From positions 1 through 62,513 of the forward strand of contig CALQFT020000003.1 of assembly GCA_943329925.2 (NCBI GenBank): a stretch of DNA of 62,513 nt. Direction: 5' to 3'. This document shows, in pieces, positions 1 to 62,513 of the stretch. Source of the DNA: Opitutus sp. GAS368 (lineage in GTDB: Bacteria > Verrucomicrobiota > Verrucomicrobiia > Chthoniobacterales > Chthoniobacteraceae). Every line of letters starts with the position of its first letter. Position 1 is the first letter of the stretch. The notes under the pieces were generated by a model. It was not told the DNA's origin. It did not search any database and was given only the letters and a program-made list of their open reading frames with translations. The translations under genes were made by a program, and so were the position numbers.

Positions 1-201
1 CCAAACGCCACCCAGCAGCGTGCCAACCACCATGAACAGTAGAAAAACAGCCTGCGTAATTCCTAAAAATTGTTTTTGCTGGCCGACAAGCTCGAAGATG
101 CGCAGCAGGATGGCCACTTCCGAAATATAGGTGCCAAGTTCGGATAAAAATCCCGCAAAGAAGAGCAGGCGGTATGCTTTGATACCCCAGAGTTGACGCA
201 T
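1..201 (-). CDS. MFS-type transporter, N-terminal fragment
   Basis: Only the first 67 codons lie inside the window; the gene runs off the left edge. The ATG (complement of 199-201) opens a protein beginning MRQLWGIKAYRLLFFAGF, with two strongly hydrophobic stretches at about residues 10-30 and 48-67 separated by a polar loop. This is the usual first helix pair of a major facilitator permease, and the wording is close to the EntS-like/macrolide-efflux group. It is a cytoplasmic-membrane transporter of unknown substrate. It is divergent from the desaturase gene at 259. Family assignment rests on a short stretch, so other multi-helix permeases remain possible. Confidence 0.55.
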   Translation of the reverse strand, partial: MRQLWGIKAYRLLFFAGFLSELGTYISEVAILLRIFELVGQQKQFLGITQAVFLLFMVVGTLLGGVW

Positions 202-222
202 GAAATTTTTCGGGAATGAAGT

Positions 223-251
223 TTGTTTTTCTTGGGCGCTCGCACTATAAG
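223..251 (+). promoter_or_regulatory. possible sigma-70-like promoter of the desaturase gene
   Basis: TTGTTT at 223-228 and TATAAG at 246-251 are separated by 17 bp. The ATG of the desaturase lies only 7 bp after the -10 box, so the transcript would be leaderless or nearly so. If the alternative TTG start at 223 is used instead, this reading is wrong. Pattern match only. Confidence 0.25.
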
Positions 252-258
252 CGACCAT

Positions 259-1164
259 ATGTTAAGAACGAGGAAAGATATTCCCCTCATACTTTTGGCG
301 CTTCTAAATGTGCTTTTGATTGTGGGAAGCGCTGCTGTGACGAATTGGGCGTCGGCCAACGTCCCATTGATTGTGTTGATCCCTGCGGCAACGGTTTGTG
401 GGATAGCGATATTATTTTTATATCTTACTAATTATCAATGTATTTCGCATTACCATATCCATACGCCCTATTTTATAAGTCGGGCTGCGAATGATGCGTT
501 TAGCCTGATGAACTCGCTGTCGTTGGGCGTGCCCCAAACGATGTATCACATCCATCATTTGTTCCATCACAAGGGCAACAACGACCGGCGCGATCCCCAG
601 ACAAACTCCACCATCGATTTCGCTTCCAGCTACCGCTTTTCCAAGGATCCCAATATGGAAGAGGACTTCTGGTCCTTTACCCTAAAGAGCGTGTTTCGTT
701 CGGAAATTACTCCTTTATACAAAGAGGGCGTCCGGCAAAGGCGACAGGTGCAAATTCACCTGGAGTTTGTGGTTCTATTTGCAATGTGGGCCTTGCTGAT
801 TGCGCTTTCTTGGAAAAACTTCGTGTTTTTTTATATGCCGCTTTGGTTCATTGGACAGGTTTTGAACTACGCGGAGAATTATTTGGAGCATCACGGTGCG
901 ACGCATACCAACCGGTTGGATGATTCGGTGAGTTGCTACAACCCTTTTTACAACTGGATCTGGTTCAACAACGGGTTTCATCAAGAGCACCATTACAAGG
1001 CACGCGTCCATTGGTCGCAATTGCCAGAAGTGCGCCCCTCGATGCTCGAGGAAGACAAACGCCGGGTTGTGGAACACTGTCACCTCTGGAACTTACCTTG
1101 GTTACACAGAAAAGGCCCAGCCAATGGGGACGTTGCTAAGGAAACGCCAGCTCACTCCCGCTGA
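259..1164 (+). CDS. membrane fatty acid desaturase family protein
   Basis: A 301-aa protein of the membrane di-iron desaturase/hydroxylase superfamily. Three histidine clusters are visible: HYHIH (residues 64-68), HIHHLFHH (97-104) and HQEHH near residue 242. Together they match the HxxxH / HxxHH / HxxHH iron-ligand pattern. Hydrophobic segments at about 8-28, 37-58 and 175-210 fit the expected membrane topology. The likely role is oxygen-dependent modification of a lipid or other hydrophobic substrate at the inner membrane; the substrate cannot be told. An in-frame TTG at 223 would add 12 residues and has a GGGAA stretch upstream, so the start is uncertain. The gene converges with trpD with about 30 bp between them. 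It is distinct from the acyl-CoA desaturase at 47180. Confidence 0.8.
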   Translation: MLRTRKDIPLILLALLNVLLIVGSAAVTNWASANVPLIVLIPAATVCGIAILFLYLTNYQCISHYHIHTPYFISRAANDAFSLMNSLSLGVPQTMYHIHHLFHHKGNNDRRDPQTNSTIDFASSYRFSKDPNMEEDFWSFTLKSVFRSEITPLYKEGVRQRRQVQIHLEFVVLFAMWALLIALSWKNFVFFYMPLWFIGQVLNYAENYLEHHGATHTNRLDDSVSCYNPFYNWIWFNNGFHQEHHYKARVHWSQLPEVRPSMLEEDKRRVVEHCHLWNLPWLHRKGPANGDVAKETPAHSR

Positions 1165-1195
1165 GATAGGTCGGCGTGAAGTCTTGAGGCGCGCT

Positions 1196-2221
1196 TTAGG
1201 CGCCCAACGCCCTGAGTGCATCGAGCTTTGCCTGCGCCGCACCGCTCGCGATGGACTCTCTGGCTCGGAGAATCCCAGTCGAGAGGTCGCCCGCCAATCC
1301 CGCCACGACAAACCCCGCCGCACTGTTGAGGACAACGGCTTCCGATGCCGGCCCTTTCAACGCGCCTGATAAAATCCCCTCAAGGATGGCCGCGTTCTGA
1401 GCTCGATCTCCGCCCCTAAGCGCACTCACTGGGGCGGACTCGAATCCCAGTTCGATAGGATCCACCGAAAATGTCCTAAGTGCATTGTGCTCCACTGCGA
1501 TAACTTGGGCCACGCCCGCGAGAGTGAGTTCGTCTGCCCCGGAGCCGTGTACGGCCCAAGCCCTTTGGCGGCCCAAGCGGCAGAGCGCCTCTGCGTACTT
1601 TGGAAGCAAGTCGGAGGAATACACGCCCACTAACTGGTGCGCTGGCCGTGCAGGATTGAGCAACGGCCCCAGCAAATTAAAAATAGTCGATACCCCGCGC
1701 TGTGCCAGTGTGCGGCGTACAGGGCCTATCGTTGCGAAGGCCGGGTGGTACAGTGGCGCGAACACAAAACCCAGCCCGTGGCGGTATACACATTCACGCA
1801 GCGCGTTAGGCGGAAGGTCGATGCGCACACCAAGCGCCTCCAGCACGTCGGCCCCTCCGCATTGGGAGGTCACGGCCCGGTTGCCGTGCTTGACGACCAC
1901 CGCTCCGCCGCCGGCTAGCACAAACATGCAGGTGGTCGACACGTTGAACAGTTCCAGTCGGTCGCCGCCGGTGCCGCACACATCGAGCATCGGTCCTGAG
2001 AGTCGCGCCGAATCGATTTCCGGGTCGCGCGCCATCTGCAGGAGCGCCTCCACAAACGACGCAATTTCGGCAGCCGTCTCGCCTCTGGAGCGCAGGGCTT
2101 CGAGAAAAGCGCACTTAGGCTCGGGGGTCGCGGCGGGATCAGCCAGCCAGGTTACGGCGCTAAAAATCTCCTCTGACGAGAGTTCTCCTTGGGAAGCGAC
2201 GGCGTGGAGGAGGTGTTGCAT
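1196..2221 (-). CDS. trpD: anthranilate phosphoribosyltransferase
   Basis: TrpD transfers the phosphoribosyl group of PRPP to anthranilate, the second step of tryptophan synthesis in the cytoplasm. The protein (341 aa, normal length) shows the PRPP-binding GTGGD at residues 83-87, the following NVST segment, and the KHGNRAVTS stretch with the downstream GGADVLEALG helix, all hallmarks of the family. The open frame extends 37 codons further upstream, but that part is proline/arginine-rich and unlike the family, so the ATG at 2221 (MQHLLHAVAS) is preferred. No other trp genes are adjacent, so the pathway is dispersed in this genome. It is transcribed divergently from nrdR. Confidence 0.93.
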   Translation of the reverse strand: MQHLLHAVASQGELSSEEIFSAVTWLADPAATPEPKCAFLEALRSRGETAAEIASFVEALLQMARDPEIDSARLSGPMLDVCGTGGDRLELFNVSTTCMFVLAGGGAVVVKHGNRAVTSQCGGADVLEALGVRIDLPPNALRECVYRHGLGFVFAPLYHPAFATIGPVRRTLAQRGVSTIFNLLGPLLNPARPAHQLVGVYSSDLLPKYAEALCRLGRQRAWAVHGSGADELTLAGVAQVIAVEHNALRTFSVDPIELGFESAPVSALRGGDRAQNAAILEGILSGALKGPASEAVVLNSAAGFVVAGLAGDLSTGILRARESIASGAAQAKLDALRALGA

Positions 2222-2379
2222 GGGTTTTTGTACCAAGTGACGGGTCCTACTGGCAATGGTACTGGGGGGAAGGCGAGGGCGGGGCGAGGGCTTTGGAAGT
2301 AGGAAAGGCGGGACGATTCCGCTTGCAGGCACAACGGCTTGTGCAAGAATGAGGGAATGGTTCCCAAGGACACAAGATA

Positions 2380-2871
2380 ATGTATTGCTCCAAGTGCGGC
2401 GTGCTCGAAGATAAAGTGATCGATTCCCGTCCAGCGAAGGACGGGAGAAGCATCCGTCGTCGGCGCGAATGCATCGGGTGCGCTTTTCGTTACACCACTT
2501 ATGAGCAGATTGAGGTCGTGGAGCTGCGGGTGCTCAAACGCGACGGACGCTCCGAACCGTTGGACCGTCAGAAAATAGTGGGCGGGATGGTGAAAGCTTG
2601 CGAAAAGCGGCCGGTAAGTTTGGAGCGAATCGAAGACGCCGCGCGTGAGATTATTAGCGCAATGGAGGCGGGTCTCGAAAGGGAGTTTCCGAGTAGGCGG
2701 ATCGGAGCCAAAGTGATGGAGGCGCTTCATGACTTGGATGAAATCGCTTATGTCCGGTACGCCTCAGTCTACCGCCAATTCGAGGACATCGGAGAATTCA
2801 TCGACGAAATTCATTTGCTTGGGACCCGATCCAGACCCAGCACACTGCAACCCGAACTCTTCGCCCCATGA
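2380..2871 (+). CDS. nrdR: transcriptional repressor NrdR
   Basis: NrdR represses ribonucleotide reductase genes in response to ATP/dATP. The 163-aa protein has the expected N-terminal zinc ribbon: MYCSKCG pairs with ECIGC at about residues 31-35, inside the characteristic RRRRECIGCAFRYTTYE run. An ATP-cone follows (about 48-138, starting with LRVLKRDGRSEPLDRQK). Length and architecture are standard, with a slightly longer C-terminal tail. The stop codon overlaps the start of the next gene (ATGA), so the two are probably translationally coupled. Confidence 0.96.
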   Translation: MYCSKCGVLEDKVIDSRPAKDGRSIRRRRECIGCAFRYTTYEQIEVVELRVLKRDGRSEPLDRQKIVGGMVKACEKRPVSLERIEDAAREIISAMEAGLEREFPSRRIGAKVMEALHDLDEIAYVRYASVYRQFEDIGEFIDEIHLLGTRSRPSTLQPELFAP

Positions 2872-3428
2872 TTTGTCTTTGCGATGCGCCACCACTGATT
2901 CAGCTGGGACAAGGGGGTTCCGTCGCCCTGGAACTCGGTTGGCTGGCGCAGTGTCTTGAGCAGGCCGCCTTAGCCGCCGGTTATGAGGATTGGCCCGCCG
3001 CCGATGTGGCCCGAAGCGTCACGGATTTTTTGCACGCCCATGGCACGCCCCAGCCCTACACCCTAGAACACTTCAAATTGGCGGTGAACCGTGTCTTGCG
3101 AGGGATCGGTTACGACGAAGTTGCTCCTCATTTTTTGCGGGGCGGTTTGGAGCTGCATTCTTCGCTGTTGGATTTGGTGCGGGAAGTCCCGCCTGGCTTT
3201 CTCATGGGCTTCTTCAAGGCCTGCGAAGTGGGGTGCCAACGTTTGCTCTCCAGCGGTCTGGCCACGCGCATCGTGTTCGAGGACTTGCACTTCGCGGTCA
3301 AAATGGTGCTTGGGCGTTCGCACTGGAGCAGCCACTGCCAGTCTGTGGCCGACGAGTTGGTGGATTTTTTGCGCGCTAGCGTGCTCAAGGCGACCGGGCC
3401 GACAAAAGTCACCTTCATGATTCGCTAA
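2868..3428 (+). CDS. unknown protein coupled to nrdR, possible ATP-cone-like fold
   Basis: A 186-aa soluble protein whose start overlaps the nrdR stop by 4 bp. I do not recognise a named family. The stretch at about residues 45-90 (YTLEHFKLAVNRVL, then IGYDEVAPHF) reads like the second half of an ATP-cone, where the consensus is roughly 'YT.eeI..lVe..L...gy.eVa'. A second region (FEDLHFAVKMVLGR, about 138-151) repeats the same pattern. Because the partner NrdR itself carries an ATP-cone, a nucleotide-sensing role is conceivable, but this is inference. No signal peptide or membrane helix is seen. The following HIT gene starts 1 bp after its stop. Confidence 0.7.
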   Translation: MICLCDAPPLIQLGQGGSVALELGWLAQCLEQAALAAGYEDWPAADVARSVTDFLHAHGTPQPYTLEHFKLAVNRVLRGIGYDEVAPHFLRGGLELHSSLLDLVREVPPGFLMGFFKACEVGCQRLLSSGLATRIVFEDLHFAVKMVLGRSHWSSHCQSVADELVDFLRASVLKATGPTKVTFMIR

Positions 3429-3429
3429 A

Positions 3430-3768
3430 ATGACCTTGTTTGAAAAAATCATAGCCCGGCAGATTCCCGCAAAGATCGTTGCGGAGACTTCCGAGTGGCT
3501 GGCCTTCCACGACATACAACCACAGGCTCCGGTGCATGTGCTGGTCGTGCCCAAAAAACTCATCCCGCGCGTGGGGGAGGCCCAGCCCGAAGACGCCGCA
3601 TTGCTTGGCTCGCTTCTCCTTGGTGCCAAGGAGGTCGCACGCCTCACCGGAGTGCTCGATACTGGGTTCCGCATCGTCATCAACCACGGGGCGGATGGCG
3701 GCGAGTCGGTGCCCCACCTCCACGTCCACGTTTTGGGAGGACGTCCCCTCGGCTGGCCCCCGGGATAA
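3430..3768 (+). CDS. HIT family nucleotide-binding protein (HINT-like)
   Basis: A 112-aa protein with the histidine triad HLHVH at residues 96-100 followed by VLGGRPLGWPPG, the typical C-terminus of Hint-type purine nucleoside phosphoramidases. The N-terminal half (LFEKIIARQIPAKIV) and NHGADGGESVPH also match this family. It hydrolyses AMP-linked phosphoramidates; the physiological substrate in bacteria is uncertain. It is the third gene of the plus-strand run nrdR-unknown-HIT with essentially no spacing. Its last 89 bases overlap the 3' end of the convergent yraN-like frame. Confidence 0.92.
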   Translation: MTLFEKIIARQIPAKIVAETSEWLAFHDIQPQAPVHVLVVPKKLIPRVGEAQPEDAALLGSLLLGAKEVARLTGVLDTGFRIVINHGADGGESVPHLHVHVLGGRPLGWPPG

Positions 3769-4258
3769 GCGGCGCGCTACCGGGATGGCGGGTTTCCTCG
3801 GCGGTGAAGGCGTTTTGGATATGGCGCACTTCCTGATGTCCTTCGTGGAGAATAACTTCAACGATGTCGAAGCGGGCCGTCACGCCTTCCTGCTCCAGTT
3901 GTTCCAACCACTCCTGTGCGGCGCGCACAAGGCGCCGCTGTTTTTCCCAATCCACCGCCTCTTCAGGAGAACCATAAACTTCGCTGGAACGCGTTTTGAC
4001 CTCCACGAAAACCAGCTCCATGCGCCGACGCACCCGGCAGACCAAGTCGACCTCTCCTCCATGGGTGGGCTTGTAGTTGCGGTACAGTACTTTGTATCCG
4101 GCCTTTTGAAGAAAACGAGCCGCCATCCGCTCGCCCTCCCTGCCTAGTCGCCCACTTTCGGCAGGCTCCGCAAGCGTCGTCTTGTTATTCCAGCGCGAGA
4201 ACCAATTGCGACACTGGCCCAAAACTGCGCCGATGTACGGGAGAAGGGCCATGCTCAC
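3680..4258 (-). CDS. YraN family (UPF0102) nuclease-fold protein
   Basis: UPF0102 proteins have a restriction-endonuclease-like fold. The core is clear: GRLGREGERMAARFLQ (about 36-51), then GGEVDLVCR and VFVEVKTR (about 67-91), which supply the PD-(D/E)xK acidic and lysine residues, and EEAVDWEKQRRLVRAAQEWL. The usual family length is near 120 aa. This frame is 192 aa because of an N-terminal extension and a C-terminal tail rich in glycine, proline and arginine. The extension overlaps the end of rnhB by 74 bp, so the true start may lie further in. The tail lies antisense to the end of the HIT gene. Function in the cell is not established. Confidence 0.8.
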   Translation of the reverse strand: MSMALLPYIGAVLGQCRNWFSRWNNKTTLAEPAESGRLGREGERMAARFLQKAGYKVLYRNYKPTHGGEVDLVCRVRRRMELVFVEVKTRSSEVYGSPEEAVDWEKQRRLVRAAQEWLEQLEQEGVTARFDIVEVILHEGHQEVRHIQNAFTAEETRHPGSAPLIPGASRGDVLPKRGRGGGAPTRRHPPRG

Positions 4259-4811
4259 TCAATCGCGCCATGTGCAACTGCGTGCCGTACCCTTTGTGCT
4301 GGGCGAAAGCGTATTGTGGGTAAAGGGCGTCGAGGGCTAGCATTAGCCGGTCGCGAGTGACTTTTGCCACGACGCTGGCGGCCGCGATGCTCAGGCTGAG
4401 GGCGTCCCCGCCAACGAGGGCGGTTTGGGCGAAGGGAAAGGGCCGCACCGGTAGCCCATCGATGAGCACATGATCCGGAGGTTGAGCTAGTTGTAACACT
4501 GCGCGCCGCATGGCCTCGTGGGTGGCCCGCAGGATGTTTAGTCGGTCTACCTCCATAGAGTCCACGGCGACAACCGAGTGGGCGATGGCCGGATTTGCGA
4601 TCAGTTCCTCGTAAATGCGCTCCCGCAGTTTGGGCGACAACTTCTTGGAGTCGGTAAGCTGGCTATGGACAAAGTTCTCCGGCAGAACCACTGCCGCTGC
4701 GACCACAGGGCCGGCAAGAGGCCCGCGTCCCGCCTCGTCCACCCCTGCAATGCGCAAAAAACCAGAGGCGCGGAGCTGAACCTCATAGTTGAGGGAGCAC
4801 CGCGCCTCCAT
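4185..4811 (-). CDS. rnhB: ribonuclease HII
   Basis: RNase HII removes ribonucleotides and RNA primers from RNA-DNA hybrids. The 208-aa protein carries the signature GVDEAGRGPLAGP (catalytic Asp25 and Glu26), LIDGLPV, SIAAASVVAKVTRD and the C-terminal HKGYGT plus GPSPVHRRSF motifs, all characteristic of the type 2 enzyme. It lies directly downstream of rplS on the same strand with 57 bp between them, an arrangement seen in many bacteria. It overlaps the proposed 5' end of yraN. Confidence 0.96.
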   Translation of the reverse strand: MEARCSLNYEVQLRASGFLRIAGVDEAGRGPLAGPVVAAAVVLPENFVHSQLTDSKKLSPKLRERIYEELIANPAIAHSVVAVDSMEVDRLNILRATHEAMRRAVLQLAQPPDHVLIDGLPVRPFPFAQTALVGGDALSLSIAAASVVAKVTRDRLMLALDALYPQYAFAQHKGYGTQLHMARLSEHGPSPVHRRSFGPVSQLVLALE

Positions 4812-4868
4812 AAAGTTTGTTTTGTGGGCAAAACACAGCGTTTGATCGCCGTGGATGCCGGGTTGTCT

Positions 4869-5219
4869 CTAGCGCGCTTTTTCGCGAACGGCCATGGCCT
4901 GTTTGCCCTTGCGCAGACGCAGGTAGTTGAGCTTGGCACGGCGGGCAACGCCCACGGTCTCGACTTCAACTTTCGCCACGCGAGGGGAATGCAGCGGAAA
5001 CACGCGTTCCACTCCTTCGCCGTACGAAATGCGGCGTACCGTGAAAGACTCGTTCATGAGGGTGCCCTTGCGACCGATCACGATCCCCGAGTAAATCTGA
5101 ATACGTTCCTTGTCACCTTCGACCACACGGGTGTGGACTCGAACGGCGTCGCCCACTTTAAAGGGGGCGACTTCTGACTTCATCTGCTCCTGATTGATCT
5201 TCGCGATAATGGCTGACAT
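4869..5219 (-). CDS. rplS: 50S ribosomal protein L19
   Basis: L19 sits at the 30S-50S interface. The 116-aa protein shows FKVGDAVRVHTRVVEGDKER, IQIYSGIVIGRKG and RRISYGEGVERVFPLHSP, which are diagnostic. The open frame begins further upstream, but the ATG at 5219 is preceded by AGAGGA and gives the normal length. The order rplS-rnhB-yraN is a common neighbourhood. It is divergent from tadA. Confidence 0.97.
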   Translation of the reverse strand: MSAIIAKINQEQMKSEVAPFKVGDAVRVHTRVVEGDKERIQIYSGIVIGRKGTLMNESFTVRRISYGEGVERVFPLHSPRVAKVEVETVGVARRAKLNYLRLRKGKQAMAVREKAR

Positions 5220-5258
5220 AAGAATTCCTCTGATGAGGTTTTTTGAAAAGGGGTCGGA

Positions 5259-5287
5259 ATACAACTCGCTCCGGCAAGCTAAAGCAA
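5259..5287 (-). promoter_or_regulatory. possible promoter of rplS
   Basis: On the minus strand TTGCTT (complement of 5282-5287) and TTGTAT (complement of 5259-5264) are spaced by 17 bp and lie about 40 bp before the rplS start. This fits a sigma-70-type promoter by pattern only. Confidence 0.25.
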
Positions 5288-5320
5288 ACAAATTCCCATC
5301 TAAATTCATTTAAGACCGCT

Positions 5321-5818
5321 ATGGAACCTTTGATAGACTTGCACAGTGACGAATATTTTATGGGAGAAGCGCTCAGGGCCGCCCGCCGGGCTTTTCAGCA
5401 GGCTGAAGTTCCTGTGGGAGCAGTGATTGTACGCGACGGGCGAATCATTGCCCGGGCCTCAAATCAAGTCGAACAATTAGTCGATGCCACCGCGCATGCC
5501 GAGATGCTTGCCATCACTCAGGCCGAGTCTGTTGTGGAAGATTGGCGTCTGACGGACTGCGACTTGTATGTCACTAAGGAGCCCTGTGCGATGTGTGCGG
5601 GGGCCATTGTTCATACCCGATTGCGGCGTGTGATTTTCGGCTGTCCCTCGCCCAAGGACGGCGCGGCAGGCAGCCTGCTCAACCTGTTGCAGCACCCTAA
5701 ATTAAACCACCGCTGCGAGATCACTAGCGGGGTTCGCTTTGCGGAATGCGCCAGTCTGTTGCAGGAGTTTTTCCGAGACCGTCGCGGCGAGAAGGGCTTG
5801 GAACTCGACGGAGGTTAA
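5321..5818 (+). CDS. tadA: tRNA-specific adenosine deaminase
   Basis: TadA converts A34 to inosine in tRNA-Arg(ACG). The zinc and catalytic residues are present: HAE at residues 59-61 (His ligand and catalytic Glu) and PCAMC at 88-92 (two Cys ligands), followed by IVHTRLRRVIFGCPSPKDGAAGS, whose parts are typical of TadA rather than of cytidine or guanine deaminases. The 165-aa length fits. The ATG at 5321 (MEPLIDLHSD) is chosen because the upstream in-frame part is low in coding character. It converges with rimO. Confidence 0.93.
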   Translation: MEPLIDLHSDEYFMGEALRAARRAFQQAEVPVGAVIVRDGRIIARASNQVEQLVDATAHAEMLAITQAESVVEDWRLTDCDLYVTKEPCAMCAGAIVHTRLRRVIFGCPSPKDGAAGSLLNLLQHPKLNHRCEITSGVRFAECASLLQEFFRDRRGEKGLELDGG

Positions 5819-5863
5819 CCCGAGTTCCGCAGCGCCCCGAAACCTCGCGGCAAACGGAGGGCG

Positions 5864-7297
5864 TTACTCCACGCGTTCGCCGACGAGGTCGTACAGTTGC
5901 CCCTCGGTGATGCGCACGTTGATGAACTCGCCTAGCGGAGCGTCTTCGCTCAAGAGAATGCGGCCGTCGATATCCGGGGCGTCGGAATGGCCGCGAGCCA
6001 CGGTGGGTTGATCCACCAAGGCTCGGATCACGCGTCCAACCTGCTGTTGGGATTGCTCTTCTGCGATGCGCTGTTGAAGTTTCATGGCCTTCTTGAAGCG
6101 CGCCTGCTTTGTGCGGGCTGGTAGATGTCCTTCCATCTTCGCCGCCCTTGAGCCTTCCTCCTGCGAGTAGGTGAATACGCCCAATCGCTCGAAGCGCGTG
6201 CGCTTGATGAAATCCAAGAGGTACTCAAATTCCTCTTCGGTCTCGCCTGGAAAGCCGACGATAAAAGTGGTGCGAATGGCGATGCCAGGAATGCCAGCGC
6301 GGATCCGGACGATCAGGTTCTCGATATGTTCACTGGAGGTCTCCCGCTGCATGAGCTTGAGCATCCGCGGATGGATGTGCTGGAGGGGCATGTCGATGTA
6401 GCGGCACACCTTTTCGCACTCGGCGATGGTGGTGATGAGTTCGTCACTCCAGTGGGCCGGATGCGTGTAAAGCAGGCGCACCCAAAAGTCCCCTTCCAGC
6501 GCGTTGAGGGCGCGCAACAGATGCGACAACGTGGTGCCACGGGCCGAGTCCACGGGCTGGCGCGGACCAGCTTTCTCTTCCCATAAATCCATGCCGAAGT
6601 ACGTGGTATCCTGTGAGATGAGATTAATCTCCTTCACTCCCTCCGACACCAGTTGGCGGACTTCGTTGACCACAGAATCCACTGTGCGCGAACGATGGCG
6701 CCCCCGCATCTGCGGAATCACACAAAACGAACAGGGATGATTGCAGCCTTCCGCGATCTTGGTGAAGGCGGTGTGCTTTGGGGTGAGCCGCACGCGGGGC
6801 GTGTCCCAGTCCGGGATGTAGACAGGTTTGCGGCTGACGAGATTCAGGGGCTCCCAAGCTTCGTCGGTGAGCGCCTTGGCTTTTGCCTTGGCTGCGGGGG
6901 CGAGATCCGGATGCAGCGGGCGGCCGAGCACCTGACGTACGATTTTCCCAGCATCCGCGATTTGGTCGAGGCCTAGAAAGGCGTCCACTTCGGAGAGCGA
7001 CTTGGAGAGGTCGGAGGAGAAGCGCTGCGCCATGCAACCCGTGACGATGAGCCGCTGGCCCGCGCGTTTTTTCAGACCTCGCTGTTCGTGGGAATCTAGA
7101 ATGGCTTCGATGGACTCCTCCTTTGCGGAATCAATGAATGCGCAGGTATTTACGATGAGCACATCGGCTTCGTCCGCATTTGCCGTCAATCCAAAGCCTT
7201 CCTTTTGAATGCTCCCGAGCATGATCTCCGCATCCACGAGATTTTTGGCACAGCCAAGGCTGATCATTCCGACTTTGGGTGGGGCAATGGTTTTCAT
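5864..7297 (-). CDS. rimO: ribosomal protein S12 methylthiotransferase
   Basis: RimO is a radical-SAM methylthiotransferase that modifies an aspartate of ribosomal protein S12. In order there is the N-terminal MTTase domain (MISLGCAKNLVDAEIM with its conserved Cys, then NTCAFIDSAKEESIEAI and VTGCMAQRF), the radical SAM cluster CNHPCSFC at about residues 186-193, and a C-terminal TRAM domain (about 405-475). The sequence SLGCAKNLVD separates RimO from MiaB. The 477-aa length is a little above average because of a loop before the SAM domain. The gene begins 11 bp after the RND pump stop, so the two are likely cotranscribed. Confidence 0.95.
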   Translation of the reverse strand: MKTIAPPKVGMISLGCAKNLVDAEIMLGSIQKEGFGLTANADEADVLIVNTCAFIDSAKEESIEAILDSHEQRGLKKRAGQRLIVTGCMAQRFSSDLSKSLSEVDAFLGLDQIADAGKIVRQVLGRPLHPDLAPAAKAKAKALTDEAWEPLNLVSRKPVYIPDWDTPRVRLTPKHTAFTKIAEGCNHPCSFCVIPQMRGRHRSRTVDSVVNEVRQLVSEGVKEINLISQDTTYFGMDLWEEKAGPRQPVDSARGTTLSHLLRALNALEGDFWVRLLYTHPAHWSDELITTIAECEKVCRYIDMPLQHIHPRMLKLMQRETSSEHIENLIVRIRAGIPGIAIRTTFIVGFPGETEEEFEYLLDFIKRTRFERLGVFTYSQEEGSRAAKMEGHLPARTKQARFKKAMKLQQRIAEEQSQQQVGRVIRALVDQPTVARGHSDAPDIDGRILLSEDAPLGEFINVRITEGQLYDLVGERVE

Positions 7298-7308
7298 CGA
7301 AAAAGGTT

Positions 7309-10300
7309 TTAATGCGCCAGCAGGGTGTTCTGAACGAGAGTATCCTCGGACTGGCGACGAGCCGGACCGTTACGATGCAGGAGCGCGAAGACTGCGGGAA
7401 CAAAAAAGAGCGTTGCGATTGTTGCGAGGAAGAGCCCGCCGATGACGGCGCGTGCCAGGGGAGCGTTTTGTTCGCCGCCTTCGCCTGAGCCCAGCGCCAT
7501 GGGAACCATGCCGATCATCATCGCCAAGGCCGTCATGATGACTGCGCGCAGTCGTGTGGAGCCGGCTTCCAAGGCGGCGTAGACGGGGGAAAGCCCCTCT
7601 GCCAATTGCTCGCGGGCGAAGCTTATAACCAAGACGGAATTCGCCGTGGCGACCCCCAGACTCATAATGGCGCCCATCAGTGCGGGGACGCTCAAGGGGG
7701 TTTGAGTCAGGTGCAACCCCCAGGCCACGCCAGCCGCCGCTCCAGGCAGCGCCATGATGATGACAAAGGGATCCAGCCAGCTCTGGAAGTTCACCACTAG
7801 TAAAAGATAAATGAGCACCACGGCTCCGCAGAGCCCCAAACCAAGAGCGAGGAAGCTCGTTCGCATCGTTTCCGCCTGCCCGCGCATTTCGATGAAAGAG
7901 CCGCGTGGCAAGTCTTTGCTAAAGCTGTCGAGGACCGGCTGGAGTTCGGAAAGCACGCTACCTAGATCCCTGCCGGCAACGCCTGCGTACACATCGATGA
8001 CGGGAAGAATGTTGTAGTGACTCAGGAGTGGCGCGGCTTGGGTGCGGTGTACGCTGGAGAGATTGCTGAGAAGTTGAACGTCGCCCTCCCCTGGCGCACT
8101 TCGCGTGATAGGGATGCTGGCCAGAGACTCCAACGAATTCATGGCGGCCTCGGGAGCGCGGAAATTTACGAGATATTGGACTCCAATTTTTTGGTTTAAC
8201 CAATAAATAGGCTGTACCTGACCGCTGCCGCTAAGGCTCAGCAAAATGGAGTTCGCTACATCTTTTTCGCTCAGGTTCATCAGGGCTGCTCGCTCGCGAT
8301 CGACGTTGATTTGAAGGCGCGGAAGGTCGGCTGGCTGCTGGATACGCACATCGACTATTCCGGGAATGGAGCGGATGCGGTCTGAGATTTTTGCGGCAAT
8401 GAGTCTGTTGCCGTCCTGATCGCGGCCTCGCACCTGAATGTCAAAGGGGGCCGGGAGGCCGAAGTTGAGCGTCTGGCTGATGATGTCGGCGGGAAGGAAG
8501 TAAAAGAGGGTGCTCGGGAATTCGCGGTTGAGGCGGTCTCGCAACTGGCGTTCGTACTCGAAGGTTGGGGCGTGGCCGGCTTTGAGGGAAATCAGGACAT
8601 CGGAGTCGCCGGTGCCTAGCAGACCGTTGTTGGAATAACTCAGGCTGATACCTGAATTGGGGATGCCCATGTTGTCGAGGATGCCGTCCAAGTCTCTTTC
8701 TGGTATAACTTTGCGGATGGTTTCTTCAACCTTCTCCACCAACTGGGCCGTCTCCTCGATGCGCGTCCCTGACCGGGCGCGCAGATGGAGGCGGATCTGG
8801 CCGCTGTCGACCAAGGGGAAAAAGTCTCGTCCCAAAAGGGGCAAAATAAACATGGAACCGCCGCACATGAGGAGGAAGATGGCGGAAAAAATTGCACGCC
8901 TTTCCAGACAAGCGCTCAGACAGTAGCGGTAGAGCTGCCTGAATCGCTCGAAGCCATGATCAAAGGCGCGTTGAAAAAGGGCGAAGGGGCGGAGTAAGCC
9001 GCCCGGCAACGCACCCGTTCCGTGGCCTGCGTAAGAGCTGTTGCGATAGAACCATTGCACCATTGTCGGAATGATGGTGCGCGAAAGCACGTAGCTCGCG
9101 AGCATCGCGAAGACGACGGCTTCTGCCAGCGGCACAAACAAGTAGCGCGCCACTCCGCTGAGAAAAAACATAGGAACGAACACAATGCAGATACACAGCG
9201 TGGAGACCAGCGCCGGAAGCGCGATTTCCTCTGCTCCATCCAGAATTGCTTGGGTAAGAGGCTTGCCCATAGCCATTTGTCTGTGCACGTTTTCGATCTC
9301 GACGGTGGCGTCATCCACCAAAATGCCCACAGCTAGAGCCAAGCCGCCAAGTGTCATGAGGTTGATTGTCTCTCCGAGCGCGCTAAGAATGGCGATCGAA
9401 CTGAGCACCGCCAGCGGGATGGAAAGCGCGATGATCACAGTGCTGCGCCACGACCCGATGAAGAGCAAAATCATGAGTGCGGTTAGAGCGGCCGCCACGA
9501 CACCCTCGTGCAACACGCCTTGGATGGCGGCGTGTACGAATCTGGATTGGTCGGCGAATTCCTTCACCACCAGATCAGTGGAGACTGTGGAAAGCGCCTT
9601 GGGCATCTCCGCTTTCACTCCCTCGACAACCTTCAAAGTGGAGGCCATGCCGCTCTTCATAATGGTGAGCAGCACCCCGCGGGTGCCGTTGTGCCGCACT
9701 ACGTTGGTCTGGGGTTGGGAGCCGTCGCGAACCTGACCGACTTCCTTTAATCGGATTATCGTCCCGCCCACCGTACGCACGGGGACTTCGTTGAGCTCCT
9801 CCAAAAGTCTGGGGCTTACGTTGACTTCTACATCGTATTCGGTGTCGCCAACTTTGGCGGTGCCGCTGGGCATGATTAGGCTTTGGTTACTCACTGCGTT
9901 GACTACATCCTGCGCAGTCATTCCTCGTGCCTTCAGTGCGGTGAGATCTAAATCCACCGACACGACCCTTGTGCGGCCACCGTAGGGCCAAGGGATTTGA
10001 GCGCCTTGGACAGTCACAATGGCGGTTCGAATCTGGTTGAGTGTTATGTCGTAAATCTCTCCTTCAGATAAGGTTTTGCTTGTGATGGAATACTGAAGCA
10101 CAGGCACAGTGGAGGCGCTGTAGCGAATCACCAGCGGCGGGGGTTGCCCCGGCGGCATCAAGCGGGTGACGGTTTGGGCAACGGCCGTAATCTGGGCGAC
10201 GGCGCCGTCCACGGACGCGCCTTCGCGCAAAAAGACTTTGATGATTCCCACGCCACTGTAGGAGTTGGACTCGATGTGCTCGATGTCGTTGACCGTCGCC

Positions 10301-10515
10301 GAAAGCGAACGTTCGTGGACGTAGAGAATGCGCTGCTCAATTTCCTGCGCATTCAGTCCGGCATACTGCCAGATGACTGATACCACGGGGATGTTGATGG
10401 ACGGAAAGATGTCCGTGGGGGTACGCAACAACACGAAAGGGGTCAGCAGCAACAGGGCGAGAGCCGCGACCACGAAAGTGTAGGGGCGACGAAGCGCCAA
10501 GCGTACTATCCACAT
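7309..10515 (-). CDS. RND family efflux transporter, inner-membrane pump
   Basis: A 1068-aa AcrB/MdtB-like proton-driven pump. It has one N-terminal helix, a large periplasmic loop, a helix bundle with the TM4 motif GGLALAVGILVDDATVEIEN (the proton-relay Asp pair), a second periplasmic loop, and a second bundle with MGAIMSLGVATANSVLVISF. It matches hydrophobic/amphiphilic efflux (HAE) pumps better than metal pumps. No membrane-fusion adaptor or TolC-like gene is adjacent, so partners must be encoded elsewhere. It sits between trxB (36 bp upstream) and rimO (11 bp downstream), an odd mixture for one transcript. Substrate unknown. Confidence 0.92.
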   Translation of the reverse strand: MWIVRLALRRPYTFVVAALALLLLTPFVLLRTPTDIFPSINIPVVSVIWQYAGLNAQEIEQRILYVHERSLSATVNDIEHIESNSYSGVGIIKVFLREGASVDGAVAQITAVAQTVTRLMPPGQPPPLVIRYSASTVPVLQYSITSKTLSEGEIYDITLNQIRTAIVTVQGAQIPWPYGGRTRVVSVDLDLTALKARGMTAQDVVNAVSNQSLIMPSGTAKVGDTEYDVEVNVSPRLLEELNEVPVRTVGGTIIRLKEVGQVRDGSQPQTNVVRHNGTRGVLLTIMKSGMASTLKVVEGVKAEMPKALSTVSTDLVVKEFADQSRFVHAAIQGVLHEGVVAAALTALMILLFIGSWRSTVIIALSIPLAVLSSIAILSALGETINLMTLGGLALAVGILVDDATVEIENVHRQMAMGKPLTQAILDGAEEIALPALVSTLCICIVFVPMFFLSGVARYLFVPLAEAVVFAMLASYVLSRTIIPTMVQWFYRNSSYAGHGTGALPGGLLRPFALFQRAFDHGFERFRQLYRYCLSACLERRAIFSAIFLLMCGGSMFILPLLGRDFFPLVDSGQIRLHLRARSGTRIEETAQLVEKVEETIRKVIPERDLDGILDNMGIPNSGISLSYSNNGLLGTGDSDVLISLKAGHAPTFEYERQLRDRLNREFPSTLFYFLPADIISQTLNFGLPAPFDIQVRGRDQDGNRLIAAKISDRIRSIPGIVDVRIQQPADLPRLQINVDRERAALMNLSEKDVANSILLSLSGSGQVQPIYWLNQKIGVQYLVNFRAPEAAMNSLESLASIPITRSAPGEGDVQLLSNLSSVHRTQAAPLLSHYNILPVIDVYAGVAGRDLGSVLSELQPVLDSFSKDLPRGSFIEMRGQAETMRTSFLALGLGLCGAVVLIYLLLVVNFQSWLDPFVIIMALPGAAAGVAWGLHLTQTPLSVPALMGAIMSLGVATANSVLVISFAREQLAEGLSPVYAALEAGSTRLRAVIMTALAMMIGMVPMALGSGEGGEQNAPLARAVIGGLFLATIATLFFVPAVFALLHRNGPARRQSEDTLVQNTLLAH

Positions 10516-10551
10516 ATGCGGGGTGTGTGTGCAGCCTTGTGCTGCGTGGGA

Positions 10552-11472
10552 CTAACTGTGATGCGAGAGGTAACGCTCTGCGTCTAGGGCCGCAGCGCAC
10601 CCCTGGCCGGCTGCTGTAATAGCTTGGCGGTAAGTACGGTCTGCAACGTCGCCGGCCGCAAAGACTCCGGGAATATTGGTGTGTGTGAACTTGTGTTGGA
10701 TGAGATAACCGTCGGCGTCCATGTCCAGCTTGCCCTTGAACGGCGTTGTGTTCGGCGTGTGGCCGATTGCAACGAAAACGCATTTCACTTCAAGTTCGCG
10801 ATCCGCTCCCGTGACGGTGTCCTTGAGTAGTACGCCGCGCATCTCGCCTTCTGCGTCGGTGAGATATTCGGTGGGGGCGCTGTTCCACAAGATCTCGACT
10901 TTGGGATGGTTGATGGCGCGATCTGCCATGATCTTGGAGGCACGTAGAGAGTCCCGACGATGGATGAGATAGACCTTCGAGGCGAAGCGTGTCAGGAACG
11001 TGGCTTCCTCGCAGGCGGAGTCGCCCCCACCCACGACGCATACGGGACCATTGCGGTAAAAGGCGCCGTCGCAGGTGGCGCAGGAGGTTAGTCCATGGCC
11101 AATGCGCGCCTTTTCGTCTGGTAGGCCGAGCCATTTGGCAGATGCGCCCGAGGCGATGATGAGCGTCTCGGTTTCCAGCCAGTGGCCATCCACCTTTAAG
11201 CGAACATGGCCCTCAGCGGGCTCGAATCCGGTGACGGTGCTGTACTCAAACCTAGCTCCAAAACGCTCCGCCTGCGACTTCATTCCCATTATAAGATCGG
11301 GTCCGTCAATCCCTTGAGGGAATCCTGGGAAGTTCTCCACAAGCGTGGTGGTGGAGAGTTGGCCGCCCGGTTCGTGGCCTTCCAAAACGAGGGGAGCAAA
11401 ATTTGCGCGAGAGGCGTAGATCGCCGCGGTCAGGCCTGCACATCCTGTGCCTATAATGATCATCTTTTCCAT
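10552..11472 (-). CDS. trxB: thioredoxin-disulfide reductase
   Basis: TrxB passes electrons from NADPH through FAD to thioredoxin. The 306-aa chain has the N-terminal FAD-binding motif GTGCAGLTAA (residues 8-17), the redox pair CATC at 131-134, the NADPH motif GGGDSACEEA, and the C-terminal GVFAAGDVADRTYRQAITAAG. One oddity is that residue 11 is Cys where most family members have Pro (GSGPAG). Whether it matters for FAD redox chemistry is unknown. It is first in the presumed trxB-RND-rimO transcript. Confidence 0.94.
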   Translation of the reverse strand: MEKMIIIGTGCAGLTAAIYASRANFAPLVLEGHEPGGQLSTTTLVENFPGFPQGIDGPDLIMGMKSQAERFGARFEYSTVTGFEPAEGHVRLKVDGHWLETETLIIASGASAKWLGLPDEKARIGHGLTSCATCDGAFYRNGPVCVVGGGDSACEEATFLTRFASKVYLIHRRDSLRASKIMADRAINHPKVEILWNSAPTEYLTDAEGEMRGVLLKDTVTGADRELEVKCVFVAIGHTPNTTPFKGKLDMDADGYLIQHKFTHTNIPGVFAAGDVADRTYRQAITAAGQGCAAALDAERYLSHHS

Positions 11473-11623
11473 GAGAAGACTGAAGAGTAAGGTATGAAGG
11501 GCGATACTAGCAAACGGGATCCGTGACTGCGGAGATATCTGGTGGCAGGATCTCCGGAAGCCCCGTTCTCAAAGCGCATTGCGAGGGAATCGCTAAAAGC
11601 CTTCAGTCCTCGGAGAGCCAAGG

Positions 11624-12706
11624 CTACTTCGTACGCAGATCCATTCGCGTGGTGGCTTCGGGCGGAACGGGTTGGCCAACTTCCTCCACCGGGGAAGTAA
11701 ATAAGTAGCGCCATACAGCGTCCTGCACATAATTTCCGGCGGCATCGCGGGGGGAGTTCTTGGCATTGGGCGTTACGAAGCCGTGAGCGCGCGCGGCGTC
11801 ACCTTTGACGTCTCCAGCGGTGGTCAGACGGCGGGAGTGGCCGTAGGGAGGCTTGGCTTCATCTGTGTTAACGACTGGTCCGAATTTGTTGAGCCCCAGT
11901 AGAATCCATGATCTCGGATAATGGTCGGCTGACCATCCTCCGTCCAATACATGACTGTATCCAAAAAACCGGTTTGTGGCAGTCGCGGAGGTCAATCCTT
12001 GCCAGGATTCGTATTGGTCTCGTGGTCCGCAAAACATCACGCAGCGATCCACTCGCTGTTGGATGGCGAAACGCGCCGAGGAAGTCGCTCCGTGTGAGGA
12101 ACCTGAGATAATGACTTTCTCCCAGTTCAACCCAGTGCCGTCCTTGGTGAGAAAATATTCCCAGCCGCCTTCGGGGTTGGTTTTGGCGAGCCATTTTACG
12201 AATTGAAAGGCACGTTCCATCATGGAGTCTGGTTTCGGGATGGAAACGGACTCGCTGGCGTCGATGCCGGTAGTGGCTTCCAGCCGGATGTTGCCGAGGT
12301 ATTGGGAGTCGGCGGGGGCGGGTTCCTTGTTAAGTTTAGAAAACCAGCCATTGGCGTAACTAACTTGGATTGCGTGCAGTCCGTAACTGTTAAGCCGCTC
12401 GAAAAGGGCGGCATTGTAGCCCATCAACCACACGACTAGCTTGCCCTGCGCTGCAACGCGGGTGTCGACGTTGGCATGTTCAGTATCTGCGGGCTTGCCG
12501 TCTTTTTCGAACAGGAAATTGATCTCGGGATGGGGTTGGGCCTTGGGGTCCAGCTCGCTGGCGCGCGCCGTGAGGTCATACGCTTTGGGTGCTGAATCGT
12601 GGTAAATGAGCGCAGGCTTCGCGCTTGAGGGCTCGGCCGCGAGGGCGGCGGAGGTTTGGAGTACCGCGAGGACGCAAAGCGTGAGGTGGTGGGAAGAAAT
12701 TTTCAT
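11624..12706 (-). CDS. secreted alpha/beta-hydrolase-like protein (BPSS1187-like)
   Basis: A 360-aa protein with a clear signal peptide (MKISSHHLTLCVLAVLQTSA, cleaved near ALAAEP). The segment VIISGSSHGATSSARFA holds a G-x-S-x-G nucleophile elbow of the alpha/beta-hydrolase fold, and later DHYPRSWILLG and GHSRRL could supply acid and histidine. The overall wording recalls the BPSS1187 group of uncharacterised exported proteins, by memory only. Expected location is the periplasm or outside the cell; substrate unknown. The ATG at 12706 is preferred over the in-frame ATG at 12751 because it starts directly at the signal peptide. Confidence 0.75.
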   Translation of the reverse strand: MKISSHHLTLCVLAVLQTSAALAAEPSSAKPALIYHDSAPKAYDLTARASELDPKAQPHPEINFLFEKDGKPADTEHANVDTRVAAQGKLVVWLMGYNAALFERLNSYGLHAIQVSYANGWFSKLNKEPAPADSQYLGNIRLEATTGIDASESVSIPKPDSMMERAFQFVKWLAKTNPEGGWEYFLTKDGTGLNWEKVIISGSSHGATSSARFAIQQRVDRCVMFCGPRDQYESWQGLTSATATNRFFGYSHVLDGGWSADHYPRSWILLGLNKFGPVVNTDEAKPPYGHSRRLTTAGDVKGDAARAHGFVTPNAKNSPRDAAGNYVQDAVWRYLFTSPVEEVGQPVPPEATTRMDLRTK

Positions 12707-12838
12707 CGGGGCGAGGAACGCGTGGAGTTTGGGGCTGGTAATCTGGGTCATGAAGACAACTCCGTTCCGGCTCTGGGATTAGCAAAGATCTCCGAACTAT
12801 TGGCATGATAAAACGCGCTGCGATGCCGTTGGTGGCTG

Positions 12839-13369
12839 ATGCAATGCGGCTTCCAACCAGAACTTAAATTTTGGATCATCGCCGTGCTTTCCAAAAGGTC
12901 GCAGAGAGGCTTGTTTGTTTGGATGTGCGCGTCGTTTGAGTCTTTGGGAAAGCAGTTTCGACCGGGCCGTATTGTCTCCGCTTGGGTCGGGCAGCGGGTC
13001 GAGAGCGCGGTTTGGAGCGGCTTTGCACGCAGCGAAATCCTCCCTTGGTGGCTGGGAAAAGGGTGTCGCAAGGTGGATATTCCTGCATCGCGTTTTGCTG
13101 AGCGTTCGCGCCATGATGGTCGAATGCACTGGGCGGATATATCCGCCGGGTTGGTCATTCGCGGCTTATGGGATTCAGGCGAGGAGGCTAAGGACTCGGG
13201 CGGTACCGTGCCAAGACTTTGGATCGTCACCCGGCAATCTTCTCCGGTTGAAAAGGAAACCTTCGGGCACGAACGGATGCCCCTTTTGGAAGCGCCTCTT
13301 TTTTCCGCTGACCCCATCGAACCGGTGATCGATCTCGCGCCACCATCTCCGCAGATGGAATTGTTTTGA
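12839..13369 (+). CDS. unknown protein, faint resemblance to SRAP/HMCES (YedK) family
   Basis: A 176-aa frame. Its third residue is Cys (MQCG). The segment VDIPASRFAERSRHDGRMHW (about 79-98) lines up with the YedK run 'cliPadgfyEW....kqpy'. GLVIRGLWDSG followed by LWIVTRQSS, and then FGHERMPLL (His144), resemble the 'FlIvT......iHdRMPvil' block. In YedK the matching Cys2, Glu105 and His160 trap abasic DNA. Here Cys is one position later and the conserved Asn region is not visible. This could be a diverged family member or chance. The frame ends with an acidic tail PPSPQMELF. No clear ribosome-binding site is seen. If it is not a gene, 12707-13474 is empty. Confidence 0.5.
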   Translation: MQCGFQPELKFWIIAVLSKRSQRGLFVWMCASFESLGKQFRPGRIVSAWVGQRVESAVWSGFARSEILPWWLGKGCRKVDIPASRFAERSRHDGRMHWADISAGLVIRGLWDSGEEAKDSGGTVPRLWIVTRQSSPVEKETFGHERMPLLEAPLFSADPIEPVIDLAPPSPQMELF

Positions 13370-13385
13370 GTGCCCACGAGCACTC
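13368..13385. terminator. small hairpin between convergent genes
   Basis: GAGTGC and GCACTC form a perfect 6-bp stem with a 6-base loop, starting at the stop codon of the plus-strand ORF and about 90 bp before the end of the large minus-strand gene. There is no T-run, so terminator function is weakly supported. Confidence 0.2.
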
Positions 13386-13474
13386 TGGCCGGGACGACTC
13401 CCCGTGAGCAAATGCAGCGAGCCAGCCGCCTGGGGGGAGGAATCCCGCATCTTTACCGGAGGTTTTTCTGGTCC

Positions 13475-16400
13475 CTACTGGACGATCATTTTCCCGTTCA
13501 TGATCACCCAGTGCCCTGGAAATGTGCACACAAACGGATAAACGCCCGGCTCAATGGGAGCGTTAAAGCGGAGAACTGTGCCTGTGTTTGGATCAAGCAA
13601 CTTTGTGGCTTGCAGAATTTTATCGGAGGGAGGAATGAAGTTCTTGAGAATCCCGCCCGGGTCCTTCGCCATCTCGTTAGCCGCTACCCCTACTTCCTCA
13701 AGCGCGCCCGGTTGGACGATGAGAAAGTTATGCTGCATGAGGTCGGGGTTGCTAATGATGAGCTTCAAAGGCTGTCCGGATTTCACGGTGAATTCATTTG
13801 GTGTGAACAGCATCCGCTCTGGAATGGTGGCTATTTCGATGTTGGCAATATCCTTGGCTGCGTCGAAAGCGATCTCCTGGGCATTGTGCGGCTTACGATC
13901 AAGGAGTAGCTTGTCAGGTCGAGTAGCCTTCTTTAGGAAAGCATTTATCATCAATGACATGGCTGGATCCTGCTCCCACTGGGAGCGCAGCATTTCCGAG
14001 CCAAATGCGGTGACAGTGGCATAGCGCAAATGATCGCTCATCGGGCTGTGCATCACGGGCATTACAGCGTCAAAGGCTGCTCGGGAGCCGACATAGCTTG
14101 CCGAGATGACGGCCTCCAAACGTACCAAGCCGACCGGGTCGGCAGCCGCCTTTGCGAGAGCGGCCGCGCCGCCATCCTCGAACTTGTCGTGCCAGTGGCG
14201 AAGCATTCTCGCCGCCGCCGCTCGTGCGTGATGCTCCTCGCAATTAAGCAGTTCTGTGAGCAACTCCGGCCGGAACTCACCCAGTCCACGGAACATCCAA
14301 AGCGCTTCCACTTGGTGATGGCGGCGCCGAGGATCTTTCGCGTCCAGCTCAGCAACCCAGTGATCAAGAGCGGCCGTGACCTCCACTGAACCTCTCTCGC
14401 GCAGTTCTCGTTTTGCCCAATACCGGAGCCGGTACTCCGGCAGTTTGAGCTGAGCCAGCAGCGAATCCACCGATGCCCCAACCACCACCGGCGCGGTGGG
14501 GAGCGGGGCGCCTTTTGGGGTTATGCGCCAGATGCGGCCCGAAGTGCGGTCCCGGCGTGGATCTCGCAAAGAATACTGGGCGTGGCCTTTAATGGGATTA
14601 TACCAGTCGCAGAGGAAGAGCTCGCCGCGCGGACTGAAGGCAAGATCGACGGGGATGAAACTCAAGTTTTCGGAGAAGAGGAGGTCGCTGATAAACTTTT
14701 CTTCGAAGTGGTCGTCGAACTCTATCCACTGATGGAGTTCGATTTTGTTGGTGGGCTTGTAGCGGGCCTTGATGAAGCAGCCCTGCAATTCAGCCGGCCA
14801 GTTTGGAAAGTCGATGAACTCCTGGCCGCAGGTCCCTGAATAGGAAGGAAGTTTTCCGGCAGCGGGATGTTGTTGGGGATAAGGTGGATTCGTTGCGTGA
14901 AAAGCGTTTGCAAAGATCGGATGGCTCGCGACGTGATTGCCCCAATCATCAAATGTAACTCCCCACGGATTGGTGCTCGGATAACTCCCGAACGTTGTGA
15001 GCCGCTGACTGAAGGGGGAGAATTGAAACCAGCCGCTGTTTTGTAGTCGTACCGGTCCGTAGGCCGTTTCCACCTGCGAATGGTGAAAGATGGATTCGCG
15101 CATGAGTAGATCCCCGTCAGGCGTCCAGACAAAGTCGTGGAGGGCGTGGTGGCTGTCCTCGGTGCCGAAGCCAGCGAGAAGCTTCTCGCGATGATTCGCT
15201 CTTCCTTCGCCCGTTGTATCCTCAATCAAAGTAAGATACGGCTGCTCTGAGACGTAGATGCCGCGCTTTGTGAGTTCAAAGGAAAGCGGAATGTGTACGT
15301 GGTCGGCCCAGACTGTGCATTTGTCAGCCTTCCCATCGTGATCGGTGTCCTCGAGGATGATCACCTTGTCGCTCGGTTCGCCGCCGGGATACACGTGTGG
15401 GTACGTGGTGGAGCAGGCGACCCACAATCGGCCTTTGTTGTCCCAGCGCATCTGGATGGGCTTTGCGAGATCTGGGAATTGTTCTTCGGATGCGAAAAGG
15501 TTGATGTCAAATCGGTTGTCGACTCTGAACGCTTTTTTCTCCTGCTCCGGATCCAGCCATTCGTTGGCGCCCCTGGCATTCGAGACGGTCTCCAGTGGGG
15601 GCAGATTGGAATCGTCTACAGCGCTTAGCGGGGTGGATTTGCCCTGAGCAAGATCCCAGATCCGCCTCTCGCGATTCGCAGTGAGAAGGTCGAAGTTTCG
15701 CATCGCGGGCAGGAAGTCGAGATAACCGTAATCTTTGCGCCGGCCGCCGGTGTAGTAGAAGCTGTTGAGTGGACGATACCTACGGAAGTACTGGACATTT
15801 TTGTCAACGACCGCCTCACGTAAGGCCTCATTCGCAGCGGGCGGGGATGCCTGAAAAAGGCTGCGGTAGATGCGCTCGGATACCAGCGCGTCACCTGATT
15901 TAGTGAGATGCACCCCGTTGATGGTGAGTGGGTTGTCTTGATGTTGCGCGCCGCTGGTGAAATGAAAGAGGTCAATGAACGCCACATTCTGTGCGTTGCA
16001 AACCTCCTCCATGGCAAACGAGTAGGCCTCGATGTTGGCGTTGTTGAGATCAGCGGCGGGGATGCCCGGCAGGTTCTCGCAGGCCGTGGGCGAGAGCAGC
16101 ACGAGCTGCGGGCTTGTCTTTCCGTTGAAGGCGCTGCCCTTAACCGACTGGACCCATTCTGTTAAGCGGACTTTAAAGGAATCCAATTTTTCAAGCCCAC
16201 CGAAAGATTCGTTGAATCCGAATGCCGCGATGATGATGTCTATTTTCTCGTGGGTGAGATGCTGGAAAAGCGAGGCGAAGTTCTCGGGACGGGGCTGCAG
16301 GTCGACTTCGTCGGCGGACCAAGCGAGATGGCGGATTACGAGTTCGTCTTGGGGACAGGACAGATGCAGTGCTGATTCAAGGTGACCGAAGTCTTGTGCG

Positions 16401-16672
16401 CGCTCAAGCAACATGTTGCCGACAAACGCAATCCGATTGCCTTTGTGGAGCACCAGAGGAAGGACCGTATCCTCCGGCGTAGCGGGCAATGGATAGGGGG
16501 CGGTGTTCTGATAAATTCCAAAGTGGGCAAGCGCTGGATCGTCTGGAATTTGAGGAAGGGCCGTCGCCGGCTTGGCTGGCTTTTGGGCGAGGGCGAAGGA
16601 GGCGCCTGCAAGCCAGCTGATGGTCAACCAAAGCGAGTATCGTGCGCGTAGAGCGGAAAATGGGGTAGGCAT
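13475..16672 (-). CDS. secreted SGNH / dehydrogenase beta-propeller / HEAT / cupredoxin multidomain protein
   Basis: A 1065-aa exported protein. In order: a signal peptide (about 1-29); an SGNH-hydrolase-like domain (about 70-285) whose first block reads IAFVGNMLLER instead of GDS; a six-bladed-propeller dehydrogenase-like domain (about 385-740, with DNKGRLWVACSTTYPHVYPG, DTDHDGKADK and SPRGELFLCDWYNP); HEAT-like repeats (about 755-900); and a C-terminal cupredoxin domain (about 950-1065) with LMQHNFLIV and FVCTFPGHW followed by MNGKMIV. These supply the His, Cys, His and Met of a type 1 copper site. Such proteins are abundant in Verrucomicrobiota and Planctomycetes. They are thought to act in periplasmic polysaccharide or sugar oxidation, but substrates are unproven. 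A blue-copper domain here takes the place of the cytochrome c domain of sister proteins. Confidence 0.88.
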   Translation of the reverse strand: MPTPFSALRARYSLWLTISWLAGASFALAQKPAKPATALPQIPDDPALAHFGIYQNTAPYPLPATPEDTVLPLVLHKGNRIAFVGNMLLERAQDFGHLESALHLSCPQDELVIRHLAWSADEVDLQPRPENFASLFQHLTHEKIDIIIAAFGFNESFGGLEKLDSFKVRLTEWVQSVKGSAFNGKTSPQLVLLSPTACENLPGIPAADLNNANIEAYSFAMEEVCNAQNVAFIDLFHFTSGAQHQDNPLTINGVHLTKSGDALVSERIYRSLFQASPPAANEALREAVVDKNVQYFRRYRPLNSFYYTGGRRKDYGYLDFLPAMRNFDLLTANRERRIWDLAQGKSTPLSAVDDSNLPPLETVSNARGANEWLDPEQEKKAFRVDNRFDINLFASEEQFPDLAKPIQMRWDNKGRLWVACSTTYPHVYPGGEPSDKVIILEDTDHDGKADKCTVWADHVHIPLSFELTKRGIYVSEQPYLTLIEDTTGEGRANHREKLLAGFGTEDSHHALHDFVWTPDGDLLMRESIFHHSQVETAYGPVRLQNSGWFQFSPFSQRLTTFGSYPSTNPWGVTFDDWGNHVASHPIFANAFHATNPPYPQQHPAAGKLPSYSGTCGQEFIDFPNWPAELQGCFIKARYKPTNKIELHQWIEFDDHFEEKFISDLLFSENLSFIPVDLAFSPRGELFLCDWYNPIKGHAQYSLRDPRRDRTSGRIWRITPKGAPLPTAPVVVGASVDSLLAQLKLPEYRLRYWAKRELRERGSVEVTAALDHWVAELDAKDPRRRHHQVEALWMFRGLGEFRPELLTELLNCEEHHARAAAARMLRHWHDKFEDGGAAALAKAAADPVGLVRLEAVISASYVGSRAAFDAVMPVMHSPMSDHLRYATVTAFGSEMLRSQWEQDPAMSLMINAFLKKATRPDKLLLDRKPHNAQEIAFDAAKDIANIEIATIPERMLFTPNEFTVKSGQPLKLIISNPDLMQHNFLIVQPGALEEVGVAANEMAKDPGGILKNFIPPSDKILQATKLLDPNTGTVLRFNAPIEPGVYPFVCTFPGHWVIMNGKMIVQ

Positions 16673-17050
16673 CTGGAGGGGACTATTTTTTCGAATAATA
16701 AAATCTGTTTAATCCGATGACCAGCAACCAGTCGTACCGAGGCGTTTAATTTGGAGAAGGTCGCGGCCGCATCGGTAGATAATACCAAATCTTGAAGAAA
16801 ACTGGTCCTTCTCTCCCGGGACCGCGGAGCCGCAGATCCGCTTTGACGCTCCAAAAACTCAGACACTCCTTGAGGAGCTGGGGCTCCTCGTTCCCAGGGG
16901 CTGAGGTCTTTTAATCATCCATAAACCTAAACGAGATGGTATAAGAGGGAGCGTGGCGCTGGGTTAATTACTTGATTTTCATGCCATTCAGCCGTTGGCG
17001 GAAAGACAATGAGGTGGACGCAGCGCTATTTAAACAGCGGCCCGATTTTG
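16673..17050. other. 378-bp intergenic region with repeat-derived sequence
   Basis: No convincing gene. It holds one copy of a dispersed repeat (16780-16820), a GC-rich stretch after it, and a perfect 7-bp hairpin GAGGAGC-TGGG-GCTCCTC at 16872-16889. The promoter of the large minus-strand gene ending at 13475 should be here. The 3' part (16920-17050) shows nothing recognisable. Confidence 0.5.
16780..16820 (+). repeat. dispersed repeat, copy A (single arm)
   Basis: The sequence TAATACCAAATCTTGAAG followed by AAAACTGGTCCTTCTCTCC matches, with one change, the reverse complement of the right arm of the palindromic element at 30793-30868. Only one arm is present here, followed by CGGGACCG. It probably belongs to a family of short intergenic palindromes. 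Confidence 0.65.
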
Positions 17051-19333
17051 TCAGCGCCAGCGCAGTTCATCACCGGTAAGAAACGCACGAAAGTACCTTT
17101 CAGCGCCTCCCCATCCTTCCACTGCGCCGCACTCTTCTTGAAGCCATACGACGGCGCCAGAGTGGCGTTGGCGTTTCGCCCAGAGCCTATTGGCGTCGCA
17201 GTGCGCATCGGCGCGACTGCCGGCCACCACGATGAGCCGCGCACCGACGGCCCGCGCGAAGTCGTCTGTTCCGGTGGCCTCACGGCTGTGTGTGCCCCGT
17301 AACCAAACATCCGCGTGGAGGCGCTTGAGCGAGTTTGCCAGCAGCCAACGTTCCGTCGGAAGGCCGGCGTCCGCGGTGAAAAGTACGGTCCAATTCGGCG
17401 TGGTCCATCGGAGAACAAGGCCCTTGTCGTCTGCGATTCCAGTGGCTAAGTCTGGCGGAGGATACAGAACTTCAAGCGATTCGGTGGCGGTAGCTTCGAG
17501 CCAATCGCCGGCGCTGGCGGTCTGAACTGGAATGTGGCCTGCGGCGAACCATTGGAGAAGGTGGCGCCTGGAGCGGGAGTTATCTTCCAGCGGTGAGTTT
17601 ACAATTCTTTTGGGATTGAAGGCTTCCTGGGCGGCAACCGCGCCACCAATGTGTGCGGAGTTTCCGTGTGACAACACTAGTCCGTCAAGTTGCTGTATAC
17701 CATACAAATATGCCGCTGGAATAAGCGTGCTGCGGGTTTCAATCTCTGGCCCGCAATCTAGCAGCCAGCGCTTGTTGGCCCCGCGAAGCAGGACCGCGCC
17801 GCCTCTGCCGAAATCAAACGCAACGAGAGAAGGGGATGGTTTGAATGGGTTGCTCACCGCCCAGTGTCCTTTTGGGATTTGGCTGGCGGAGCGGACGAAA
17901 TCTAAAAGCCGTTCTGCCACCCAGGCATTGGCCCGGTTAAGCGCAGGCGTTGTTATTCCGAGCGGTGCACAAAAAACCGCAAGGAAGCCAAGGGCAAGGT
18001 TTACGAATGCGACAGGAACCGCGACGAGATTCACCAGCACGCCAATCGGCGTGATTTGATGAAAAAGCAAGAGGCTCCATGGCAGGCCGGAGATCCACGC
18101 AATGAGGCTGACTGAGCAGGCCTCGGCGATGGGGCGACCAATTGCAAGGAGGTGTTTTTGCCACTGACTCCAAAGTCTTTTCGGCAACAGCGCGTCAGGC
18201 TCCAGGGTGCGGTGCAGGCGGGAAGCAAGTGGCCGAACACATAGGGCAAGTGTGAGGACAATCCCAAAAGAGAGTTGGAACCCTCCCTGGAACAGATTGT
18301 TGCCATCCCAAAGTAGTAGCAGGAGCCCAGCGCCGCCGAGGCTGTTGAGGACCACAGCAGGCCGGTGGATCCAATCCGCCCCAAGGATGAGCACGCACAT
18401 CACCATGGCACGTACACAACTCGCGCCCATCCCCGTGGCAATGCCGTAGGCCACCAGCACCGGCAACGCCAGTAGAGAACCCAGCCTCGGTCCAATTCCT
18501 GCCGTGCGTAACATGATTGCTAGAAACGCAGCTAGCATTGTCATGTTAAGGCCGCTAACTGCAAATAGATGTAATGTTCCAGTGTCCCTAAACCAAGGCC
18601 GCGCCTCCAGTAACGATCCGGCATGAATTCCCAACACCATGCTCGAAATTAGCGCGTGGGTCTGTGGCCGCCTTTCGATCCCACGACGCAGCTGTTCTGA
18701 AATAACGACGGAGAGATGCGCCGCCCAAGTTTGGATCTGCCATTGCGAATTGGCGAAAAGGACACTGCCATCTGAGGGACGAAGCAGGTCGGCCTCCGCC
18801 CATAAATCTTGGCGAAGAAAATATTCCGCCGCATCGAATTGCCCGGGATTTCTTGCCGCTGGGATGGGGCGCAGTAGCGCTCTGCAGCGCACCACATCAC
18901 CGCACTGTGGGGAAGTCCCTTTCCAGCGTACGAGTAGTTGTGCGTTCTGCTGGAAGAGGTCGGCGGGCACTGCCGTTTGGACGCTCAGGCGGAAGCGCTG
19001 GGAGTCGTCTGGAACGTCGAGGACGCGGCCGGTGATGACCACTGTGCGTGGGGCGTCTGGCGAAAGCGATTGTGCGACGGCGCGTGAAGGAGAAAGGATG
19101 TGGCGTTGGTAATGGAGCGCTCCGGCCGTGTCCAAGACTAGCAATAATAACAAACAGCGGCTCAGGTTGATGCCGCGAATCGGGAAGATCCACGCGAAGA
19201 CAAGAGCGGCGGTGGTAATGCCCAGCAGCGGGGCAAGCGGCAACTGCACGCTGTCAGCGAGCATTACGCCAACGGCAGCGGATACGGCTGCGAAAAACAG
19301 AGGCGCCGGCGGGCGGAATAACGGGTGCTCCAC
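17051..19333 (-). CDS. comEC: ComEC/Rec2 family competence DNA channel
   Basis: ComEC forms the inner-membrane channel for single-stranded DNA during natural transformation. The 760-aa protein shows an N-terminal DUF4131-like segment (about 30-190), the Competence domain with GIHAGSLLEARPWFRDTGTLHLFAVSGLNMTM split over several helices (about 225-500), and a C-terminal beta-lactamase-like domain (about 515-760). The metal motif of that last domain is broken: the expected HxHxDHxGG reads SHGNSAHIGG, so the nuclease function proposed for some ComEC proteins is probably absent. No comEA or pilus gene is in the window. It starts 66 bp after the TPR gene on the same strand. Confidence 0.88.
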   Translation of the reverse strand: MEHPLFRPPAPLFFAAVSAAVGVMLADSVQLPLAPLLGITTAALVFAWIFPIRGINLSRCLLLLLVLDTAGALHYQRHILSPSRAVAQSLSPDAPRTVVITGRVLDVPDDSQRFRLSVQTAVPADLFQQNAQLLVRWKGTSPQCGDVVRCRALLRPIPAARNPGQFDAAEYFLRQDLWAEADLLRPSDGSVLFANSQWQIQTWAAHLSVVISEQLRRGIERRPQTHALISSMVLGIHAGSLLEARPWFRDTGTLHLFAVSGLNMTMLAAFLAIMLRTAGIGPRLGSLLALPVLVAYGIATGMGASCVRAMVMCVLILGADWIHRPAVVLNSLGGAGLLLLLWDGNNLFQGGFQLSFGIVLTLALCVRPLASRLHRTLEPDALLPKRLWSQWQKHLLAIGRPIAEACSVSLIAWISGLPWSLLLFHQITPIGVLVNLVAVPVAFVNLALGFLAVFCAPLGITTPALNRANAWVAERLLDFVRSASQIPKGHWAVSNPFKPSPSLVAFDFGRGGAVLLRGANKRWLLDCGPEIETRSTLIPAAYLYGIQQLDGLVLSHGNSAHIGGAVAAQEAFNPKRIVNSPLEDNSRSRRHLLQWFAAGHIPVQTASAGDWLEATATESLEVLYPPPDLATGIADDKGLVLRWTTPNWTVLFTADAGLPTERWLLANSLKRLHADVWLRGTHSREATGTDDFARAVGARLIVVAGSRADAHCDANRLWAKRQRHSGAVVWLQEECGAVEGWGGAERYFRAFLTGDELRWR

Positions 19334-19399
19334 CCCACCGGAATCGCAACTCGCGGAGGTGTCGGGCCTCGGCGCAGGGCGAATGATTCAGCAGCTGCC

Positions 19400-22030
19400 T
19401 TATTTTAAATGGTGCTCCCGTGCGTACTCGGGATACCGACTTTGGAGGCGGTTTAGAATGGCTAGAGATTCCTTTAATTTTCCACCGGAGCGGTAGGCGT
19501 AATAGGCTTTTTCCATCGAGGCCGGGGCGATTTGTTCATCCTCAAAAACAATTGAAACGCTCTCAAATAATTTCGCTGCTGCGTCGAAATTTTTCTGTGC
19601 GACTTGAATGTCACCGGCCACAAGGCGGGCTTCTGCATTGAGCGGGCCTTCGGGCTGAATGTGTATCATTTCGTCGACCGTCTTCTGAGCGTCTGCACTC
19701 GAACCGAGTTCAAGCTGGGCCTTGGCCTGAATGAGCAAGCCTCTGGCTTTTGAGGTGGGATGTTTCACCAGAGAGACGTAGGTCTTCGCCGCCTCAATCG
19801 CGCCGTTGGGGTTTTTGAGCGCGAGCCGCGTCTGAGCCAGTTGAAGCCAGTCAGCATCGGTGACCTCTTCGCCGGAGCAAAGCAGGGCAAGTGCGGGTTC
19901 CGCCTTTAGGAATTGCTTGGCATCGATGTACGACTGGGCACACCAGCGCAACAGGTCGGGAGAGACCTTTGATTTGCCTTGGGGGAGATAGTCTTGCACT
20001 CGCAGCCAGAAGTCATCCGGGAGGTTGAGGTTGTAGGTGCAATAAATCAGCCGCAAACTGTCTGATTCAAACCAATTGGCGGGGTCGAGCTTGCGGGCCT
20101 CCAGCAGATGCGGCACTGCGGTCTTGTAGTCTTTCGACTCAAAGGCGGAGCGGCCGATCCAGTGATGCGCCTCCGCCTTGGCGGCCGTCTCGGGGTATTC
20201 TTTGAGTAGGCGCTCAAAGCCGGCTGTCATGCCGGGGTTGTCGCTTTGTTCGCCACGCAGCAAAGCGAGCTGTTTGAGAGCCGTCTCGCGATCTGTGGAG
20301 GCTGGGAAACGTTTGATGAGCTCCTCGTAATCCTTTTCGGCAGCGGCGTATTGTTTGGTGCTGCGCTGGGTCTCGGCACGCCAGAAAAGGGCCGTGCCAG
20401 CCAACGGATAATTTGGTGCGGCTGCCAGCAATGCTGTGGATGCCGCAATGGTTCCCGGTGCGTCTCCGGCGCGAACGGAGCATTCCGCCCAGCGCATGAG
20501 CGCATCGTTGCGACGCTCGGATTTGAGTTGTTTTGAGTGAGTGACTTGCGCGTAGGCGGCGGCGGCACCTGGGAAGTCGGAGCGCAGGCGTAGGGTCTCC
20601 GCCTTCATGAGGAGCGCGTTGTCCGCCTCCAGCGGCGAGGGATTGCTGGCCAAAAAGGTGTCGATATCTTGGGGCAGCTCTTTGCGTTCTAAATTGTAGT
20701 AGCAAACCAGCCGTTCATAACGCGCAGTGGCCGCCATTGTAGAGCTCGGAGAGGCGTCGATGAGTTTTGAGTAAAGGGCGGCGGCCTCTGTGTGCTGTTT
20801 GAGCGCGCGGTGGGCGTTGCCTACAATTAATTGAATTTCAGGAAGTTGGGCGGCGTCAATTGTGGCTTCGGCAGCATGGTAAGCGGTGATGACTCGCTCG
20901 TTGTCCCCTAAGGTCATGCAAGTTTTTAGAATGCCCAGCTGCAGGATGGGGTGCCATTTAGCGGTTTCAGGTATTTTGAGCGCCCTCTCCAAAGCAGCGA
21001 GCGCCTTTGCGTGATCCGGCAACTCAACGAGCGTTAACGCAGCGCGGGTGATGGCTTCCGCTCTGATGTCTGGGTTGACGGCCTCAGCCGCGAGCTTTTC
21101 AAAGCGCTGCAGCGAATCCGCAGTGCGCCCCGCCTCTCCGCTAAGCAAGGCGGCCTGGAATTGACTGACTTCGCGGAAAGGATGCGCATCGGCCATGTCT
21201 GCAAGCGTCTGGTAGATGACGCGGGCTTCCGTTTTGCGGTTGAGCTCTTGGAGACAGCGTGCGGAAAAGTATCTCGCACTTATTTTAACATTTGTGTCTG
21301 CAATCAGTTGCGCCGCGAGTTTGTAATGAGCTTCGGCGGAGCTGAAATCTTTTTCCTGCCGCTCAAACTCGGCTAGACGAAAAGCGGCCACGCCGGCCTC
21401 TGGGCCTGGGTGGGGAAGCGCCACGAGTTTATCGTAATACAGACGGGCGGAATTGGTGTTGCCCAGCTTTATGTAGGCCTCCGCCAGCCTGTAAAGAGCG
21501 GGTCCCAACTGAGTGGAGCGTGCGAACTCGAAAATGAAACGCTGGTATTCCGTAACTGCCGAATCCCATTGCTGTTGCGCGTAATAAAAATCGGCAAGCC
21601 CCAGTTGGCGCTGCTCGGTGCTTGCGGATTGGGGAAGGGGGCGGGAAAGCGGGGATTGCGAGGGTGTCGGTGTTGGCGTGGGAGCCGTGAATGCCGGAGT
21701 GGGAGCTGGAAGCGGGTCAGCCGGCTGGAACTTGGAGGGCATGTCGAGTTTCCCTCCGGAATCCCCGCGGAAATCAGGAGAAGCCTCCGGAGTCGGCGTG
21801 CGCGGGGTCGGGCCTACAGGTGGTTTTTGTGGCGACGGAGCCTGAGGGACTCCTGGAATAATCGGCACCACGGGAATGACTTTTGGGACCGTTTTGGGAT
21901 CACTAGTCAGCACGGGCGGGACGCCGGAATTAACCGGGATCGCGCGTGGGGGCGGTCCGTCGTCGGGGACCTGTGCCAGCGCCCCAAGGCCCGAAAGAAG
22001 AAGCATCCCAGCCACCGAGCATTTTTTCAT
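19400..22030 (-). CDS. secreted TPR-repeat protein linked to ExbB/ExbD
   Basis: An 876-aa exported protein. The signal peptide MKKCSVAGMLLLSGLGALAQ starts at the ATG chosen here; the frame itself opens 38 codons earlier, in the exbD-TPR gap. A proline/threonine-rich linker (about 20-150) is followed by repeated helix pairs of TPR type up to the C-terminus (for example QRQLGLADFYYAQQQWDSAV, ALYRLAEAYIKLGNTNSARL and AHHWIGRSAFESKDYKTA). It lies 77 bp downstream of exbD. Similar exbB-exbD-TPR clusters occur in PVC bacteria. It probably acts as a periplasmic scaffold that couples proton-driven ExbBD to an envelope process, in the manner of CpoB/YbgF with Tol-Pal. That role is inference. Confidence 0.82.
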   Translation of the reverse strand: MKKCSVAGMLLLSGLGALAQVPDDGPPPRAIPVNSGVPPVLTSDPKTVPKVIPVVPIIPGVPQAPSPQKPPVGPTPRTPTPEASPDFRGDSGGKLDMPSKFQPADPLPAPTPAFTAPTPTPTPSQSPLSRPLPQSASTEQRQLGLADFYYAQQQWDSAVTEYQRFIFEFARSTQLGPALYRLAEAYIKLGNTNSARLYYDKLVALPHPGPEAGVAAFRLAEFERQEKDFSSAEAHYKLAAQLIADTNVKISARYFSARCLQELNRKTEARVIYQTLADMADAHPFREVSQFQAALLSGEAGRTADSLQRFEKLAAEAVNPDIRAEAITRAALTLVELPDHAKALAALERALKIPETAKWHPILQLGILKTCMTLGDNERVITAYHAAEATIDAAQLPEIQLIVGNAHRALKQHTEAAALYSKLIDASPSSTMAATARYERLVCYYNLERKELPQDIDTFLASNPSPLEADNALLMKAETLRLRSDFPGAAAAYAQVTHSKQLKSERRNDALMRWAECSVRAGDAPGTIAASTALLAAAPNYPLAGTALFWRAETQRSTKQYAAAEKDYEELIKRFPASTDRETALKQLALLRGEQSDNPGMTAGFERLLKEYPETAAKAEAHHWIGRSAFESKDYKTAVPHLLEARKLDPANWFESDSLRLIYCTYNLNLPDDFWLRVQDYLPQGKSKVSPDLLRWCAQSYIDAKQFLKAEPALALLCSGEEVTDADWLQLAQTRLALKNPNGAIEAAKTYVSLVKHPTSKARGLLIQAKAQLELGSSADAQKTVDEMIHIQPEGPLNAEARLVAGDIQVAQKNFDAAAKLFESVSIVFEDEQIAPASMEKAYYAYRSGGKLKESLAILNRLQSRYPEYAREHHLK

Positions 22031-22107
22031 ACACAATTGCAAAAGACGGTTCTGTAAAATTCTACACACTCCGGAATCCAAAGGTACCCAACGAGTTGAG
22101 GCGAAGG

Positions 22108-22521
22108 TTAATCCGTTTTGTTGGTTGCAAAGGCCACGTTCCAAATTCCAGCCGCCCGGCAGGTATCTAAAACCTGCACGATGTGGTCATAGTCGGTTTT
22201 AACATCGCCTCGCAAGATGATGGCGTAGTCCGGATACAACGCGGCGAGGCTTTTGAGTTTGGCTAGAAGCGCCTCTTTGGTGATGGGCTTTCGATCCAAC
22301 ACGATGGATCCGTCTGCCTTGACGTTCAGTACGGTCTGGTTGACCACCGGGTTGCTTTCCTGGCCCGCTTGGGCTGATGGAACCCGCACGTCGAGCTCAT
22401 TTTCTTTGCGGGCCATGCTCCAGGTCACCACGAAGAAACATAACAACACCAGAAGGATGTCCACCATTGGAGCAATCTGGAAGGCGACGGCCGTCGGTTC
22501 ACTGCGAGAGCGAAATTTCAT
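22108..22521 (-). CDS. exbD: ExbD/TolR family biopolymer transport protein
   Basis: A 137-aa protein with a short cytoplasmic N-terminus, a single membrane helix (about 16-37, FQIAPMVDILLVLLCFFVVT) that carries the essential Asp of the family at about residue 21, and a periplasmic domain (about 45-137) containing KADGSIVLDRKPIT and LRGDVKTDYDHIVQVLDTC, as in ExbD/TolR. With ExbB it forms the proton-driven motor that energises outer-membrane processes. It starts 55 bp after exbB. Confidence 0.93.
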   Translation of the reverse strand: MKFRSRSEPTAVAFQIAPMVDILLVLLCFFVVTWSMARKENELDVRVPSAQAGQESNPVVNQTVLNVKADGSIVLDRKPITKEALLAKLKSLAALYPDYAIILRGDVKTDYDHIVQVLDTCRAAGIWNVAFATNKTD

Positions 22522-22576
22522 AAACAGGGATGGCGCGGTGGGCGGTTAGACAAGAGGGGCGAATAAACCTCTGGGA

Positions 22577-23470
22577 TTAAAACTCGTCTTCTACACGGCC
22601 TGGTTCCCTGCGGCGTTGGTAGCTTGCAGCCAACAGCCCCATGATATGGCTGGAAGCCCCTTCCAGCTCGGAGATGAGTCCTTGAACCTTGTTGCGGAAA
22701 ATGGCGTAGAACCCCGCAGAAACAACCGCCAGCACCAGACCTGCGGCCGTGGCAATAAGTGCCTCGGAAACGCCACTGGCGAGCAGGATGTCCCGCGAGA
22801 TGGATGCGCCTCCTTTGCCGATGGCGGCGAAGGAATGGATAATCCCAATAACCGTGCCAAATAATCCAACCATGGGGGCCAGAATTCCGATGTCAGCCAG
22901 ATAGGCCACCCGGTGCTGTATCGCTGAGGCCTGCGCACTTCCTTCCGCTTCAGCAACTTCCTTCAGTGATTCAAAAGGCACCCCAGGATTCTTCGTGGCG
23001 AAATCCAGAGCCCTCTGCACGACTCGCGCCAGCGCCTCTCCATGCCGGTTGGAGACCGCAAGAACACCGAGATAATCCTTCTTGCGAATTAAAACTTCTA
23101 CCGTGCCGATGTATTGCCGGGTCGCAATGGTCCCGCGTCGAATAGTCAGGGTGAAGCCGATCACTAACATGCCAGCGATGACGGATAGGACGCCTAGGGG
23201 AATCATCGCCCAGCCGCCTTTGCGCAGCAACTCCCAGAGATTGTTTACTGCGGAGTCGTCAGAGTCAGCGGCGCTGCTGGGGGCAGCAGGCGCGCCTCCA
23301 TCCAGGGGGGTTACGGCTGCAATGGGCGCAAGCGTTGAGGGTGACAGGTGCGTCGCTAGAGAGACGAGCGGCCCTGAGGATAAAAGGGTTGCGTGGCGGG
23401 TGAGCCCATCTTGGGCAAAGGTGAGAGAGACACTGCAGAACAGGGCCGCGAAGGTTGCGATAGCTTTCAT
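22577..23470 (-). CDS. exbB: MotA/TolQ/ExbB proton channel family protein
   Basis: A 297-aa protein with an N-terminal signal-like helix (MKAIATFAALFCSVSLTFAQ), a linker, then three membrane segments. The conserved block includes ADIGILAPMVGLFGTVIGII, HSFAAIGKGG, SRDILLASGVSEALIATAAGL and VLAVVSAGFYAIFRNKV, diagnostic of ExbB/TolQ. The extra cleavable N-terminal segment is common in versions from PVC bacteria and Bacteroidetes. First gene of the exbB-exbD-TPR run. The ATG at 23470 is preferred over an upstream in-frame start at 23554, because the upstream part reads as arginine/histidine-rich non-coding sequence. Confidence 0.92.
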   Translation of the reverse strand: MKAIATFAALFCSVSLTFAQDGLTRHATLLSSGPLVSLATHLSPSTLAPIAAVTPLDGGAPAAPSSAADSDDSAVNNLWELLRKGGWAMIPLGVLSVIAGMLVIGFTLTIRRGTIATRQYIGTVEVLIRKKDYLGVLAVSNRHGEALARVVQRALDFATKNPGVPFESLKEVAEAEGSAQASAIQHRVAYLADIGILAPMVGLFGTVIGIIHSFAAIGKGGASISRDILLASGVSEALIATAAGLVLAVVSAGFYAIFRNKVQGLISELEGASSHIMGLLAASYQRRREPGRVEDEF

Positions 23471-23592
23471 GAGCAGGGTGAGAGTCCGGTAATGTAACCG
23501 TACTGTGCGCGGATGCAACCTTGAGGCATAAGGAATGCGGCGGGTCGAAATCACCAGACCGGAGGGGCGCGAGCCTCTCGGGGGGACTTCCT

Positions 23593-23862
23593 CTAGCCCA
23601 AGATTTCAAATCCCCGTGCAGCAAAGGCTGGGATTGGGTGGGTTTCTTCTTTCCGGATGTGGGACTTCACCTCGCTTTCGCGTATGGCTTCGACAAAATC
23701 CTCCAGTTCATCAGGTTCTCCGCAGGCTTGAAGTTCCACCCGACCGTCTTCAAGGTTGCGCACCCAACCGGAGACCTCGAAGCCGCAAGCCAATTGGCGC
23801 ACACAGTACCGGAAGCCGACGCCCTGCACGCGGCCCTCATAAAAAACCTGAATACCAGTCAT
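23593..23862 (-). CDS. acyP: acylphosphatase
   Basis: An 89-aa protein that hydrolyses acyl phosphates such as acetyl phosphate. The phosphate-binding loop GRVQGVGFR (catalytic Arg18) and GWVRNLEDGRVEL (catalytic Asn36) are intact. Length is normal for the family. It stands alone between exbB and the divergent E2 gene. Confidence 0.93.
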   Translation of the reverse strand: MTGIQVFYEGRVQGVGFRYCVRQLACGFEVSGWVRNLEDGRVELQACGEPDELEDFVEAIRESEVKSHIRKEETHPIPAFAARGFEILG

Positions 23863-23976
23863 TCTTAAGCTATATGTGCCCGACTCGCGAAGGGCCTCAA
23901 AAAGTTTTCCCTTTTTCCTCAGCCCGTCCTTCGTTTACACCTCCAACAGTTTTTTCACCCAAACGCACCCGCCAAC

Positions 23977-25242
23977 ATGCCCTCCTACATTGAAATGCCC
24001 AAGCTTGCCGACACGATGACCGAGGGCACCCTCGTGAAGTGGCGCAAGCAACCCGGCGATAAAGTCGCTATGGGTGATGTGGTTGCAGAAGTGGAAACCG
24101 ACAAAGCCACCATGGAAATGGAGAGCTTTGAGGATGGAATTATCCATGAACTTCTTGTTCAAATCGGACAGAAGGTGCCCATTGGCTCGAGAATCGCGAT
24201 GGTCCTTAGTAAAGGTGAAAAGCCGCCTGTGCCCGGAAGCGTTTCCACCCCTGCGCCAACCGTCAAAACCGCCGCACCATCCGCTGCAGTGGCGGCTTCC
24301 GCACCGGCTCAAGCCGTGGCTGCCTCTCCTCAGGCAAACCACGCAGCATCAGGAGCCCGGGTTAAAATTTCGCCGCTCGCGCGAAAACTCGCCAAGGAAC
24401 GCGGCGCTAATCTTGCGTCTTTGCAAGGGACTGGGCCCGGCGGCCGCATTATTGCGAAGGACGTTTTGCAGGCGAAGCCCGGCGCGCAAGCTTCACATGT
24501 CCCAGCAGCTCTTGCTGTTGCGCCTGTTCCTGTGCCCGCGGCCGGAGCCGGAGACCAAGTGATTCCCTTGAGCGGGATGCGTCGCATTATTGCCGAGCGC
24601 CTTTTGGTGAGCAAGACGACCATCCCTCACTTTTATCTTCATATCGAAGTGGACGCCGCGCCGATGATGAAAATGCGCGCTGAGTTGAACGCCGGGGTTG
24701 ATCCCACAACGGGCGTTAAGTTGACGGTGAACGATTTTGTTTTAAAGGCGGTTGTCGCCGCCGCTGTGAAAGTGCCGACTGTGAATGCCGCATTTAATGG
24801 CGACTCCATTTTGCAATTCGGTTCGGTGGGACTGTCCGTTGCGGTGGCCGTCGACGACGGCTTGGTCACTCCGGTAGTACGGGACGCGCACTCCAAGTCA
24901 CTAGTGGCCATGAGTTTAGCGGTTAAAGACTTGGCAACCCGTGCGAGGTCCAAAAAGCTGAAGCCCGATGAGTATCAGGGCGGGACTATTACGGTCTCAA
25001 ATTTGGGGGCTTACGGGATAGAATTTTTCGACGCAATCATCAATCCGCCGCAGGCGATTATCGTAAGCGTTGGGGCGATTGTGAAGAAGCCGGTTGTGGG
25101 TGCAAACGACACGATTGTGGCGGGCCAGCGTCTCGCAATTGGCCTAAGCGCAGATCACCGAGTGGTAGATGGCGCGGTTGGGGCACAGTACTTGGCAGAA
25201 CTGCGGCGGCTACTGGAAAGTCCGGCGCTTTTGCTGGTTTAA
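23977..25242 (+). CDS. pdhC: dihydrolipoamide acetyltransferase (E2) of a 2-oxoacid dehydrogenase, probably pyruvate
   Basis: A 421-aa E2 subunit with one lipoyl domain (lipoylated Lys43 within VETDKATMEMES), an alanine/proline-rich linker, a peripheral-subunit-binding domain (about 128-162, KISPLARKLAKERG and GPGGRIIAKDVL) and a catalytic domain ending in SADHRVVDGAVGA (catalytic His394, Asp398). Wording of the lipoyl domain (MPKLADTMTEGTLVKW) fits pyruvate dehydrogenase E2. E1 and E3 genes are not adjacent. The lipoyl synthase gene that would furnish its cofactor lies at 32448. A strong hairpin follows the stop. Confidence 0.92.
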   Translation: MPSYIEMPKLADTMTEGTLVKWRKQPGDKVAMGDVVAEVETDKATMEMESFEDGIIHELLVQIGQKVPIGSRIAMVLSKGEKPPVPGSVSTPAPTVKTAAPSAAVAASAPAQAVAASPQANHAASGARVKISPLARKLAKERGANLASLQGTGPGGRIIAKDVLQAKPGAQASHVPAALAVAPVPVPAAGAGDQVIPLSGMRRIIAERLLVSKTTIPHFYLHIEVDAAPMMKMRAELNAGVDPTTGVKLTVNDFVLKAVVAAAVKVPTVNAAFNGDSILQFGSVGLSVAVAVDDGLVTPVVRDAHSKSLVAMSLAVKDLATRARSKKLKPDEYQGGTITVSNLGAYGIEFFDAIINPPQAIIVSVGAIVKKPVVGANDTIVAGQRLAIGLSADHRVVDGAVGAQYLAELRRLLESPALLLV

Positions 25243-25256
25243 CTCTCTTTGGAACA

Positions 25257-25282
25257 GCGTGATGGATAAGGTTCCATCACGC
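25257..25282. terminator. hairpin between convergent pdhC and pirin genes
   Basis: A perfect 10-bp stem, GCGTGATGGA with TCCATCACGC, closes a 6-base loop in the 51-bp gap between the two stop codons. There is no long T-run on either side, yet strength and position fit a bidirectional terminator. Confidence 0.6.
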
Positions 25283-25293
25283 CTGCTGCAAGT

Positions 25294-25995
25294 TTAGTGC
25301 AACTCAAAAAGCAGCGCTTCCAACGGCTCGACGCATTCCAGAAGGAGTTCTGTTTCGCCTTCCACGGCGAGTCCGTCCCCGGCCTCAACCCGGGCGCCAT
25401 TGCCGGAAACAAAACTTCCGGAAATCACCTGGATCCATACGCCCCAATCCTCGGAAAGGGCGTGACCGATACGTTGCCCCTGGGTGAGGCGGATTCTGTA
25501 AACGCAGGCATTTTGATGGATGGTGGCGGAGCCCTCATGTCCATCGGGTGAAATGAGGAGCACTTTGGCGCGCGTCTCCGCGCCTGGAGCGGGCCTCCAT
25601 TCGGAGTAACTGGGAGTCAAGCCGTTGTGCGATGGTTGAATCCAAATCTGGAGGAAGTGCGCGGACTCATTGGGTGAAGGATTGAACTCGCTGTGAGTGA
25701 CGCCGGAGCCCGCGCTCATGATCTGGATCTCTCCTGGGCCAAGCTGTTTTTGGTTGCCCATGCTGTCCTTGTGAGCCAACGCACCGGAGACCACGTAGCT
25801 GAAAATCTCCATGTCTTTGTGGGGGTGCGTTGGGAAGCCACCGCCCGGGGCCACAAGGTCTTCGTTGATCACGCGCAACGTCCGAAACCCCATGGATTCT
25901 GGATCGTAATAATCTCCGAAGGAGAAGGAGTGTCTGGAGTCGAGCCAACCGAAGTCTGAATGGCCTCTCTTAGTAGCTTTACGGAGCGTAAACAT
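25294..25995 (-). CDS. pirin family protein
   Basis: A 233-aa bicupin of the pirin/YhaK group. The metal ligands fall at the canonical places: PTHPHKDME gives His57 and His59, and GSGVTHSE gives His101 and Glu103. Some members cleave quercetin in vitro; physiological roles are mostly unknown. Cytoplasmic, no signal peptide. Monocistronic by position. Confidence 0.92.
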   Translation of the reverse strand: MFTLRKATKRGHSDFGWLDSRHSFSFGDYYDPESMGFRTLRVINEDLVAPGGGFPTHPHKDMEIFSYVVSGALAHKDSMGNQKQLGPGEIQIMSAGSGVTHSEFNPSPNESAHFLQIWIQPSHNGLTPSYSEWRPAPGAETRAKVLLISPDGHEGSATIHQNACVYRIRLTQGQRIGHALSEDWGVWIQVISGSFVSGNGARVEAGDGLAVEGETELLLECVEPLEALLFELH

Positions 25996-26104
25996 GACAC
26001 AGATTAAACGTAGAGAGCGGGGTACTCAATGGGGAAGCGAGTCGGCCATTTTCGCGGGGTTGTGGTGGAAAAAGGTTGCGGCGGTGGCCTCATTCAACTT
26101 GGAG

Positions 26105-28258
26105 TTATTTAGCTTTCCTTGAATATTTTCCAGGTTTTTTGACCTTCTTTTGTGGAGTCGGTGCAATGCCCGAGGCGCCCTTGAGTTCGCGAATTTGATC
26201 CCGCAACAAGGCTGCCTTTTCGTACTCCAACTGTCCCGCCGCTTTCACCATGTCGGCCTCGAGTTCGCGCAGAGTCTCGGCTATATCCATCGTACCGGAA
26301 GCCGTCGAACCCTCCGCACTCCCATCCGAGCTGCGCAAAATTGTGTGCAAACTTTCCTGCACCGCGCGGCGCACGCTGCGCGGAGTAATTCCGTGTTTGG
26401 CGTTGTGCTCCATTTGCTTGGCGCGCCGGTATTCCGTGATGTTGAGCAGTGCGCGGATGCTTTTAGTGAGGGTATCTGCGAATAAATAAACCTGTCCGTT
26501 GATATGGCGCGCCGCTCGGCCAGCGGTCTGGATGAGGGAAGTTTGCGAGCGTAAAAAGCCCTCCTTATCCGCATCCAAAATGCAGACAAGCGACACCTCC
26601 GGAAGGTCGAGTCCTTCACGCAAAAGATTGATCCCCACCAGAATATCGAAGTCACCGGCGCGCAGGCCACGCAGAATTTCCACTCGCTCGATGGTGTCGA
26701 TGTCGCTGTGGAGATAGCGCACCTTTAACCCCACATCTTTGAGATACTCGGCCAATTCCTCCGCTGTCCGTTTGGTTAGGGTGGTAATGAGCACGCGCTC
26801 TCGCAACTCGGTGCGTTGCCGGCACAGTTCGATGGTTTCGTCGATCTGGTCCTGCAGCGGCCGCACGGTAATCTGGGGATCCAACAAACCGGTAGGGCGG
26901 ATGATTTGTTCGGCAATAAGGACGGCTCCTGGAGTGGTGACATCGAACTGCTCAACGGGCGTGCCCGTGGCTGAAATGCGCTGCAGTGGCGCGTCGTTAC
27001 TTTCGCCAAGTCCCGCCTTTTGGAGCGGCAAAAAGGTGGTGTTGCCCACGATGGAATTCCGCATCTCAAACACACCCGGAGTTGCGCTGATGTAGAGTGC
27101 TTGGTTGGTCATTCCCATAAACTCTGGAAAGTTTAACGGTCTGTTGTCCAACGCACTGGGGAGACGAAAGCCGTGTTCCACCAAGGTCGTCTTGCGCACA
27201 CGGTCGCCCTCGTACATACCGCCCACTTGCGAAAGCGTCGTGTGAGACTCGTCGACCATCAACAGGTAATCTTTCGGGAAAAAGTCCAGCAACGTGTACG
27301 GACAAGAACCGGGAGGCCGGCCGGTGAGATGCCGTGAATAATTTTCGATGCCGCTGCAAAAGCCCATCTCCTGCATCATCTCCAAGTCGTATTCTGTGCG
27401 CATACGAATCCGCTGCGCTTCAAGTAGTTTTCCGCGTGATTCAAACCACGGCACCCGCTCTTCCAGCTCGGCGCGGATGGAGCGCATTGCGGTTTGCAGC
27501 TTTTCCGCTGGAGTGACGAACTGTTTCGCTGGGAACAAAGTAAACACAGTGAGTTGACCGTAAGCGTGTCCCGTAAGCGGATCGAACTTGGTGATGCGGT
27601 CCACCTCGTCTCCAAAAAACTCGATGCGCACCGCCTCGTCCTCCTCGGAGCCCGCCTGGATTTCCACGGTATCTCCCCTTACGCGAAATTTTCCGCGTCC
27701 GAAATCGTAGTCGTTGCGCTCGTAAAGCATCTCGATTAGCTTAAGTAAAAGCACTTCTCGAGCAAGTACTTGCCCCGACCTTATGGTGAGCAGCATTTCG
27801 AGAAAATCCATGGGCGAAGCCAGGCCGTAGATACAGGAAACAGAAGCCACCACCAGCACGTCTCTGCGCGTCAAAAGTGAGGAGGTGGTGGAGAGGCGCA
27901 GGCGCTCGATTTCCTCGTTAATTGAGGAATCTTTTTCAATATAAGTATCAGTGGTTGGGATGTATGCCTCGGGCTGGTAATAGTCGAAGTAGGAGACAAA
28001 GTATTCCACCGCGTTGTTCGGGAAGAACTGTTTGAATTCCGAGTAGAGTTGGGCGGCAAGGGTTTTGTTGTGGGAGATGACAAGGGTGGGGCGGTCGAGA
28101 TTCTGGATGATATTAGCGGCAGTAAATGTTTTGCCAGAACCTGTTACGCCAAGAAGCGTCTGGTGCCGGTTGCCTGCCTCAAGGGAGCGGGTCAATTTGG
28201 CGATGGCCTGTCCCTGGTCGCCGCAGGGTTGATATTCGGAGGCTAGCTCAAAGGGCAT
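26105..28258 (-). CDS. uvrB: excinuclease ABC subunit UvrB
   Basis: UvrB is the damage-verifying helicase of nucleotide excision repair. Seen in order: Walker A LLGVTGSGKT (residues 35-44), the beta-hairpin region with YFVSYFDYYQPEAYIP, helicase motifs including FLLMVDESHTT-like KDYLLMVDESHTTLSQVGGM, GINLLREGLDLPEVSLV and TAGRAARH, and a C-terminal UVR helix pair that binds UvrC (ELEADMVKAAGQLEYEKAA). The 717-aa length is slightly long because of a basic tail. The ATG at 28258 (MPFELASEYQ) is the family start; 29 further in-frame codons upstream are not conserved in style. uvrA lies 13 kb away; uvrC is not in the window. Confidence 0.97.
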   Translation of the reverse strand: MPFELASEYQPCGDQGQAIAKLTRSLEAGNRHQTLLGVTGSGKTFTAANIIQNLDRPTLVISHNKTLAAQLYSEFKQFFPNNAVEYFVSYFDYYQPEAYIPTTDTYIEKDSSINEEIERLRLSTTSSLLTRRDVLVVASVSCIYGLASPMDFLEMLLTIRSGQVLAREVLLLKLIEMLYERNDYDFGRGKFRVRGDTVEIQAGSEEDEAVRIEFFGDEVDRITKFDPLTGHAYGQLTVFTLFPAKQFVTPAEKLQTAMRSIRAELEERVPWFESRGKLLEAQRIRMRTEYDLEMMQEMGFCSGIENYSRHLTGRPPGSCPYTLLDFFPKDYLLMVDESHTTLSQVGGMYEGDRVRKTTLVEHGFRLPSALDNRPLNFPEFMGMTNQALYISATPGVFEMRNSIVGNTTFLPLQKAGLGESNDAPLQRISATGTPVEQFDVTTPGAVLIAEQIIRPTGLLDPQITVRPLQDQIDETIELCRQRTELRERVLITTLTKRTAEELAEYLKDVGLKVRYLHSDIDTIERVEILRGLRAGDFDILVGINLLREGLDLPEVSLVCILDADKEGFLRSQTSLIQTAGRAARHINGQVYLFADTLTKSIRALLNITEYRRAKQMEHNAKHGITPRSVRRAVQESLHTILRSSDGSAEGSTASGTMDIAETLRELEADMVKAAGQLEYEKAALLRDQIRELKGASGIAPTPQKKVKKPGKYSRKAK

Positions 28259-28321
28259 TCGCACAGCATAGCGTAGAGTGTGTGTTGGGCAACGTGGTCT
28301 GCGAGGAGTCGGCGAGGGAGT

Positions 28322-28351
28322 GCAATGCGGCGCAATGCGGCGCATTGCGGC
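28322..28351 (+). repeat. three tandem 10-bp units
   Basis: GCAATGCGGC, GCAATGCGGC and GCATTGCGGC follow each other in the gap between the divergent uvrB and isomerase-like genes. Either a slippage product or a protein-binding site; nothing else supports a function. Confidence 0.4.
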
Positions 28352-28429
28352 TCAAAAGGCAGGAGAGGATTGCAGCGGGGCCTCTTGTTGCAGAAGATGC
28401 GATCCCACAGCCTCCTGTATCCAATCCTG

Positions 28430-30031
28430 ATGAAAACGGTCTACCTCCTTGCCAACGGTGATTTGCGCCAATCCGCGAATCAAAAATGCGAAGCCGCCCA
28501 AGCCGCCATGGAGCTGCAAATTAAAGCGGCCCTCGAGGCCGAAGGTTGGAGGGTGCAACGCGCACACTCTTTCGACGTGCTGAAGGGGCATGGGTTCATT
28601 GACAGCCAAAAGTATGGCATGGAGGTGTTTTTGAATATTCCACCGGATGCGCCGCTCATCGTGGCCGAGGCAGTGTGGCAATACAGCCACCATGTTCTGC
28701 CGGGGCTCTTGACTCACAAAGGGCCGATTCTGACGTTGGCTAATTGGAGCGGGACGTGGCCCGGTCTGGTGGGGATGTTGAACCTGAACGGCTCGCTCCA
28801 AAAAGCGGGGGTGAAATACAGTACGCTTTGGAGCGAGCACTTTGAGGATCGTTTCTTTCGCAAAGGCCTCAAGCACTGGCTCGAAAAGGGGCGCCTCAAG
28901 CACGACACTTCCCATGTGCGCGAACTGGCGAATTGCAAAGTGCCAAGCCTTGCGAAACGCGAGGGCGTGCGATTTGCGAAAGGCTTGTTGAAGTATAAGG
29001 CGATCATGGGCGTGTTCGATGAGGGCTGTATGGGGATGTATAATGCGATCATTCCCGACGAGTTACTGCACAAGGTTGGCGTATTCAAAGAGCGCCTCAG
29101 TCAGTCCACCCTTTATGCGGCAATGCTGGAGGTCACCGACAAGGAGGCGGCGGCTGTGTACGAGTGGTACGTCCAGCACGGCGTGGAATTCAAACTTGGT
29201 CGCTCTGAGCTGGAGTCCCTAACGCGCAAGCAGGTTTTACTGCAGTGCAAAATGTATATCGCGGCGGTGCGGCTTGCGGAGACCTTCGGGTGCGCGACAA
29301 TTGGAATTCAGTATCAGCAGGGGCTCAAGGATTTGGTGCCGGCGTCGGATTTGGTGGAGGGTACTTTAAACAACTCCCTGCGGCCCCCCGTGTACATGCC
29401 CGGCGGTGCTGAGGAATTGTACGAAGGGGAGGCGTTGCCCCACTTTAACGAGGTGGACGAATGCGCGGGCCTGGATGGGTTGGTGACTTACCGGTTGTGG
29501 CGGCAATTGGGTTTTGAGCCGGAGAATACGCTGCACGACTTGCGGTGGGGGCGTTCTTACCAGTTTGAGGACGGGCGGGAGGAATACGTTTGGGTGTTTT
29601 TGATTTCAGGCGCGGCACCACCTGCGCATTTCATCGGAGGCTGGGCTGGAGCGGTGAGCGAGCGCCAGCCGGCCATGTATTTCCGCCTTGGCGGTGGGAC
29701 GTTAAAGGGGGTTAGCAAACCGGGTTGGATTGTGTGGAGCAGGGTTTATGTGGTCGACGGCGTCCTGCGTTTTGACACGGGTTTGGGAGAGGTGGTGGAG
29801 TTGCCGCAACAGGAGACCGAGGAGCGTTGGGCGCTGACGACGTCGCAATGGCCCATCATGCACGCGGTGCTGAAAGGGATTTCGCGGGATCAAATGATGG
29901 CGCGCCATCCGTCGAACCACATCCAAGTTGTTTACGCACCTGATGAGGCGGGGGCCCGGCTGGGATTGTTCGCCAAGGCCAGCGCCATGGCGGCGTTGGG
30001 TCTGGAAGTGTTCCTCTGCGGAGACGTCTAA
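28430..30031 (+). CDS. L-fucose/L-arabinose isomerase-like protein
   Basis: A 533-aa cytoplasmic protein that resembles the FucI/AraA superfamily in length and in segments such as VFDEGCMGMYNAIIPDELL, CATIGIQYQQGLKDLVPASD, and a C-terminal half with WGRSYQFEDGREEYVWVFLISG. I cannot place the metal ligands with certainty. The class II aldolase gene starts 2 bp after its stop, the pairing expected for an aldose-ketose isomerase and a sugar-phosphate aldolase in fucose-like sugar breakdown, although no kinase is adjacent. The ATG at 28430 is used because the upstream in-frame part is arginine-rich noise. Specific sugar unknown. Confidence 0.65.
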   Translation: MKTVYLLANGDLRQSANQKCEAAQAAMELQIKAALEAEGWRVQRAHSFDVLKGHGFIDSQKYGMEVFLNIPPDAPLIVAEAVWQYSHHVLPGLLTHKGPILTLANWSGTWPGLVGMLNLNGSLQKAGVKYSTLWSEHFEDRFFRKGLKHWLEKGRLKHDTSHVRELANCKVPSLAKREGVRFAKGLLKYKAIMGVFDEGCMGMYNAIIPDELLHKVGVFKERLSQSTLYAAMLEVTDKEAAAVYEWYVQHGVEFKLGRSELESLTRKQVLLQCKMYIAAVRLAETFGCATIGIQYQQGLKDLVPASDLVEGTLNNSLRPPVYMPGGAEELYEGEALPHFNEVDECAGLDGLVTYRLWRQLGFEPENTLHDLRWGRSYQFEDGREEYVWVFLISGAAPPAHFIGGWAGAVSERQPAMYFRLGGGTLKGVSKPGWIVWSRVYVVDGVLRFDTGLGEVVELPQQETEERWALTTSQWPIMHAVLKGISRDQMMARHPSNHIQVVYAPDEAGARLGLFAKASAMAALGLEVFLCGDV

Positions 30032-30033
30032 CC

Positions 30034-30795
30034 ATGAGCCGCACCAACGAAAAACGGGCCACACTTCTCGCGCTTTCGCACGAGTTGGGGGCGGAACATC
30101 GGGATCTCGCTATTTTGGGTGAAGGCAACACGTCGGCCCGTCTCGAACATGGGCGGTTTCTGGTCAAGGCCAGCGGCTGCAACTTGGGAACGCTTGGCGC
30201 CGAGGATCTTGTCGAATGCGATTCCGCGCCGCTGCTGGAACTGCTTAATCACACTGATGCCACCGATGCAGACGTGGATCGCGCCGTGATGGGTTGCCGC
30301 ATCGATCCGAATGCCCGCCGACCCTCGGTGGAAGCGCTGTTTCATGCGTACTTTCTCTCGCTACCCAACGTGGAGTTTGTCGGTCACACGCATCCCACCG
30401 CGATCAACGCGGTGCTTTGTTCTACGCGAGCCCGCGACTTTGCGCAGAAGCGGACGTTTCCGGATGAAGTTGTGTGCTGCGGTCCGGCTTCGGTGTTCGT
30501 GCCCTACACGGATCCGGGACTGTGGCTGGGGCAGGAGATCCGCACGCAAACGGAGAGGTTTTTGCGGGAGCATGGCGTTCCGCCACGGGTGGTTTTGCTG
30601 GAGAGTCATGGAGTGATCACTCTTGGCGCTTCCCCAGAAGCAGTTAAGGCCGCGATGTTTATGGCGGTCAAAGCGGCGCGTATTTTTGCGGGCGCGGCGG
30701 CCTTGGGCGGTCCTGTCTTTTTGTCGGACGCCACGGTGTCGCGCATTGGCGGGCGCAAGGACGAGCATTACCGGCAGGCGGCGCTGAAGCTGTAA
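30034..30795 (+). CDS. class II aldolase/adducin family protein
   Basis: A 253-aa zinc-dependent aldolase-fold protein. The phosphate-binding GEGNTSAR (29-36), catalytic-type Glu100 in PSVEALFH, metal ligands His118 and His120 in GHTHPT, and His192 in LLESHGVITLG are all present, so the active site seems intact. The family includes L-fuculose-1-phosphate and L-rhamnulose-1-phosphate aldolases as well as dehydratases. Partner of the isomerase-like gene upstream (2-bp gap). Its TAA stop forms the first bases of a long palindrome. Confidence 0.88.
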   Translation: MSRTNEKRATLLALSHELGAEHRDLAILGEGNTSARLEHGRFLVKASGCNLGTLGAEDLVECDSAPLLELLNHTDATDADVDRAVMGCRIDPNARRPSVEALFHAYFLSLPNVEFVGHTHPTAINAVLCSTRARDFAQKRTFPDEVVCCGPASVFVPYTDPGLWLGQEIRTQTERFLREHGVPPRVVLLESHGVITLGASPEAVKAAMFMAVKAARIFAGAAALGGPVFLSDATVSRIGGRKDEHYRQAALKL

Positions 30796-30868
30796 TACCA
30801 TCGCTTAAAGAAAACTGGTCCTTCTCACCCAGGAGAGAAGGACCAGTTTTCTTCGAGATTTGGTATTA
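30793..30868. repeat. dispersed repeat, copy B (full palindrome)
   Basis: A 76-bp imperfect palindrome. The left arm runs TAATACCA-TCGCTTAAAG-AAAACTGGTCCTTCTC (30793-30826). The right arm is GAGAAGGACCAGTTTTC-TTCGAGATTTGGTATTA (to 30868), with a short ACCCAGGA centre. The outer 8 bp and inner 22 bp pair; the bases between them have diverged on the left. It begins in the stop codon of the aldolase gene and could form a transcript-ending hairpin. A related single arm is at 16780. Confidence 0.8.
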
Positions 30869-30957
30869 GACGCGTTGTCGTGGGCGATATCGAAGGAATA
30901 AAGCCACGTAACCTGACCGGTGAGGATGAGGATGTGTTTACAAAAATCCGCGCAAGT

Positions 30958-31791
30958 TCATTCCAGCAATTCCATAGAGAAATCAATTGCACGCGCCGAA
31001 TGCGTTAACGCTCCAACTGAAATGAAATCCACGCCCGTACCCGCGATGGCGGCAACCGTTTCCAAGGTCACGCCGCCGGAGGCCTCCAGCAGCACATTCG
31101 GCGAGCGTTTCGCGGTCATGTCCACCGCCGTGAGTAGAGCCTCCAGTGGCATGTTGTCTAGCAGGATGACATCCACATCGCGCAGTTCCAAAAACTGCGC
31201 CACCTGTACGAGCGTGTCGGCTTCCAATTCGACGCGAACTCCGGGGCGCTCACTGCGTAACCGGTAGATGGCGGCCTGTAATTGCTGCGGAGTCGTCCCT
31301 GTGGCAAGGTGGTTGTCCTTGACCATTGCCATGTCGTAAAGCCCCATACGGTGGTTGGTTCCGCCGCCGGAAAGAACTGCTGCTTTTTCCAGTGAACGCA
31401 GACACGGCACCGTCTTGCGTGTGTCTAAAATGCGTGCCTTTGTCCCGGCGACAGCAGCCACGAAGCGGGCGGTAAGCGTCGCGATGCCGGAAAGGTGCTG
31501 GAGAAAGTTCAACGCCACGCGCTCGGCGGAAAGCAGCGAGGGAAGCGGCCCCTCGATTTCCAGCACGGTGTCGCCGGTCTCTAGTGGGCTGCCACTGGGG
31601 CGCACGATAGTCGTCTTGGTGGTGGAATCGACGCGGCGAAACACCTCAGCCGCCGTTTCAACGCCAGCGGCAACGGCGGCTTCTTTCGCGAAAAGTCGGG
31701 CTTTGCCGAGACGCCTTTCCACGAAGAATTCTGCGGTGACGTCTCCGCTGCCGAGATCCTCGGCGAGCGCTAGGGCGATGGGATCGTGCAT
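30958..31791 (-). CDS. nadC: nicotinate-nucleotide pyrophosphorylase (carboxylating)
   Basis: NadC (quinolinate phosphoribosyltransferase) makes nicotinate mononucleotide from quinolinate and PRPP in de novo NAD synthesis. The 277-aa chain contains LAEDLGSGDVT, LNFLQHLSGIAT, DTRKTVPCLRSLEKAAV, GGGTNHRMGLYDMAMVKDNH and the C-terminal EASGGVTLETV with DFISVGALTHSA, all family hallmarks. The frame continues 99 codons upstream into the preceding gene, but the ATG at 31791 gives the standard length. It follows the small HEAT-like gene by 20 bp. nadA and nadB are not here. Confidence 0.95.
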   Translation of the reverse strand: MHDPIALALAEDLGSGDVTAEFFVERRLGKARLFAKEAAVAAGVETAAEVFRRVDSTTKTTIVRPSGSPLETGDTVLEIEGPLPSLLSAERVALNFLQHLSGIATLTARFVAAVAGTKARILDTRKTVPCLRSLEKAAVLSGGGTNHRMGLYDMAMVKDNHLATGTTPQQLQAAIYRLRSERPGVRVELEADTLVQVAQFLELRDVDVILLDNMPLEALLTAVDMTAKRSPNVLLEASGGVTLETVAAIAGTGVDFISVGALTHSARAIDFSMELLE

Positions 31792-31811
31792 CGGAAGGTT
31801 AAGGCGAAGGG

Positions 31812-32291
31812 TTAAGGTGCAACGGGCTGGAGGGTTTTTGCGGCGGCTTCGGCGGTGGAACGCAGGGCGGAATCGGGAGATTTGAGCAGCGCTTGGACGA
31901 CTTTCTTCAGAGCGATCGCTGCGGTGGGATGGGTGAAGTTCGGGAGCGATTTGAGCAGTTGAAGTTGCACTGGCGCCGAATGGTCGTGATTGAGTGCGAT
32001 GAGTCGCAATTCGAGTTCGGTGTCCTCTTTTGCAAAGGCTTCTCCTGCACGCAGCGCCGCTGCACGAAGGGCGGGCGCGGTATCGCAAATGGAGCGGGAG
32101 ATCTGTTTGGCGTCCAGTGCGCCCGTTTGTTCAAGAAGAACAAAGGCTTCCAAACGCCTGACTTCAGAGGGATCGGTATTCAGCGTTTTGAATGCGGCTT
32201 GCCTCGACGTCTCCGGTTGCTGTGCAAAAGCCTCCGGCGCTTGGGAGACGCAGAATACGAAGAGGAGCAATGGGAAAAGTGAACGGGCCAC
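31812..32291 (-). CDS. small exported HEAT-repeat-like protein
   Basis: A 159-aa protein with a signal peptide (MARSLFPLLLFVFCVSQAPE, cleaved near AFAQQ) followed by alternating amphipathic helices rich in Ala and Leu (ALRAAALRAGEAFA, PVQLQLLKSLPNF, ALRSTAEAAAKTL) typical of HEAT-like repeats. No catalytic motif. Likely a periplasmic binding or scaffold protein. It lies upstream of nadC in the same direction and divergent from lipA. No named family recognised. Confidence 0.75.
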   Translation of the reverse strand: MARSLFPLLLFVFCVSQAPEAFAQQPETSRQAAFKTLNTDPSEVRRLEAFVLLEQTGALDAKQISRSICDTAPALRAAALRAGEAFAKEDTELELRLIALNHDHSAPVQLQLLKSLPNFTHPTAAIALKKVVQALLKSPDSALRSTAEAAAKTLQPVAP

Positions 32292-32447
32292 GACACGAGC
32301 ATGCCATATTCTCGGCGCATTGAAACCACGGACCCTCGGTTTGCGGGACCTCCTGCTGGGCTTGTCTTTTGGGAACTTTCACTGCGAAGCATACTGCTCG
32401 CAGCGCAGCGGTTGATTTCCCCAGCCGAGTCAGTACCATCAATTCGC

Positions 32448-33353
32448 ATGTCCTGTTCGAAGATAGATCCCGCACTGCATCAAACCCGTAAACCGGATTG
32501 GATCCGCGTGCGGCTGCCCTCGAATCCTGTGTTTTTTTCGACCAAAGCGTTGGTGTCGGATTTGAAATTGCACACGGTTTGCGAAGAGGCGCAGTGCCCC
32601 AACCGTTGGGAATGCTGGAGTCAGGGGACTGCTACTTTCATGATTGCCGGGGATCGTTGCACTCGGGCCTGCGGCTTTTGCGCAGTGACGACGGCGAAGC
32701 CCTTCGCGCTGGAAGCCGATGAGCCTGAACGTGTCGCGGAAGCCGTGCGGCGCATGAAATTAAAGCACGTCGTGGTGACGGCCGTCGCACGCGATGACTT
32801 GAAGGACGGTGGCGCGCTGCACTTCGCACAGACCATTGCCGCCATTCGCAGCGTCAACGCGGGGATCACCATCGAGGTGCTCACCCCGGATTTTCATGCC
32901 AAGGAAGAGTGCCTGCGCTTGGTGGTGGATGCCGCGCCCGAAATTTTCAATCACAACCTGGAGACCGTCGAACGCCTGACGCCTTTGGTTCGTTCCCGGG
33001 CCAAATACAAGCGTTCGCTGGAAGTGCTTGCAATGGTTAAGAAAATGGCGCCTTCCATGGTGGCAAAAAGCGGCCTGATGCTGGGTTTGGGCGAGACGGA
33101 GATGGAGCTTTTTCAGGCCATGGACGATCTGCGCGAAGCCGGCGTTCAGGTTCTCACGCTGGGCCAGTATCTTAGGCCGAGTCCGCAGCATCTTCCGGTG
33201 GTGGAGTACATCCGACCGGAGGTTTTTGAGCAGCACAAGGAAACGGCTTATCGCAAAGGTTTTGAATACGTGGCTTCGGGCCCGCTGGTACGAAGCTCCT
33301 ACCATGCAGCCGATTATAAGCCCCACGAACTCGGTGCGAGCGGCAAGGCGTAA
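32448..33353 (+). CDS. lipA: lipoyl synthase
   Basis: LipA inserts two sulfur atoms into protein-bound octanoyl groups. The 301-aa protein has the auxiliary-cluster cysteines C45, C50 and C56 (CEEAQCPNRWEC), the radical-SAM cluster C71-C75-C78 (CTRACGFC), VVVTAVARDDLKDGGA, FNHNLETVERL and the C-terminal RSSYHA with the conserved Arg-Ser. The ATG at 32448 gives normal length; the frame is open 49 codons further upstream. It would act on the E2 protein encoded at 23977. No lipB is adjacent. Confidence 0.96.
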   Translation: MSCSKIDPALHQTRKPDWIRVRLPSNPVFFSTKALVSDLKLHTVCEEAQCPNRWECWSQGTATFMIAGDRCTRACGFCAVTTAKPFALEADEPERVAEAVRRMKLKHVVVTAVARDDLKDGGALHFAQTIAAIRSVNAGITIEVLTPDFHAKEECLRLVVDAAPEIFNHNLETVERLTPLVRSRAKYKRSLEVLAMVKKMAPSMVAKSGLMLGLGETEMELFQAMDDLREAGVQVLTLGQYLRPSPQHLPVVEYIRPEVFEQHKETAYRKGFEYVASGPLVRSSYHAADYKPHELGASGKA

Positions 33354-33540
33354 TGCCCGAACTGGAGGTCTTTTCCTCGCTGAAACCTCTGGGCTAGTTC
33401 CCCCCGGCGCAACGACAACTAAACTTTCAACTTACACAACGCCGTCCCAAAACTTTGGCGTGGACCCGCATTCTCTGTAAATTTGTCCGACAGCAGGTTT
33501 TGACAGGGGTGGTTGCGTTACCTCCCTCATGAGATAAAGT

Positions 33541-33762
33541 TCATAGATGAATGCCCAGCTGGCTCTCATGTTTTTCAATCTGTCCTATAATGTCTTTATG
33601 TGCAGCGTCATAGCTCTTAAATGAGTTCCTGTATGCTGTGCCCCCGAAGACAACTCGTACACCGAAGCATCCGTTTTTCCAAAAGTAGATGGTACCAGTG
33701 CGGCCTAGATGATTCACCTTCTGCGGGTTTTTGGTTTTTGGAGTGGGGCGTTTGCGACTCAC
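33541..33762 (-). CDS. small ORF, possible truncated integrase N-terminus
   Basis: A 73-residue frame starting at GTG (complement of 33760-33762) with AGGGA just upstream. The sequence is basic at the start (SRKRPTPKTKNPQK), then a short beta-rich stretch (TIYFWKNGCFGVRVVFGGTAYRNSF) and a helix (YDAAHKDIIGQIEKHE). This pattern recalls the N-terminal arm of tyrosine recombinases. It lies just downstream of the 3' end of a tRNA gene on the same strand, the usual integrase position, and the region is richer in A+T than its neighbours. No catalytic domain follows, so it would be a remnant. Could also be an unrelated small protein. Confidence 0.4.
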   Translation of the reverse strand: MSRKRPTPKTKNPQKVNHLGRTGTIYFWKNGCFGVRVVFGGTAYRNSFKSYDAAHKDIIGQIEKHESQLGIHL

Positions 33763-33771
33763 CGGTCCCTA

Positions 33772-33800
33772 TATGCACTGATATGCAAAATCAGTGCATA
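33772..33800. promoter_or_regulatory. perfect 10-bp inverted repeat upstream of the small ORF
   Basis: TATGCACTGA and TCAGTGCATA flank a 9-base centre. It sits 9 bp before the GTG start at 33762 and 96 bp from the tRNA. It may be an operator for a repressor or a recombinase arm site; only the symmetry is seen. Confidence 0.45.
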
Positions 33801-33896
33801 AGTTTGGTGTCACTTTGATTTCAATTGCTTTGTTTCAGCTCCCAAAAGGCGTTCCCCATTAGCGGTTTGGGATGGGTTTGAGACGGCTTTGGAAAG

Positions 33897-33969
33897 TGGA
33901 GCCTAGGGGATTCGAACCCCTGACCTCCTCAATGCCATTGAGGCGCTCTACCAACTGAGCTAAGACCCC
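33897..33969 (-). tRNA. tRNA-Ala (anticodon GGC)
   Basis: The minus strand folds into a standard cloverleaf of 73 nt. The acceptor GGGGTCT pairs with AGGCTCC and includes the G3-U70 wobble that identifies alanine tRNAs. The D arm is GCTC-AGTTGGTA-GAGC. The anticodon stem CCTCA/TGAGG encloses ATGGCAT (anticodon GGC). The T arm is AGGGG-TTCGAAT-CCCCT. The discriminator is A and CCA is not encoded. It lies downstream of smpB on the same strand. Confidence 0.96.
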
Positions 33970-34059
33970 TTTTCCAAGCGGGAGGTTAATCCTGCCAATA
34001 ATGCGCCTCTCCGGGCAAGCATCTTTTTTGCCAAAGAAGCCGCGCGCTGGACTGCCATG

Positions 34060-34524
34060 TTAGTTGCGTCCGCCGCGGTGAAAGCGGGAGACTTCCCGCT
34101 GCACTTCCCGCAATTCAACGCGCTCTTTTAGCGAGGCCCTCTGATCCGCCTTGTCCTTGCCCGAGCCCACTGCGATTTCCACCTTTATCCGGTGCCCCTT
34201 CCAGTAGAGGCGAAGTGCCACCAACGTGTGTCCTTTAATATGGGTCTGGTCGAAGAGCCTGGCAATCTGTTGGCGGTGCAACAAAAGCCGGCGGCGGGTC
34301 TTGGGCTCGTGCTGTGTGTGGCTGGCCTTCTCGTAGGGACGGATTTCCAAGTCGAATAAGTAAACCTGCCCCTTCTCCACCCGAGCAAAGGCCCCCAGTA
34401 GATTCGCGTGGCCGGAGCGGATGCTTTTGACCTCGGTGCCCTTTAATTCCAAGCCCGCCTCAAATCGCTCCAAAACGTGAAAGTCACGAAGCGCCTTCCG
34501 GTTTACTGAGATCTCCGAGTCCAT
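34060..34524 (-). CDS. smpB: SsrA-binding protein SmpB
   Basis: SmpB binds tmRNA and delivers it to stalled ribosomes. The 154-aa protein contains NRKALRDFHVLERFEAGLEL, KGTEVKSIRSGHANLLGAF, RLLLHRQQIARL and LVALRLYWKGHRIKVEIAVG, all family hallmarks, and a basic tail (REVSRFHRGGRN). Nine further in-frame codons upstream begin with TTG; the ATG at 34524 is preferred. The ssrA RNA itself was not found in the window. Confidence 0.95.
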   Translation of the reverse strand: MDSEISVNRKALRDFHVLERFEAGLELKGTEVKSIRSGHANLLGAFARVEKGQVYLFDLEIRPYEKASHTQHEPKTRRRLLLHRQQIARLFDQTHIKGHTLVALRLYWKGHRIKVEIAVGSGKDKADQRASLKERVELREVQREVSRFHRGGRN

Positions 34525-34542
34525 AAAAATTTGGCTCTGTAG

Positions 34543-34562
34543 GCCCACCAAGGAAAGTGGGC
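34543..34562. other. small hairpin upstream of smpB
   Basis: GCCCAC and GTGGGC make a 6-bp stem with an 8-base loop, 19 bp before the smpB ATG on the minus strand. It would fold in the smpB leader. Function unknown. Confidence 0.25.
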
Positions 34563-34626
34563 GTCCATCATCTCCGGGACACCAAGCCCCAGCCTTACTG
34601 CGATTTTAATAAATCAAAAGAGCCCG

Positions 34627-34646
34627 TGGAGCAGCACTGCGCTCCA
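34627..34646 (-). terminator. possible terminator after rpoZ
   Basis: On the minus strand TGGAGC and GCTCCA pair across an 8-base loop, followed after a few bases by CTCTTTTGATTTATT. It lies about 78 bp after the rpoZ stop. Short stem, modest support. Confidence 0.3.
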
Positions 34647-34723
34647 TGCGCCTTTAAAATAGAGGGCGTCTTCGAATTTCCGCGTTCTTAGCGCTTTCGC
34701 CCCACCCGCTGCGGGTTGGCGAC

Positions 34724-34942
34724 CTAGACGGCGACGACCAAAGGAGGTGCCGGAAAAGAGAGAGCGATTTTACCCTCGATGACTTCCTGGAGGGCGATGT
34801 CGGCAAATCCTGTGCGAAAGCCAGCGTCCACCATAGGGCGTTCCCCTGCAGTTAACTGCTTGACGCGCTTGCTGATAACATTGACCAACACCTGCTGGTT
34901 TGGAACTTTCTTGAGGGCTTCTTCGAGCAAATGGCTGGTCAT
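34724..34942 (-). CDS. rpoZ: DNA-directed RNA polymerase omega subunit
   Basis: A 72-aa protein matching omega: MTSHLLEEALKKVPNQQVLV, then SKRVKQLTAGERPMV and the helix FADIALQEVIEGKIAL. Omega helps assemble RNA polymerase by binding beta-prime. The frame opens earlier, but the ATG at 34942 gives the expected start and length. It lies upstream of smpB in the same direction. Confidence 0.85.
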   Translation of the reverse strand: MTSHLLEEALKKVPNQQVLVNVISKRVKQLTAGERPMVDAGFRTGFADIALQEVIEGKIALSFPAPPLVVAV

Positions 34943-35116
34943 AATTTTAAGCGAATGTTTATGCGGTGATGGGGCGGGCACCTTCGGACCATGTGTTACC
35001 CAGATCTTCAAAAGGGACCACTTGGCGAATTATCCAGGGCGCTCTGGATCCGAGGCGGTCTGTCAGCTTAGCCGATGGGGTAAGGTTGTCAAATGAGGAC
35101 ACGCATCAGCAGACTT

Positions 35117-35656
35117 TCATTGCAACGCCGCCAGAATTGAGGCTTCCAAGGCGGAGTGCTCCGCATCTTGGAGCACGGGGCTGGCCAGCGTCGTCTCGCA
35201 GTCAGGCACGTTTACCCAAGATCTGCAGCCGCCGTATTTGGGTTCATCAGGAAAGGTCACCGGGGCGTTGAGCGAAAAGACGCGGACGAAGGCGAGGCTG
35301 ATTCCGTGATGTTCGTCGTATTCGAACCGTTCCCGGATGACCTGCGGAGTCCAGAGATGAAAAGGCTCCAAGCGTGAAATTTGCTCCCAATCCACCAAGT
35401 CGCGGGTCCAGGCGACGCTGACTCGGTGGGTGAGGGTGTGATGTCCGGCGAGGGTGTGGGGCAGCGGAGTTTCCGGGGGGAGTTTGAGCTTGGCAACTTG
35501 TTCGTGGAAGAGGGTTGGAAACAGCAAAAATTCGGGATGCTGAAACCGGAAGCCCTCGCGGCCTTCTGCAATGCCGCCTTTACGCAAAATAATGCTCTGT
35601 CGGCCGGTTCCCAAGGCGGCGCAAATCAGCGCCCATTCTTTAAATCCAATGCTCAT
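35117..35656 (-). CDS. DUF1802 family protein
   Basis: A 179-aa soluble protein beginning MSIGFKEWALICAALGTGRQ and continuing with SIILRKGGIAEGREGFRFQH and FLLFPTLFHEQ, which is the pattern of DUF1802 proteins. Function is unknown in the family. The in-frame stretch upstream of 35656 lies antisense to the 5' region of the PHP gene and lacks family similarity, so the ATG at 35656 was chosen (35668 is an alternative). Confidence 0.85.
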   Translation of the reverse strand: MSIGFKEWALICAALGTGRQSIILRKGGIAEGREGFRFQHPEFLLFPTLFHEQVAKLKLPPETPLPHTLAGHHTLTHRVSVAWTRDLVDWEQISRLEPFHLWTPQVIRERFEYDEHHGISLAFVRVFSLNAPVTFPDEPKYGGCRSWVNVPDCETTLASPVLQDAEHSALEASILAALQ

Positions 35657-35761
35657 GGCGCGAATCATAACGCTTTCGGGCGCCGTGGTGCACGCAGGAA
35701 GCTTGGCAAGTTGGCTTTGTTCCACGCTTCTCGCCGGGCACATTTCGCGGCATACTGCGTG

Positions 35762-36490
35762 ATGGGCTTTCGCATCGATCCTCACGTGCATTCATTTTAC
35801 TCTGGGGACGGAGTGAGCAGTCCTGAGGCGTTGATTCAGGCGGCTAAGCGCGTGGGTTTGGACGGGTTTGCGTTGACGGATCACAACACATCGGACGGAT
35901 GCAGGTATCTGCGCGACATTGGGTTGCTTCTGGAAGATGGAGAGCCCGTGGACGGCTTCCTGGTATTGCCGGGGATCGAAGTGTCGACCGCCGAGGGGCA
36001 CCTTTTGTGCCTCGGAGTTTGGCTTCCCAACGGTTTGAAGGGGGTGCCCGCCAAGGAGGTCATAGAGATGGTGCGGGCGCAAAATGGAGTTTCGATCCCG
36101 GCACATCCCTATGATCGCATGCGTGCGGGGATCCGAGAGGATGATTTGGATGAGTTGGAACTAGATTGTATAGAGGTTTTTAACGCAGCTACCGTGCTGC
36201 AGCGCCACAACGAAAGCGCTCTGGCGTACGCCCAGCGGCGAGGCCTCGCGATGACCGCGGGCAGCGATGCACATCACCACCTCTCCATTGGACGCTCGCA
36301 CACCACTTTTCCAGCGGAGCGCCTGTGCGTGAGGGCTATTCTGGACTCCATCACGAAGGGAACCGAACTGCACTGCCAGCCCTTCAGCGCTCTGGAAGGG
36401 TTTCGTAAGACGTTCTACAATTGGTTCAGGCTCAGGCGAAAACGGACTTATTTAGGCGCCGGGTCAGGGGGCGTCGCAGCGGGCGGCTGA
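35762..36490 (+). CDS. PHP domain metal-dependent phosphoesterase
   Basis: A 242-aa protein with the polymerase-and-histidinol-phosphatase fold: DPHVHSFYSGDG (His8, His10), LTDHNTSDG, LPGIEVSTAEGHLLCLG, PAHPYDR and AGSDAHHH give the trinuclear metal site. It resembles the TrpH/YciV group, some of which hydrolyse 3',5'-bisphosphonucleotides or RNA 5' ends. The start (MGFRIDPHVH) directly precedes the first motif. Its last 43 bp overlap the convergent dltB end. Confidence 0.88.
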   Translation: MGFRIDPHVHSFYSGDGVSSPEALIQAAKRVGLDGFALTDHNTSDGCRYLRDIGLLLEDGEPVDGFLVLPGIEVSTAEGHLLCLGVWLPNGLKGVPAKEVIEMVRAQNGVSIPAHPYDRMRAGIREDDLDELELDCIEVFNAATVLQRHNESALAYAQRRGLAMTAGSDAHHHLSIGRSHTTFPAERLCVRAILDSITKGTELHCQPFSALEGFRKTFYNWFRLRRKRTYLGAGSGGVAAGG

Positions 36491-38025
36491 TCCAAGGCGG
36501 CTTCCCGGGCCTTGCGCAGCTTTTCTTCCTCCCGCCGGATTTCCTCTTCATTACGTTCGCATTCAACTGTTTGAGGCGAGCTTTTGAGGGGTAGGTTGCT
36601 TTTCACATCCTTGACTTCGATGATGTGTGGGCGGCCGTCGCGGACCCACCAAGGGACCTCGAAGCGAAATCCGTGTTTGCCGTCTCCAAAGCCCCGTTCC
36701 TTCAAATCCTCGCGTTCAATATCCGCGGGGAGGCGCTGGATGAACTGGTCGTCGATGAACAGATCAACTTGCAGCACTTCTTGTTGCGCGGCTGGTTCCC
36801 AGACCATGCCGATGACTTCATGGGTGTCGGCTTTTTCCAAAAGCCGTTCCACGGCGATTGGCGGGGCCGGGGTGAGGCGTCCGGAGAAAAGGAGCAACCC
36901 GAAGGCGATGGAGTGGAAGGTGAGCAGCCGATTGGCGAATATTTGCAGTGCACTTTCGCCAAGAAATTTCCGCTGCTTGTTCCAGCGTGCAAACCAGTCG
37001 TAACCGCTCAGAAGCGCGGCGTGGTAAAGCCCGTAGAGCATATAGTGCAGGCTCAGTCCGTGCCAGACACCCATGATGCCGAAGGTCAAAAAGAGGCCGC
37101 AGTAGGACGCCGTGTGTTTGCCGCTGAACCATTTGCCCTTTGAAGCGGCCAACAGAAACCGCATGTAAACGTGGTCGCGAAACCAGAAGGAGAGCGAAAT
37201 GTGCCAGCGATTCCAGAAGTCACGGATGTTCTTGGACAGAAACGGGCGGTCGAAGTTTTCCGGAAGATGAACGCCGAAGAAGCGGGCCAACGCTACAGCG
37301 AAAGCGCTGTAACCGGCGAAGTCGAAGAAGAGGTAAAAGGTGTAGGCGTACATGTACATCCACAACGTTGTGAAGCCGCGCCCCTTACCCAGAGCTTCCA
37401 TCCAGTAGGTGTTGATGAGGGCCGCAATGACGAACTTGTACAAAAAACCGCGAGCCAGCCTTTTGGCCACGAAGTCGAGGTCATCGAGGAACTCCGCACG
37501 GGAGCGGGTTTTATTCCAATCCTTGATGAAGCGGCGGTAGCGATCTACAGGGCCGGAGGAAAGGGCCGGAACGAAGAGCACGTAGGCGACGTAATGCTGG
37601 AGGGAGAGGTCTTTGACAAGACCGTCTTGGATGGAAAAAAGGACGTCCAGCGCCCTGAATGTGACGTAGGAGATGCCCAGGAAACCAAAGGCAGTTTGGG
37701 GCAATAAAGTCGGGAGGAGTTTGGCCGCGGCAAGCGGTAGGAGCGAAAGGCCGAGGGTCGCGTAGAAAACCGAGCGGGAGCGGAACTGGAGCAACCAGTG
37801 GGCGAGGAGGGCTTGGAAGGCTGTATATAAGCCGATGATATAAAGTTCCCGCACTTCAAAGTCGGGGCGCAAATGGACCGGAGCGCTGGTTTGAAGTGCC
37901 AGGAGGATGCCCATGGCCACCAAGCTCGTGACGCGGTTGAGCCGGCCGAAGTACGCGAGCAATCCGAAGGGAAGCAGGATGTAAAGAAGCAGACCGAAAT
38001 ACTCGAAGTCAGAGAAGGGAACCAT
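36448..38025 (-). CDS. dltB: DltB-type MBOAT acyltransferase with C-terminal accessory domain
   Basis: A 525-aa multi-helix protein of the MBOAT family. The first 385 residues match DltB: FLGISYVTFRALDVLFSIQD, LSSGPVDRYRRF, the PFLSKNIRDFWNRWHISLSF block, and the catalytic-type His322 in GIMGVWHGLSLH. DltB is the membrane channel that takes D-alanine from DltC across the inner membrane. Unlike ordinary DltB (about 400 aa) it carries an extra module at about 403-485 with GFGDGKHGFRFEVP, then a charged helix and a proline-rich tail. Last gene of the dltD-C-X-A-B cluster, 22 bp after dltA. Its end overlaps the PHP gene. Confidence 0.9.
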   Translation of the reverse strand: MVPFSDFEYFGLLLYILLPFGLLAYFGRLNRVTSLVAMGILLALQTSAPVHLRPDFEVRELYIIGLYTAFQALLAHWLLQFRSRSVFYATLGLSLLPLAAAKLLPTLLPQTAFGFLGISYVTFRALDVLFSIQDGLVKDLSLQHYVAYVLFVPALSSGPVDRYRRFIKDWNKTRSRAEFLDDLDFVAKRLARGFLYKFVIAALINTYWMEALGKGRGFTTLWMYMYAYTFYLFFDFAGYSAFAVALARFFGVHLPENFDRPFLSKNIRDFWNRWHISLSFWFRDHVYMRFLLAASKGKWFSGKHTASYCGLFLTFGIMGVWHGLSLHYMLYGLYHAALLSGYDWFARWNKQRKFLGESALQIFANRLLTFHSIAFGLLLFSGRLTPAPPIAVERLLEKADTHEVIGMVWEPAAQQEVLQVDLFIDDQFIQRLPADIEREDLKERGFGDGKHGFRFEVPWWVRDGRPHIIEVKDVKSNLPLKSSPQTVECERNEEEIRREEEKLRKAREAALDQPPAATPPDPAPK

Positions 38026-38047
38026 GGGGGGCGAAAAAACCGACGAA

Positions 38048-39523
38048 TTAGGAGAGCATTGCGGCGAGCGCTCGGCGGTCTGCCTTGCCGTTTGCAGTCA
38101 TGGGGAAGGCGTCGAGGAAAATGAACTTGCGAGGGACCATATAAGTCGGAATGCGCTCGCCGAGGCGTGTTTTGAGGCGAGCGCTTTTTTCAAAGGCACT
38201 GCCGTCCATGGGGGTGGAAAGGACGACGAAGGCGGCAAGGGAATCGACTTTGCCGCCTTTTTCTACAGGAAGCACCACGGCGTCGGCGACCTCGGGGAGT
38301 TCGCGCAAGTTAGCCTCCATGTCACCCAATTCGATGCGGTAGCCGTGCAGCTTGATCTGTCCGTCCATGCGGCCCTCAAAGAAAATCAGTCCGTCTCGGC
38401 AGCGGCCCCAGTCCCCGGTGCGGTAAGCGGGTTGGCCTTCAAATTGGGTGAAGGCTTTCGCCGTTAACTCGGGCCGGTTGAGGTAGCCGGGGCTTACGTT
38501 CGGTCCTGCGATGAGCAGTTCGCCGCGCTCGGATTCGGCCACGGGAAGCCCGGCCTCGTCCACGGCAAGAACCCGGGTGCCGGGCATCTGGTAGCCGACG
38601 GGCAGCGGCGAGAATCGCGCAAGCAGGGAGGCGTCGACGCGCACGGAGGTGGTGGCGACCGTGGCCTCCGTGGGGCCGTACGTGTTCCAGACTTCGGCGT
38701 CTGTGAAGCGCTCTAGCAGTTGGGAGGCGGTTTCGGGGGCGAGGGTTTCGCCGCAAAAGAGAAAGCGCCGCATTGTGGGGAGCATTTCCTGCCGGAAGCT
38801 CTTTTCGATCAGGCACATCTGCGCAAAAGATGGGGTCGACACCCAGGTCGTCAGGCCGAATTGCGCCAATCTTTGATACAGCAGTTTGAGGTTGGCGAGC
38901 TCCTCCTTGGTGATGCAGGCCAGTGTGCCTCCAGTTAATAGGCTCCCGTATAAATCCATGACGGAGAGGTCGAAGGAGAACGGCGCCTGATTGAGAAACA
39001 CTTCCGCCAGAAGCTCGAACTTGTGTTCCGCCAGAAGCCAGTCCGTGAAGGCCGTCAGGTTACGCAGCGTAATCACCACCCCCTTGGGCTCTCCAGTGCT
39101 CCCCGAGGTGAAGAGCATGTAGAAAGGGTCGTCCAGTTGCACCCTGACTGGTGGGGCGGGAAGCGTGTCCGTGAGGTGCGTCAAAATTTCACTAACCTTT
39201 TCCGGAGTAAGTACAAGTGCGGCGCCAGAGCCCGCAACAATTTTTGCAATGCGCGGCTCGGGAATGGAGGTGTCCATTGGGACGTAGGCGCGGCCGCACT
39301 TTACGGCGGCAAGGAACGCAACGAGCATCTCGGGCTCCTTGTGGCCGTGGACTGCGATAGGGCCCGGACTGTGGGCTAGTTCGCGGTGCAGCCATGCGGC
39401 CAGGGCGTCTGATTGTTGGATTAGCCCGCTCCATGTCAGCGTATTGGAGCCGCTTTGCACCGCTGCGCGCTCCGGGCATAAGGTGCCCCAGCGGTCAATC
39501 CGGTCCAGAAAATGTTCACTCAT
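38048..39523 (-). CDS. dltA: D-alanine--carrier protein ligase DltA
   Basis: A 491-aa member of the AMP-forming adenylation superfamily. It has the P-loop MLFTSGSTGEPKGVV (about 137-150), FSFDLSVMDLYGSL, YGPTEATVATTSV, YRTGDWGRCRDGLIFFEGR, and the C-terminal catalytic Lys in PMTANGKADRRAL. The length is that of DltA, shorter than most NRPS adenylation domains, and the absence of fused carrier domains plus the neighbourhood (dltC, dltX, dltB, dltD) make DltA the best call. It activates D-alanine and loads it on DltC in the cytoplasm. An in-frame TTG five codons upstream is an alternative start. Confidence 0.9.
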   Translation of the reverse strand: MSEHFLDRIDRWGTLCPERAAVQSGSNTLTWSGLIQQSDALAAWLHRELAHSPGPIAVHGHKEPEMLVAFLAAVKCGRAYVPMDTSIPEPRIAKIVAGSGAALVLTPEKVSEILTHLTDTLPAPPVRVQLDDPFYMLFTSGSTGEPKGVVITLRNLTAFTDWLLAEHKFELLAEVFLNQAPFSFDLSVMDLYGSLLTGGTLACITKEELANLKLLYQRLAQFGLTTWVSTPSFAQMCLIEKSFRQEMLPTMRRFLFCGETLAPETASQLLERFTDAEVWNTYGPTEATVATTSVRVDASLLARFSPLPVGYQMPGTRVLAVDEAGLPVAESERGELLIAGPNVSPGYLNRPELTAKAFTQFEGQPAYRTGDWGRCRDGLIFFEGRMDGQIKLHGYRIELGDMEANLRELPEVADAVVLPVEKGGKVDSLAAFVVLSTPMDGSAFEKSARLKTRLGERIPTYMVPRKFIFLDAFPMTANGKADRRALAAMLS

Positions 39524-39666
39524 AGGGTGGTGGTTCAAGTTGAAGGCAACCGGGTAATTTTATGCGGATCCACGGGGAAGCCGCGCTTCAGTTCGGGAAG
39601 CCATTGACGAAACCCAATGTGACGTGAAGGTGCCCAGCGTTACCAGAGGAGAGCGACATCCCTAGC

Positions 39667-39813
39667 CTAAAACTCCTGGTAAACGAAGGGTGGGGTGGAA
39701 AAATCACCGCGTCCGTAAAGGAATACCAAGGTGAGAACCAAGGCCAGATAGTAGAGAAAAAGCGCCAAACGCTTGAGCTCTGGACGCCCCTCAAAAAAAG
39801 CATCGAAATTCAT
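39667..39813 (-). CDS. dltX: DltX, small D-alanylation-associated membrane protein
   Basis: A 48-residue product: MNFDAFFEGRPELKRLALFL, one membrane helix (about 16-33), then a short outside tail ending in PPFVYQEF. In Firmicutes DltX is about 45-50 aa, has a single helix and ends in a conserved F-[IV]-Y-x-E-F motif, which is reproduced here. DltX works with DltB and DltD in moving D-Ala from the carrier to the acceptor. It lies 13 bp after dltC and 143 bp before dltA on the same strand. The gene is easy to miss because of its size and because longer unrelated frames overlap it. Confidence 0.88.
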   Translation of the reverse strand: MNFDAFFEGRPELKRLALFLYYLALVLTLVFLYGRGDFSTPPFVYQEF

Positions 39814-39826
39814 CGAAACAAGCCAG

Positions 39827-40066
39827 TTAAGATGCCATGCGCCGCTCCAGGTCGGCGACTAGCAGGGCGGGCGTGGCCCATGCCTCGCGTTCGAACTCCG
39901 CGGGAGAGATGTCCACGTCGAATTCGCGTCCGAAGGCCACGATGAGTTCCACCGTCTTCATGGAGTCGAGAATTTGAAGATCGTACAATGCCAGATCCGG
40001 CTGGCTGAGTACTTCTTGGGTTTCAGCAACTTCTGCAAGCACCTGAAGTATTTTGTCCTTCATCAT
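39827..40066 (-). CDS. dltC: D-alanyl carrier protein DltC
   Basis: A 79-aa acyl-carrier-type protein starting MMKDKILQVLAEVAETQEVL. The phosphopantetheine-bearing Ser35 lies in LQILDSMKTVELI, close to the LLDSMGTVEL of DltC rather than the DSLD of fatty-acid carriers. It carries D-alanine as a thioester between DltA and the membrane proteins. It starts 13 bp after dltD. Two adjacent ATG codons (40066 and 40063) are possible starts. Confidence 0.9.
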   Translation of the reverse strand: MMKDKILQVLAEVAETQEVLSQPDLALYDLQILDSMKTVELIVAFGREFDVDISPAEFEREAWATPALLVADLERRMAS

Positions 40067-40079
40067 AAAACTATTCGGG

Positions 40080-41411
40080 TCAGGGTATTTCTTTAGCGAT
40101 CGGGCTTTTGCCAAGCTTGTCGTGGTAAAAGTCATCCAGCACTTTGTTATAATACCACCACCCTTTGGAACCGATATGATCATTTTGATCTACGAAAAAC
40201 ACCGGATCGCTTTCATGATCCGCAAAATAGACAAGGGGAACCCCATAGCGCCGAACCATCTCCTGCAACCGTTCGCCGTAGGCCAAGCGACCCGTCTCCG
40301 AGACTCCCTGGGCTTCCAGCACATCGGCATGCAAGGGCATGGACATCACTAAAGGCTTGGCGCCCGCCTCTTTGAGTAGGCGAAGAACCAGCTCAAAATC
40401 TCTCCACTCCTGAGCCTTGCGCATCTTAACGGCAAACTGCCTGTCCCAAGTCCCCCGCGCGCGCACCACTTTGATGGGGCGCTTTCGGGACTTTGCCGCC
40501 AGCACTTTGGACTGTTGTTCGGCCGTGCGAAAAAGGTCGTCCCACCTCAGCGCCTTGCCACGTTTTGGCCGGAACCGGCCGGCGCCGTCGTTAGCCGTCA
40601 TCCCGTTGAGTGCAAAACCGGCTTCGATGTGATCCTGTAGTCGCGCGACCATCCGGTCCAAGGCGGCGTAGGGGCGGATGAGCGTCAGCAGAAAACGGTT
40701 GCTCGGGGATCCTGCGGCCCAACGGCGTAGGGTGAATTCCAGAGTCCAATCGCCCTCCATCACCTTGGGGTACTTCAAGATCTCTTCGGAGACATCTCGC
40801 TTAAGCTCGGCGCTGAAGCGGTCGCTCCATAAAAACTCCTTAATCTGGAGCTTCGAGGAGTTGCCTTCAAAGTACTTGGCGTCGACTTCTTCACTTTGAA
40901 AAAAACTGGGCGAAAGGGAGAGAACCAACTTTTTTCCAGCCAATTGCTCGGCGGCGCCACCGAGTTTTTGGAGTACGGAAAGCGCAGTGGTTCCCGCCTT
41001 ACCGACAGGAAACATGGTGAACCCAGTGGGGGAGTCGGAGAAAAAGTCGACGCCCTTCATGGGAACGTCGGGAATGAGCTCCGAGCTGCCAAAGAAAACG
41101 AGGGTGTCGGGCCTTGAGAGCGCCTCCCGGATGAGGGCCACGCCGTGCAGCTTCGCGTCGCAAAACTCAGGTGCAGCAGTGTGCAGTCGTCTTTCTTGAA
41201 TGTCGCGAGCCCAGAAGTAACCTCCTGTAATAAAAGCGCCTGCGAGAAGGACGGCCGAGCAAAGAAAAATCAGGTGAGAGTGCCCGCCGGATAGTTTTGC
41301 GGGGGGTGCGGGGGGTGGCGCCCCGGGGGAGGTTGGCACTAAATCCGCAGCTCCTGCCTTCTTGGGGGCAGCAGGAGACGCATCCAATGTACCTATGGGT
41401 CCGGAGATCAT
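40080..41411 (-). CDS. dltD: D-alanine transfer protein DltD
   Basis: A 443-aa protein with an unusual proline/alanine-rich cytoplasmic N-terminus (about 8-40), one membrane anchor (about 45-67) and an extracytoplasmic SGNH-like domain. The nucleophile motif is FFGSSEL (Ser109/Ser110). The C-terminal catalytic region reads VDQNDHIGSKGWWYYN (Asp408, Asp411, His412), matching the D..HxGxKGW block of Firmicute DltD, although the Asp spacing differs slightly. DltD hands D-Ala to the final acceptor outside the membrane. First gene of the cluster, divergent from uvrA. The frame opens 74 codons earlier, but that part is not coding-like. Confidence 0.9.
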   Translation of the reverse strand: MISGPIGTLDASPAAPKKAGAADLVPTSPGAPPPAPPAKLSGGHSHLIFLCSAVLLAGAFITGGYFWARDIQERRLHTAAPEFCDAKLHGVALIREALSRPDTLVFFGSSELIPDVPMKGVDFFSDSPTGFTMFPVGKAGTTALSVLQKLGGAAEQLAGKKLVLSLSPSFFQSEEVDAKYFEGNSSKLQIKEFLWSDRFSAELKRDVSEEILKYPKVMEGDWTLEFTLRRWAAGSPSNRFLLTLIRPYAALDRMVARLQDHIEAGFALNGMTANDGAGRFRPKRGKALRWDDLFRTAEQQSKVLAAKSRKRPIKVVRARGTWDRQFAVKMRKAQEWRDFELVLRLLKEAGAKPLVMSMPLHADVLEAQGVSETGRLAYGERLQEMVRRYGVPLVYFADHESDPVFFVDQNDHIGSKGWWYYNKVLDDFYHDKLGKSPIAKEIP

Positions 41412-41631
41412 GTTCTGGGAAGGCAGGCGGGGGTAGGTGATCTTAACACACGCTGTGGGAATCGCAAGGGATTGAGGTTGCAACAGCTTTGACGAAAAGG
41501 GAAGGTCGTCTGGTTGGTGGAACCAAGCGGTTGCCGCTTTTGCACCTCCGTGCCGACGGAAAATGATCCCGTGCCTCGGCTCGCTCCAAGCTTGCGAACT
41601 TGCCCGCTCTCGCCGAGGTTTCGCCCTGCCC

Positions 41632-44600
41632 ATGGCACACTCCTACCACCCTCCCTGCGGCCCGGGTTTCATTGAGATTCGCGGGGCTCGCCAAAACAAT
41701 TTGAAGGGCTTCGATGTTTCGCTACCGCTTGGCAAACTAATCGTCGTCTCCGGCCCAAGCGGCAGCGGGAAATCCAGCTTCGCTTTCGACACTCTCTACG
41801 CGGAAGGACAGCGCCGCTACGTGGAGACCTTCAGCCCGTACACCCGTCAGTTTTTCGATCGGATGGACAAGCCGGCTGTCGACGAAATCCGCGGCATCCC
41901 CCCGGCAATCGCCATCCAACAAGTCAACGCCGTCAAATCCACCCGCTCCACCGTTGGGACCATCACCGACCTTAACGACTATCTCAAACTGCTGCTCCCC
42001 CGCGTGGTCGAGGCGTTCTGTCCGGGGTGCAATCAAGCGGTCCGCCCCGCCACCGCTGTCTCTATTGTGGATGGACTGCTCCACGTTTCCGAGCCGCTCC
42101 TCATCACCTTCCCGTTGGCTGTGCCACCGGACGCCGTCGCCAGCGAATTTTTAGCCTTCCTTAAGCAACAAGGCTACCAACGAATTTGGGCAAAGGGTGT
42201 GGTGGTGCGCACTGATGAGCCGGTCTCAGAGCTTCCCTCCGAGGTGTTTGTCATCCAAGACCGACTCACCTCTTCCGTCGAAAACCGGCCACGTCTCTCG
42301 GAGGCCGTGGAAATCGCGCTGCGTTTTGGAAAGGGAAAAATGGCGGCCATCGCCGGGGACCAGATTCGTCCCTTCGCCACGGGCTGGCATTGCGCTGCTT
42401 GTGCTCGCTCGCTTCCCGAACCGACGGCGGGCCGCTTTTCGTTCAACCATCCGCAGGGAGCCTGTGCGGCTTGCAGAGGCTTTGGGCGGGTCATTACGCT
42501 GGATCTGCTTCGCGCTGTGCCCAACCCAGAACTGAGCATCAATGACGGCGTGGTTAAACCTTTTCAAACTGAAGGGGGCGCCGATTGCCAGCGGGATTTA
42601 CTCCGCCAGGCAGCCAAACGCGGAATCAATTGCAGCACCGCGTTTACCAAACTCTCCGAGCCTGACCAGCAGTGGGTATTATACGGTGAGGATCCTTTGC
42701 GCTCAGGCGACTACTTGTGGAAGAAGGACTTGTGGTATGGTGTGCGCGGTTTTTTTGAGTGGATGGAGGCCAAGAGTTACAAAATGCACGTCCGCGTGCT
42801 GTTGAGTCGTTATCGCACATATACGGTTTGTCCGGACTGTCACGGCAACCGATTCGCGCCGGACACGATGAACTTCCGCTGGGACGGCCTAACCGCATCA
42901 GACTTGATGCGGCTGCCGGTGAGCGAGTTGCACACATTCATTCGACAGCGCCGGGAGCTTCTCTCCAAAGACCCAACGGCCGACCTCCTCTCGGGCGAGG
43001 TGCAATCCAGATTGCAATATCTTCTGGACGTTGGACTTGGATATCTGACTTTGGAGCGCCCCACACGCTCTCTCAGCGGCGGCGAAACTGCGCGGGTTAA
43101 TCTGACCACCTGTTTGGGGACGGCCTTGGTGAACACGCTTTTTGTGTTGGATGAACCCAGCATCGGGTTGCATCCGCGCGATACGGGGCGGCTTTTAAGC
43201 GTGCTTAAACGACTCCGGGACAAAGGAAATACGTTGGTCGTGGTGGAGCACGAGGAGGCGATGTTACGCGCGGCGGATCATTTCATAGAGATCGGGCCAG
43301 GGCGCGGCGAAGCGGGCGGCCATCTGGTGTACGCGGGACCGTCGGAGGCGCTCCTTTCGGGTGCCGCTAGGACGCTGACGGGGGATTATCTCACTGGGAA
43401 AAAATTCGTTCCTGTGCGCACCAAGCGCCGCAAGCCGAAGGGCTGGGTGAAAGTCGAAGGGGCAAGCGCCCACAATTTGAAAGCGGTGGACGCCTCCTTT
43501 CCGCTGGGCGTACTTTGTTGTGTTACAGGTGTTTCAGGATCCGGAAAAAGCACGCTGGTGCACCGCGTGTTGTACGGTCAGCTCGCGAAGGCGCAGGGCC
43601 TGGACTTGGACGAAGCGCCGGGAGAGTGCCGGGCAATCCACGGGGCGCAGAAGGCTGGACCGGTAGTGCTCGTCGACCAGACGCCCCTATCCAAAACCCC
43701 GCGTTCCACTCCCGCGCTTTACCTCGGAATTTTCGATGAAATCCGAGCGAGGTTCGCAAAAACGCCGGAGGCGCAAGCGGCTGGATTTACTGCGGGCAGC
43801 TTCTCATTTAATTCTGGAAAGGGTCGTTGCGAACGCTGTGGGGGAAGCGGCTATGAGAAGATCGAGATGCAGTTTTTGAGCGACGTTTATGTGCGATGCC
43901 CGGAATGCGAGGGGCGGCGTTACCAGCCGCACGTGCGGCAGATTTTATTGGAGGGAAAGTCCATCGATGCAGTGTTGGAACTTACGGTCACAGAAGCTAT
44001 TGAATTTCTAATAAAGGCGGATATGCCGGGCGCTATCAAGCCGCTTGAGACACTCCAAGAACTGGGGCTCGGATACCTGCGGCTTGGGCAGCCTCTCAAC
44101 GGCCTCTCCGGTGGCGAAGCCCAGCGCGTCAAGCTCGCCGAGCGGCTCATTCAACGCTCAAAAACGGGCGCATTTCTCATCCTGGACGAGCCCACCACGG
44201 GCCTTCATTTGGACGACATTGTCTTGTTGGTCGCCGCACTCAACAAGCTTGTCGATGATGGCCACACCGTTCTTGTTATTGAGCACAACCCGGACGTGAT
44301 TCGCGGTGCCGATCACATTATTGACCTCGGGCCCGAGGCCGGTGCCGACGGCGGCTGCATTTTGGTGGCCGGCACTCCCGAGCAGGTTGCCGCGTGCGCA
44401 GAGTCTCACACTGGCCGCTTCCTGCAGCTCGACGCCGGTGTGCAAGATGCCTTGCGCGTTGCGGAAGAGCTAAATTTTCATAGTGTTGCGCAGGTGCCAG
44501 ACGGCATTCATATCGTCGGCGCCAGGCAGCACAATCTGAAAAATCTGACTCTCACCATTCCGAGAAACTCCATCGCCGTCATCACCGGATTGAGCGGTTC

Positions 44601-47139
44601 GGGGAAGTCTTCGCTGGCGTTTGACCTGCTTTTCGCAGAGGGCCAGCGCCGCTTTTTAGACAGCATGTCGCCCTATGCGCGGCAGTTTGCCACCCAACTG
44701 GAGCGCCCGGACGTGGACCTGATCACGGGCCTGCCACCCTCCGTCGCCATCGAGCAGCGCCTCACCCGAGGCGGAGGCAAGTCCACCGTCGCGACGGTCA
44801 CCGAGGTTTATCATTTCCTTCGTCTGCTCTTCGCAAAACTCGGCGTCCAGCATTGTCCGGATTGCGAACTGCCGGTGGAGCGCCAGACGGTAAGTTCCGC
44901 GGTCACCAAGGCAGAAACCCTCGCGAAAAAGGGCGTGGTTTCAATTCTAGCGCCTTTGATCCGTGCCCGAAAAGGGTATCACAACGAAATTGCAACATGG
45001 GCGATACGTCGTGGTTATGAGGATTTATTGGTGGATGAAAAGTGGGTCAAGGCGAGTGCTTTTCCAAAGTTGGCCCGGTTCAAGGAACACACCATTGAGG
45101 TACTCATTGGCAAGAGCGGTCCGGACGGATTGACCCGCAAAGTTATTGAGACTGCGTTGGAGGTGGGTAAGGGGACGGCCGTTCTGCTGGATGCCAAACT
45201 GAAGCGCCACGTGCTAAGCACGCAGTACAGTTGTACGGGTTGCGGCACATCTTTTGAAGAGCCCGATCCGCGCCAGTTTTCTTTCAACAGTCCGCACGGT
45301 TGGTGCGAGGTCTGCCACGGGTTTGGTGAGGAATGGGTGCGCAAGGACAACCCGCGGCTGGATTCTGCGCTGGAAATCGAACTGGACCACGAGCGCCAAC
45401 ATGAGGCACTGGAGGACGAGGAGCGCGCGGTTTGCTCTACGTGTGATGGTGCTCGTATTCGGCGCGAGTCGAGATTCGTTTTCGTCGGATTGAGCACGTT
45501 GCCAGCGATTGTTGCGCTTCCGGCGGCGGGCGTTTTGAAATGGTTGGAGAGTTTGGGTTTTTCAGGAAACCAGGCGAGGATTGCGGAAGACATTCTCCCG
45601 GAAATTACTCAACGGCTTCAGTTTTTGAGCGAGGTTGGACTGGATTACCTTACCTTGAACCGTTCGGCGAAAACCTTATCCGGTGGCGAGTCTCAACGCA
45701 TCCGGCTCGCGGCGCAGTTGGGCTCCAACCTGCGCGGCGTCCTTTACGTTCTGGACGAACCAACCATCGGATTGCATCCCCGCGACAACGCCGCTCTTCT
45801 GGATACGCTCACTGCGCTTAAGGCCAAGGGTAATTCGCTCGTCATTGTCGAGCATGACGAGGATACGCTGCTTCGCGCCGATCATGTGATTGATCTCGGG
45901 CCCGGCGCAGGCCGACACGGCGGCCAAATCATTGCGCAGGGAACGCTCGCAGAACTACGTGCCGCACCACTTTCTGCCACAGGGGAATCCCTTCGCAATC
46001 CTCTACAACATCCCATGCTGGGCCAACGCCGATCTCTTGCGAAAGGCGAGTTGACGGGGTGGTTGGAGATACTAGGGGCCCATTTGAATAACGTGAAGAA
46101 CATGGATGTGCGCATACCGCTAGGAAGGCTCACGGTGCTCACGGGGATTTCTGGTTCAGGCAAAAGCACGTTCATGCGCGGGATTCTCAAGCCCGTTCTG
46201 GAGGCTGCGATTGCGGGTCGAAAACCTCGCCACTCCGGTGCGAGTGTTATCGGAAAATTGTGTCGAAGTTTCGACGGCGCCGATGGCGTCGAAGCGGTTT
46301 ACGAAGTGGACCAGTCGCCTATCGGCAAGACGTCGCGGTCCACGCCGGCCACGTATCTGAGCATCTTTGACGCGATTCGTTCGCTCTTTGCAGGCACTCC
46401 CTTGGCTCGAATCCGCGGTTATTCCGGCGGACGTTTTTCATTCAACACCGAAGGCGGACGATGTGAGACTTGCCTCGGGCAGGGCACATTGAAAATAGAG
46501 ATGAACTTCCTGCCCACCGCGCACATCCAGTGTCCGGATTGCGGCGGGCGTCGTTACAATCCAACGACTTTGGAGGTCCCTTATGGAGGCAAGACCATCG
46601 CCGATGTGCTGGCTTTGCCAATGGAAGATGCGGCGGAGTTTTTCGCATCGCACCCTTCTATCGCGAGGCCTCTCAAATTATTGTGCGAAACCGGATTGGG
46701 TTACCTGACATTGGGGCAGTCCAGTCAGACTTTGAGTGGTGGAGAGGCGCAGCGACTCAAGCTTGTGAGCGAATTGGTACGCGGCGTGAGTCGAAGTGAA
46801 AACGCGCGCTTGCGCAGTTCAAAGCCCGCTCCTTCGATGGTGTACTTGTTGGAGGAACCCACCATTGGATTGCACCAAGCCGACGTGCGCCAGCTGCTGG
46901 GGGTGCTGCATCGGTTGGTGGATGCGGGACATACCGTGGTGGTTATTGAGCACCACACCTCGGTCATCGCGGAGGCGGATTTCCTTTTGGAGATCGGCCC
47001 CGAAGCGGGTGCAGCAGGCGGTGAACTCATCGCCTGTGGCACTCCGGAAGAAGTGGTGAAGGTGAAAGGAAGCCGGATTGCGCCGTTTTTAAAACCGCTT
47101 TTGAAACGGAAGACGCGACCTGCAAAGAGCAAAGGCTAA
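41632..47139 (+). CDS. uvrA: double-length excinuclease ABC subunit UvrA
   Basis: An 1835-aa chain formed by two complete UvrA units (about 1-945 and 955-1835). Each has two ATPase modules. Walker A: GPSGSGKSS (41), GVSGSGKST (633), GLSGSGKSS (986), GISGSGKST (1505). Signatures LSGGE at 481, 825, 1349 and 1701. Walker B: LDEPSIGLH, LDEPTTGLH, LDEPTIGLH, and in the fourth module LEEPTIGLH, with Glu for Asp. Each half also has the C-terminal zinc finger (CERC..CPEC near 735-763 and CETC..CPDC near 1610-1637). UvrA recognises DNA damage and loads UvrB. Normal UvrA is a homodimer of about 940 aa, so this chain could act as a covalent dimer. Chlamydiae have a similar double protein. Confidence 0.95.
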   Translation: MAHSYHPPCGPGFIEIRGARQNNLKGFDVSLPLGKLIVVSGPSGSGKSSFAFDTLYAEGQRRYVETFSPYTRQFFDRMDKPAVDEIRGIPPAIAIQQVNAVKSTRSTVGTITDLNDYLKLLLPRVVEAFCPGCNQAVRPATAVSIVDGLLHVSEPLLITFPLAVPPDAVASEFLAFLKQQGYQRIWAKGVVVRTDEPVSELPSEVFVIQDRLTSSVENRPRLSEAVEIALRFGKGKMAAIAGDQIRPFATGWHCAACARSLPEPTAGRFSFNHPQGACAACRGFGRVITLDLLRAVPNPELSINDGVVKPFQTEGGADCQRDLLRQAAKRGINCSTAFTKLSEPDQQWVLYGEDPLRSGDYLWKKDLWYGVRGFFEWMEAKSYKMHVRVLLSRYRTYTVCPDCHGNRFAPDTMNFRWDGLTASDLMRLPVSELHTFIRQRRELLSKDPTADLLSGEVQSRLQYLLDVGLGYLTLERPTRSLSGGETARVNLTTCLGTALVNTLFVLDEPSIGLHPRDTGRLLSVLKRLRDKGNTLVVVEHEEAMLRAADHFIEIGPGRGEAGGHLVYAGPSEALLSGAARTLTGDYLTGKKFVPVRTKRRKPKGWVKVEGASAHNLKAVDASFPLGVLCCVTGVSGSGKSTLVHRVLYGQLAKAQGLDLDEAPGECRAIHGAQKAGPVVLVDQTPLSKTPRSTPALYLGIFDEIRARFAKTPEAQAAGFTAGSFSFNSGKGRCERCGGSGYEKIEMQFLSDVYVRCPECEGRRYQPHVRQILLEGKSIDAVLELTVTEAIEFLIKADMPGAIKPLETLQELGLGYLRLGQPLNGLSGGEAQRVKLAERLIQRSKTGAFLILDEPTTGLHLDDIVLLVAALNKLVDDGHTVLVIEHNPDVIRGADHIIDLGPEAGADGGCILVAGTPEQVAACAESHTGRFLQLDAGVQDALRVAEELNFHSVAQVPDGIHIVGARQHNLKNLTLTIPRNSIAVITGLSGSGKSSLAFDLLFAEGQRRFLDSMSPYARQFATQLERPDVDLITGLPPSVAIEQRLTRGGGKSTVATVTEVYHFLRLLFAKLGVQHCPDCELPVERQTVSSAVTKAETLAKKGVVSILAPLIRARKGYHNEIATWAIRRGYEDLLVDEKWVKASAFPKLARFKEHTIEVLIGKSGPDGLTRKVIETALEVGKGTAVLLDAKLKRHVLSTQYSCTGCGTSFEEPDPRQFSFNSPHGWCEVCHGFGEEWVRKDNPRLDSALEIELDHERQHEALEDEERAVCSTCDGARIRRESRFVFVGLSTLPAIVALPAAGVLKWLESLGFSGNQARIAEDILPEITQRLQFLSEVGLDYLTLNRSAKTLSGGESQRIRLAAQLGSNLRGVLYVLDEPTIGLHPRDNAALLDTLTALKAKGNSLVIVEHDEDTLLRADHVIDLGPGAGRHGGQIIAQGTLAELRAAPLSATGESLRNPLQHPMLGQRRSLAKGELTGWLEILGAHLNNVKNMDVRIPLGRLTVLTGISGSGKSTFMRGILKPVLEAAIAGRKPRHSGASVIGKLCRSFDGADGVEAVYEVDQSPIGKTSRSTPATYLSIFDAIRSLFAGTPLARIRGYSGGRFSFNTEGGRCETCLGQGTLKIEMNFLPTAHIQCPDCGGRRYNPTTLEVPYGGKTIADVLALPMEDAAEFFASHPSIARPLKLLCETGLGYLTLGQSSQTLSGGEAQRLKLVSELVRGVSRSENARLRSSKPAPSMVYLLEEPTIGLHQADVRQLLGVLHRLVDAGHTVVVIEHHTSVIAEADFLLEIGPEAGAAGGELIACGTPEEVVKVKGSRIAPFLKPLLKRKTRPAKSKG

Positions 47140-47179
47140 ACCTCTGGTGGGTCCCCCGAGGTGAAGATTCACTCTGAGG

Positions 47180-48151
47180 TCAGCGGGCCTTTTCTGATGC
47201 GGAAGCCAGTGCCTCTGCATCGGGAAGCCGAATATCCCAAGCCAACCCAAAGAGTGAGAGGAGCCGGATCACGCCGTAACTGCCATCGATTTCCCACCAG
47301 CGCAGTCCGTGGCGTGCGGAACGGGGAAAGGCGTGATGGGTGTTGTGCCAGCCCTCGCCCAAAGCGAGAATTCCAAAAATCATATTGTTGCGGCTCAGGT
47401 CCTTACTTTGAAATGGTCGGCTCCCCCAAATGTGGCATGCGGAGTTGATACTCCATGTGATGTGATGCACCAGAAACACGCGGACTAAACCGCCCCAAAG
47501 AAACCCGGTTAGGGCACCCTTCCATGACTGGGAGAGCAGCCCGCCCAGGATGCCGGGAAGGATTAGCGCGAGCACAACCCAAAGCGGAAACAGAGCGTTC
47601 ATGACACGCAAGGCGCGGCTATTGCGTAAATCCTTGATGTAGCGAGTCATATTCACGGGCTCTGGCTTGAAAAACCATCCGATATGCGAATGATACGCGC
47701 CTTTAATCATCGCCCAGATTCCGGTTCCGTGGTGATGCGGAGAATGCGGATCATCCTTTGTATCGCTAAACTGGTGATGCCGACGATGGGTGGCAACCCA
47801 GTCAAAAAGAGAGCCTTGGAGTGCCATTGAGCCAAAAATTGCGAAGACACATTTGACCCAAGTGGGCGTTTCAAAAGAGGCGTGTGTAAAGAGGCGGTGA
47901 TACCCGACGGTGATCCCCATCATTGAAATCACGTAAAAGCCCAGCAGCAGCCCGCCGTCCAACCAACTGAAGTTGAAGAAGAAGGGTGCGGCAAGGGTTG
48001 CCAACAAAGGGAGGATGATGAAAAAGAGAGTGGTTGCCTTCGTTTGCCAAGGCACGTTTACGAATTCCGCCGAGGGGACTTCTGGTTTGGCCTGCGCTTT
48101 TTCAAAGCCAGAGGGAGTCAACGGAGCAACTGTCGCGGAGTTGGATGTCAT
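47180..48151 (-). CDS. acyl-CoA desaturase (delta-9 type)
   Basis: A 323-aa membrane di-iron desaturase. The three histidine boxes are HRLFTH (85-90), HRRHH (122-126) and HNTHH (about 270), matching stearoyl-CoA desaturase-like enzymes. Helices at about 40-60, 64-82 and 185-225 fit the topology. It would introduce a double bond into saturated acyl chains for membrane fluidity control, with an electron donor encoded elsewhere. Converges with uvrA (about 40 bp gap). Confidence 0.92.
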   Translation of the reverse strand: MTSNSATVAPLTPSGFEKAQAKPEVPSAEFVNVPWQTKATTLFFIILPLLATLAAPFFFNFSWLDGGLLLGFYVISMMGITVGYHRLFTHASFETPTWVKCVFAIFGSMALQGSLFDWVATHRRHHQFSDTKDDPHSPHHHGTGIWAMIKGAYHSHIGWFFKPEPVNMTRYIKDLRNSRALRVMNALFPLWVVLALILPGILGGLLSQSWKGALTGFLWGGLVRVFLVHHITWSINSACHIWGSRPFQSKDLSRNNMIFGILALGEGWHNTHHAFPRSARHGLRWWEIDGSYGVIRLLSLFGLAWDIRLPDAEALASASEKAR

Positions 48152-48318
48152 GAGTGAGAAAAATCAGATTGAAATAACTAATCTTTGATAACTAAAGCAC
48201 CGAATCGCACCCATGTCGCTTACAGAAATTATTGAACAAATGAAAGTCGTTTCAGAACGGCAAATGTTCCATAAGTCACATTACTAAGATAGCCACCACT
48301 TTTGGGGCAATACATTGC

Positions 48319-49923
48319 TCATTCCCGCGGCGCGATAAGATCTAACGGCGCAACTTCAAAGTCATCTATGTTAAATCCCTTGAGCATCGCATGGCCTGAG
48401 CGGTATCTTTCATAAAATCCACGATGCATCTCGCTTGCAAATGGATACGCATCGAACTCAGCGCCTCGTCCCAAAATCCGCGGGTCCTCTTGCATTCGAA
48501 GCTCTGTCTCCAATTGTCCACTCAAGGCTGACTTCGCCGTGGCCAACTCCGCCTTGGCCGCCAAATTGGTTACGCAATCAGGATCCGCGTTAAGATCATA
48601 GAGTTCTTCCTCACCCCGTTTTCCAAACGAAAGAGCCCAAAAGGGATCTGCCGCATTCTTCCGATGTGCATGCAGTAGCTCTGATTTGGTCGGGCTTGAA
48701 TCGCAATCCAGATAGCCCGCCTCCGGATTTCCGCCCGGCCAACGGCCCGGCTCAAAGTTATGCGAGTACAAGACTCCCCGCTTTAGAATGCTGCGGATGG
48801 GGTAGCCCACGTCGTTGGGGCGGCCGACATCGTTGCGTTCCCTGCCTAAAAGAACGTGGTCGCGAGTATCATCGATGATGCCAGACTTCTCCGAGCGCAG
48901 AAGTGGAAGGAAGCTGCGCCCGGTGGCCGGGGCCATGCCGCTGGTGGCCCAAGGCACCCCAGCGACTTCCAGTAGAGTGGGGGCGAGATCGATGACGCTG
49001 ACATAATCGTCCACAACTCGGCCTGGGAATGGGATGCCCTTGGGCCAGCGAATAGCCAGCGGAAGGTGGTTGGCGATTTCATAATTTTGTCCCTTGCTGC
49101 GTGGAAATGGCATTCCATTGTCCGCCATCACGATAACGATGGTGTTCTCGAGCTGTCCTTTGGCCTCCAAAGACTCGAGCATTCGAACCAAGTGTTTGTC
49201 GAAGTACTCGACCTCGAATCCGTAATCCAGCATGTCATTTCGAACTGTATCGTTGTCAGGCCAATACGCGGGAACGCGACTTACCTCAGCGAGCTGCCTT
49301 CCCCCTTTGCTCACGCCGGAGCCGTATTCGTAAGGGCGATGAGGCTCAACGCTTCCGTACCAAAAGCACCACGGTTTACTTTCTGAATTCGCTGCCAGAA
49401 AATCCTCAAAGTTTGCCGCGTAATTGTTTTTGCTGATCTCGGCGGTGGGAGCCTCTGTGGTCTTTTTGTTATTAAACGGGACGCCGGCCATTTGCCGTGG
49501 CTTGCCGTTTACATCTTTTGCCTCCCCGGGGCCCCAGCCTTTCATCGTCATTCCTACCCAGTACCCCATGGTTCGAAGCACTTCAGGATACGTCTGAAAT
49601 TCAGCAGGAAAAGTTGGCCAATGATTCGCCGCCGCTCCGAGTTGCCAGGGATTGCGGCCCGTCATGATGGCTGAACGTGAGGGAGAGCACTTGGCGCTTG
49701 GGGTGTAGAATCGGTTGAAGAGGACGCCTTCCTTGGCCACACGATCAAAGCCGGGAGTTTTGACCCAACTGCAACCGTAAGCCCCCGCATGGCCGAAGGA
49801 CCAATCGTCTGCAATGGCTACCAGAATGTTAGGGTGCGCTGGACGTTTTTCGGTGGAGTCCGCTCTAGAAGAAAGCGTTGCGATTAGATAAAACGACAAG
49901 GCAAGGCAGTGGGGGAAGCGCAT
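48319..49923 (-). CDS. secreted sulfatase, N-sulfoglucosamine sulfohydrolase-like
   Basis: A 534-aa type I sulfatase with a signal peptide (about 1-22). The metal-binding [14 protein letters not shown] gives Asp39 and Asp40, and [13 protein letters not shown] carries Cys79 in the C-x-P-S-R motif that is converted to formylglycine. [15 protein letters not shown] and [16 protein letters not shown] supply further active-site parts. The wording is closest to the SGSH-like group (heparan sulfamidase relatives). Expected in the periplasm, desulfating polysaccharides, which is common in Verrucomicrobiota. No formylglycine-generating enzyme is in the window. Confidence 0.9.
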
Positions 49924-50035
49924 CTTCTTCTCCGCAGCAGGTTTCTTGCCAGTGCGTCGGAACGCTGCAACGGCAGTCAGAAACGTGGCGTGTTATCTTT
50001 GAAAAGCGGCTACACGGCCGCGCCGCGCCCACCCT

Positions 50036-52507
50036 TTAGGCCTCGCGTGCCGCCAGCGTTCCTCGCGTCACGCCCAACTGGGATTGCGCATGAAACTCCC
50101 GCCAAAGCGATCCACCACTGCGATCACCTCTCAAGAGTGCCTGATAGGCTCCAATTAGCCGCACAGCTGACGCCCGATCTTCTTCCAGCAACTCCACCCG
50201 GTAGCGCCGCAATCCCGCTCCGAACAGCGCATCATAAAACTGCGCACCCGTCTGGGCCACGGCGTTGAACAGCGTGTTGCGACACCCGGCGTCCGCCCGC
50301 AGCGGATGTTCCTTTCCGACGCGATCCCGCAAATGCACCTTTTGCGTGTCACACGGACGCCCGCAATCCAGAAATGAACTTCCCTTGGAAAGAAAAGCAG
50401 CGAAGACGCAGTGCTCCATGTGAAACATCGGAATATGCTGGTGCAAAGTGAGTTCTAATCCACTCAAGGCCTCCTTTGGTAAGCCACGCGACAGATCTAA
50501 AACCTGTTCTAAGGTCAGGTCGTAGGAAACGGTCACCGTCTCCAAACCGCGGCGTAAAAACTCTTGGGCTGTTAGTGGGTTGGACACATTCAGAGAAAAA
50601 TCGCCGGCCAAGCGAAAGTTTGAGCCGCCTTTCGCATTCGAGAAAAACTCCATCGCCCCTAGATTTCGCACCAACACTCCATCGGGTTGTGCATTTTCAA
50701 TAAGCCGGAAAAAGCCCTGTTCGGCCGCCTTTTGAATGCGTGGCGTCGCAAGCCAGACAGTGGATGGAGTGGAATACGAACGCACTTTGGCGACGGCATC
50801 CTTGTAGCGACGCACGTCTTCAAAATCTAAATAGACCTGCTCTACACCAGCCTCCAGAGCTGCTTCCAACTGTTCGTCGCTGCGGCAAAGGACGGTCAAC
50901 GCCGGCAATTCAAGCGGCTCACGATAAATCGCTGCGGGGTCGAGCAAGGCTCGCCACGATTCCGCGAGTTCTACGCGCACCGGAAGCGTCGACTCTTCCA
51001 AGCGCACGCCCAAAGTGCGGCGGACGCGATTAAGCTCGGATATGGGCAAGATCACCGGCTCGGAGAACTCCACGGTAAGCGACTCAATCTGAAACGGGGC
51101 TTCGCCAAAGCGATCCAGATGTTCGAGAAGGCGGGCGTGGGTTAGCGGCGCGTTGCGGGCTGCCTGCAAAGGTATTTGTGACTCGGCGGACGCTAGGATT
51201 ACCCCATTGGAATCCAATGCCTCCAGCAATAGAAAACAATCAGGAGAACCTGTCGCTCGTATTTGCAATGCTGTCCTGCGCCGCGGCGCAATGGTTCCCG
51301 CGTAGGACTGTTGCAGGCGCTTGTTTAGCGCTGGATCGTCTGTTTTCCAAACGCGATCACCCGCCTGCAATTTTTCAAACTGCAAATGTCCCCGCTGGAA
51401 AAACAACCGGCGTCCTCGAATCTCGTAAATTCGCCCGCCCTGTTCGTTATTGGTGTCGCCTCCAGTGTCAAACACGAGGCCATCACCGGGTTGCAACGGA
51501 ACTAAAGCATCCAGCTCCACATAATCTTTTCCGATGGCCGCCAGCCGGCCGGCGAAAGGGCCTCGCTTTTTTCCGAAGCGTGCGGGCACTAAATGTTGGT
51601 GATCTACGCCATCCATCCATCCGGGAAACAGCCCGCGTGAGAAGGACATTTCTAATTGATAGCGGTCCGCTGCGCTGGCGGGAGTCTCCCTCCCTTCCAA
51701 CGCGGCGTCCAGCGCGCGGCGGTATACTTGGCATACGGCAGCGACGTATTCGGGAGCCTTAAGACGGCCCTCAATTTTGAAGGAAGTCACCCCCGCTTTA
51801 AGCAGGGCTGGAATGTGATCTACCGCAGCAAGATCCTGGGGTGAAAGCAGGTATTTTTTATCCCCGAGATCTTTGTGAATTCCATCCACAATCAAATCGT
51901 AGGGCATTCTACATGCTTGGGCGCATTCGCCGCGATTGGCGCTGCGCTGGCCGAGCGCCTCGCTAGTCAGGCATTGCCCGGAGTATGCGACGCAAAGCGC
52001 GCCGTGTACAAAAACCTCAAGCGGGGTGGAGTTTTGGGAGTCATGTTCGAAACGCTCCAATTCCCGCAAGGAGACCTCCCGCCCGAGCACCACGCGATGC
52101 ACCCCAAGGTCGCTGGCAAAGCGCACGCCCTCGGGCGAGGTGATGGTCATCTGGGTGGATGCGTGGACTGCCAAGTCCGGCACAATTTTCCCGGCAAGTA
52201 TGATCAGGCCAACGTCTTGAACAATAATGGAATCCACGCCTGAACGACTGAGCAGGCGAAGCGCGTCGGCTGCGTCGTCCAGTTCGCCTGTGAACACCAG
52301 CGTGTTGAGTGCCACGTAGGCTCGCACGCCTGCGCGGTGACAAAAGCGCACCACTTCAGGAAGGTCACTTTCGGAAAAGTTGTCCGCACGCATCCTCGCG
52401 TTAAAGCGCGGTAGCCCGAAATAAACGGCGTCCGCACCATTGGCAACAGCGGCGCGAACGCAATCCCAGTTGCCTGCTGGCGCGAGAAGTTCGGGGTGTT
52501 GGGACAT
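50036..52507 (-). CDS. peptidase U32 family protein (RlhA/YdcP-like)
   Basis: An 823-aa protein starting LLAPAGNWDCVRAAVANGAD, with YFGLPRFNARMRA, YVALNTLVFTGEL, HASTQMTITSPEG and the cysteine-rich GALCVAYSGQCLTSEALGQR followed by CAQACRMPY, all diagnostic of U32. These family members are now linked to RNA hydroxylation (RlhA on 23S rRNA, TrhP on tRNA) rather than to proteolysis. Length and C-terminal DUF3656-type region resemble RlhA, although the chain is longer than the E. coli protein. It lies 34 bp downstream of the small unknown gene. Confidence 0.88.
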   Translation of the reverse strand: MSQHPELLAPAGNWDCVRAAVANGADAVYFGLPRFNARMRADNFSESDLPEVVRFCHRAGVRAYVALNTLVFTGELDDAADALRLLSRSGVDSIIVQDVGLIILAGKIVPDLAVHASTQMTITSPEGVRFASDLGVHRVVLGREVSLRELERFEHDSQNSTPLEVFVHGALCVAYSGQCLTSEALGQRSANRGECAQACRMPYDLIVDGIHKDLGDKKYLLSPQDLAAVDHIPALLKAGVTSFKIEGRLKAPEYVAAVCQVYRRALDAALEGRETPASAADRYQLEMSFSRGLFPGWMDGVDHQHLVPARFGKKRGPFAGRLAAIGKDYVELDALVPLQPGDGLVFDTGGDTNNEQGGRIYEIRGRRLFFQRGHLQFEKLQAGDRVWKTDDPALNKRLQQSYAGTIAPRRRTALQIRATGSPDCFLLLEALDSNGVILASAESQIPLQAARNAPLTHARLLEHLDRFGEAPFQIESLTVEFSEPVILPISELNRVRRTLGVRLEESTLPVRVELAESWRALLDPAAIYREPLELPALTVLCRSDEQLEAALEAGVEQVYLDFEDVRRYKDAVAKVRSYSTPSTVWLATPRIQKAAEQGFFRLIENAQPDGVLVRNLGAMEFFSNAKGGSNFRLAGDFSLNVSNPLTAQEFLRRGLETVTVSYDLTLEQVLDLSRGLPKEALSGLELTLHQHIPMFHMEHCVFAAFLSKGSSFLDCGRPCDTQKVHLRDRVGKEHPLRADAGCRNTLFNAVAQTGAQFYDALFGAGLRRYRVELLEEDRASAVRLIGAYQALLRGDRSGGSLWREFHAQSQLGVTRGTLAAREA

Positions 52508-52540
52508 GGGTCGAGGGATGTTAAGGCGGGATGCTAATGT

Positions 52541-53044
52541 TTAGGTTGGCGCACCGAGCAGAGCGGAAAGTTCGAGCTGCACTTCTGCGATTTGGTCCAT
52601 CCGCAATTGAGGATCTGGGATGAGCAAAACTTCGCCCGTCTTTGGAAATTGATAAACGCGGCTGAGCGATCCGTCTTCTTCACGAAGGAGTTCCACTTCT
52701 TTGATCGTTCGCTTGCGCTCCAGCATCACCGCCAGAATGTAGCGGATGTTGCGCAAACCGGGATCTGGATCTGCCATGACTGTGCGCAACAACTGTTCGG
52801 CAGTCTGCTTACCCAAGGGCTCCGGCGGCTTGGCCGGCGGCGGCTCAAATTTAGAGCGCCACACAGAAAAAGGAGCCGGTGCGTCAGCCGCTCGGGAGCG
52901 GAGGGCCTCCTCGCAGAGATCCTCGCGCCGGAGCACTTCGACCTCACGAAAAAGCAGGGTGTGAAACACCTCTCCGGCGACGAAGGGAACGCCCGTGGCT
53001 GAGCAACATTCGCTCCGGTGTTGAATGCTCCAATCCTGACTCAA
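52541..53044 (-). CDS. conserved-looking unknown protein
   Basis: A 167-aa soluble protein starting at TTG, with GGGGAG five bases upstream, which supports this start. The N-terminus (DWSIQHRSECCSATGVPFVA, then GEVFHTLLF) has two adjacent cysteines and a later region PDPGLRNIRYILAVMLERKR followed by YQFPKTGEVLLIPDPQLRMDQIAEVQ. I recall similar unnamed proteins in PVC genomes but no function. Upstream it is separated from lptG by a terminator, and downstream the U32 gene follows closely. Confidence 0.75.
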   Translation of the reverse strand: MSQDWSIQHRSECCSATGVPFVAGEVFHTLLFREVEVLRREDLCEEALRSRAADAPAPFSVWRSKFEPPPAKPPEPLGKQTAEQLLRTVMADPDPGLRNIRYILAVMLERKRTIKEVELLREEDGSLSRVYQFPKTGEVLLIPDPQLRMDQIAEVQLELSALLGAPT

Positions 53045-53073
53045 AGCGTCTCCCCTACGTTGGCGAATGATAG

Positions 53074-53094
53074 AAAAAAGGCCCGAGAGAGGGC
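53074..53094 (-). terminator. Rho-independent terminator after lptF/lptG-like gene
   Basis: On the minus strand GCCC-TCTCTC-GGGC is followed by C and six T residues, 54 bp after the stop of the LptG-like gene. The stem is short but the T-run is clear. Confidence 0.5.
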
Positions 53095-53147
53095 AGCCTC
53101 GATCACATTAGTTTGACTGTTAAAGCGGCATTTCATCGGGTGAGGTT

Positions 53148-54293
53148 TCACAGTCTTCTTAAGAACAAGCTCGAAAAATCTCGGTTGGCGGAGCGCATCC
53201 AAAATAAACAAAAACCGATACAGAAGAATAAAGCGTGCGGCCCCCAAGCTGCGACTTCGGGAGAAAGACGTCCAGCTTTGCCAAGAGCGAGGAAGAGACT
53301 GCGCATGACCAGCAAAAGAAAGAACAGGAAAATGGCAATGCCAGCGCCCTGAACCGTGCCGCGCCTTGAAAATACAATTCCAAGCGGAGCAGCGATTAAA
53401 ATCACGAGAAGGCAAGTCCATGGCAGCGCCCAACGGTCTTGAAGGACCGTGCGGAATGGGGCTAATTGCACTTCGGAAAAATCGTAGTTGTTCGTCAAAT
53501 ACTCGTTTAATTCAGGGGTGGTGAGTTGCTGCGGATCGAGTCGCGAGGAGGCGATGCGCCATGGCGTTTCGAGCCACCCTTCCAATACGCGTTGTCCTTG
53601 CGCTTCAAAATTGTCGATCTTGAGCACCTCGCCCTCCGCGTTGAGATCCACGATAACACCGCGCTGAAGTGTCCAGTGATGCGTGGCGGGGTCGTGGATG
53701 GCTTTGGCTGCGTACCATTTTCGGGTAATGTTCCCCTGCTCGTCCTGTTGTAAAATCTGCACCCCCTCAAGCACGGAACCGCTTGGACGCAGTCGGCGCA
53801 CAAACCAAGTTCGATTGCTGAGCCGATCCCGAAACAGATGCGCGTCGACTTGATCACGCGGGGCATCATTGGAACGGGACTGGCGTAGACCATCAATGAC
53901 GGCGCGCTTGAAAGCCTCAGCGCGTGGAGCAAGTTCGTAGTTGAGCGCGAGGCAAAGTCCGGTCATGGCCAACCCGGCTGCAAACAGTGGCAAGAGAACA
54001 CGGCCCAAACTGCGGCCGGAGGCTAGCATGGAAATGATCTCGTTGTTGCGCGACATTCGACTGCAACAGAAAAGTAGCGCCAATAAAATGGCGACCGGCA
54101 GCGCAAGTAACAATATCTGAGGGAGTTGCATTAAATAAAAACGGCCAACGACAGCCGGCGAAGAACCAGTCCGCAAAAAGTCGGACCCGTGGTCGCTCAA
54201 ATCAAAAATGAGCCAGATGCTCAAAAAAGCGCCTAGCGCGAGCAGCAGCGGCTCGAGAAAATTGCGAAATAGATAACGGTCCAGCAGAGACAT
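53148..54293 (-). CDS. LptF/LptG family LPS export permease
   Basis: A 381-aa YjgP/YjgQ-family protein. It has helices at about 15-38, 60-85 and 100-120, a periplasmic beta-jellyroll (about 135-290) and three C-terminal helices (the last ending LFFCIGFCLFWM). The motif LDRYLFRNFLEPLLLALGAF and SRNNEIISMLASGRSLGRVL are typical. It is one of the two membrane subunits of the ABC exporter that lifts LPS from the inner membrane. Which of LptF or LptG cannot be told. It shows that the cell is a diderm. Confidence 0.9.
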   Translation of the reverse strand: MSLLDRYLFRNFLEPLLLALGAFLSIWLIFDLSDHGSDFLRTGSSPAVVGRFYLMQLPQILLLALPVAILLALLFCCSRMSRNNEIISMLASGRSLGRVLLPLFAAGLAMTGLCLALNYELAPRAEAFKRAVIDGLRQSRSNDAPRDQVDAHLFRDRLSNRTWFVRRLRPSGSVLEGVQILQQDEQGNITRKWYAAKAIHDPATHHWTLQRGVIVDLNAEGEVLKIDNFEAQGQRVLEGWLETPWRIASSRLDPQQLTTPELNEYLTNNYDFSEVQLAPFRTVLQDRWALPWTCLLVILIAAPLGIVFSRRGTVQGAGIAIFLFFLLLVMRSLFLALGKAGRLSPEVAAWGPHALFFCIGFCLFWMRSANRDFSSLFLRRL

Positions 54294-54369
54294 TGCGGTG
54301 GGGTGCTTGTGCGCCAAAGGAATTAACTCCGAGACACACTGCGGGGCAAACAAGGTTTCTCGGGCACTC

Positions 54370-55110
54370 TCACAAGGGGCTTGAAGGCGAGGAGGGGCGC
54401 ACTTTTAAAATCGCACGGCCCGGTTCTAGTCGTAATGTCTCCAAACGGTTGAGAAGAATGATTTCGCGTTTGAAGGGTAACAGAAGCTTCCTCAACCACA
54501 CCTCCTCGAGTTTGTGCATCCCAAATGCGCCCAGTCGGACTCTGCCTAACTGGGCTGAAAAAAGACGGACCTTTAATTTTCCATCCTGAATAGCCACGGA
54601 ATAGGTCATTCGCAAGTGTAGGTGTCTGTCTAGATTCCACTCCTTATAGCGGTATACGGCAAGCACTTGGCAGCGCTCAGGCTCCATGCGCAGCATCACC
54701 TGCTGGAAAGGAAATGCCGGATTCCCCCGCCGAACCGACTGCAGTGTCTGGCCTAGATGCGTGTTGATTTCCTCCAGTCCAAATTCCAGTCCTATGGCTT
54801 GGGGACTCGCTATTGCTCCGGCAATCAGGGGAGAAAGAACCCGAGCACGGATCTGGGATTCCGGCGCGGGAATCTCATCCGGTACTCGGAGCAATTGAAT
54901 GACGTAGGCGAATCCCGGGGCCAACAGCATCGCTGCGATCAGGCCATACTGCATCCCCCGATTCCAGAGTCGACTCTCGCTGTGAGGTGGACGTCCGCTT
55001 GGGGAGGCTGCCTTGGAGGGAGATTTTGGCACGGGTTTTGGGGGGCTTTTAGAAGCGGGTTTGCTTGGACCACCGGATTTGCCTGAAGCTCCTGGACTGC
55101 GCGCCGCCAT
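54370..55110 (-). CDS. unknown single-pass membrane protein next to lptF/lptG
   Basis: A 246-aa protein. An N-terminal cytoplasmic tail is very rich in Pro, Ser and Lys (about 1-45). A membrane helix follows (about 55-75, MQYGLIAAMLLAPGFAYVIQ). The outside domain (about 85-246) has the repeated pattern of short strands seen in lipid-binding YpmS/LmeA-like proteins, with FQQVMLRMEPERCQVLAVYR and NRLETLRLEPGRAILKV. That resemblance is faint. It sits 4 bp after fmdB and 76 bp before the LptF/G gene, so a role in envelope lipid handling is possible. Confidence 0.65.
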   Translation of the reverse strand: MAARSPGASGKSGGPSKPASKSPPKPVPKSPSKAASPSGRPPHSESRLWNRGMQYGLIAAMLLAPGFAYVIQLLRVPDEIPAPESQIRARVLSPLIAGAIASPQAIGLEFGLEEINTHLGQTLQSVRRGNPAFPFQQVMLRMEPERCQVLAVYRYKEWNLDRHLHLRMTYSVAIQDGKLKVRLFSAQLGRVRLGAFGMHKLEEVWLRKLLLPFKREIILLNRLETLRLEPGRAILKVRPSSPSSPL

Positions 55111-55114
55111 GAGC

Positions 55115-55492
55115 TTACTCGGTAGCCTTGGCCTTCGACTTGGCTGGTTTGGGAGTTTCGCTCTTTTTTGGCGCGTCGGCTTTCGGGGCGGGCGCTGTGG
55201 AGGCGGGCGTGGCATCAGCCTTTGGGGTGGTGCTTTCGGAGCTTGGGGCCGAGGTGGAGTCCGTTTTGGCGCCTGACTTGTAATTTTCTGAGCGGTAGTC
55301 GGTAATGTAAAAGCCAGAGCCCTTGAAAATCAAACCGGCGCCGGTACCTATCTCGCGTTTGACCTTCCCTTTGCCCCACGTTTTTTGGCGGCAGGCGGTT
55401 TTTGGGCAAGTTTTGAGGGGTTCGTCTTTCATGGACTGAAAGAACTCGAAGGTCTTGCGACACTTCAAACAGCTGTAATCGTAATTGGGCAT
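55115..55492 (-). CDS. FmdB-type zinc ribbon protein
   Basis: A 125-aa protein with the N-terminal FmdB zinc ribbon (MPNYDYSCLKCRKTFEFFQ; second Cys pair in TCPKTAC) and GTGAGLIFKGSGFYITDYRS, the standard end of the conserved part. A long Ala/Pro/Lys/Ser-rich tail of about 50 residues follows. Function of the family is poorly defined. First gene of the minus-strand run leading to the LptF/G gene. Confidence 0.9.
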   Translation of the reverse strand: MPNYDYSCLKCRKTFEFFQSMKDEPLKTCPKTACRQKTWGKGKVKREIGTGAGLIFKGSGFYITDYRSENYKSGAKTDSTSAPSSESTTPKADATPASTAPAPKADAPKKSETPKPAKSKAKATE

Positions 55493-55593
55493 AGACCTTA
55501 AATTCAGAGGGCTGGGGATGGTAGCACAGTGCTGGGACTGCGCAACGGTGGAGGAGCTTGCGCAGGAAGGCTGGCCTGAGCAAAGCTCTGTGT

Positions 55594-55806
55594 ATGGAAC
55601 GAGCCGCAGCTATCGAACAGATTCGCGCCGAGTGCAACCACCTGGCTGTGGCGATCACCCGCTTGCATCCGCTGGTCCCAGTGTTGCAAGACCCTGCCAC
55701 TCAAGCAGAAATATTTAAGGCCCTGTTTGAATTGACCAAGAACGTCGAGACGGTGAAAAAGCAAATCATGCGCTTGGAACGCCGCGACGACAACGATCTG
55801 GTGTGA
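55594..55806 (+). CDS. small helical protein of unknown function
   Basis: A 70-residue product (MERAAAIEQIRAECNHLAVA onward) that is almost wholly alpha-helical, with heptad-like spacing in FKALFELTKNVETVKKQIMR, suggesting a coiled-coil dimer. Divergent from fmdB. No family recognised; the codon pattern and acid/base balance look coding. Confidence 0.6.
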   Translation: MERAAAIEQIRAECNHLAVAITRLHPLVPVLQDPATQAEIFKALFELTKNVETVKKQIMRLERRDDNDLV

Positions 55807-55887
55807 TTCCGTCCCTTGCGGTGCCGCAGGCCAAGTCCCAGCTCGAGCACGCAAGGCACTTGTTTCCACATTTGGTAGGAGGAGCTT

Positions 55888-56442
55888 CTAAAGAGGCTTA
55901 TCTGCAAGCAAGTTGCTGAACCCCAGTGGGCTGCCTTTTGCAAAGGTGAATTTTGCTTCGCCAGTCTTGTCCCATACCAAGCGGCAATCAGACGCGCCAC
56001 GCCGGTCGGAAAACAAGGCTCGTTTAAACACCCATTCCCCTTTGGGGCCCATGTGCGCTTCGTCCGCCATAAGGCGAGGCACGGGATCACCCGGCGCGAA
56101 TATCGAGAGACGCTTAAGTAGCAAATGCTTAGACTTAGCAGAAAACTTCGCCAAGGTGCGCACTGTCTCTGGAATTTCCGCCAACGCCGCCGCACTCGGT
56201 TGTTCAAATCTCACCGCTATTCCAAACGCCACCTGCGCGACAGTGGCTGCAGGATGAAAAAAACTGCGCTTCTTTCGCATCGGAACCACTTTTTCCACAG
56301 TGACCTGAGCCGCTGGGGCGGCGCCATCCACCTGTCCAATGGGAAAGGTCAGCGCCTGAGTCGGCGTTTGCGCCGAGGCTACGCGAGAAAATCCGTTCCA
56401 AATCAACGCGATGCAAAAAATTGATAAAAGCCGTATGCTCAT
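55888..56442 (-). CDS. exported protein of unknown function
   Basis: A 184-aa protein with a signal peptide (MSIRLLSIFCIALIWNGFSR, cleaved near ASAQ). The mature part has alternating short strands (TVEKVVPMRKKRSFFHP, FGIAVRFEQPSA, GEWVFKRALFSDR) and no obvious catalytic motif. Divergent from rph. I do not recognise the family. Confidence 0.7.
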   Translation of the reverse strand: MSIRLLSIFCIALIWNGFSRVASAQTPTQALTFPIGQVDGAAPAAQVTVEKVVPMRKKRSFFHPAATVAQVAFGIAVRFEQPSAAALAEIPETVRTLAKFSAKSKHLLLKRLSIFAPGDPVPRLMADEAHMGPKGEWVFKRALFSDRRGASDCRLVWDKTGEAKFTFAKGSPLGFSNLLADKPL

Positions 56443-56540
56443 GAACTAAGACATCTTTACACCGAGTTGTAAGAAGGCGCCAGCGCTCTCGTTTGTAATC
56501 CGAGGTTGTTTCGCCCGCGCCTCCTGCGGAACATACCCCC

Positions 56541-57311
56541 ATGACACGCCCCGACGGTCGCCTCGCCGACCAACTCCGCCCCCTTTCTTTCACTCCGGAC
56601 ATCGCGCCGCACGCTAACGGCTCGGTGCTCGTGGCCTGCGGAAATACGCGAGTGATTTGCAGCGCGATGTTTGAGGAATCCGTCCCGCGCTGGATGAAGG
56701 AACAGAACGTCAAAGGCGGCTGGCTCACAGCGGAGTATTCGATGCTTCCTTATTCAACGCTGGATCGCAAAGCGCGCGATTCTTCACGGGGCAAGTTGGA
56801 CGGACGCAGCGTCGAGATTCAGCGCCTCATTGGCCGCGCTCTGCGTGCGGTAGTCGATTTAGACGCGCTGGGAGCCCGCACCATGTGGGTGGACTGCGAT
56901 GTGCTGCAGGCCGACGGAGGCACGAGAACTGCTTCAATTACAGGTGCTTGTGTAGCTGCTTATATGGCTTGCCGAAAGCTCGTCGAGGACCGCAAGCTCA
57001 AGGCGCTACCCATCCGCCAGCTCGTTGGTGCCGTCAGCGTGGGCATCGTCGAGGGCGTGCCTTTGCTGGACTTGAATTACCCGGAAGACCGCGATGCCTC
57101 CGTGGATATGAATCTCGTAATGACCGAAAATGGCCAGTACGTCGAGGTGCAGAGTTCCGGCGAGGAAGCCGTTTTCTCTCCCGAACAATTTGAAGCACTT
57201 CTCGCATTGGGTCGCTCCGGGGCCATGCAAATTATCACCGCGCAGCGCAGCGCACTGGGAATCGTTGAGCTCCCCAATTTAAGCGCCGGCGCCGCCTCCA
57301 ATCTCGTTTAG
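56541..57311 (+). CDS. rph: ribonuclease PH
   Basis: RNase PH trims the 3' ends of tRNAs phosphorolytically. The 256-aa protein begins RPDGRLADQLRPLSF and holds GNTRVICSAMFEE, GWLTAEYSMLPYST, GRSVEIQRLIGRALR, the catalytic-site block WVDCDVLQADGGTRTASITG and YPEDRDASVDMNLVMTENG, all diagnostic. Start and length are standard. hisS follows after 12 bp, so they are probably cotranscribed. Confidence 0.96.
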   Translation: MTRPDGRLADQLRPLSFTPDIAPHANGSVLVACGNTRVICSAMFEESVPRWMKEQNVKGGWLTAEYSMLPYSTLDRKARDSSRGKLDGRSVEIQRLIGRALRAVVDLDALGARTMWVDCDVLQADGGTRTASITGACVAAYMACRKLVEDRKLKALPIRQLVGAVSVGIVEGVPLLDLNYPEDRDASVDMNLVMTENGQYVEVQSSGEEAVFSPEQFEALLALGRSGAMQIITAQRSALGIVELPNLSAGAASNLV

Positions 57312-57323
57312 ACCTAAAATCTC

Positions 57324-58592
57324 ATGCAGCTTCTGCCCGGTTTTCGCGACTTTTACCCAGAGGATTGTGCGCTCCGCAACTACGTCCTCTCTGTTTGGCG
57401 TTCTGTCGCCGCCCGCTACGGCTTTGTCGAATACGACGGCCCCGTGCTTGAGCCCATCGAACTGTACCGCAAAAAAAGCGGAGGAGAGCTCGTCGGACAG
57501 CTCTTCGATTTCGTCGATAAAGGGGAGCGCCACGTCTCGCTGCGTCCCGAAATGACCCCGACGCTGGCTCGTATGGTCGCGGCCCGCGAACGTGATTACA
57601 AAAAGCCGCTTAAGTGGTTTTGCGCTCCCTCGTTCTTTCGCTACGAAAAACAGCAGCGCGGTCGCCTCCGCGAGTTCTTTCAGCTTAATTGCGACATCTT
57701 GGGCGACGGCTCTCCGGCTGCGGATGCGGAACTGCTTGCGCTCTTGATTGATATTTTGCGCGGATTCGGACTCGGTCCGGAGGACTTCGTGGTCCGGCTC
57801 AGTGACCGAGATGCGTGGCTACAGTTCGCTCAAGGCAAAGGTGTTACAATTGAGCGCTTGGGGGACTTTCTGGCCGTGGTGGACAAGCTCGAGCGCTCCC
57901 AAGAGGCGGACAACCGCAGAAAATTAGCGGAGTTCGGCATCGAGTTGGAGGCGGTGCAAGCATTCATCGCCGACCCGTCTGGGGAGGCCGCCAAACTGCA
58001 GGGAATCATCGCGGATCTCACCGCCCGCGGCTTGGAAAAATACGTGGCTGTGGATCTGACCATCGTCCGAGGTCTTGCGTACTACACAGGGTTGGTTTTC
58101 GAGGTGTTTGACCGCAATGGCAAGGAGCGTGCGTTGGCGGGTGGTGGCCGTTACGACGGGTTGTTGGAATTAATGAGCGACGGGAAGGTGAAGATGCCTG
58201 CGCTGGGTTTTGGGATGGGAGATGTCGTTTTGGCGAACCTGATTGCAGAGGTTCCAAACGCCAAAGCCAGACGTGACGCGTGGCTGGCTGCGAATCGTGC
58301 CGCCGAAGTGTATGTTGTAGTGGCGGATGAGGCCCGCCGATCCGAGGCCCTTGGAGTTGTGCAGTCGCTGCGGGAGTCTGGGTGGCGCACAGACTTCGCG
58401 CTTTCGGCTGTAAAGGTGGGCAAGCAGTTCCAGGCTGCTGAGGCGCTCGGCGCGCAGTTCGCCGTCGTCGTCGGCGCGGAATGGCCCGAGCTTAAAATCA
58501 AAGCGCTCGCCACCCGCACCGAACATTCCGCCACACCGGAACTCCTTGCCTCCCAACTCCGTGCCCTTAGCGTGACGACGCCTTCCGCATGA
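57324..58592 (+). CDS. hisS: histidine--tRNA ligase
   Basis: A 422-aa class II aminoacyl-tRNA synthetase. Motif 1 region (LPGFRDFYPEDCALRNYV), motif 2 (FFRYEKQQRGRLREFFQLNC), the histidine-specific VRGLAYYTGLVFEVFD and motif 3-like GGGRYDGLLELM, LGFGMGDV are present, followed by the anticodon-binding domain (about 325-415). The Arg in the HisA-type motif VRGLAYYTG and a full anticodon domain favour HisS over the regulatory paralogue HisZ. The next gene overlaps its stop by 4 bp. Confidence 0.9.
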   Translation: MQLLPGFRDFYPEDCALRNYVLSVWRSVAARYGFVEYDGPVLEPIELYRKKSGGELVGQLFDFVDKGERHVSLRPEMTPTLARMVAARERDYKKPLKWFCAPSFFRYEKQQRGRLREFFQLNCDILGDGSPAADAELLALLIDILRGFGLGPEDFVVRLSDRDAWLQFAQGKGVTIERLGDFLAVVDKLERSQEADNRRKLAEFGIELEAVQAFIADPSGEAAKLQGIIADLTARGLEKYVAVDLTIVRGLAYYTGLVFEVFDRNGKERALAGGGRYDGLLELMSDGKVKMPALGFGMGDVVLANLIAEVPNAKARRDAWLAANRAAEVYVVVADEARRSEALGVVQSLRESGWRTDFALSAVKVGKQFQAAEALGAQFAVVVGAEWPELKIKALATRTEHSATPELLASQLRALSVTTPSA

Positions 58593-59044
58593 ACCCAGAA
58601 TTGCACCCCTTAACTCCGAAGATCCGAATCGAAGTGCAGGTGATGTTCTTCGATACGGATTGCGCGGCAGTGGTCCACAATATTTCCTACCTGCGTTTCA
58701 TTGAAACGGCGCGGACATTGTTGGCTGGACAACTCGGTCTTGGGTTGGAAGATATGGCTAAAACACAGCTTTTCCCAGTCGTCGCACGGACTGAGATTGA
58801 CTATAAAAAACCGGGAACTTTAGGCGACAAATTGTTTATAGATGGTTGGTTGGAGTCGCTGGATCGAACGCGGTTCTGGTGCGGTTTCAACGTGCGCAGA
58901 CAAAGCGACGAGGCGCTGCTGGTGCGCTCCCGTCAGATGCTAGCTCTTGTGCAGATGCCCGCAGGTCGTCCCGTACGTCTTCCTGCGGATTGGCAGACGC
59001 GTTACTCGCATCTTTTATTGTCCAAAAACGGAGACGGAGAATAA
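58589..59044 (+). CDS. acyl-CoA thioesterase, YbgC/4HBT hotdog family
   Basis: A 151-aa hotdog-fold protein. The active-site segment VMFFDTDCAAVVHNISYLRF places the catalytic Asp in the expected DxD/DTD.GxVyn-like position, and KKPGTLGDKLFIDGWLE follows the family pattern. These enzymes hydrolyse acyl-CoA or 4-hydroxybenzoyl-CoA; substrate unknown. Start codon overlaps the hisS stop (ATGA), which suggests coupling. Confidence 0.88.
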   Translation: MNPELHPLTPKIRIEVQVMFFDTDCAAVVHNISYLRFIETARTLLAGQLGLGLEDMAKTQLFPVVARTEIDYKKPGTLGDKLFIDGWLESLDRTRFWCGFNVRRQSDEALLVRSRQMLALVQMPAGRPVRLPADWQTRYSHLLLSKNGDGE

Positions 59045-59121
59045 GTTTGTTCCCAGTGCTTTGCGAAGGTTCGGAATAGATGGAGTGAATCTAATCACGC
59101 CGTGTACCGTCCCAGTCAAAC

Positions 59122-60600
59122 TCAGCTCAGGATGGCCCGGACAACTTTGCCGTGCACGTCGGTTAAGCGGAACTGGCGCCCCTGAAACTTGTAAGTCAGC
59201 CGTTCGTGATCCACGCCCATGAGGTGCAGGAGGGTCGCCTGTAAGTCGTGCACGTGAACCGAATCTTTGATCGCGTTGACGGCCAAATCGTCGCTTTCTC
59301 CGAACGTGAAACCCGCCTTCACCCCGCCGCCGGCCATCCACACGGTGAAGGCGTACGGATGATGATCCCGTCCCCACACTTTTCGGTTGGCGATGTCCCC
59401 TTGAATGAAGGGCGTTCTTCCAAACTCGCCGCCCCAAATCACGAGGGTGTCGTCGAGCAAGCCACGCTCCTTAAGATCCAGCACCAACGCGGCGCTCGCC
59501 TGGTCGGTGTCGCGGCATTGGGTGTAGAGCTCTGTTGTTAGGCTGTTGTGTTGATCCCAGCCGGCGTGCATCAACTGTACAAACTGCACGCCGCGTTCCA
59601 CCATGCGGCGCGCCATCAGACAATTGTGTGCAAATGTGCCGGGCTCAGTGACCTGCGGTCCATAGCGTTCCAGCACGCTTTTAGGTTCGTCAGAAAGATT
59701 GGTGAGCTCGGGCACGCTGGCTTGCATTCGGTAGGCCATTTCGTACTGGGCGATGCGTGTTGCGATTTCCGGATCTCCAGCGCTCGCCAGCTTCATGCGG
59801 TTGGCCGCTTGAATGTCGTCGAGCATCCCCCTGCGCGTTTCCCGGCTGAGCCCATCGGGGTTGTCCAAGTACAAAACCGGCTCGCTGCCCCCTCGGAATT
59901 TTACCCCCTGAAAACGTGTCGGCAGAAAGCCGCTTCCCCAGTAAAAGTCGTAAAAAATCTGGCCGCAACTGGTGCCCTTACTCACCGAAGTCATCACCAC
60001 ATAAGACGGCAGATCTTGGTTCGCCGACCCCAGTCCGTAGCTAAGCCAGGATCCAATCGTCGGCCGGCCCGGAAGCTGACCGCCGCTCAAGAGAAAGGAG
60101 ATCGCCGGGGCGTGGTTGACCGCGTCGGTTTGCATGCCTTTGACGAAACAGAGGTCATCCACTATCTGGGCTGTGTACGGCATGAGGTCGCTCACCCATG
60201 CGCCGCATTTGCCGTACTGCTGGAAGGGCTCGACGTTTCCCAAAACCAGCCTGTTGCTGATGCTTGCGGTCATGCTGCTGAAGCGGCGGCCTTTGAGATA
60301 CTCCTCCGGCATGGGCTTGCCGTGCAGTTCGCGCAGCTGGGGCTTGTAATCAAAAAGCTCCACATGGCTGGGGCCACCGTTTTGGAACAGGTAGATCATG
60401 CGCTTGGCTTTCGGCGCGAAATGCGGGAGTCCTGGAAGGTTCTGCGCGCTGGAAATGAGCGGCGGAGGGAGCGAGGTTTCCGCAGCGCCGGTCTCGCGGT
60501 TGAGCATCCATGAAAGCGCGGCCCCGCCCATGCCGTAGGCGGAACTTTCCAAGAGCGTGCGGCGGGTGATATCGAGGTGGTGTGCGACGAGGGGGTTCAT
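59122..60600 (-). CDS. DUF1501 family exported protein
   Basis: A 492-aa protein with a twin-arginine-like leader (ITRRTLLESSAYGMGGAALS). Motifs MIYLFQNGGPSHVELFDYKP, VKGMQTDAVNHAPA, HAGWDQHN, WGGEFGRTP and GRDHHPYAFTVWMAGGG are typical of DUF1501, an alkaline-phosphatase/sulfatase-fold family abundant in Planctomycetes and Verrucomicrobia. Function is unknown. It starts 2 bp after the DUF1549/DUF1553 gene, its regular partner in these phyla. Confidence 0.92.
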   Translation of the reverse strand: MNPLVAHHLDITRRTLLESSAYGMGGAALSWMLNRETGAAETSLPPPLISSAQNLPGLPHFAPKAKRMIYLFQNGGPSHVELFDYKPQLRELHGKPMPEEYLKGRRFSSMTASISNRLVLGNVEPFQQYGKCGAWVSDLMPYTAQIVDDLCFVKGMQTDAVNHAPAISFLLSGGQLPGRPTIGSWLSYGLGSANQDLPSYVVMTSVSKGTSCGQIFYDFYWGSGFLPTRFQGVKFRGGSEPVLYLDNPDGLSRETRRGMLDDIQAANRMKLASAGDPEIATRIAQYEMAYRMQASVPELTNLSDEPKSVLERYGPQVTEPGTFAHNCLMARRMVERGVQFVQLMHAGWDQHNSLTTELYTQCRDTDQASAALVLDLKERGLLDDTLVIWGGEFGRTPFIQGDIANRKVWGRDHHPYAFTVWMAGGGVKAGFTFGESDDLAVNAIKDSVHVHDLQATLLHLMGVDHERLTYKFQGRQFRLTDVHGKVVRAILS

Positions 60601-60602
60601 GG

Positions 60603-62513
60603 TTACTCCTTGGTCAAGGTTTCATCGAGGTTGAGAATGCTCAGGCAAAGGGCGGTGTACGCCGCGTGTTCTGTGGCAGGAATGCAAGGGTCTCGAGGAG
60701 TCGCTCCGACGGCAAGGAGACGCTCTGCGCCAGCGATGTCGGCGGCGTAAGTGGCGCGTTTACGGTTCAAGGCGCCCGCCCAAAGCGCAGTCTCTGCAGG
60801 GGAGGGTTCTCTCGCGAGGACCCGCTGGAAAATCGAGGACAAACGCGAGTCGAAAGTCGTATCTGGCGACGTCCAAACCCGCTGGGCAAGCACTCGTGCG
60901 GCCTCCACATAAGTCGGATCGTTTAGCGTGTTGAGCGCGTGGAGCGGCGTATTGGTGCGCAGGGGTTTTACGGAACACACCATCCGACTCGGCGTATCAA
61001 AGAACATCGTCGGCCCGATAATTCGCCGCCAAAACGTGTACAGGCTCCTGCGATAAAGATTCTCGCCCGTGTCCTGCATGTACGTTTTTTTGCCGCCGCC
61101 AAAAGTCGCCTCCTCCCAGATGCCAGCCGGTTGGTAGGGCTTCACTGGACTGCCCCCGATTTTGCCAACTAACAGCCCGCTTACTGCCAGAGCCTGATCC
61201 CGGATCGCCCAGGCCGGCAGCCGAAACCGCGCTCCCCGCGCCAACAGGCGGTTCTGTGGATCGTTGCGCGCCAGAACATCGGGGACGTTGGAGGACTGCA
61301 AATACGTTTCGCTGGTGAGGATCAGCCGCAACAGCGCTTTGACGTTCCAGCCGCTCTCGCGAAACTCTGCTGCCAGCCAGTCGAGCAGGTCCAATTGGGC
61401 CGGCGTTTCGGCTTGCACGCCGAAGTCCTCGGTTGTTTTCACCAACCCGATTCCAAACACTTGCTGCCAAAGCCGGTTTACCGTCACGCGCGCCATCAAC
61501 GGATTTTCCGCTGCCGCAAGCCAACCGGCCAAGCCAAGCCGGTTAGGGGGTTGATCCGGAGCGAGCGGCGGCAGGTTTACGGGCACACCGGAGGTCACTT
61601 CAACGCCCGGCTGAGTATATAATCCGCGATTCAAAACAAAGGTCTGACGGGGCTTTGGCATGTCCCCCATTACCATCACGCGGGTGACGGCCTTGTTGGC
61701 CTGTTGCTCTTTTTCGCGACGGGAATCACGCTCCGTCAGCAGCTTTTTGAAACCCGCCTCTTGTTCCCCCCAAGCGGCCTCCATGAACTTGCGCTGCTCG
61801 CCGCTCCATTTCGCCTCCGGCAATTGTGCTGCCGCTTTGATTTCGCCCGGTTTCCCGAACTTCTTCGCATCTCTCGGGTTGGGAGGTTCCTCTGCGCCGC
61901 CCGCGGTGATCCATTCCGTCCGTTTCGCAAGAGCTTCGTTCCAAGCCATTTTAATCTGGGAATCGAGTTCTTTAAGAGCTCCACGGGCCGATTCCAAACG
62001 CATCGTTTCCTCCCCCTGCGGCACGTCGATGCGAGGGGCCATCTGCGGATCTCCTCCTGCGCCGGTAACGGGTGTTTGGTTGAAGAAACCGAAGAAGCGA
62101 TAGTAGTCCGATTGCAGCAACGGGTCGTATTTGTGGTCGTGACACCGGCAGCATTGGAAGGTCAAGCCAAGCCAAACCGTGCCGGTTGTTTCAGCCATGT
62201 CCATGACGTAATCCACCCGGTTTTCTTCCGCGATGCGGCCCCCCTCGCCATTAATGGGGTGGTTGCGCAAAAAGCCGGTGGCTAGCAGTTGTTCCTGCGT
62301 GGGATTTGGCAACAGATCACCGGCAAGTTGCCACAGCGTAAACTGGTCATACGGGAGGTTGCGGTTGAACGCGTCCACGACCCAATCTCGCCAAGGCCAC
62401 ATGGAGCGTTCGTTGTCGCCTTGGTAACCGTTGGAGTCCGCGTAGCGGGCTGCTTCGATCCAGTCCCAGGCCATGCGCTCGCCAAAGCGTGGACTGGCAA
62501 GAAGCCGGTCCAC
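60603..62513 (-). CDS. DUF1549/DUF1553 (PSCyt2/PSD1) protein, partial
   Basis: The last 636 codons of a larger exported protein; the N-terminal part (usually a signal peptide and a cytochrome-like domain) lies outside the window. The DUF1549 part (about 1-170) shows RFGERMAWDWIEAARYADSN, NLPYDQFTLWQLAGDLLP, FLRNHPINGEGGRIAEENRV and the cysteine-containing CCRCHDHKYDPL. The DUF1553 part (about 330-610) shows RLGLAGWLAAAENPLMARVT, VNRLWQQVFGIGLVKTTEDF and RRSLYTFWRR. Paired with the DUF1501 gene. Thought to take part in polysaccharide-related metabolism, but unproven. A long insert between the two domains holds a Lys/Glu-rich helix. Confidence 0.9.
   Translation of the reverse strand: MDRLLASPRFGERMAWDWIEAARYADSNGYQGDNERSMWPWRDWVVDAFNRNLPYDQFTLWQLAGDLLPNPTQEQLLATGFLRNHPINGEGGRIAEENRVDYVMDMAETTGTVWLGLTFQCCRCHDHKYDPLLQSDYYRFFGFFNQTPVTGAGGDPQMAPRIDVPQGEETMRLESARGALKELDSQIKMAWNEALAKRTEWITAGGAEEPPNPRDAKKFGKPGEIKAAAQLPEAKWSGEQRKFMEAAWGEQEAGFKKLLTERDSRREKEQQANKAVTRVMVMGDMPKPRQTFVLNRGLYTQPGVEVTSGVPVNLPPLAPDQPPNRLGLAGWLAAAENPLMARVTVNRLWQQVFGIGLVKTTEDFGVQAETPAQLDLLDWLAAEFRESGWNVKALLRLILTSETYLQSSNVPDVLARNDPQNRLLARGARFRLPAWAIRDQALAVSGLLVGKIGGSPVKPYQPAGIWEEATFGGGKKTYMQDTGENLYRRSLYTFWRRIIGPTMFFDTPSRMVCSVKPLRTNTPLHALNTLNDPTYVEAARVLAQRVWTSPDTTFDSRLSSIFQRVLAREPSPAETALWAGALNRKRATYAADIAGAERLLAVGATPRDPCIPATEHAAYTALCLSILNLDETLTKE

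Follow-up and report, generated by a model that had tools for sequence, protein, structure and literature searches.

A complete dlt locus with an extra DltB domain in a diderm verrucomicrobium

The dlt genes and their products

The window, a stretch of 62,513 nucleotides on contig CALQFT020000003.1 of Opitutus sp. GAS368 (GCA_943329925.2), comes from a freshwater verrucomicrobium of the Chthoniobacterales/Spartobacteria. Five intact genes, dltD, dltC, dltX, dltA and dltB, lie on its minus strand at 36448-41411. An earlier note on this DNA had described them as a one-strand dlt locus; all five were found where it had placed them, and the key motifs it had read are real, namely TSGSTGEPKG in DltA, LDSM in DltC, GVWHG in DltB and FGSSE in DltD. 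Families were assigned from scores against the curated NCBIfam cut-offs (equivalog models for DltB, DltC and DltD, a subfamily model for DltA). Since four products match curated families and DltX carries its motif, the genes make up a complete Dlt system. A 71-aa open reading frame at 39588-39803 was rejected as a gene because it overlaps dltX in the wrong frame. A scan for promoters and terminators gave counts at the shuffled-sequence level.

The dltA gene (38048..39523, with an additional in-frame TTG upstream at 39538) encodes the D-alanine adenylating enzyme. It passed the DltA subfamily model NF003417 (546 bits, cut-off 476) and narrowly missed the older equivalog TIGR01734, by 19 bits (541 vs 559.85), a shortfall that counts against the reading preferred below, D-alanylation of a non-teichoic envelope polymer. 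The protein is 48% identical to B. cereus DltA (3dhv). Pocket mapping showed that residues D190, C262, T290, V294, K396 and K485, numbered from the TTG at 39538, are all kept and match D197, C269, T297, V301, K403 and K492 of BcDltA. The identical pocket, which includes the equivalent of the enantiomer-determining Cys269 (PMC4176424, PMC8972799), supports a probable specificity for D-alanine. Alanine racemase and AcpS-type transferases, for D-Ala supply and DltC activation respectively, are present in the genome.

DltC (39827..40063) is a 78-aa carrier protein with the phosphopantetheine serine in LDSM, and passed both TIGR01688 (66.7 vs 52.35) and NF003464 (76 vs 68). DltX (39667..39813) is a 48-aa microprotein with a single transmembrane segment, and its terminal FVYQEF fits the FXYXXF acyl-shuttle hexapeptide defined in PMC12148441. 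An F[VI]Y..F terminus is kept in the DltX of nearly all relatives.

DltD (40080..41411) combines an N-terminal transmembrane anchor with an SGNH acyltransferase domain, and scored 157.6 bits with TIGR04092 (cut-off 150) and an E-value of 7.6e-47 with PF04914. In an alignment of 96 DltD sequences, the GSSE serine and the His are kept, but block V reads DQNDH instead of the DxxH of Bacillota, with Asp at −4 and −1 and Gln at −3. The locus thus has no Asp at the DxxH spacing, which in PatB corresponds to Asp302/His305 (PMC12148441). The same alignment showed that the shift is clade-wide and that the Asp is absent from many soil relatives. Since the equivalog model was still passed, the altered Asp marks a divergent DltD branch and not a different family; the DxxH spacing is a property of Bacillota DltD that lies outside the curated family definition. 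The displaced or missing Asp counts against D-alanylation of a non-teichoic envelope polymer.

DltB (36448..38025) comprises an MBOAT D-alanyl transferase (residues 1-384) and a C-terminal extension. TIGR04091 matched residues 3-384 with 397.8 bits (cut-off 375), and alignment to the solved DltB structures 8jem/6bug located the conserved histidines in the RWH and GVWHG motifs. About 140 aa extend beyond the family match, including a lineage-specific domain of ~105 aa (36538..36873) with a putative Fn3/Ig-like beta-sandwich fold, which is found in most Chthoniobacterales DltBs. The AF2 model of this tail has a pLDDT of 84.5 and a pTM of 0.71. Its Pfam search matched no family, the E-value in Foldseek was never better than 2e-3, and the best Z with VIA-align was 8.1, with Fn3-like modules such as CbhA (3pe9) at ~7, inside the common-fold background of the tool. 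The assumption that the domain is widespread in the host genome was rejected, as it occurs there only once. It was gained once and lost twice; the two losses indicate that the core reaction does not depend on it, which is a point against the preferred reading. Since DltB has 10 transmembrane helices with an extracellular N-terminal helix (PMC11035591), its C terminus would be extracytoplasmic, and the tail is predicted to lie on the periplasmic side, where it most likely helps to capture the acceptor or to hold DltD. More tentatively, it might be an acceptor-recognition module that redirects D-alanylation to an LPS or capsule polymer, with the tandem DltDs of soil relatives serving different acceptors. 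If true, this retargeting would imply that Verrucomicrobiota have an outer-envelope polymer bearing D-alanine that has so far gone undescribed.

Distribution and phylogeny in Verrucomicrobiota

The dlt system was found in 55 of 213 Chthoniobacterales genomes. Its hosts live in freshwater and soil and include Udaeobacter-type genomes; tandem dltD genes occur in soil relatives. The rest of the 388-genome phylum sample gave one sub-threshold match, and the system is confined to one order within this sample. DltD is present in 10 of the 11 other genomes of the same genus. A search of related Verrucomicrobiota, as proposed in the earlier note, returned D-C-X-A-B as the usual order in Chthoniobacterales, in many independently assembled loci. 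Both DltA and DltB trees recover one main group within the order, and place the system in a mostly diderm Dlt clade apart from the X-A-B-C-D group of Bacilli. The one-order restriction and the clade membership were absent from that note, as were the extra DltB domain and the altered DltD triad.

In some relatives dltA or dltB has been relocated outside the operon and is retained. In G399 and G401 dltA is intact elsewhere in the genome, and its survival after leaving the operon indicates that it is still under selection. A DltA-free system at loci L006 and L008, where dltA is missing, was rejected, since the gene is elsewhere in both genomes. The relocated dltA of G401 adjoins SIS/HAD genes resembling gmhA/gmhB; as these scored below the cut-offs, no link to LPS was counted. 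In G399 the relocated gene and a true alanine racemase gene are ~2 kb apart, with an opposite-strand ORF in between, and this proximity counts as weak support. The conserved neighbours of Chthoniobacterales dlt loci, inspected by eye, are housekeeping and signalling genes (PHP domain, sucA/sucB, isocitrate dehydrogenase, kinase/regulator pairs), with neither a glycan cluster nor a clue to the acceptor among them.

Host envelope and the proposed D-alanyl relay

Textbooks usually present Dlt as a system of Gram-positive bacteria that acts on teichoic acids, and as a drug target. The host genome encodes LpxC, LptD and LptF/LptG, the LptF/LptG permease lying in the window as had been claimed. Neither a Glyphos_transf (TagF-type) gene nor a polytopic LtaS-like sulfatase was found in the 93.5% complete genome, a completeness that leaves some room for unsampled teichoic genes. 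The earlier view of a diderm that should have no teichoic acid is thereby supported. With LPS genes present and no teichoic polymerase found, a non-teichoic acceptor is the parsimonious reading; it may be LPS, capsule or a lipid, as the earlier note had inferred.

In the proposed relay, drawn from homologous systems, DltA would form D-alanyl-AMP and load D-Ala onto the phosphopantetheine of DltC. On the cytoplasmic side, DltB would accept the D-Ala carried by DltC and transfer it to the tyrosine of the DltX FVYQEF tail, from which it would pass to the DltD serine. DltD would finally esterify a hydroxyl of a periplasm-facing polymer, which would be an LPS sugar, a capsule or an exopolysaccharide and not a classical teichoic acid, and the D-Ala esters may lower the negative surface charge.

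It is quite probable that a complete Dlt system here D-alanylates a non-teichoic envelope polymer in a diderm without a recognisable teichoic-acid polymerase, although the lack of envelope-polymer genes among the annotated neighbours of the operon counts against it. D-alanylation, as in Gram-positives, of a teichoic-like anionic phospho-polymer made by non-homologous enzymes would agree with DltD and DltB passing equivalog models built on teichoic-acid systems, and with Chloroflexota and Desulfosporosinus being among the nearest clades; the LPS export genes and the failure to find either polymerase type in the 93.5% complete genome make it improbable.

Natural-product pathways often co-opt adenylation enzymes, the genome holds further adenylation domains, and the operon has no adjoining glycan genes. 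DltA and DltC could feed another product (a peptide-like metabolite or lipid aminoacylation), in which case a small molecule or lipid would be the substrate of DltB, DltX and DltD. However, these three proteins stay with DltA and DltC across the order, the D-Ala pocket is unchanged and no biosynthetic genes flank the operon among its annotated neighbours, so that such a role is very doubtful. A recent lateral acquisition, non-functional in the host, would account for the patchy spread (55/213 genomes, with the single sub-threshold match elsewhere in the phylum sample), but is hard to credit with open frames and motifs preserved in many divergent genomes, one main group inside the order in both trees, and dltA and dltB retained even after moving off the operon.

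Diderm Dlt cases are, to our knowledge, few, and the acceptor is not settled in them. The open-access literature search returned no paper linking "dlt operon" with Verrucomicrobia. A complete D-alanine-type system with DltX in LPS-making freshwater and soil Verrucomicrobiota lacking a recognisable teichoic polymerase predicts an undescribed surface D-alanyl ester in these bacteria, which bears on their charge and on how they tolerate antimicrobials in soil. Natural variants for studying how the relay chooses its acceptor are at hand in the additional domain of DltB and in the genes that are split or duplicated.

Comparison with known systems

The dltXABCD operons of Bacilli (S. aureus, B. subtilis, lactobacilli) have the five proteins in common with the locus and agree with it in the adenylation pocket, the serine of the carrier, the histidine of the MBOAT protein, the FXYXXF shuttle and the GSSE serine. 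The locus differs in its D-C-X-A-B order, as the earlier note had observed of the Firmicute X-A-B-C-D, in the extra, predicted periplasmic DltB domain, in the displaced DltD Asp and in its host, a diderm without recognised teichoic polymerases; the two occupy separate branches in the DltA and DltB trees. The nearest systems in these trees are those of Desulfosporosinus, Chloroflexota, Planctomycetota, Eisenbacteria and Gemmatimonadota. Desulfosporosinus and several other members of this clade share the C/D-X-A-B layout, and Asp at −4 also occurs in the DltD of several Chloroflexota, Eisenbacteria and unplaced Bacillota MAGs, whereas the DltBs of the five nearest groups stop just after the last helix, without the tail domain.

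Diderm hosts, as here, carry the Bordetella pertussis dra locus (likened by its published description), Dickeya dltB and a Klebsiella electrica plasmid cluster. In B. pertussis, D-Ala is attached to an outer-membrane component (PMC4448142, PMC9858536). The K. electrica cluster has genes for DltD, a 40-aa FEYQKF microprotein, an MBOAT, an AMP-binding protein and a carrier, but in D-X-B-A-C order; its MBOAT, which is without the tail domain, is only ~36% identical over the matched part, and the CGE pocket motif is missing from its DltA. The PatA/PatB system of peptidoglycan O-acetylation uses the same relay from MBOAT through an acyl-Tyr hexapeptide to an SGNH protein (PMC12148441), but takes its acyl group from acetyl-CoA, without an adenylating enzyme or carrier protein, and has the shuttle motif fused to the MBOAT.

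Gene content of the operon and the DltA pocket

Five tightly packed genes, dltD, dltC, dltX, dltA and dltB, occupy the minus strand at 36448-41411, with gaps of 16, 13, 143 and 22 bases from dltD to dltB when ATG 39523 is taken as the dltA start. Families were assigned with Pfam and NCBIfam models at their curated cut-offs. DltB (TIGR04091, 397.8 bits against 375), DltC (TIGR01688, 66.7 against 52.35) and DltD (TIGR04092, 157.6 against 150) score above the equivalog cut-offs; DltA passed the subfamily model NF003417 (546 against 476) and did not reach the older equivalog TIGR01734 (541 against 559.85). Given the size of the E-values, chance is excluded for these matches. The dltX gene has only 48 codons, and the last six residues of its translation, MNFDAFFEGRPELKRLALFLYYLALVLTLVFLYGRGDFSTPPFVYQEF, match FXYXXF, the acyl-shuttle hexapeptide whose tyrosine bears D-Ala in DltX (PMC12148441). 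On these family scores and the DltX motif, the locus is classed as a Dlt system, and the five-gene dlt locus claimed in an earlier note is borne out, as is its non-Firmicute gene order, D-C-X-A-B against X-A-B-C-D in Bacilli.

An alignment of 482 residues gives 48% identity between the window DltA and that of B. cereus. All pocket residues checked against the B. cereus reference (PMC4176424, PMC8972799) are identical: Asp197, Leu198, Met201, Cys269, Thr297, Val301, Lys403 and Lys492 correspond to D190, L191, M194, C262, T290, V294, K396 and K485, Cys269 being the residue that discriminates against L-Ala. The genome encodes one alanine racemase, and two phosphopantetheinyl transferases of the AcpS type score above cut-off.

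Divergent from dltD, a single ORF of 1858 amino acids lies at 41563-47139 on the plus strand. Judged by eye from the translation, it looks like two UvrA-type proteins in tandem fusion, with the ATPase start motifs repeated about half-way.

Features of DltB and DltD

The canonical part of the window DltB ends at residue 384 and is followed by 141 residues, the first ~105 of which form a conserved module, with G22, R54, G63 and G65 invariant in its alignment (A2). Neither a Pfam family nor a convincing PDB sequence match was found for this tail. The AlphaFold2 model is a beta-sandwich (pLDDT 84.5, pTM 0.71). Its structure matches are Fn3/Ig-like modules from glycan-active enzymes and receptors; the best reaches Z 8.1 and most others about 7, values that, according to the tool, can reflect a common arrangement only. 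Among the loci examined, the module is found on DltB only in Chthoniobacterales. The window's genome has a single copy, and 42 of 210 genomes of the order carry the module, nearly always on DltB; at L183, L184 and L186 it sits on other proteins, which were judged by eye to be methyltransferase-like, large and of polysaccharide type, and equipped with a probable signal peptide, respectively. Its presence on the DltB tree requires three changes, read as one gain and two losses.

In the solved DltB, the N-terminal helix is extracellular and ten transmembrane helices are present (PMC11035591), which puts the C terminus outside the cytoplasm. The same topology fits the window DltB, which has a basic loop ahead of the last helix (ARWNKQRK) and an N-terminal segment without K or R. 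By this analogy the tail should face the periplasm, beside the DltX tyrosine and DltD, where it could serve in acceptor capture or DltD docking.

Bacillota DltD proteins carry the SGNH Asp three residues ahead of His (DxxH), the same spacing as Asp302/His305 of PatB (PMC12148441). The DltD of the window's clade has D-Q-N-D-H at this place, so that Asp occupies -4 and -1 but not -3; Asp at -4 is also found in most Chloroflexota and in two odd Bacillota MAGs (L024, L031). In most soil Chthoniobacterales, both -3 and -4 lack Asp (e.g., LIRHQSH, LYLHKSH). Ser and His are retained almost throughout. Two adjacent dltD genes are frequent in soil relatives (loci L011, L012 and L017; genomes G546, G549, G556 and G562), and such paralogues may correspond to two acceptors. 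A solitary dltD, away from the operon and with no other dlt genes nearby, was found at L190, L191 and L192, in genomes of g200 and g218, other genera of the order that belong to the same family and to another family, respectively.

Distribution and split operons

In a 388-genome sample of the phylum, DltD was above cut-off in the window's genome only, with one further sub-threshold match. Within Chthoniobacterales it was found in 55 of 213 genomes, and in all but one of the other genomes of the genus, the exception being a 62% complete assembly. The usual layout in the order, D-C-X-A-B, also occurs in Anaerolineae, and C-D-X-A-B in Desulfosporosinus and several Chloroflexota. Trees of DltA and of DltB gather Chthoniobacterales into one main group inside a clade made up largely of diderms (Chloroflexota, Planctomycetota, Eisenbacteria, Gemmatimonadota); Desulfosporosinus comes next, and Bacilli stand apart. 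Support for the deeper joins is modest. L193 and L194, C-D-X-A-B loci from other families of the order, fall outside the main group on long branches, which suggests separate acquisition. L006 and L009, from MAG records titled Akkermansia muciniphila, fall inside the Chthoniobacteraceae branch of both trees and are probably mislabelled.

At L006 (genome G399) and L008 (G401), dltA is missing between dltX and dltB, but an above-cut-off DltA is encoded on a different contig. In G399 (L205, G399:C28, 770-2371 and 3806-5107) the relocated dltA, which extends to the contig end, lies ~2 kb from a gene for alanine racemase, the source of D-Ala (TIGR00492, 297 against 168); a 200-aa protein and an opposite-strand ORF are encoded in the interval. 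In three further genomes (G413, G420, G421), dltB and dltD are on different contigs. Retention of these scattered parts argues for continued dlt function. In G401 (L204, G401:C2, 4165-7177), the relocated dltA is divergent to SIS-domain and HAD genes with a weak, below-cut-off likeness to the heptose genes gmhA/gmhB.

Envelope type and comparison with known diderm systems

The best DltB match (92%) belongs to an uncultured Spartobacteria MAG, and the next ones to Chthoniobacteraceae MAGs. The assembly (287 contigs, 3.80 Mb, 93.5% complete) encodes LpxC and LptD, and an LptF/LptG protein lies in the window at 53148-54353; by gene content, these show an outer membrane of the LPS type. No Glyphos_transf (TagF-type) gene was found in the 93.5% complete genome. 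It has 42 sulfatase-family matches; hydropathy profiles of the top 30 and of six regions with weaker matches revealed no LtaS-like multi-helix N terminus. The case for the absence of a known teichoic polymerase is strong but not absolute, since the genome is incomplete. With LPS genes present and no known teichoic polymerase found, the main proposal of the earlier note, that D-Ala would go to a non-teichoic envelope polymer, holds. Nothing in the dlt neighbourhood points to the acceptor.

Dlt in diderms is in itself already known: the Bordetella pertussis dra locus transfers D-Ala onto an outer-membrane component (PMC4448142, PMC9858536) and DltB is present in Dickeya (PMC10931765). In addition, an IS-flanked D-X-B-A-C cluster with a 40-aa microprotein bearing FEYQKF was found on a Klebsiella electrica plasmid (L207, NZ_CP041250.1, 59053-63105), and an MBOAT of equal similarity on an Enterobacter cloacae plasmid. 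The open-access literature searched, with most subscription journals outside its scope, gave no paper linking 'dlt operon' with Verrucomicrobia. The window locus differs from the known diderm systems in phylum, layout, DltB tail and DltD motif, and its close match to the Gram-positive families sets it apart; judged by its sequence, it is a variant Dlt system that is new in those respects.

Follow-up and report, generated by a model that had tools for sequence, protein, structure and literature searches.

A conserved DltX microprotein in the dlt operon of a verrucomicrobium with LPS genes

The 62,513-nucleotide stretch of verrucomicrobial DNA analyzed here (the window) carries a dlt operon on its minus strand in the order dltD, dltC, dltX, dltA, and dltB (D-C-X-A-B). 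The dltX ATG lies 13 bases downstream of the end of dltC at 39827, and 143 bases separate the dltX stop from the downstream dltA ATG at 39523 (Table 1). Divergent from the operon lies a 1858-residue frame (41563–47139, plus strand) that resembles a putative tandem pair of UvrA proteins joined into a single polypeptide.

Table 1 Features of the dlt locus in the window.
Feature	Position	Strand	Basis and remarks
dltD, SGNH-type transferase	40080..41411	(-)	Pfam, NCBIfam; start codon not certain, 41411 being the first ATG in the stretch searched
dltC, D-alanyl carrier protein, Ser35	39827..40066	(-)	Pfam, NCBIfam, alignment
dltX	39667..39813	(-)	48 codons plus stop; frame, Pfam match, selection test
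Predicted membrane helix of DltX, residues 16–34	39712..39768	(-)	Hydropathy peak; AlphaFold helix 11–33
FVYQEF, putative acyl-shuttle motif, residues 43–48	39670..39687	(-)	Tyr45 codon 39679–39681; meaning taken from PMC12148441
Overlapping 71-aa ORF	39588..39803	(-)	Judged spurious
dltA, D-alanine-activating enzyme	38048..39523	(-)	Pfam, NCBIfam
dltB, MBOAT, His275 and His322, C-terminal extension residues 391–525	36448..38025	(-)	Pfam, NCBIfam, alignment

The dltX product, taken from the ORF list and the translation of the window, is MNFDAFFEGRPELKRLALFLYYLALVLTLVFLYGRGDFSTPPFVYQEF, followed by a stop codon. Its hydropathy maximum falls on residues 16–34 (mean 2.26), and an AlphaFold model places a helix at residues 11–33 followed by a loose tail (mean pLDDT 84.8, pTM 0.53) that ends in PPFVYQEF. 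A Pfam-A search with the 48 residues returned a single family, PF12459 (DltX), at 26 bits against a curated cut-off of 25 (E 6.6e-6), with residues 17–48 aligned to positions 12–43 of the 43-position profile. The score clears the cut-off by just one bit, which counts against our best explanation; in a six-frame search the frame scored 24.8 bits, counted as 25.2 with its neighbors in frame, and the DltX of several relatives falls under the cut-off at 22–24 bits. The 48 residues matched no NCBIfam model, and a search of solved structures with the DltX profile A1 recovered no DltX chain and five unrelated matches (best E 0.48). The score, a length of ~50 residues with one predicted helix, the FXYXXF end, and the dltA–dltD neighbors place the product in the PF12459 DltX family. 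The initial annotation had proposed a 48-aa DltX microprotein between dltC and dltA, and the size, strand, neighbors, helix, tail motif, and profile match all bear this out.

The partner proteins are those of a dlt pathway. Pfam names DltD and finds the expected domains in DltC, DltA, and DltB, while NCBIfam names all four, each above a curated cut-off (DltA, NF003417; DltB, TIGR04091; DltC, TIGR01688; DltD, TIGR04092). The sole curated dlt model missed is TIGR01734, for which DltA scores 541.1, below the cut-off of 559.85, so D-Ala is a likely rather than a proven substrate of DltA. Key residues are kept almost throughout the aligned rows, in which many genomes are represented twice: His275 and His322 of DltB in 74 of 75 rows each, Ser115 of DltD in 100 of 102, and Ser35 of DltC in all 91. 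Both histidines align with the conserved histidines of solved DltB, and the DltB model matches the solved protein with Z scores of 37.7–37.8 over 376–377 residues.

DltB carries in addition a C-terminal extension (residues 391–525; 36448–36855, minus strand) with a predicted β domain. The extension is kept in the genus and several family members and is missing from L132 and L140. It gave no confident Pfam match and no PDB sequence match; in a fold search, with the extension modeled as part of DltB, it drew Ig/FnIII-like matches with Z scores of at most 7.9, which may reflect a common arrangement. In two second-type dlt clusters, DltD (L105, 6124–7347; L107, 8239–9462) has a Cys at the Ser115 position and aligns poorly at the histidine.

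The dltX frame stands out from its surroundings. The window contains 1419 stop-to-stop frames with a length of 25 residues or more, and dltX alone among them has the F-x-Y-x-x-F ending. The genus offers 11 relatives besides the window's own genome, of which G010 (62% complete, with neither DltD nor DltX) and G011 (its contig ends inside dltX) were left out of the selection test, giving 10 genus members with the window sequence as reference in nine comparisons. Over the last 16 codons, YGRGDFSTPPFVYQEF, each comparison shows 0 nonsynonymous against 4–10 synonymous differences, and the pooled pN/pS over all 48 codons is 0.36 (codon bootstrap 0.27–0.46). The other five frames over the dltX stretch contain 8–33 stops in the 10 genus sequences. 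The initial annotation had noted longer spurious frames over dltX; the overlapping 71-aa ORF is spurious by our judgment, with 20 stops in its frame over the same stretch and no matching Pfam family. The codon pattern points to strong purifying selection on the tail, and sequence comparison confirms dltX as a real protein-coding frame. A chance frame, arising from G+C-rich sequence or from overlap with the 71-aa ORF, would find some backing in the many long spurious frames of the window. Set against the single occurrence of the motif, the purifying selection, the stops in the other frames, and the DltX family match, its probability is negligible.

Conservation extends to close relatives that carry the dlt genes, where both the frame and its tail are kept. 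Phe43, Tyr45, and Phe48 are invariant across 36 aligned rows, and in many relatives the glutamate of the motif is Gly, Asn, Ala, Ser, or Asp. The pattern first read as F-[IV]-Y-x-E-F therefore stands as F-x-Y-x-x-F, the form given for DltX in PMC12148441, and loses its fixed glutamate.

We surveyed 97 genomes of relatives, the window's own included. DltD is present in 37, and 36 of these, again counting the window's own, have a DltX frame adjoining dltC or dltA in the Pfam table. G067 carries pieces of DltD on a short slice without DltX, and in G011 dltX is broken off by the contig end. The 60 genomes without DltD yielded one PF12459 match at E<=0.005 (G084), which contains an internal stop. 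We then fetched 48 loci around DltD and DltX matches, with the window itself, rather than a fetched locus, representing its own genome. A DltX frame is found in 36 of the 48, in 35 by phmmer and in L107 through a Pfam match and translation; the remaining 12 hold DltD copies or pieces and no strong dltA match. The order C-D-X-A-B also occurs among these loci beside D-C-X-A-B, and dltD is the gene that sits elsewhere in G013 and G024.

All 29 fetched loci with a strong dltA match have dltX just upstream of it. A short frame in this position could be a leader peptide or a translational-coupling device for dltA, with no role as a protein in D-Ala transfer. In six genomes (G005, G007, G021, G032, G034, and G036), however, dltA lies away from the operon and dltX still follows dltC, which argues that dltX is not a dltA leader; the fetched flanks of the relocated dltA genes contain no frame with the motif. 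Conservation also falls on the amino-acid tail and not on the base sequence, and the frame matches a family whose member in Bacillus thuringiensis is described as essential for D-alanylation (PMC5541007). A leader is thus very unlikely, and both this reading and that of a chance frame were rejected on the strength of the selection test, the relocated dltA genes, and the single motif among 1419 frames.

Beyond the genus, we scanned the genome_contigs collection with DltX patterns derived from the window's own family, which matched 104 stretches, 49 of them confirmed, a count that favors close tails because of the origin of the patterns. By record title, the confirmed stretches comprise 40 from Verrucomicrobiota, seven from Chloroflexota, one Isosphaeraceae (Planctomycetota) MAG, and one Bacillota MAG; all but a few are MAGs, and some MAG titles, e.g. 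Akkermansia, are doubtful. Most of the 40 are from Chthoniobacteraceae or unnamed Verrucomicrobia, and they include a Candidatus Udaeobacter MAG and a named isolate, Chthoniobacter flavus Ellin428 (L129), with the order D-C-X-A-B. Of the non-verrucomicrobial frames compared with Pfam DltX, L133, L141, and L156 score above the cut-off, L158 stays below it at 19 bits, and no Pfam family matches L155, the frame of the Bacillota MAG. Among 337 evenly sampled Verrucomicrobiota genomes, DltD and DltX above cut-off were found solely in the window's own genome. Within the phylum, the dlt system is thus patchily distributed and clusters near the window's family. A scan of viral_contigs matched 46 stretches, none of them confirmed.

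A tree of DltA joins five plasmid-borne Bacilli, an enterobacterial row on a very long branch, and five of the seven rows from Chloroflexota (98/99), and the Verrucomicrobiota rows fall outside this group. Bacillota are represented in it by one MAG and the five plasmid-borne rows. We read neither an age nor a direction of transfer from this tree. The earlier suggestion that the whole mechanism was inherited should not be taken to mean vertical descent, given the patchy distribution in the phylum and a position in the DltA tree outside the group of the five sampled Bacilli.

Related arrangements appear in two other stretches. A 599-residue MBOAT-like frame ending in FIYFQF (L157, 4451–6250; also in L092) lies <2 kb from a split DltX, so fused and split forms of the shuttle motif coexist in one genome. 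On a plasmid of Leptolinea (Chloroflexota), a 47-residue frame ending in WIYQGF (L171, 5274–5417) directly precedes an MBOAT gene, and the stretch fetched around it yielded no dltA, dltC, or dltD.

One and the same dlt operon is present on plasmids of Klebsiella electrica and Enterobacter cloacae, both at 100.0% over 4053 bases, in the order D-x-B-A-C. Its x, a frame of 40 residues labeled 'hypothetical protein', separates dltD from the MBOAT gene; it ends in FEYQKF, has one hydrophobic stretch as judged by eye, and has no Pfam match. By motif and position, the frame may be called DltX-like. In the enterobacterial DltB (L166, 5710–6828), WNG replaces WHG, with Asn at the MBOAT histidine, the one such row of 75. 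We found no near copy of the plasmid operon in E. coli genomes. A Lactobacillus plasmid operon (L169) has dltABCD with no DltX found, so not every dlt operon has an adjacent dltX. Comparable plasmid frames are annotated as DltX or as 'hypothetical protein', and one is left unannotated; the expectation that gene callers would miss such frames thus holds for that one and fails for the others.

The closest known counterpart is the DltX of Bacillota (PF12459, formerly DUF3687; dltXABCD), which likewise has ~50 residues, one helix, and a C-terminal F-x-Y-x-x-F and lies beside dltA together with dltABCD. It differs in gene order (X-A-B-C-D), in its tail (the window has FVYQEF, three of the sampled Bacilli have FIYNEF, and a fourth has YIYNDF), and in the sequence before the motif, where the window's family has a conserved YGRGDFSTPP; its hosts also differ from the window's, a diderm with LPS genes. 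PatA-type MBOAT proteins, which act with PatB in the O-acetylation of Gram-negative peptidoglycan, have the same hexapeptide, and PatA is reported to acetylate the tyrosine of this C-terminal motif (PMC12148441). There acetyl-CoA serves as donor and the motif is fused to the MBOAT C-terminus, whereas the window encodes a separate microprotein and a carrier protein. Enterobacterial dlt systems (Dickeya, Pectobacterium, and the Klebsiella electrica and Enterobacter cloacae plasmid copies) share a Gram-negative host with the window's operon and, as judged from the plasmid copies, differ from it in gene order, in a frame without a Pfam match, and in the Asn of DltB.

The frame, its family match, the purifying selection, the co-occurrence with DltD, and the key residues of the partners carry our best explanation: very probably, the locus encodes a genuine DltX that relays D-Ala and completes a five-part dlt operon in a diderm verrucomicrobium. 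In this scheme, DltA would activate D-Ala and load it onto Ser35 of DltC; DltB would transfer it across the membrane to DltX, whose FVYQEF tail with Tyr45 would lie on the opposite face; and DltD would take it from Tyr45 and esterify an envelope polymer. The acyl-tyrosine step, the topology with the tail outside, and the complex are inferred from work on Firmicutes and PatAB. The 2025 account of PMC12148441 describes the DltX mechanism for teichoic acid and, citing original work, states that in Firmicutes the DltX tyrosine carries D-Ala and DltX binds DltB and DltD.

A relay of the same type might serve an acyl group other than D-Ala, such as another amino acid. The DltA score below TIGR01734 would allow this, as would the glycine modification of Vibrio cholerae LPS, reported to use machinery similar to that for D-alanine (PMC3783018). 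The scores of DltA, DltC, DltB, and DltD above NF003417, TIGR01688, TIGR04091, and TIGR04092 speak against it, and we regard it as unlikely.

A D-Ala relay here probably serves an acceptor other than a classical teichoic acid, because the window's genome (93.5% complete; a Chthoniobacteraceae relative) contains LpxC and LptD, and CDP-glycerol glycerophosphotransferase (PF04464) is absent from all 38 genomes searched, its own included, in a search limited to that family. We guess that it is LPS or some other glycopolymer of the periplasm. What the Dickeya genes modify was not yet known in PMC3544676, and PMC5541007 names LPS as the probable target in soft-rot enterobacteria.

Both DltX proteins and their mechanism are already known; what we describe extends their range beyond that given in textbooks and adds no new system. 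In 2017, PMC5541007 listed 809 species with dltX, of which 805 were Firmicutes, so a few others had already been counted. The portions of the literature on DltX outside Firmicutes that our searches returned hold no description of it in Verrucomicrobiota; 'DLTx' in PMC11083952 refers to lung transplantation. As far as these searches show, a conserved DltX in a lineage of Verrucomicrobiota whose envelope is of the LPS type is new, as are the orders D-C-X-A-B and C-D-X-A-B and the DltX-like frame in enterobacterial operons.

That DltX is under strong selection in a bacterium of the LPS type suggests a tyrosine relay tied to the dlt enzymes and not to teichoic acid. It is conceivable, though we lean slightly against it, that the split relay is an ancient envelope-acylation module common to Verrucomicrobiota, Chloroflexota, Planctomycetota, Pseudomonadota, and Bacillota, putting D-alanine on LPS or another non-teichoic polymer in diderm hosts. 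For annotation, F-x-Y-x-x-F microproteins should be sought in dlt operons, the enterobacterial one being labeled merely 'hypothetical protein'. The DltX relay step would not be confined to teichoic-acid bacteria, and the target polymer of diderm dlt systems becomes a testable question in Chthoniobacter flavus Ellin428.
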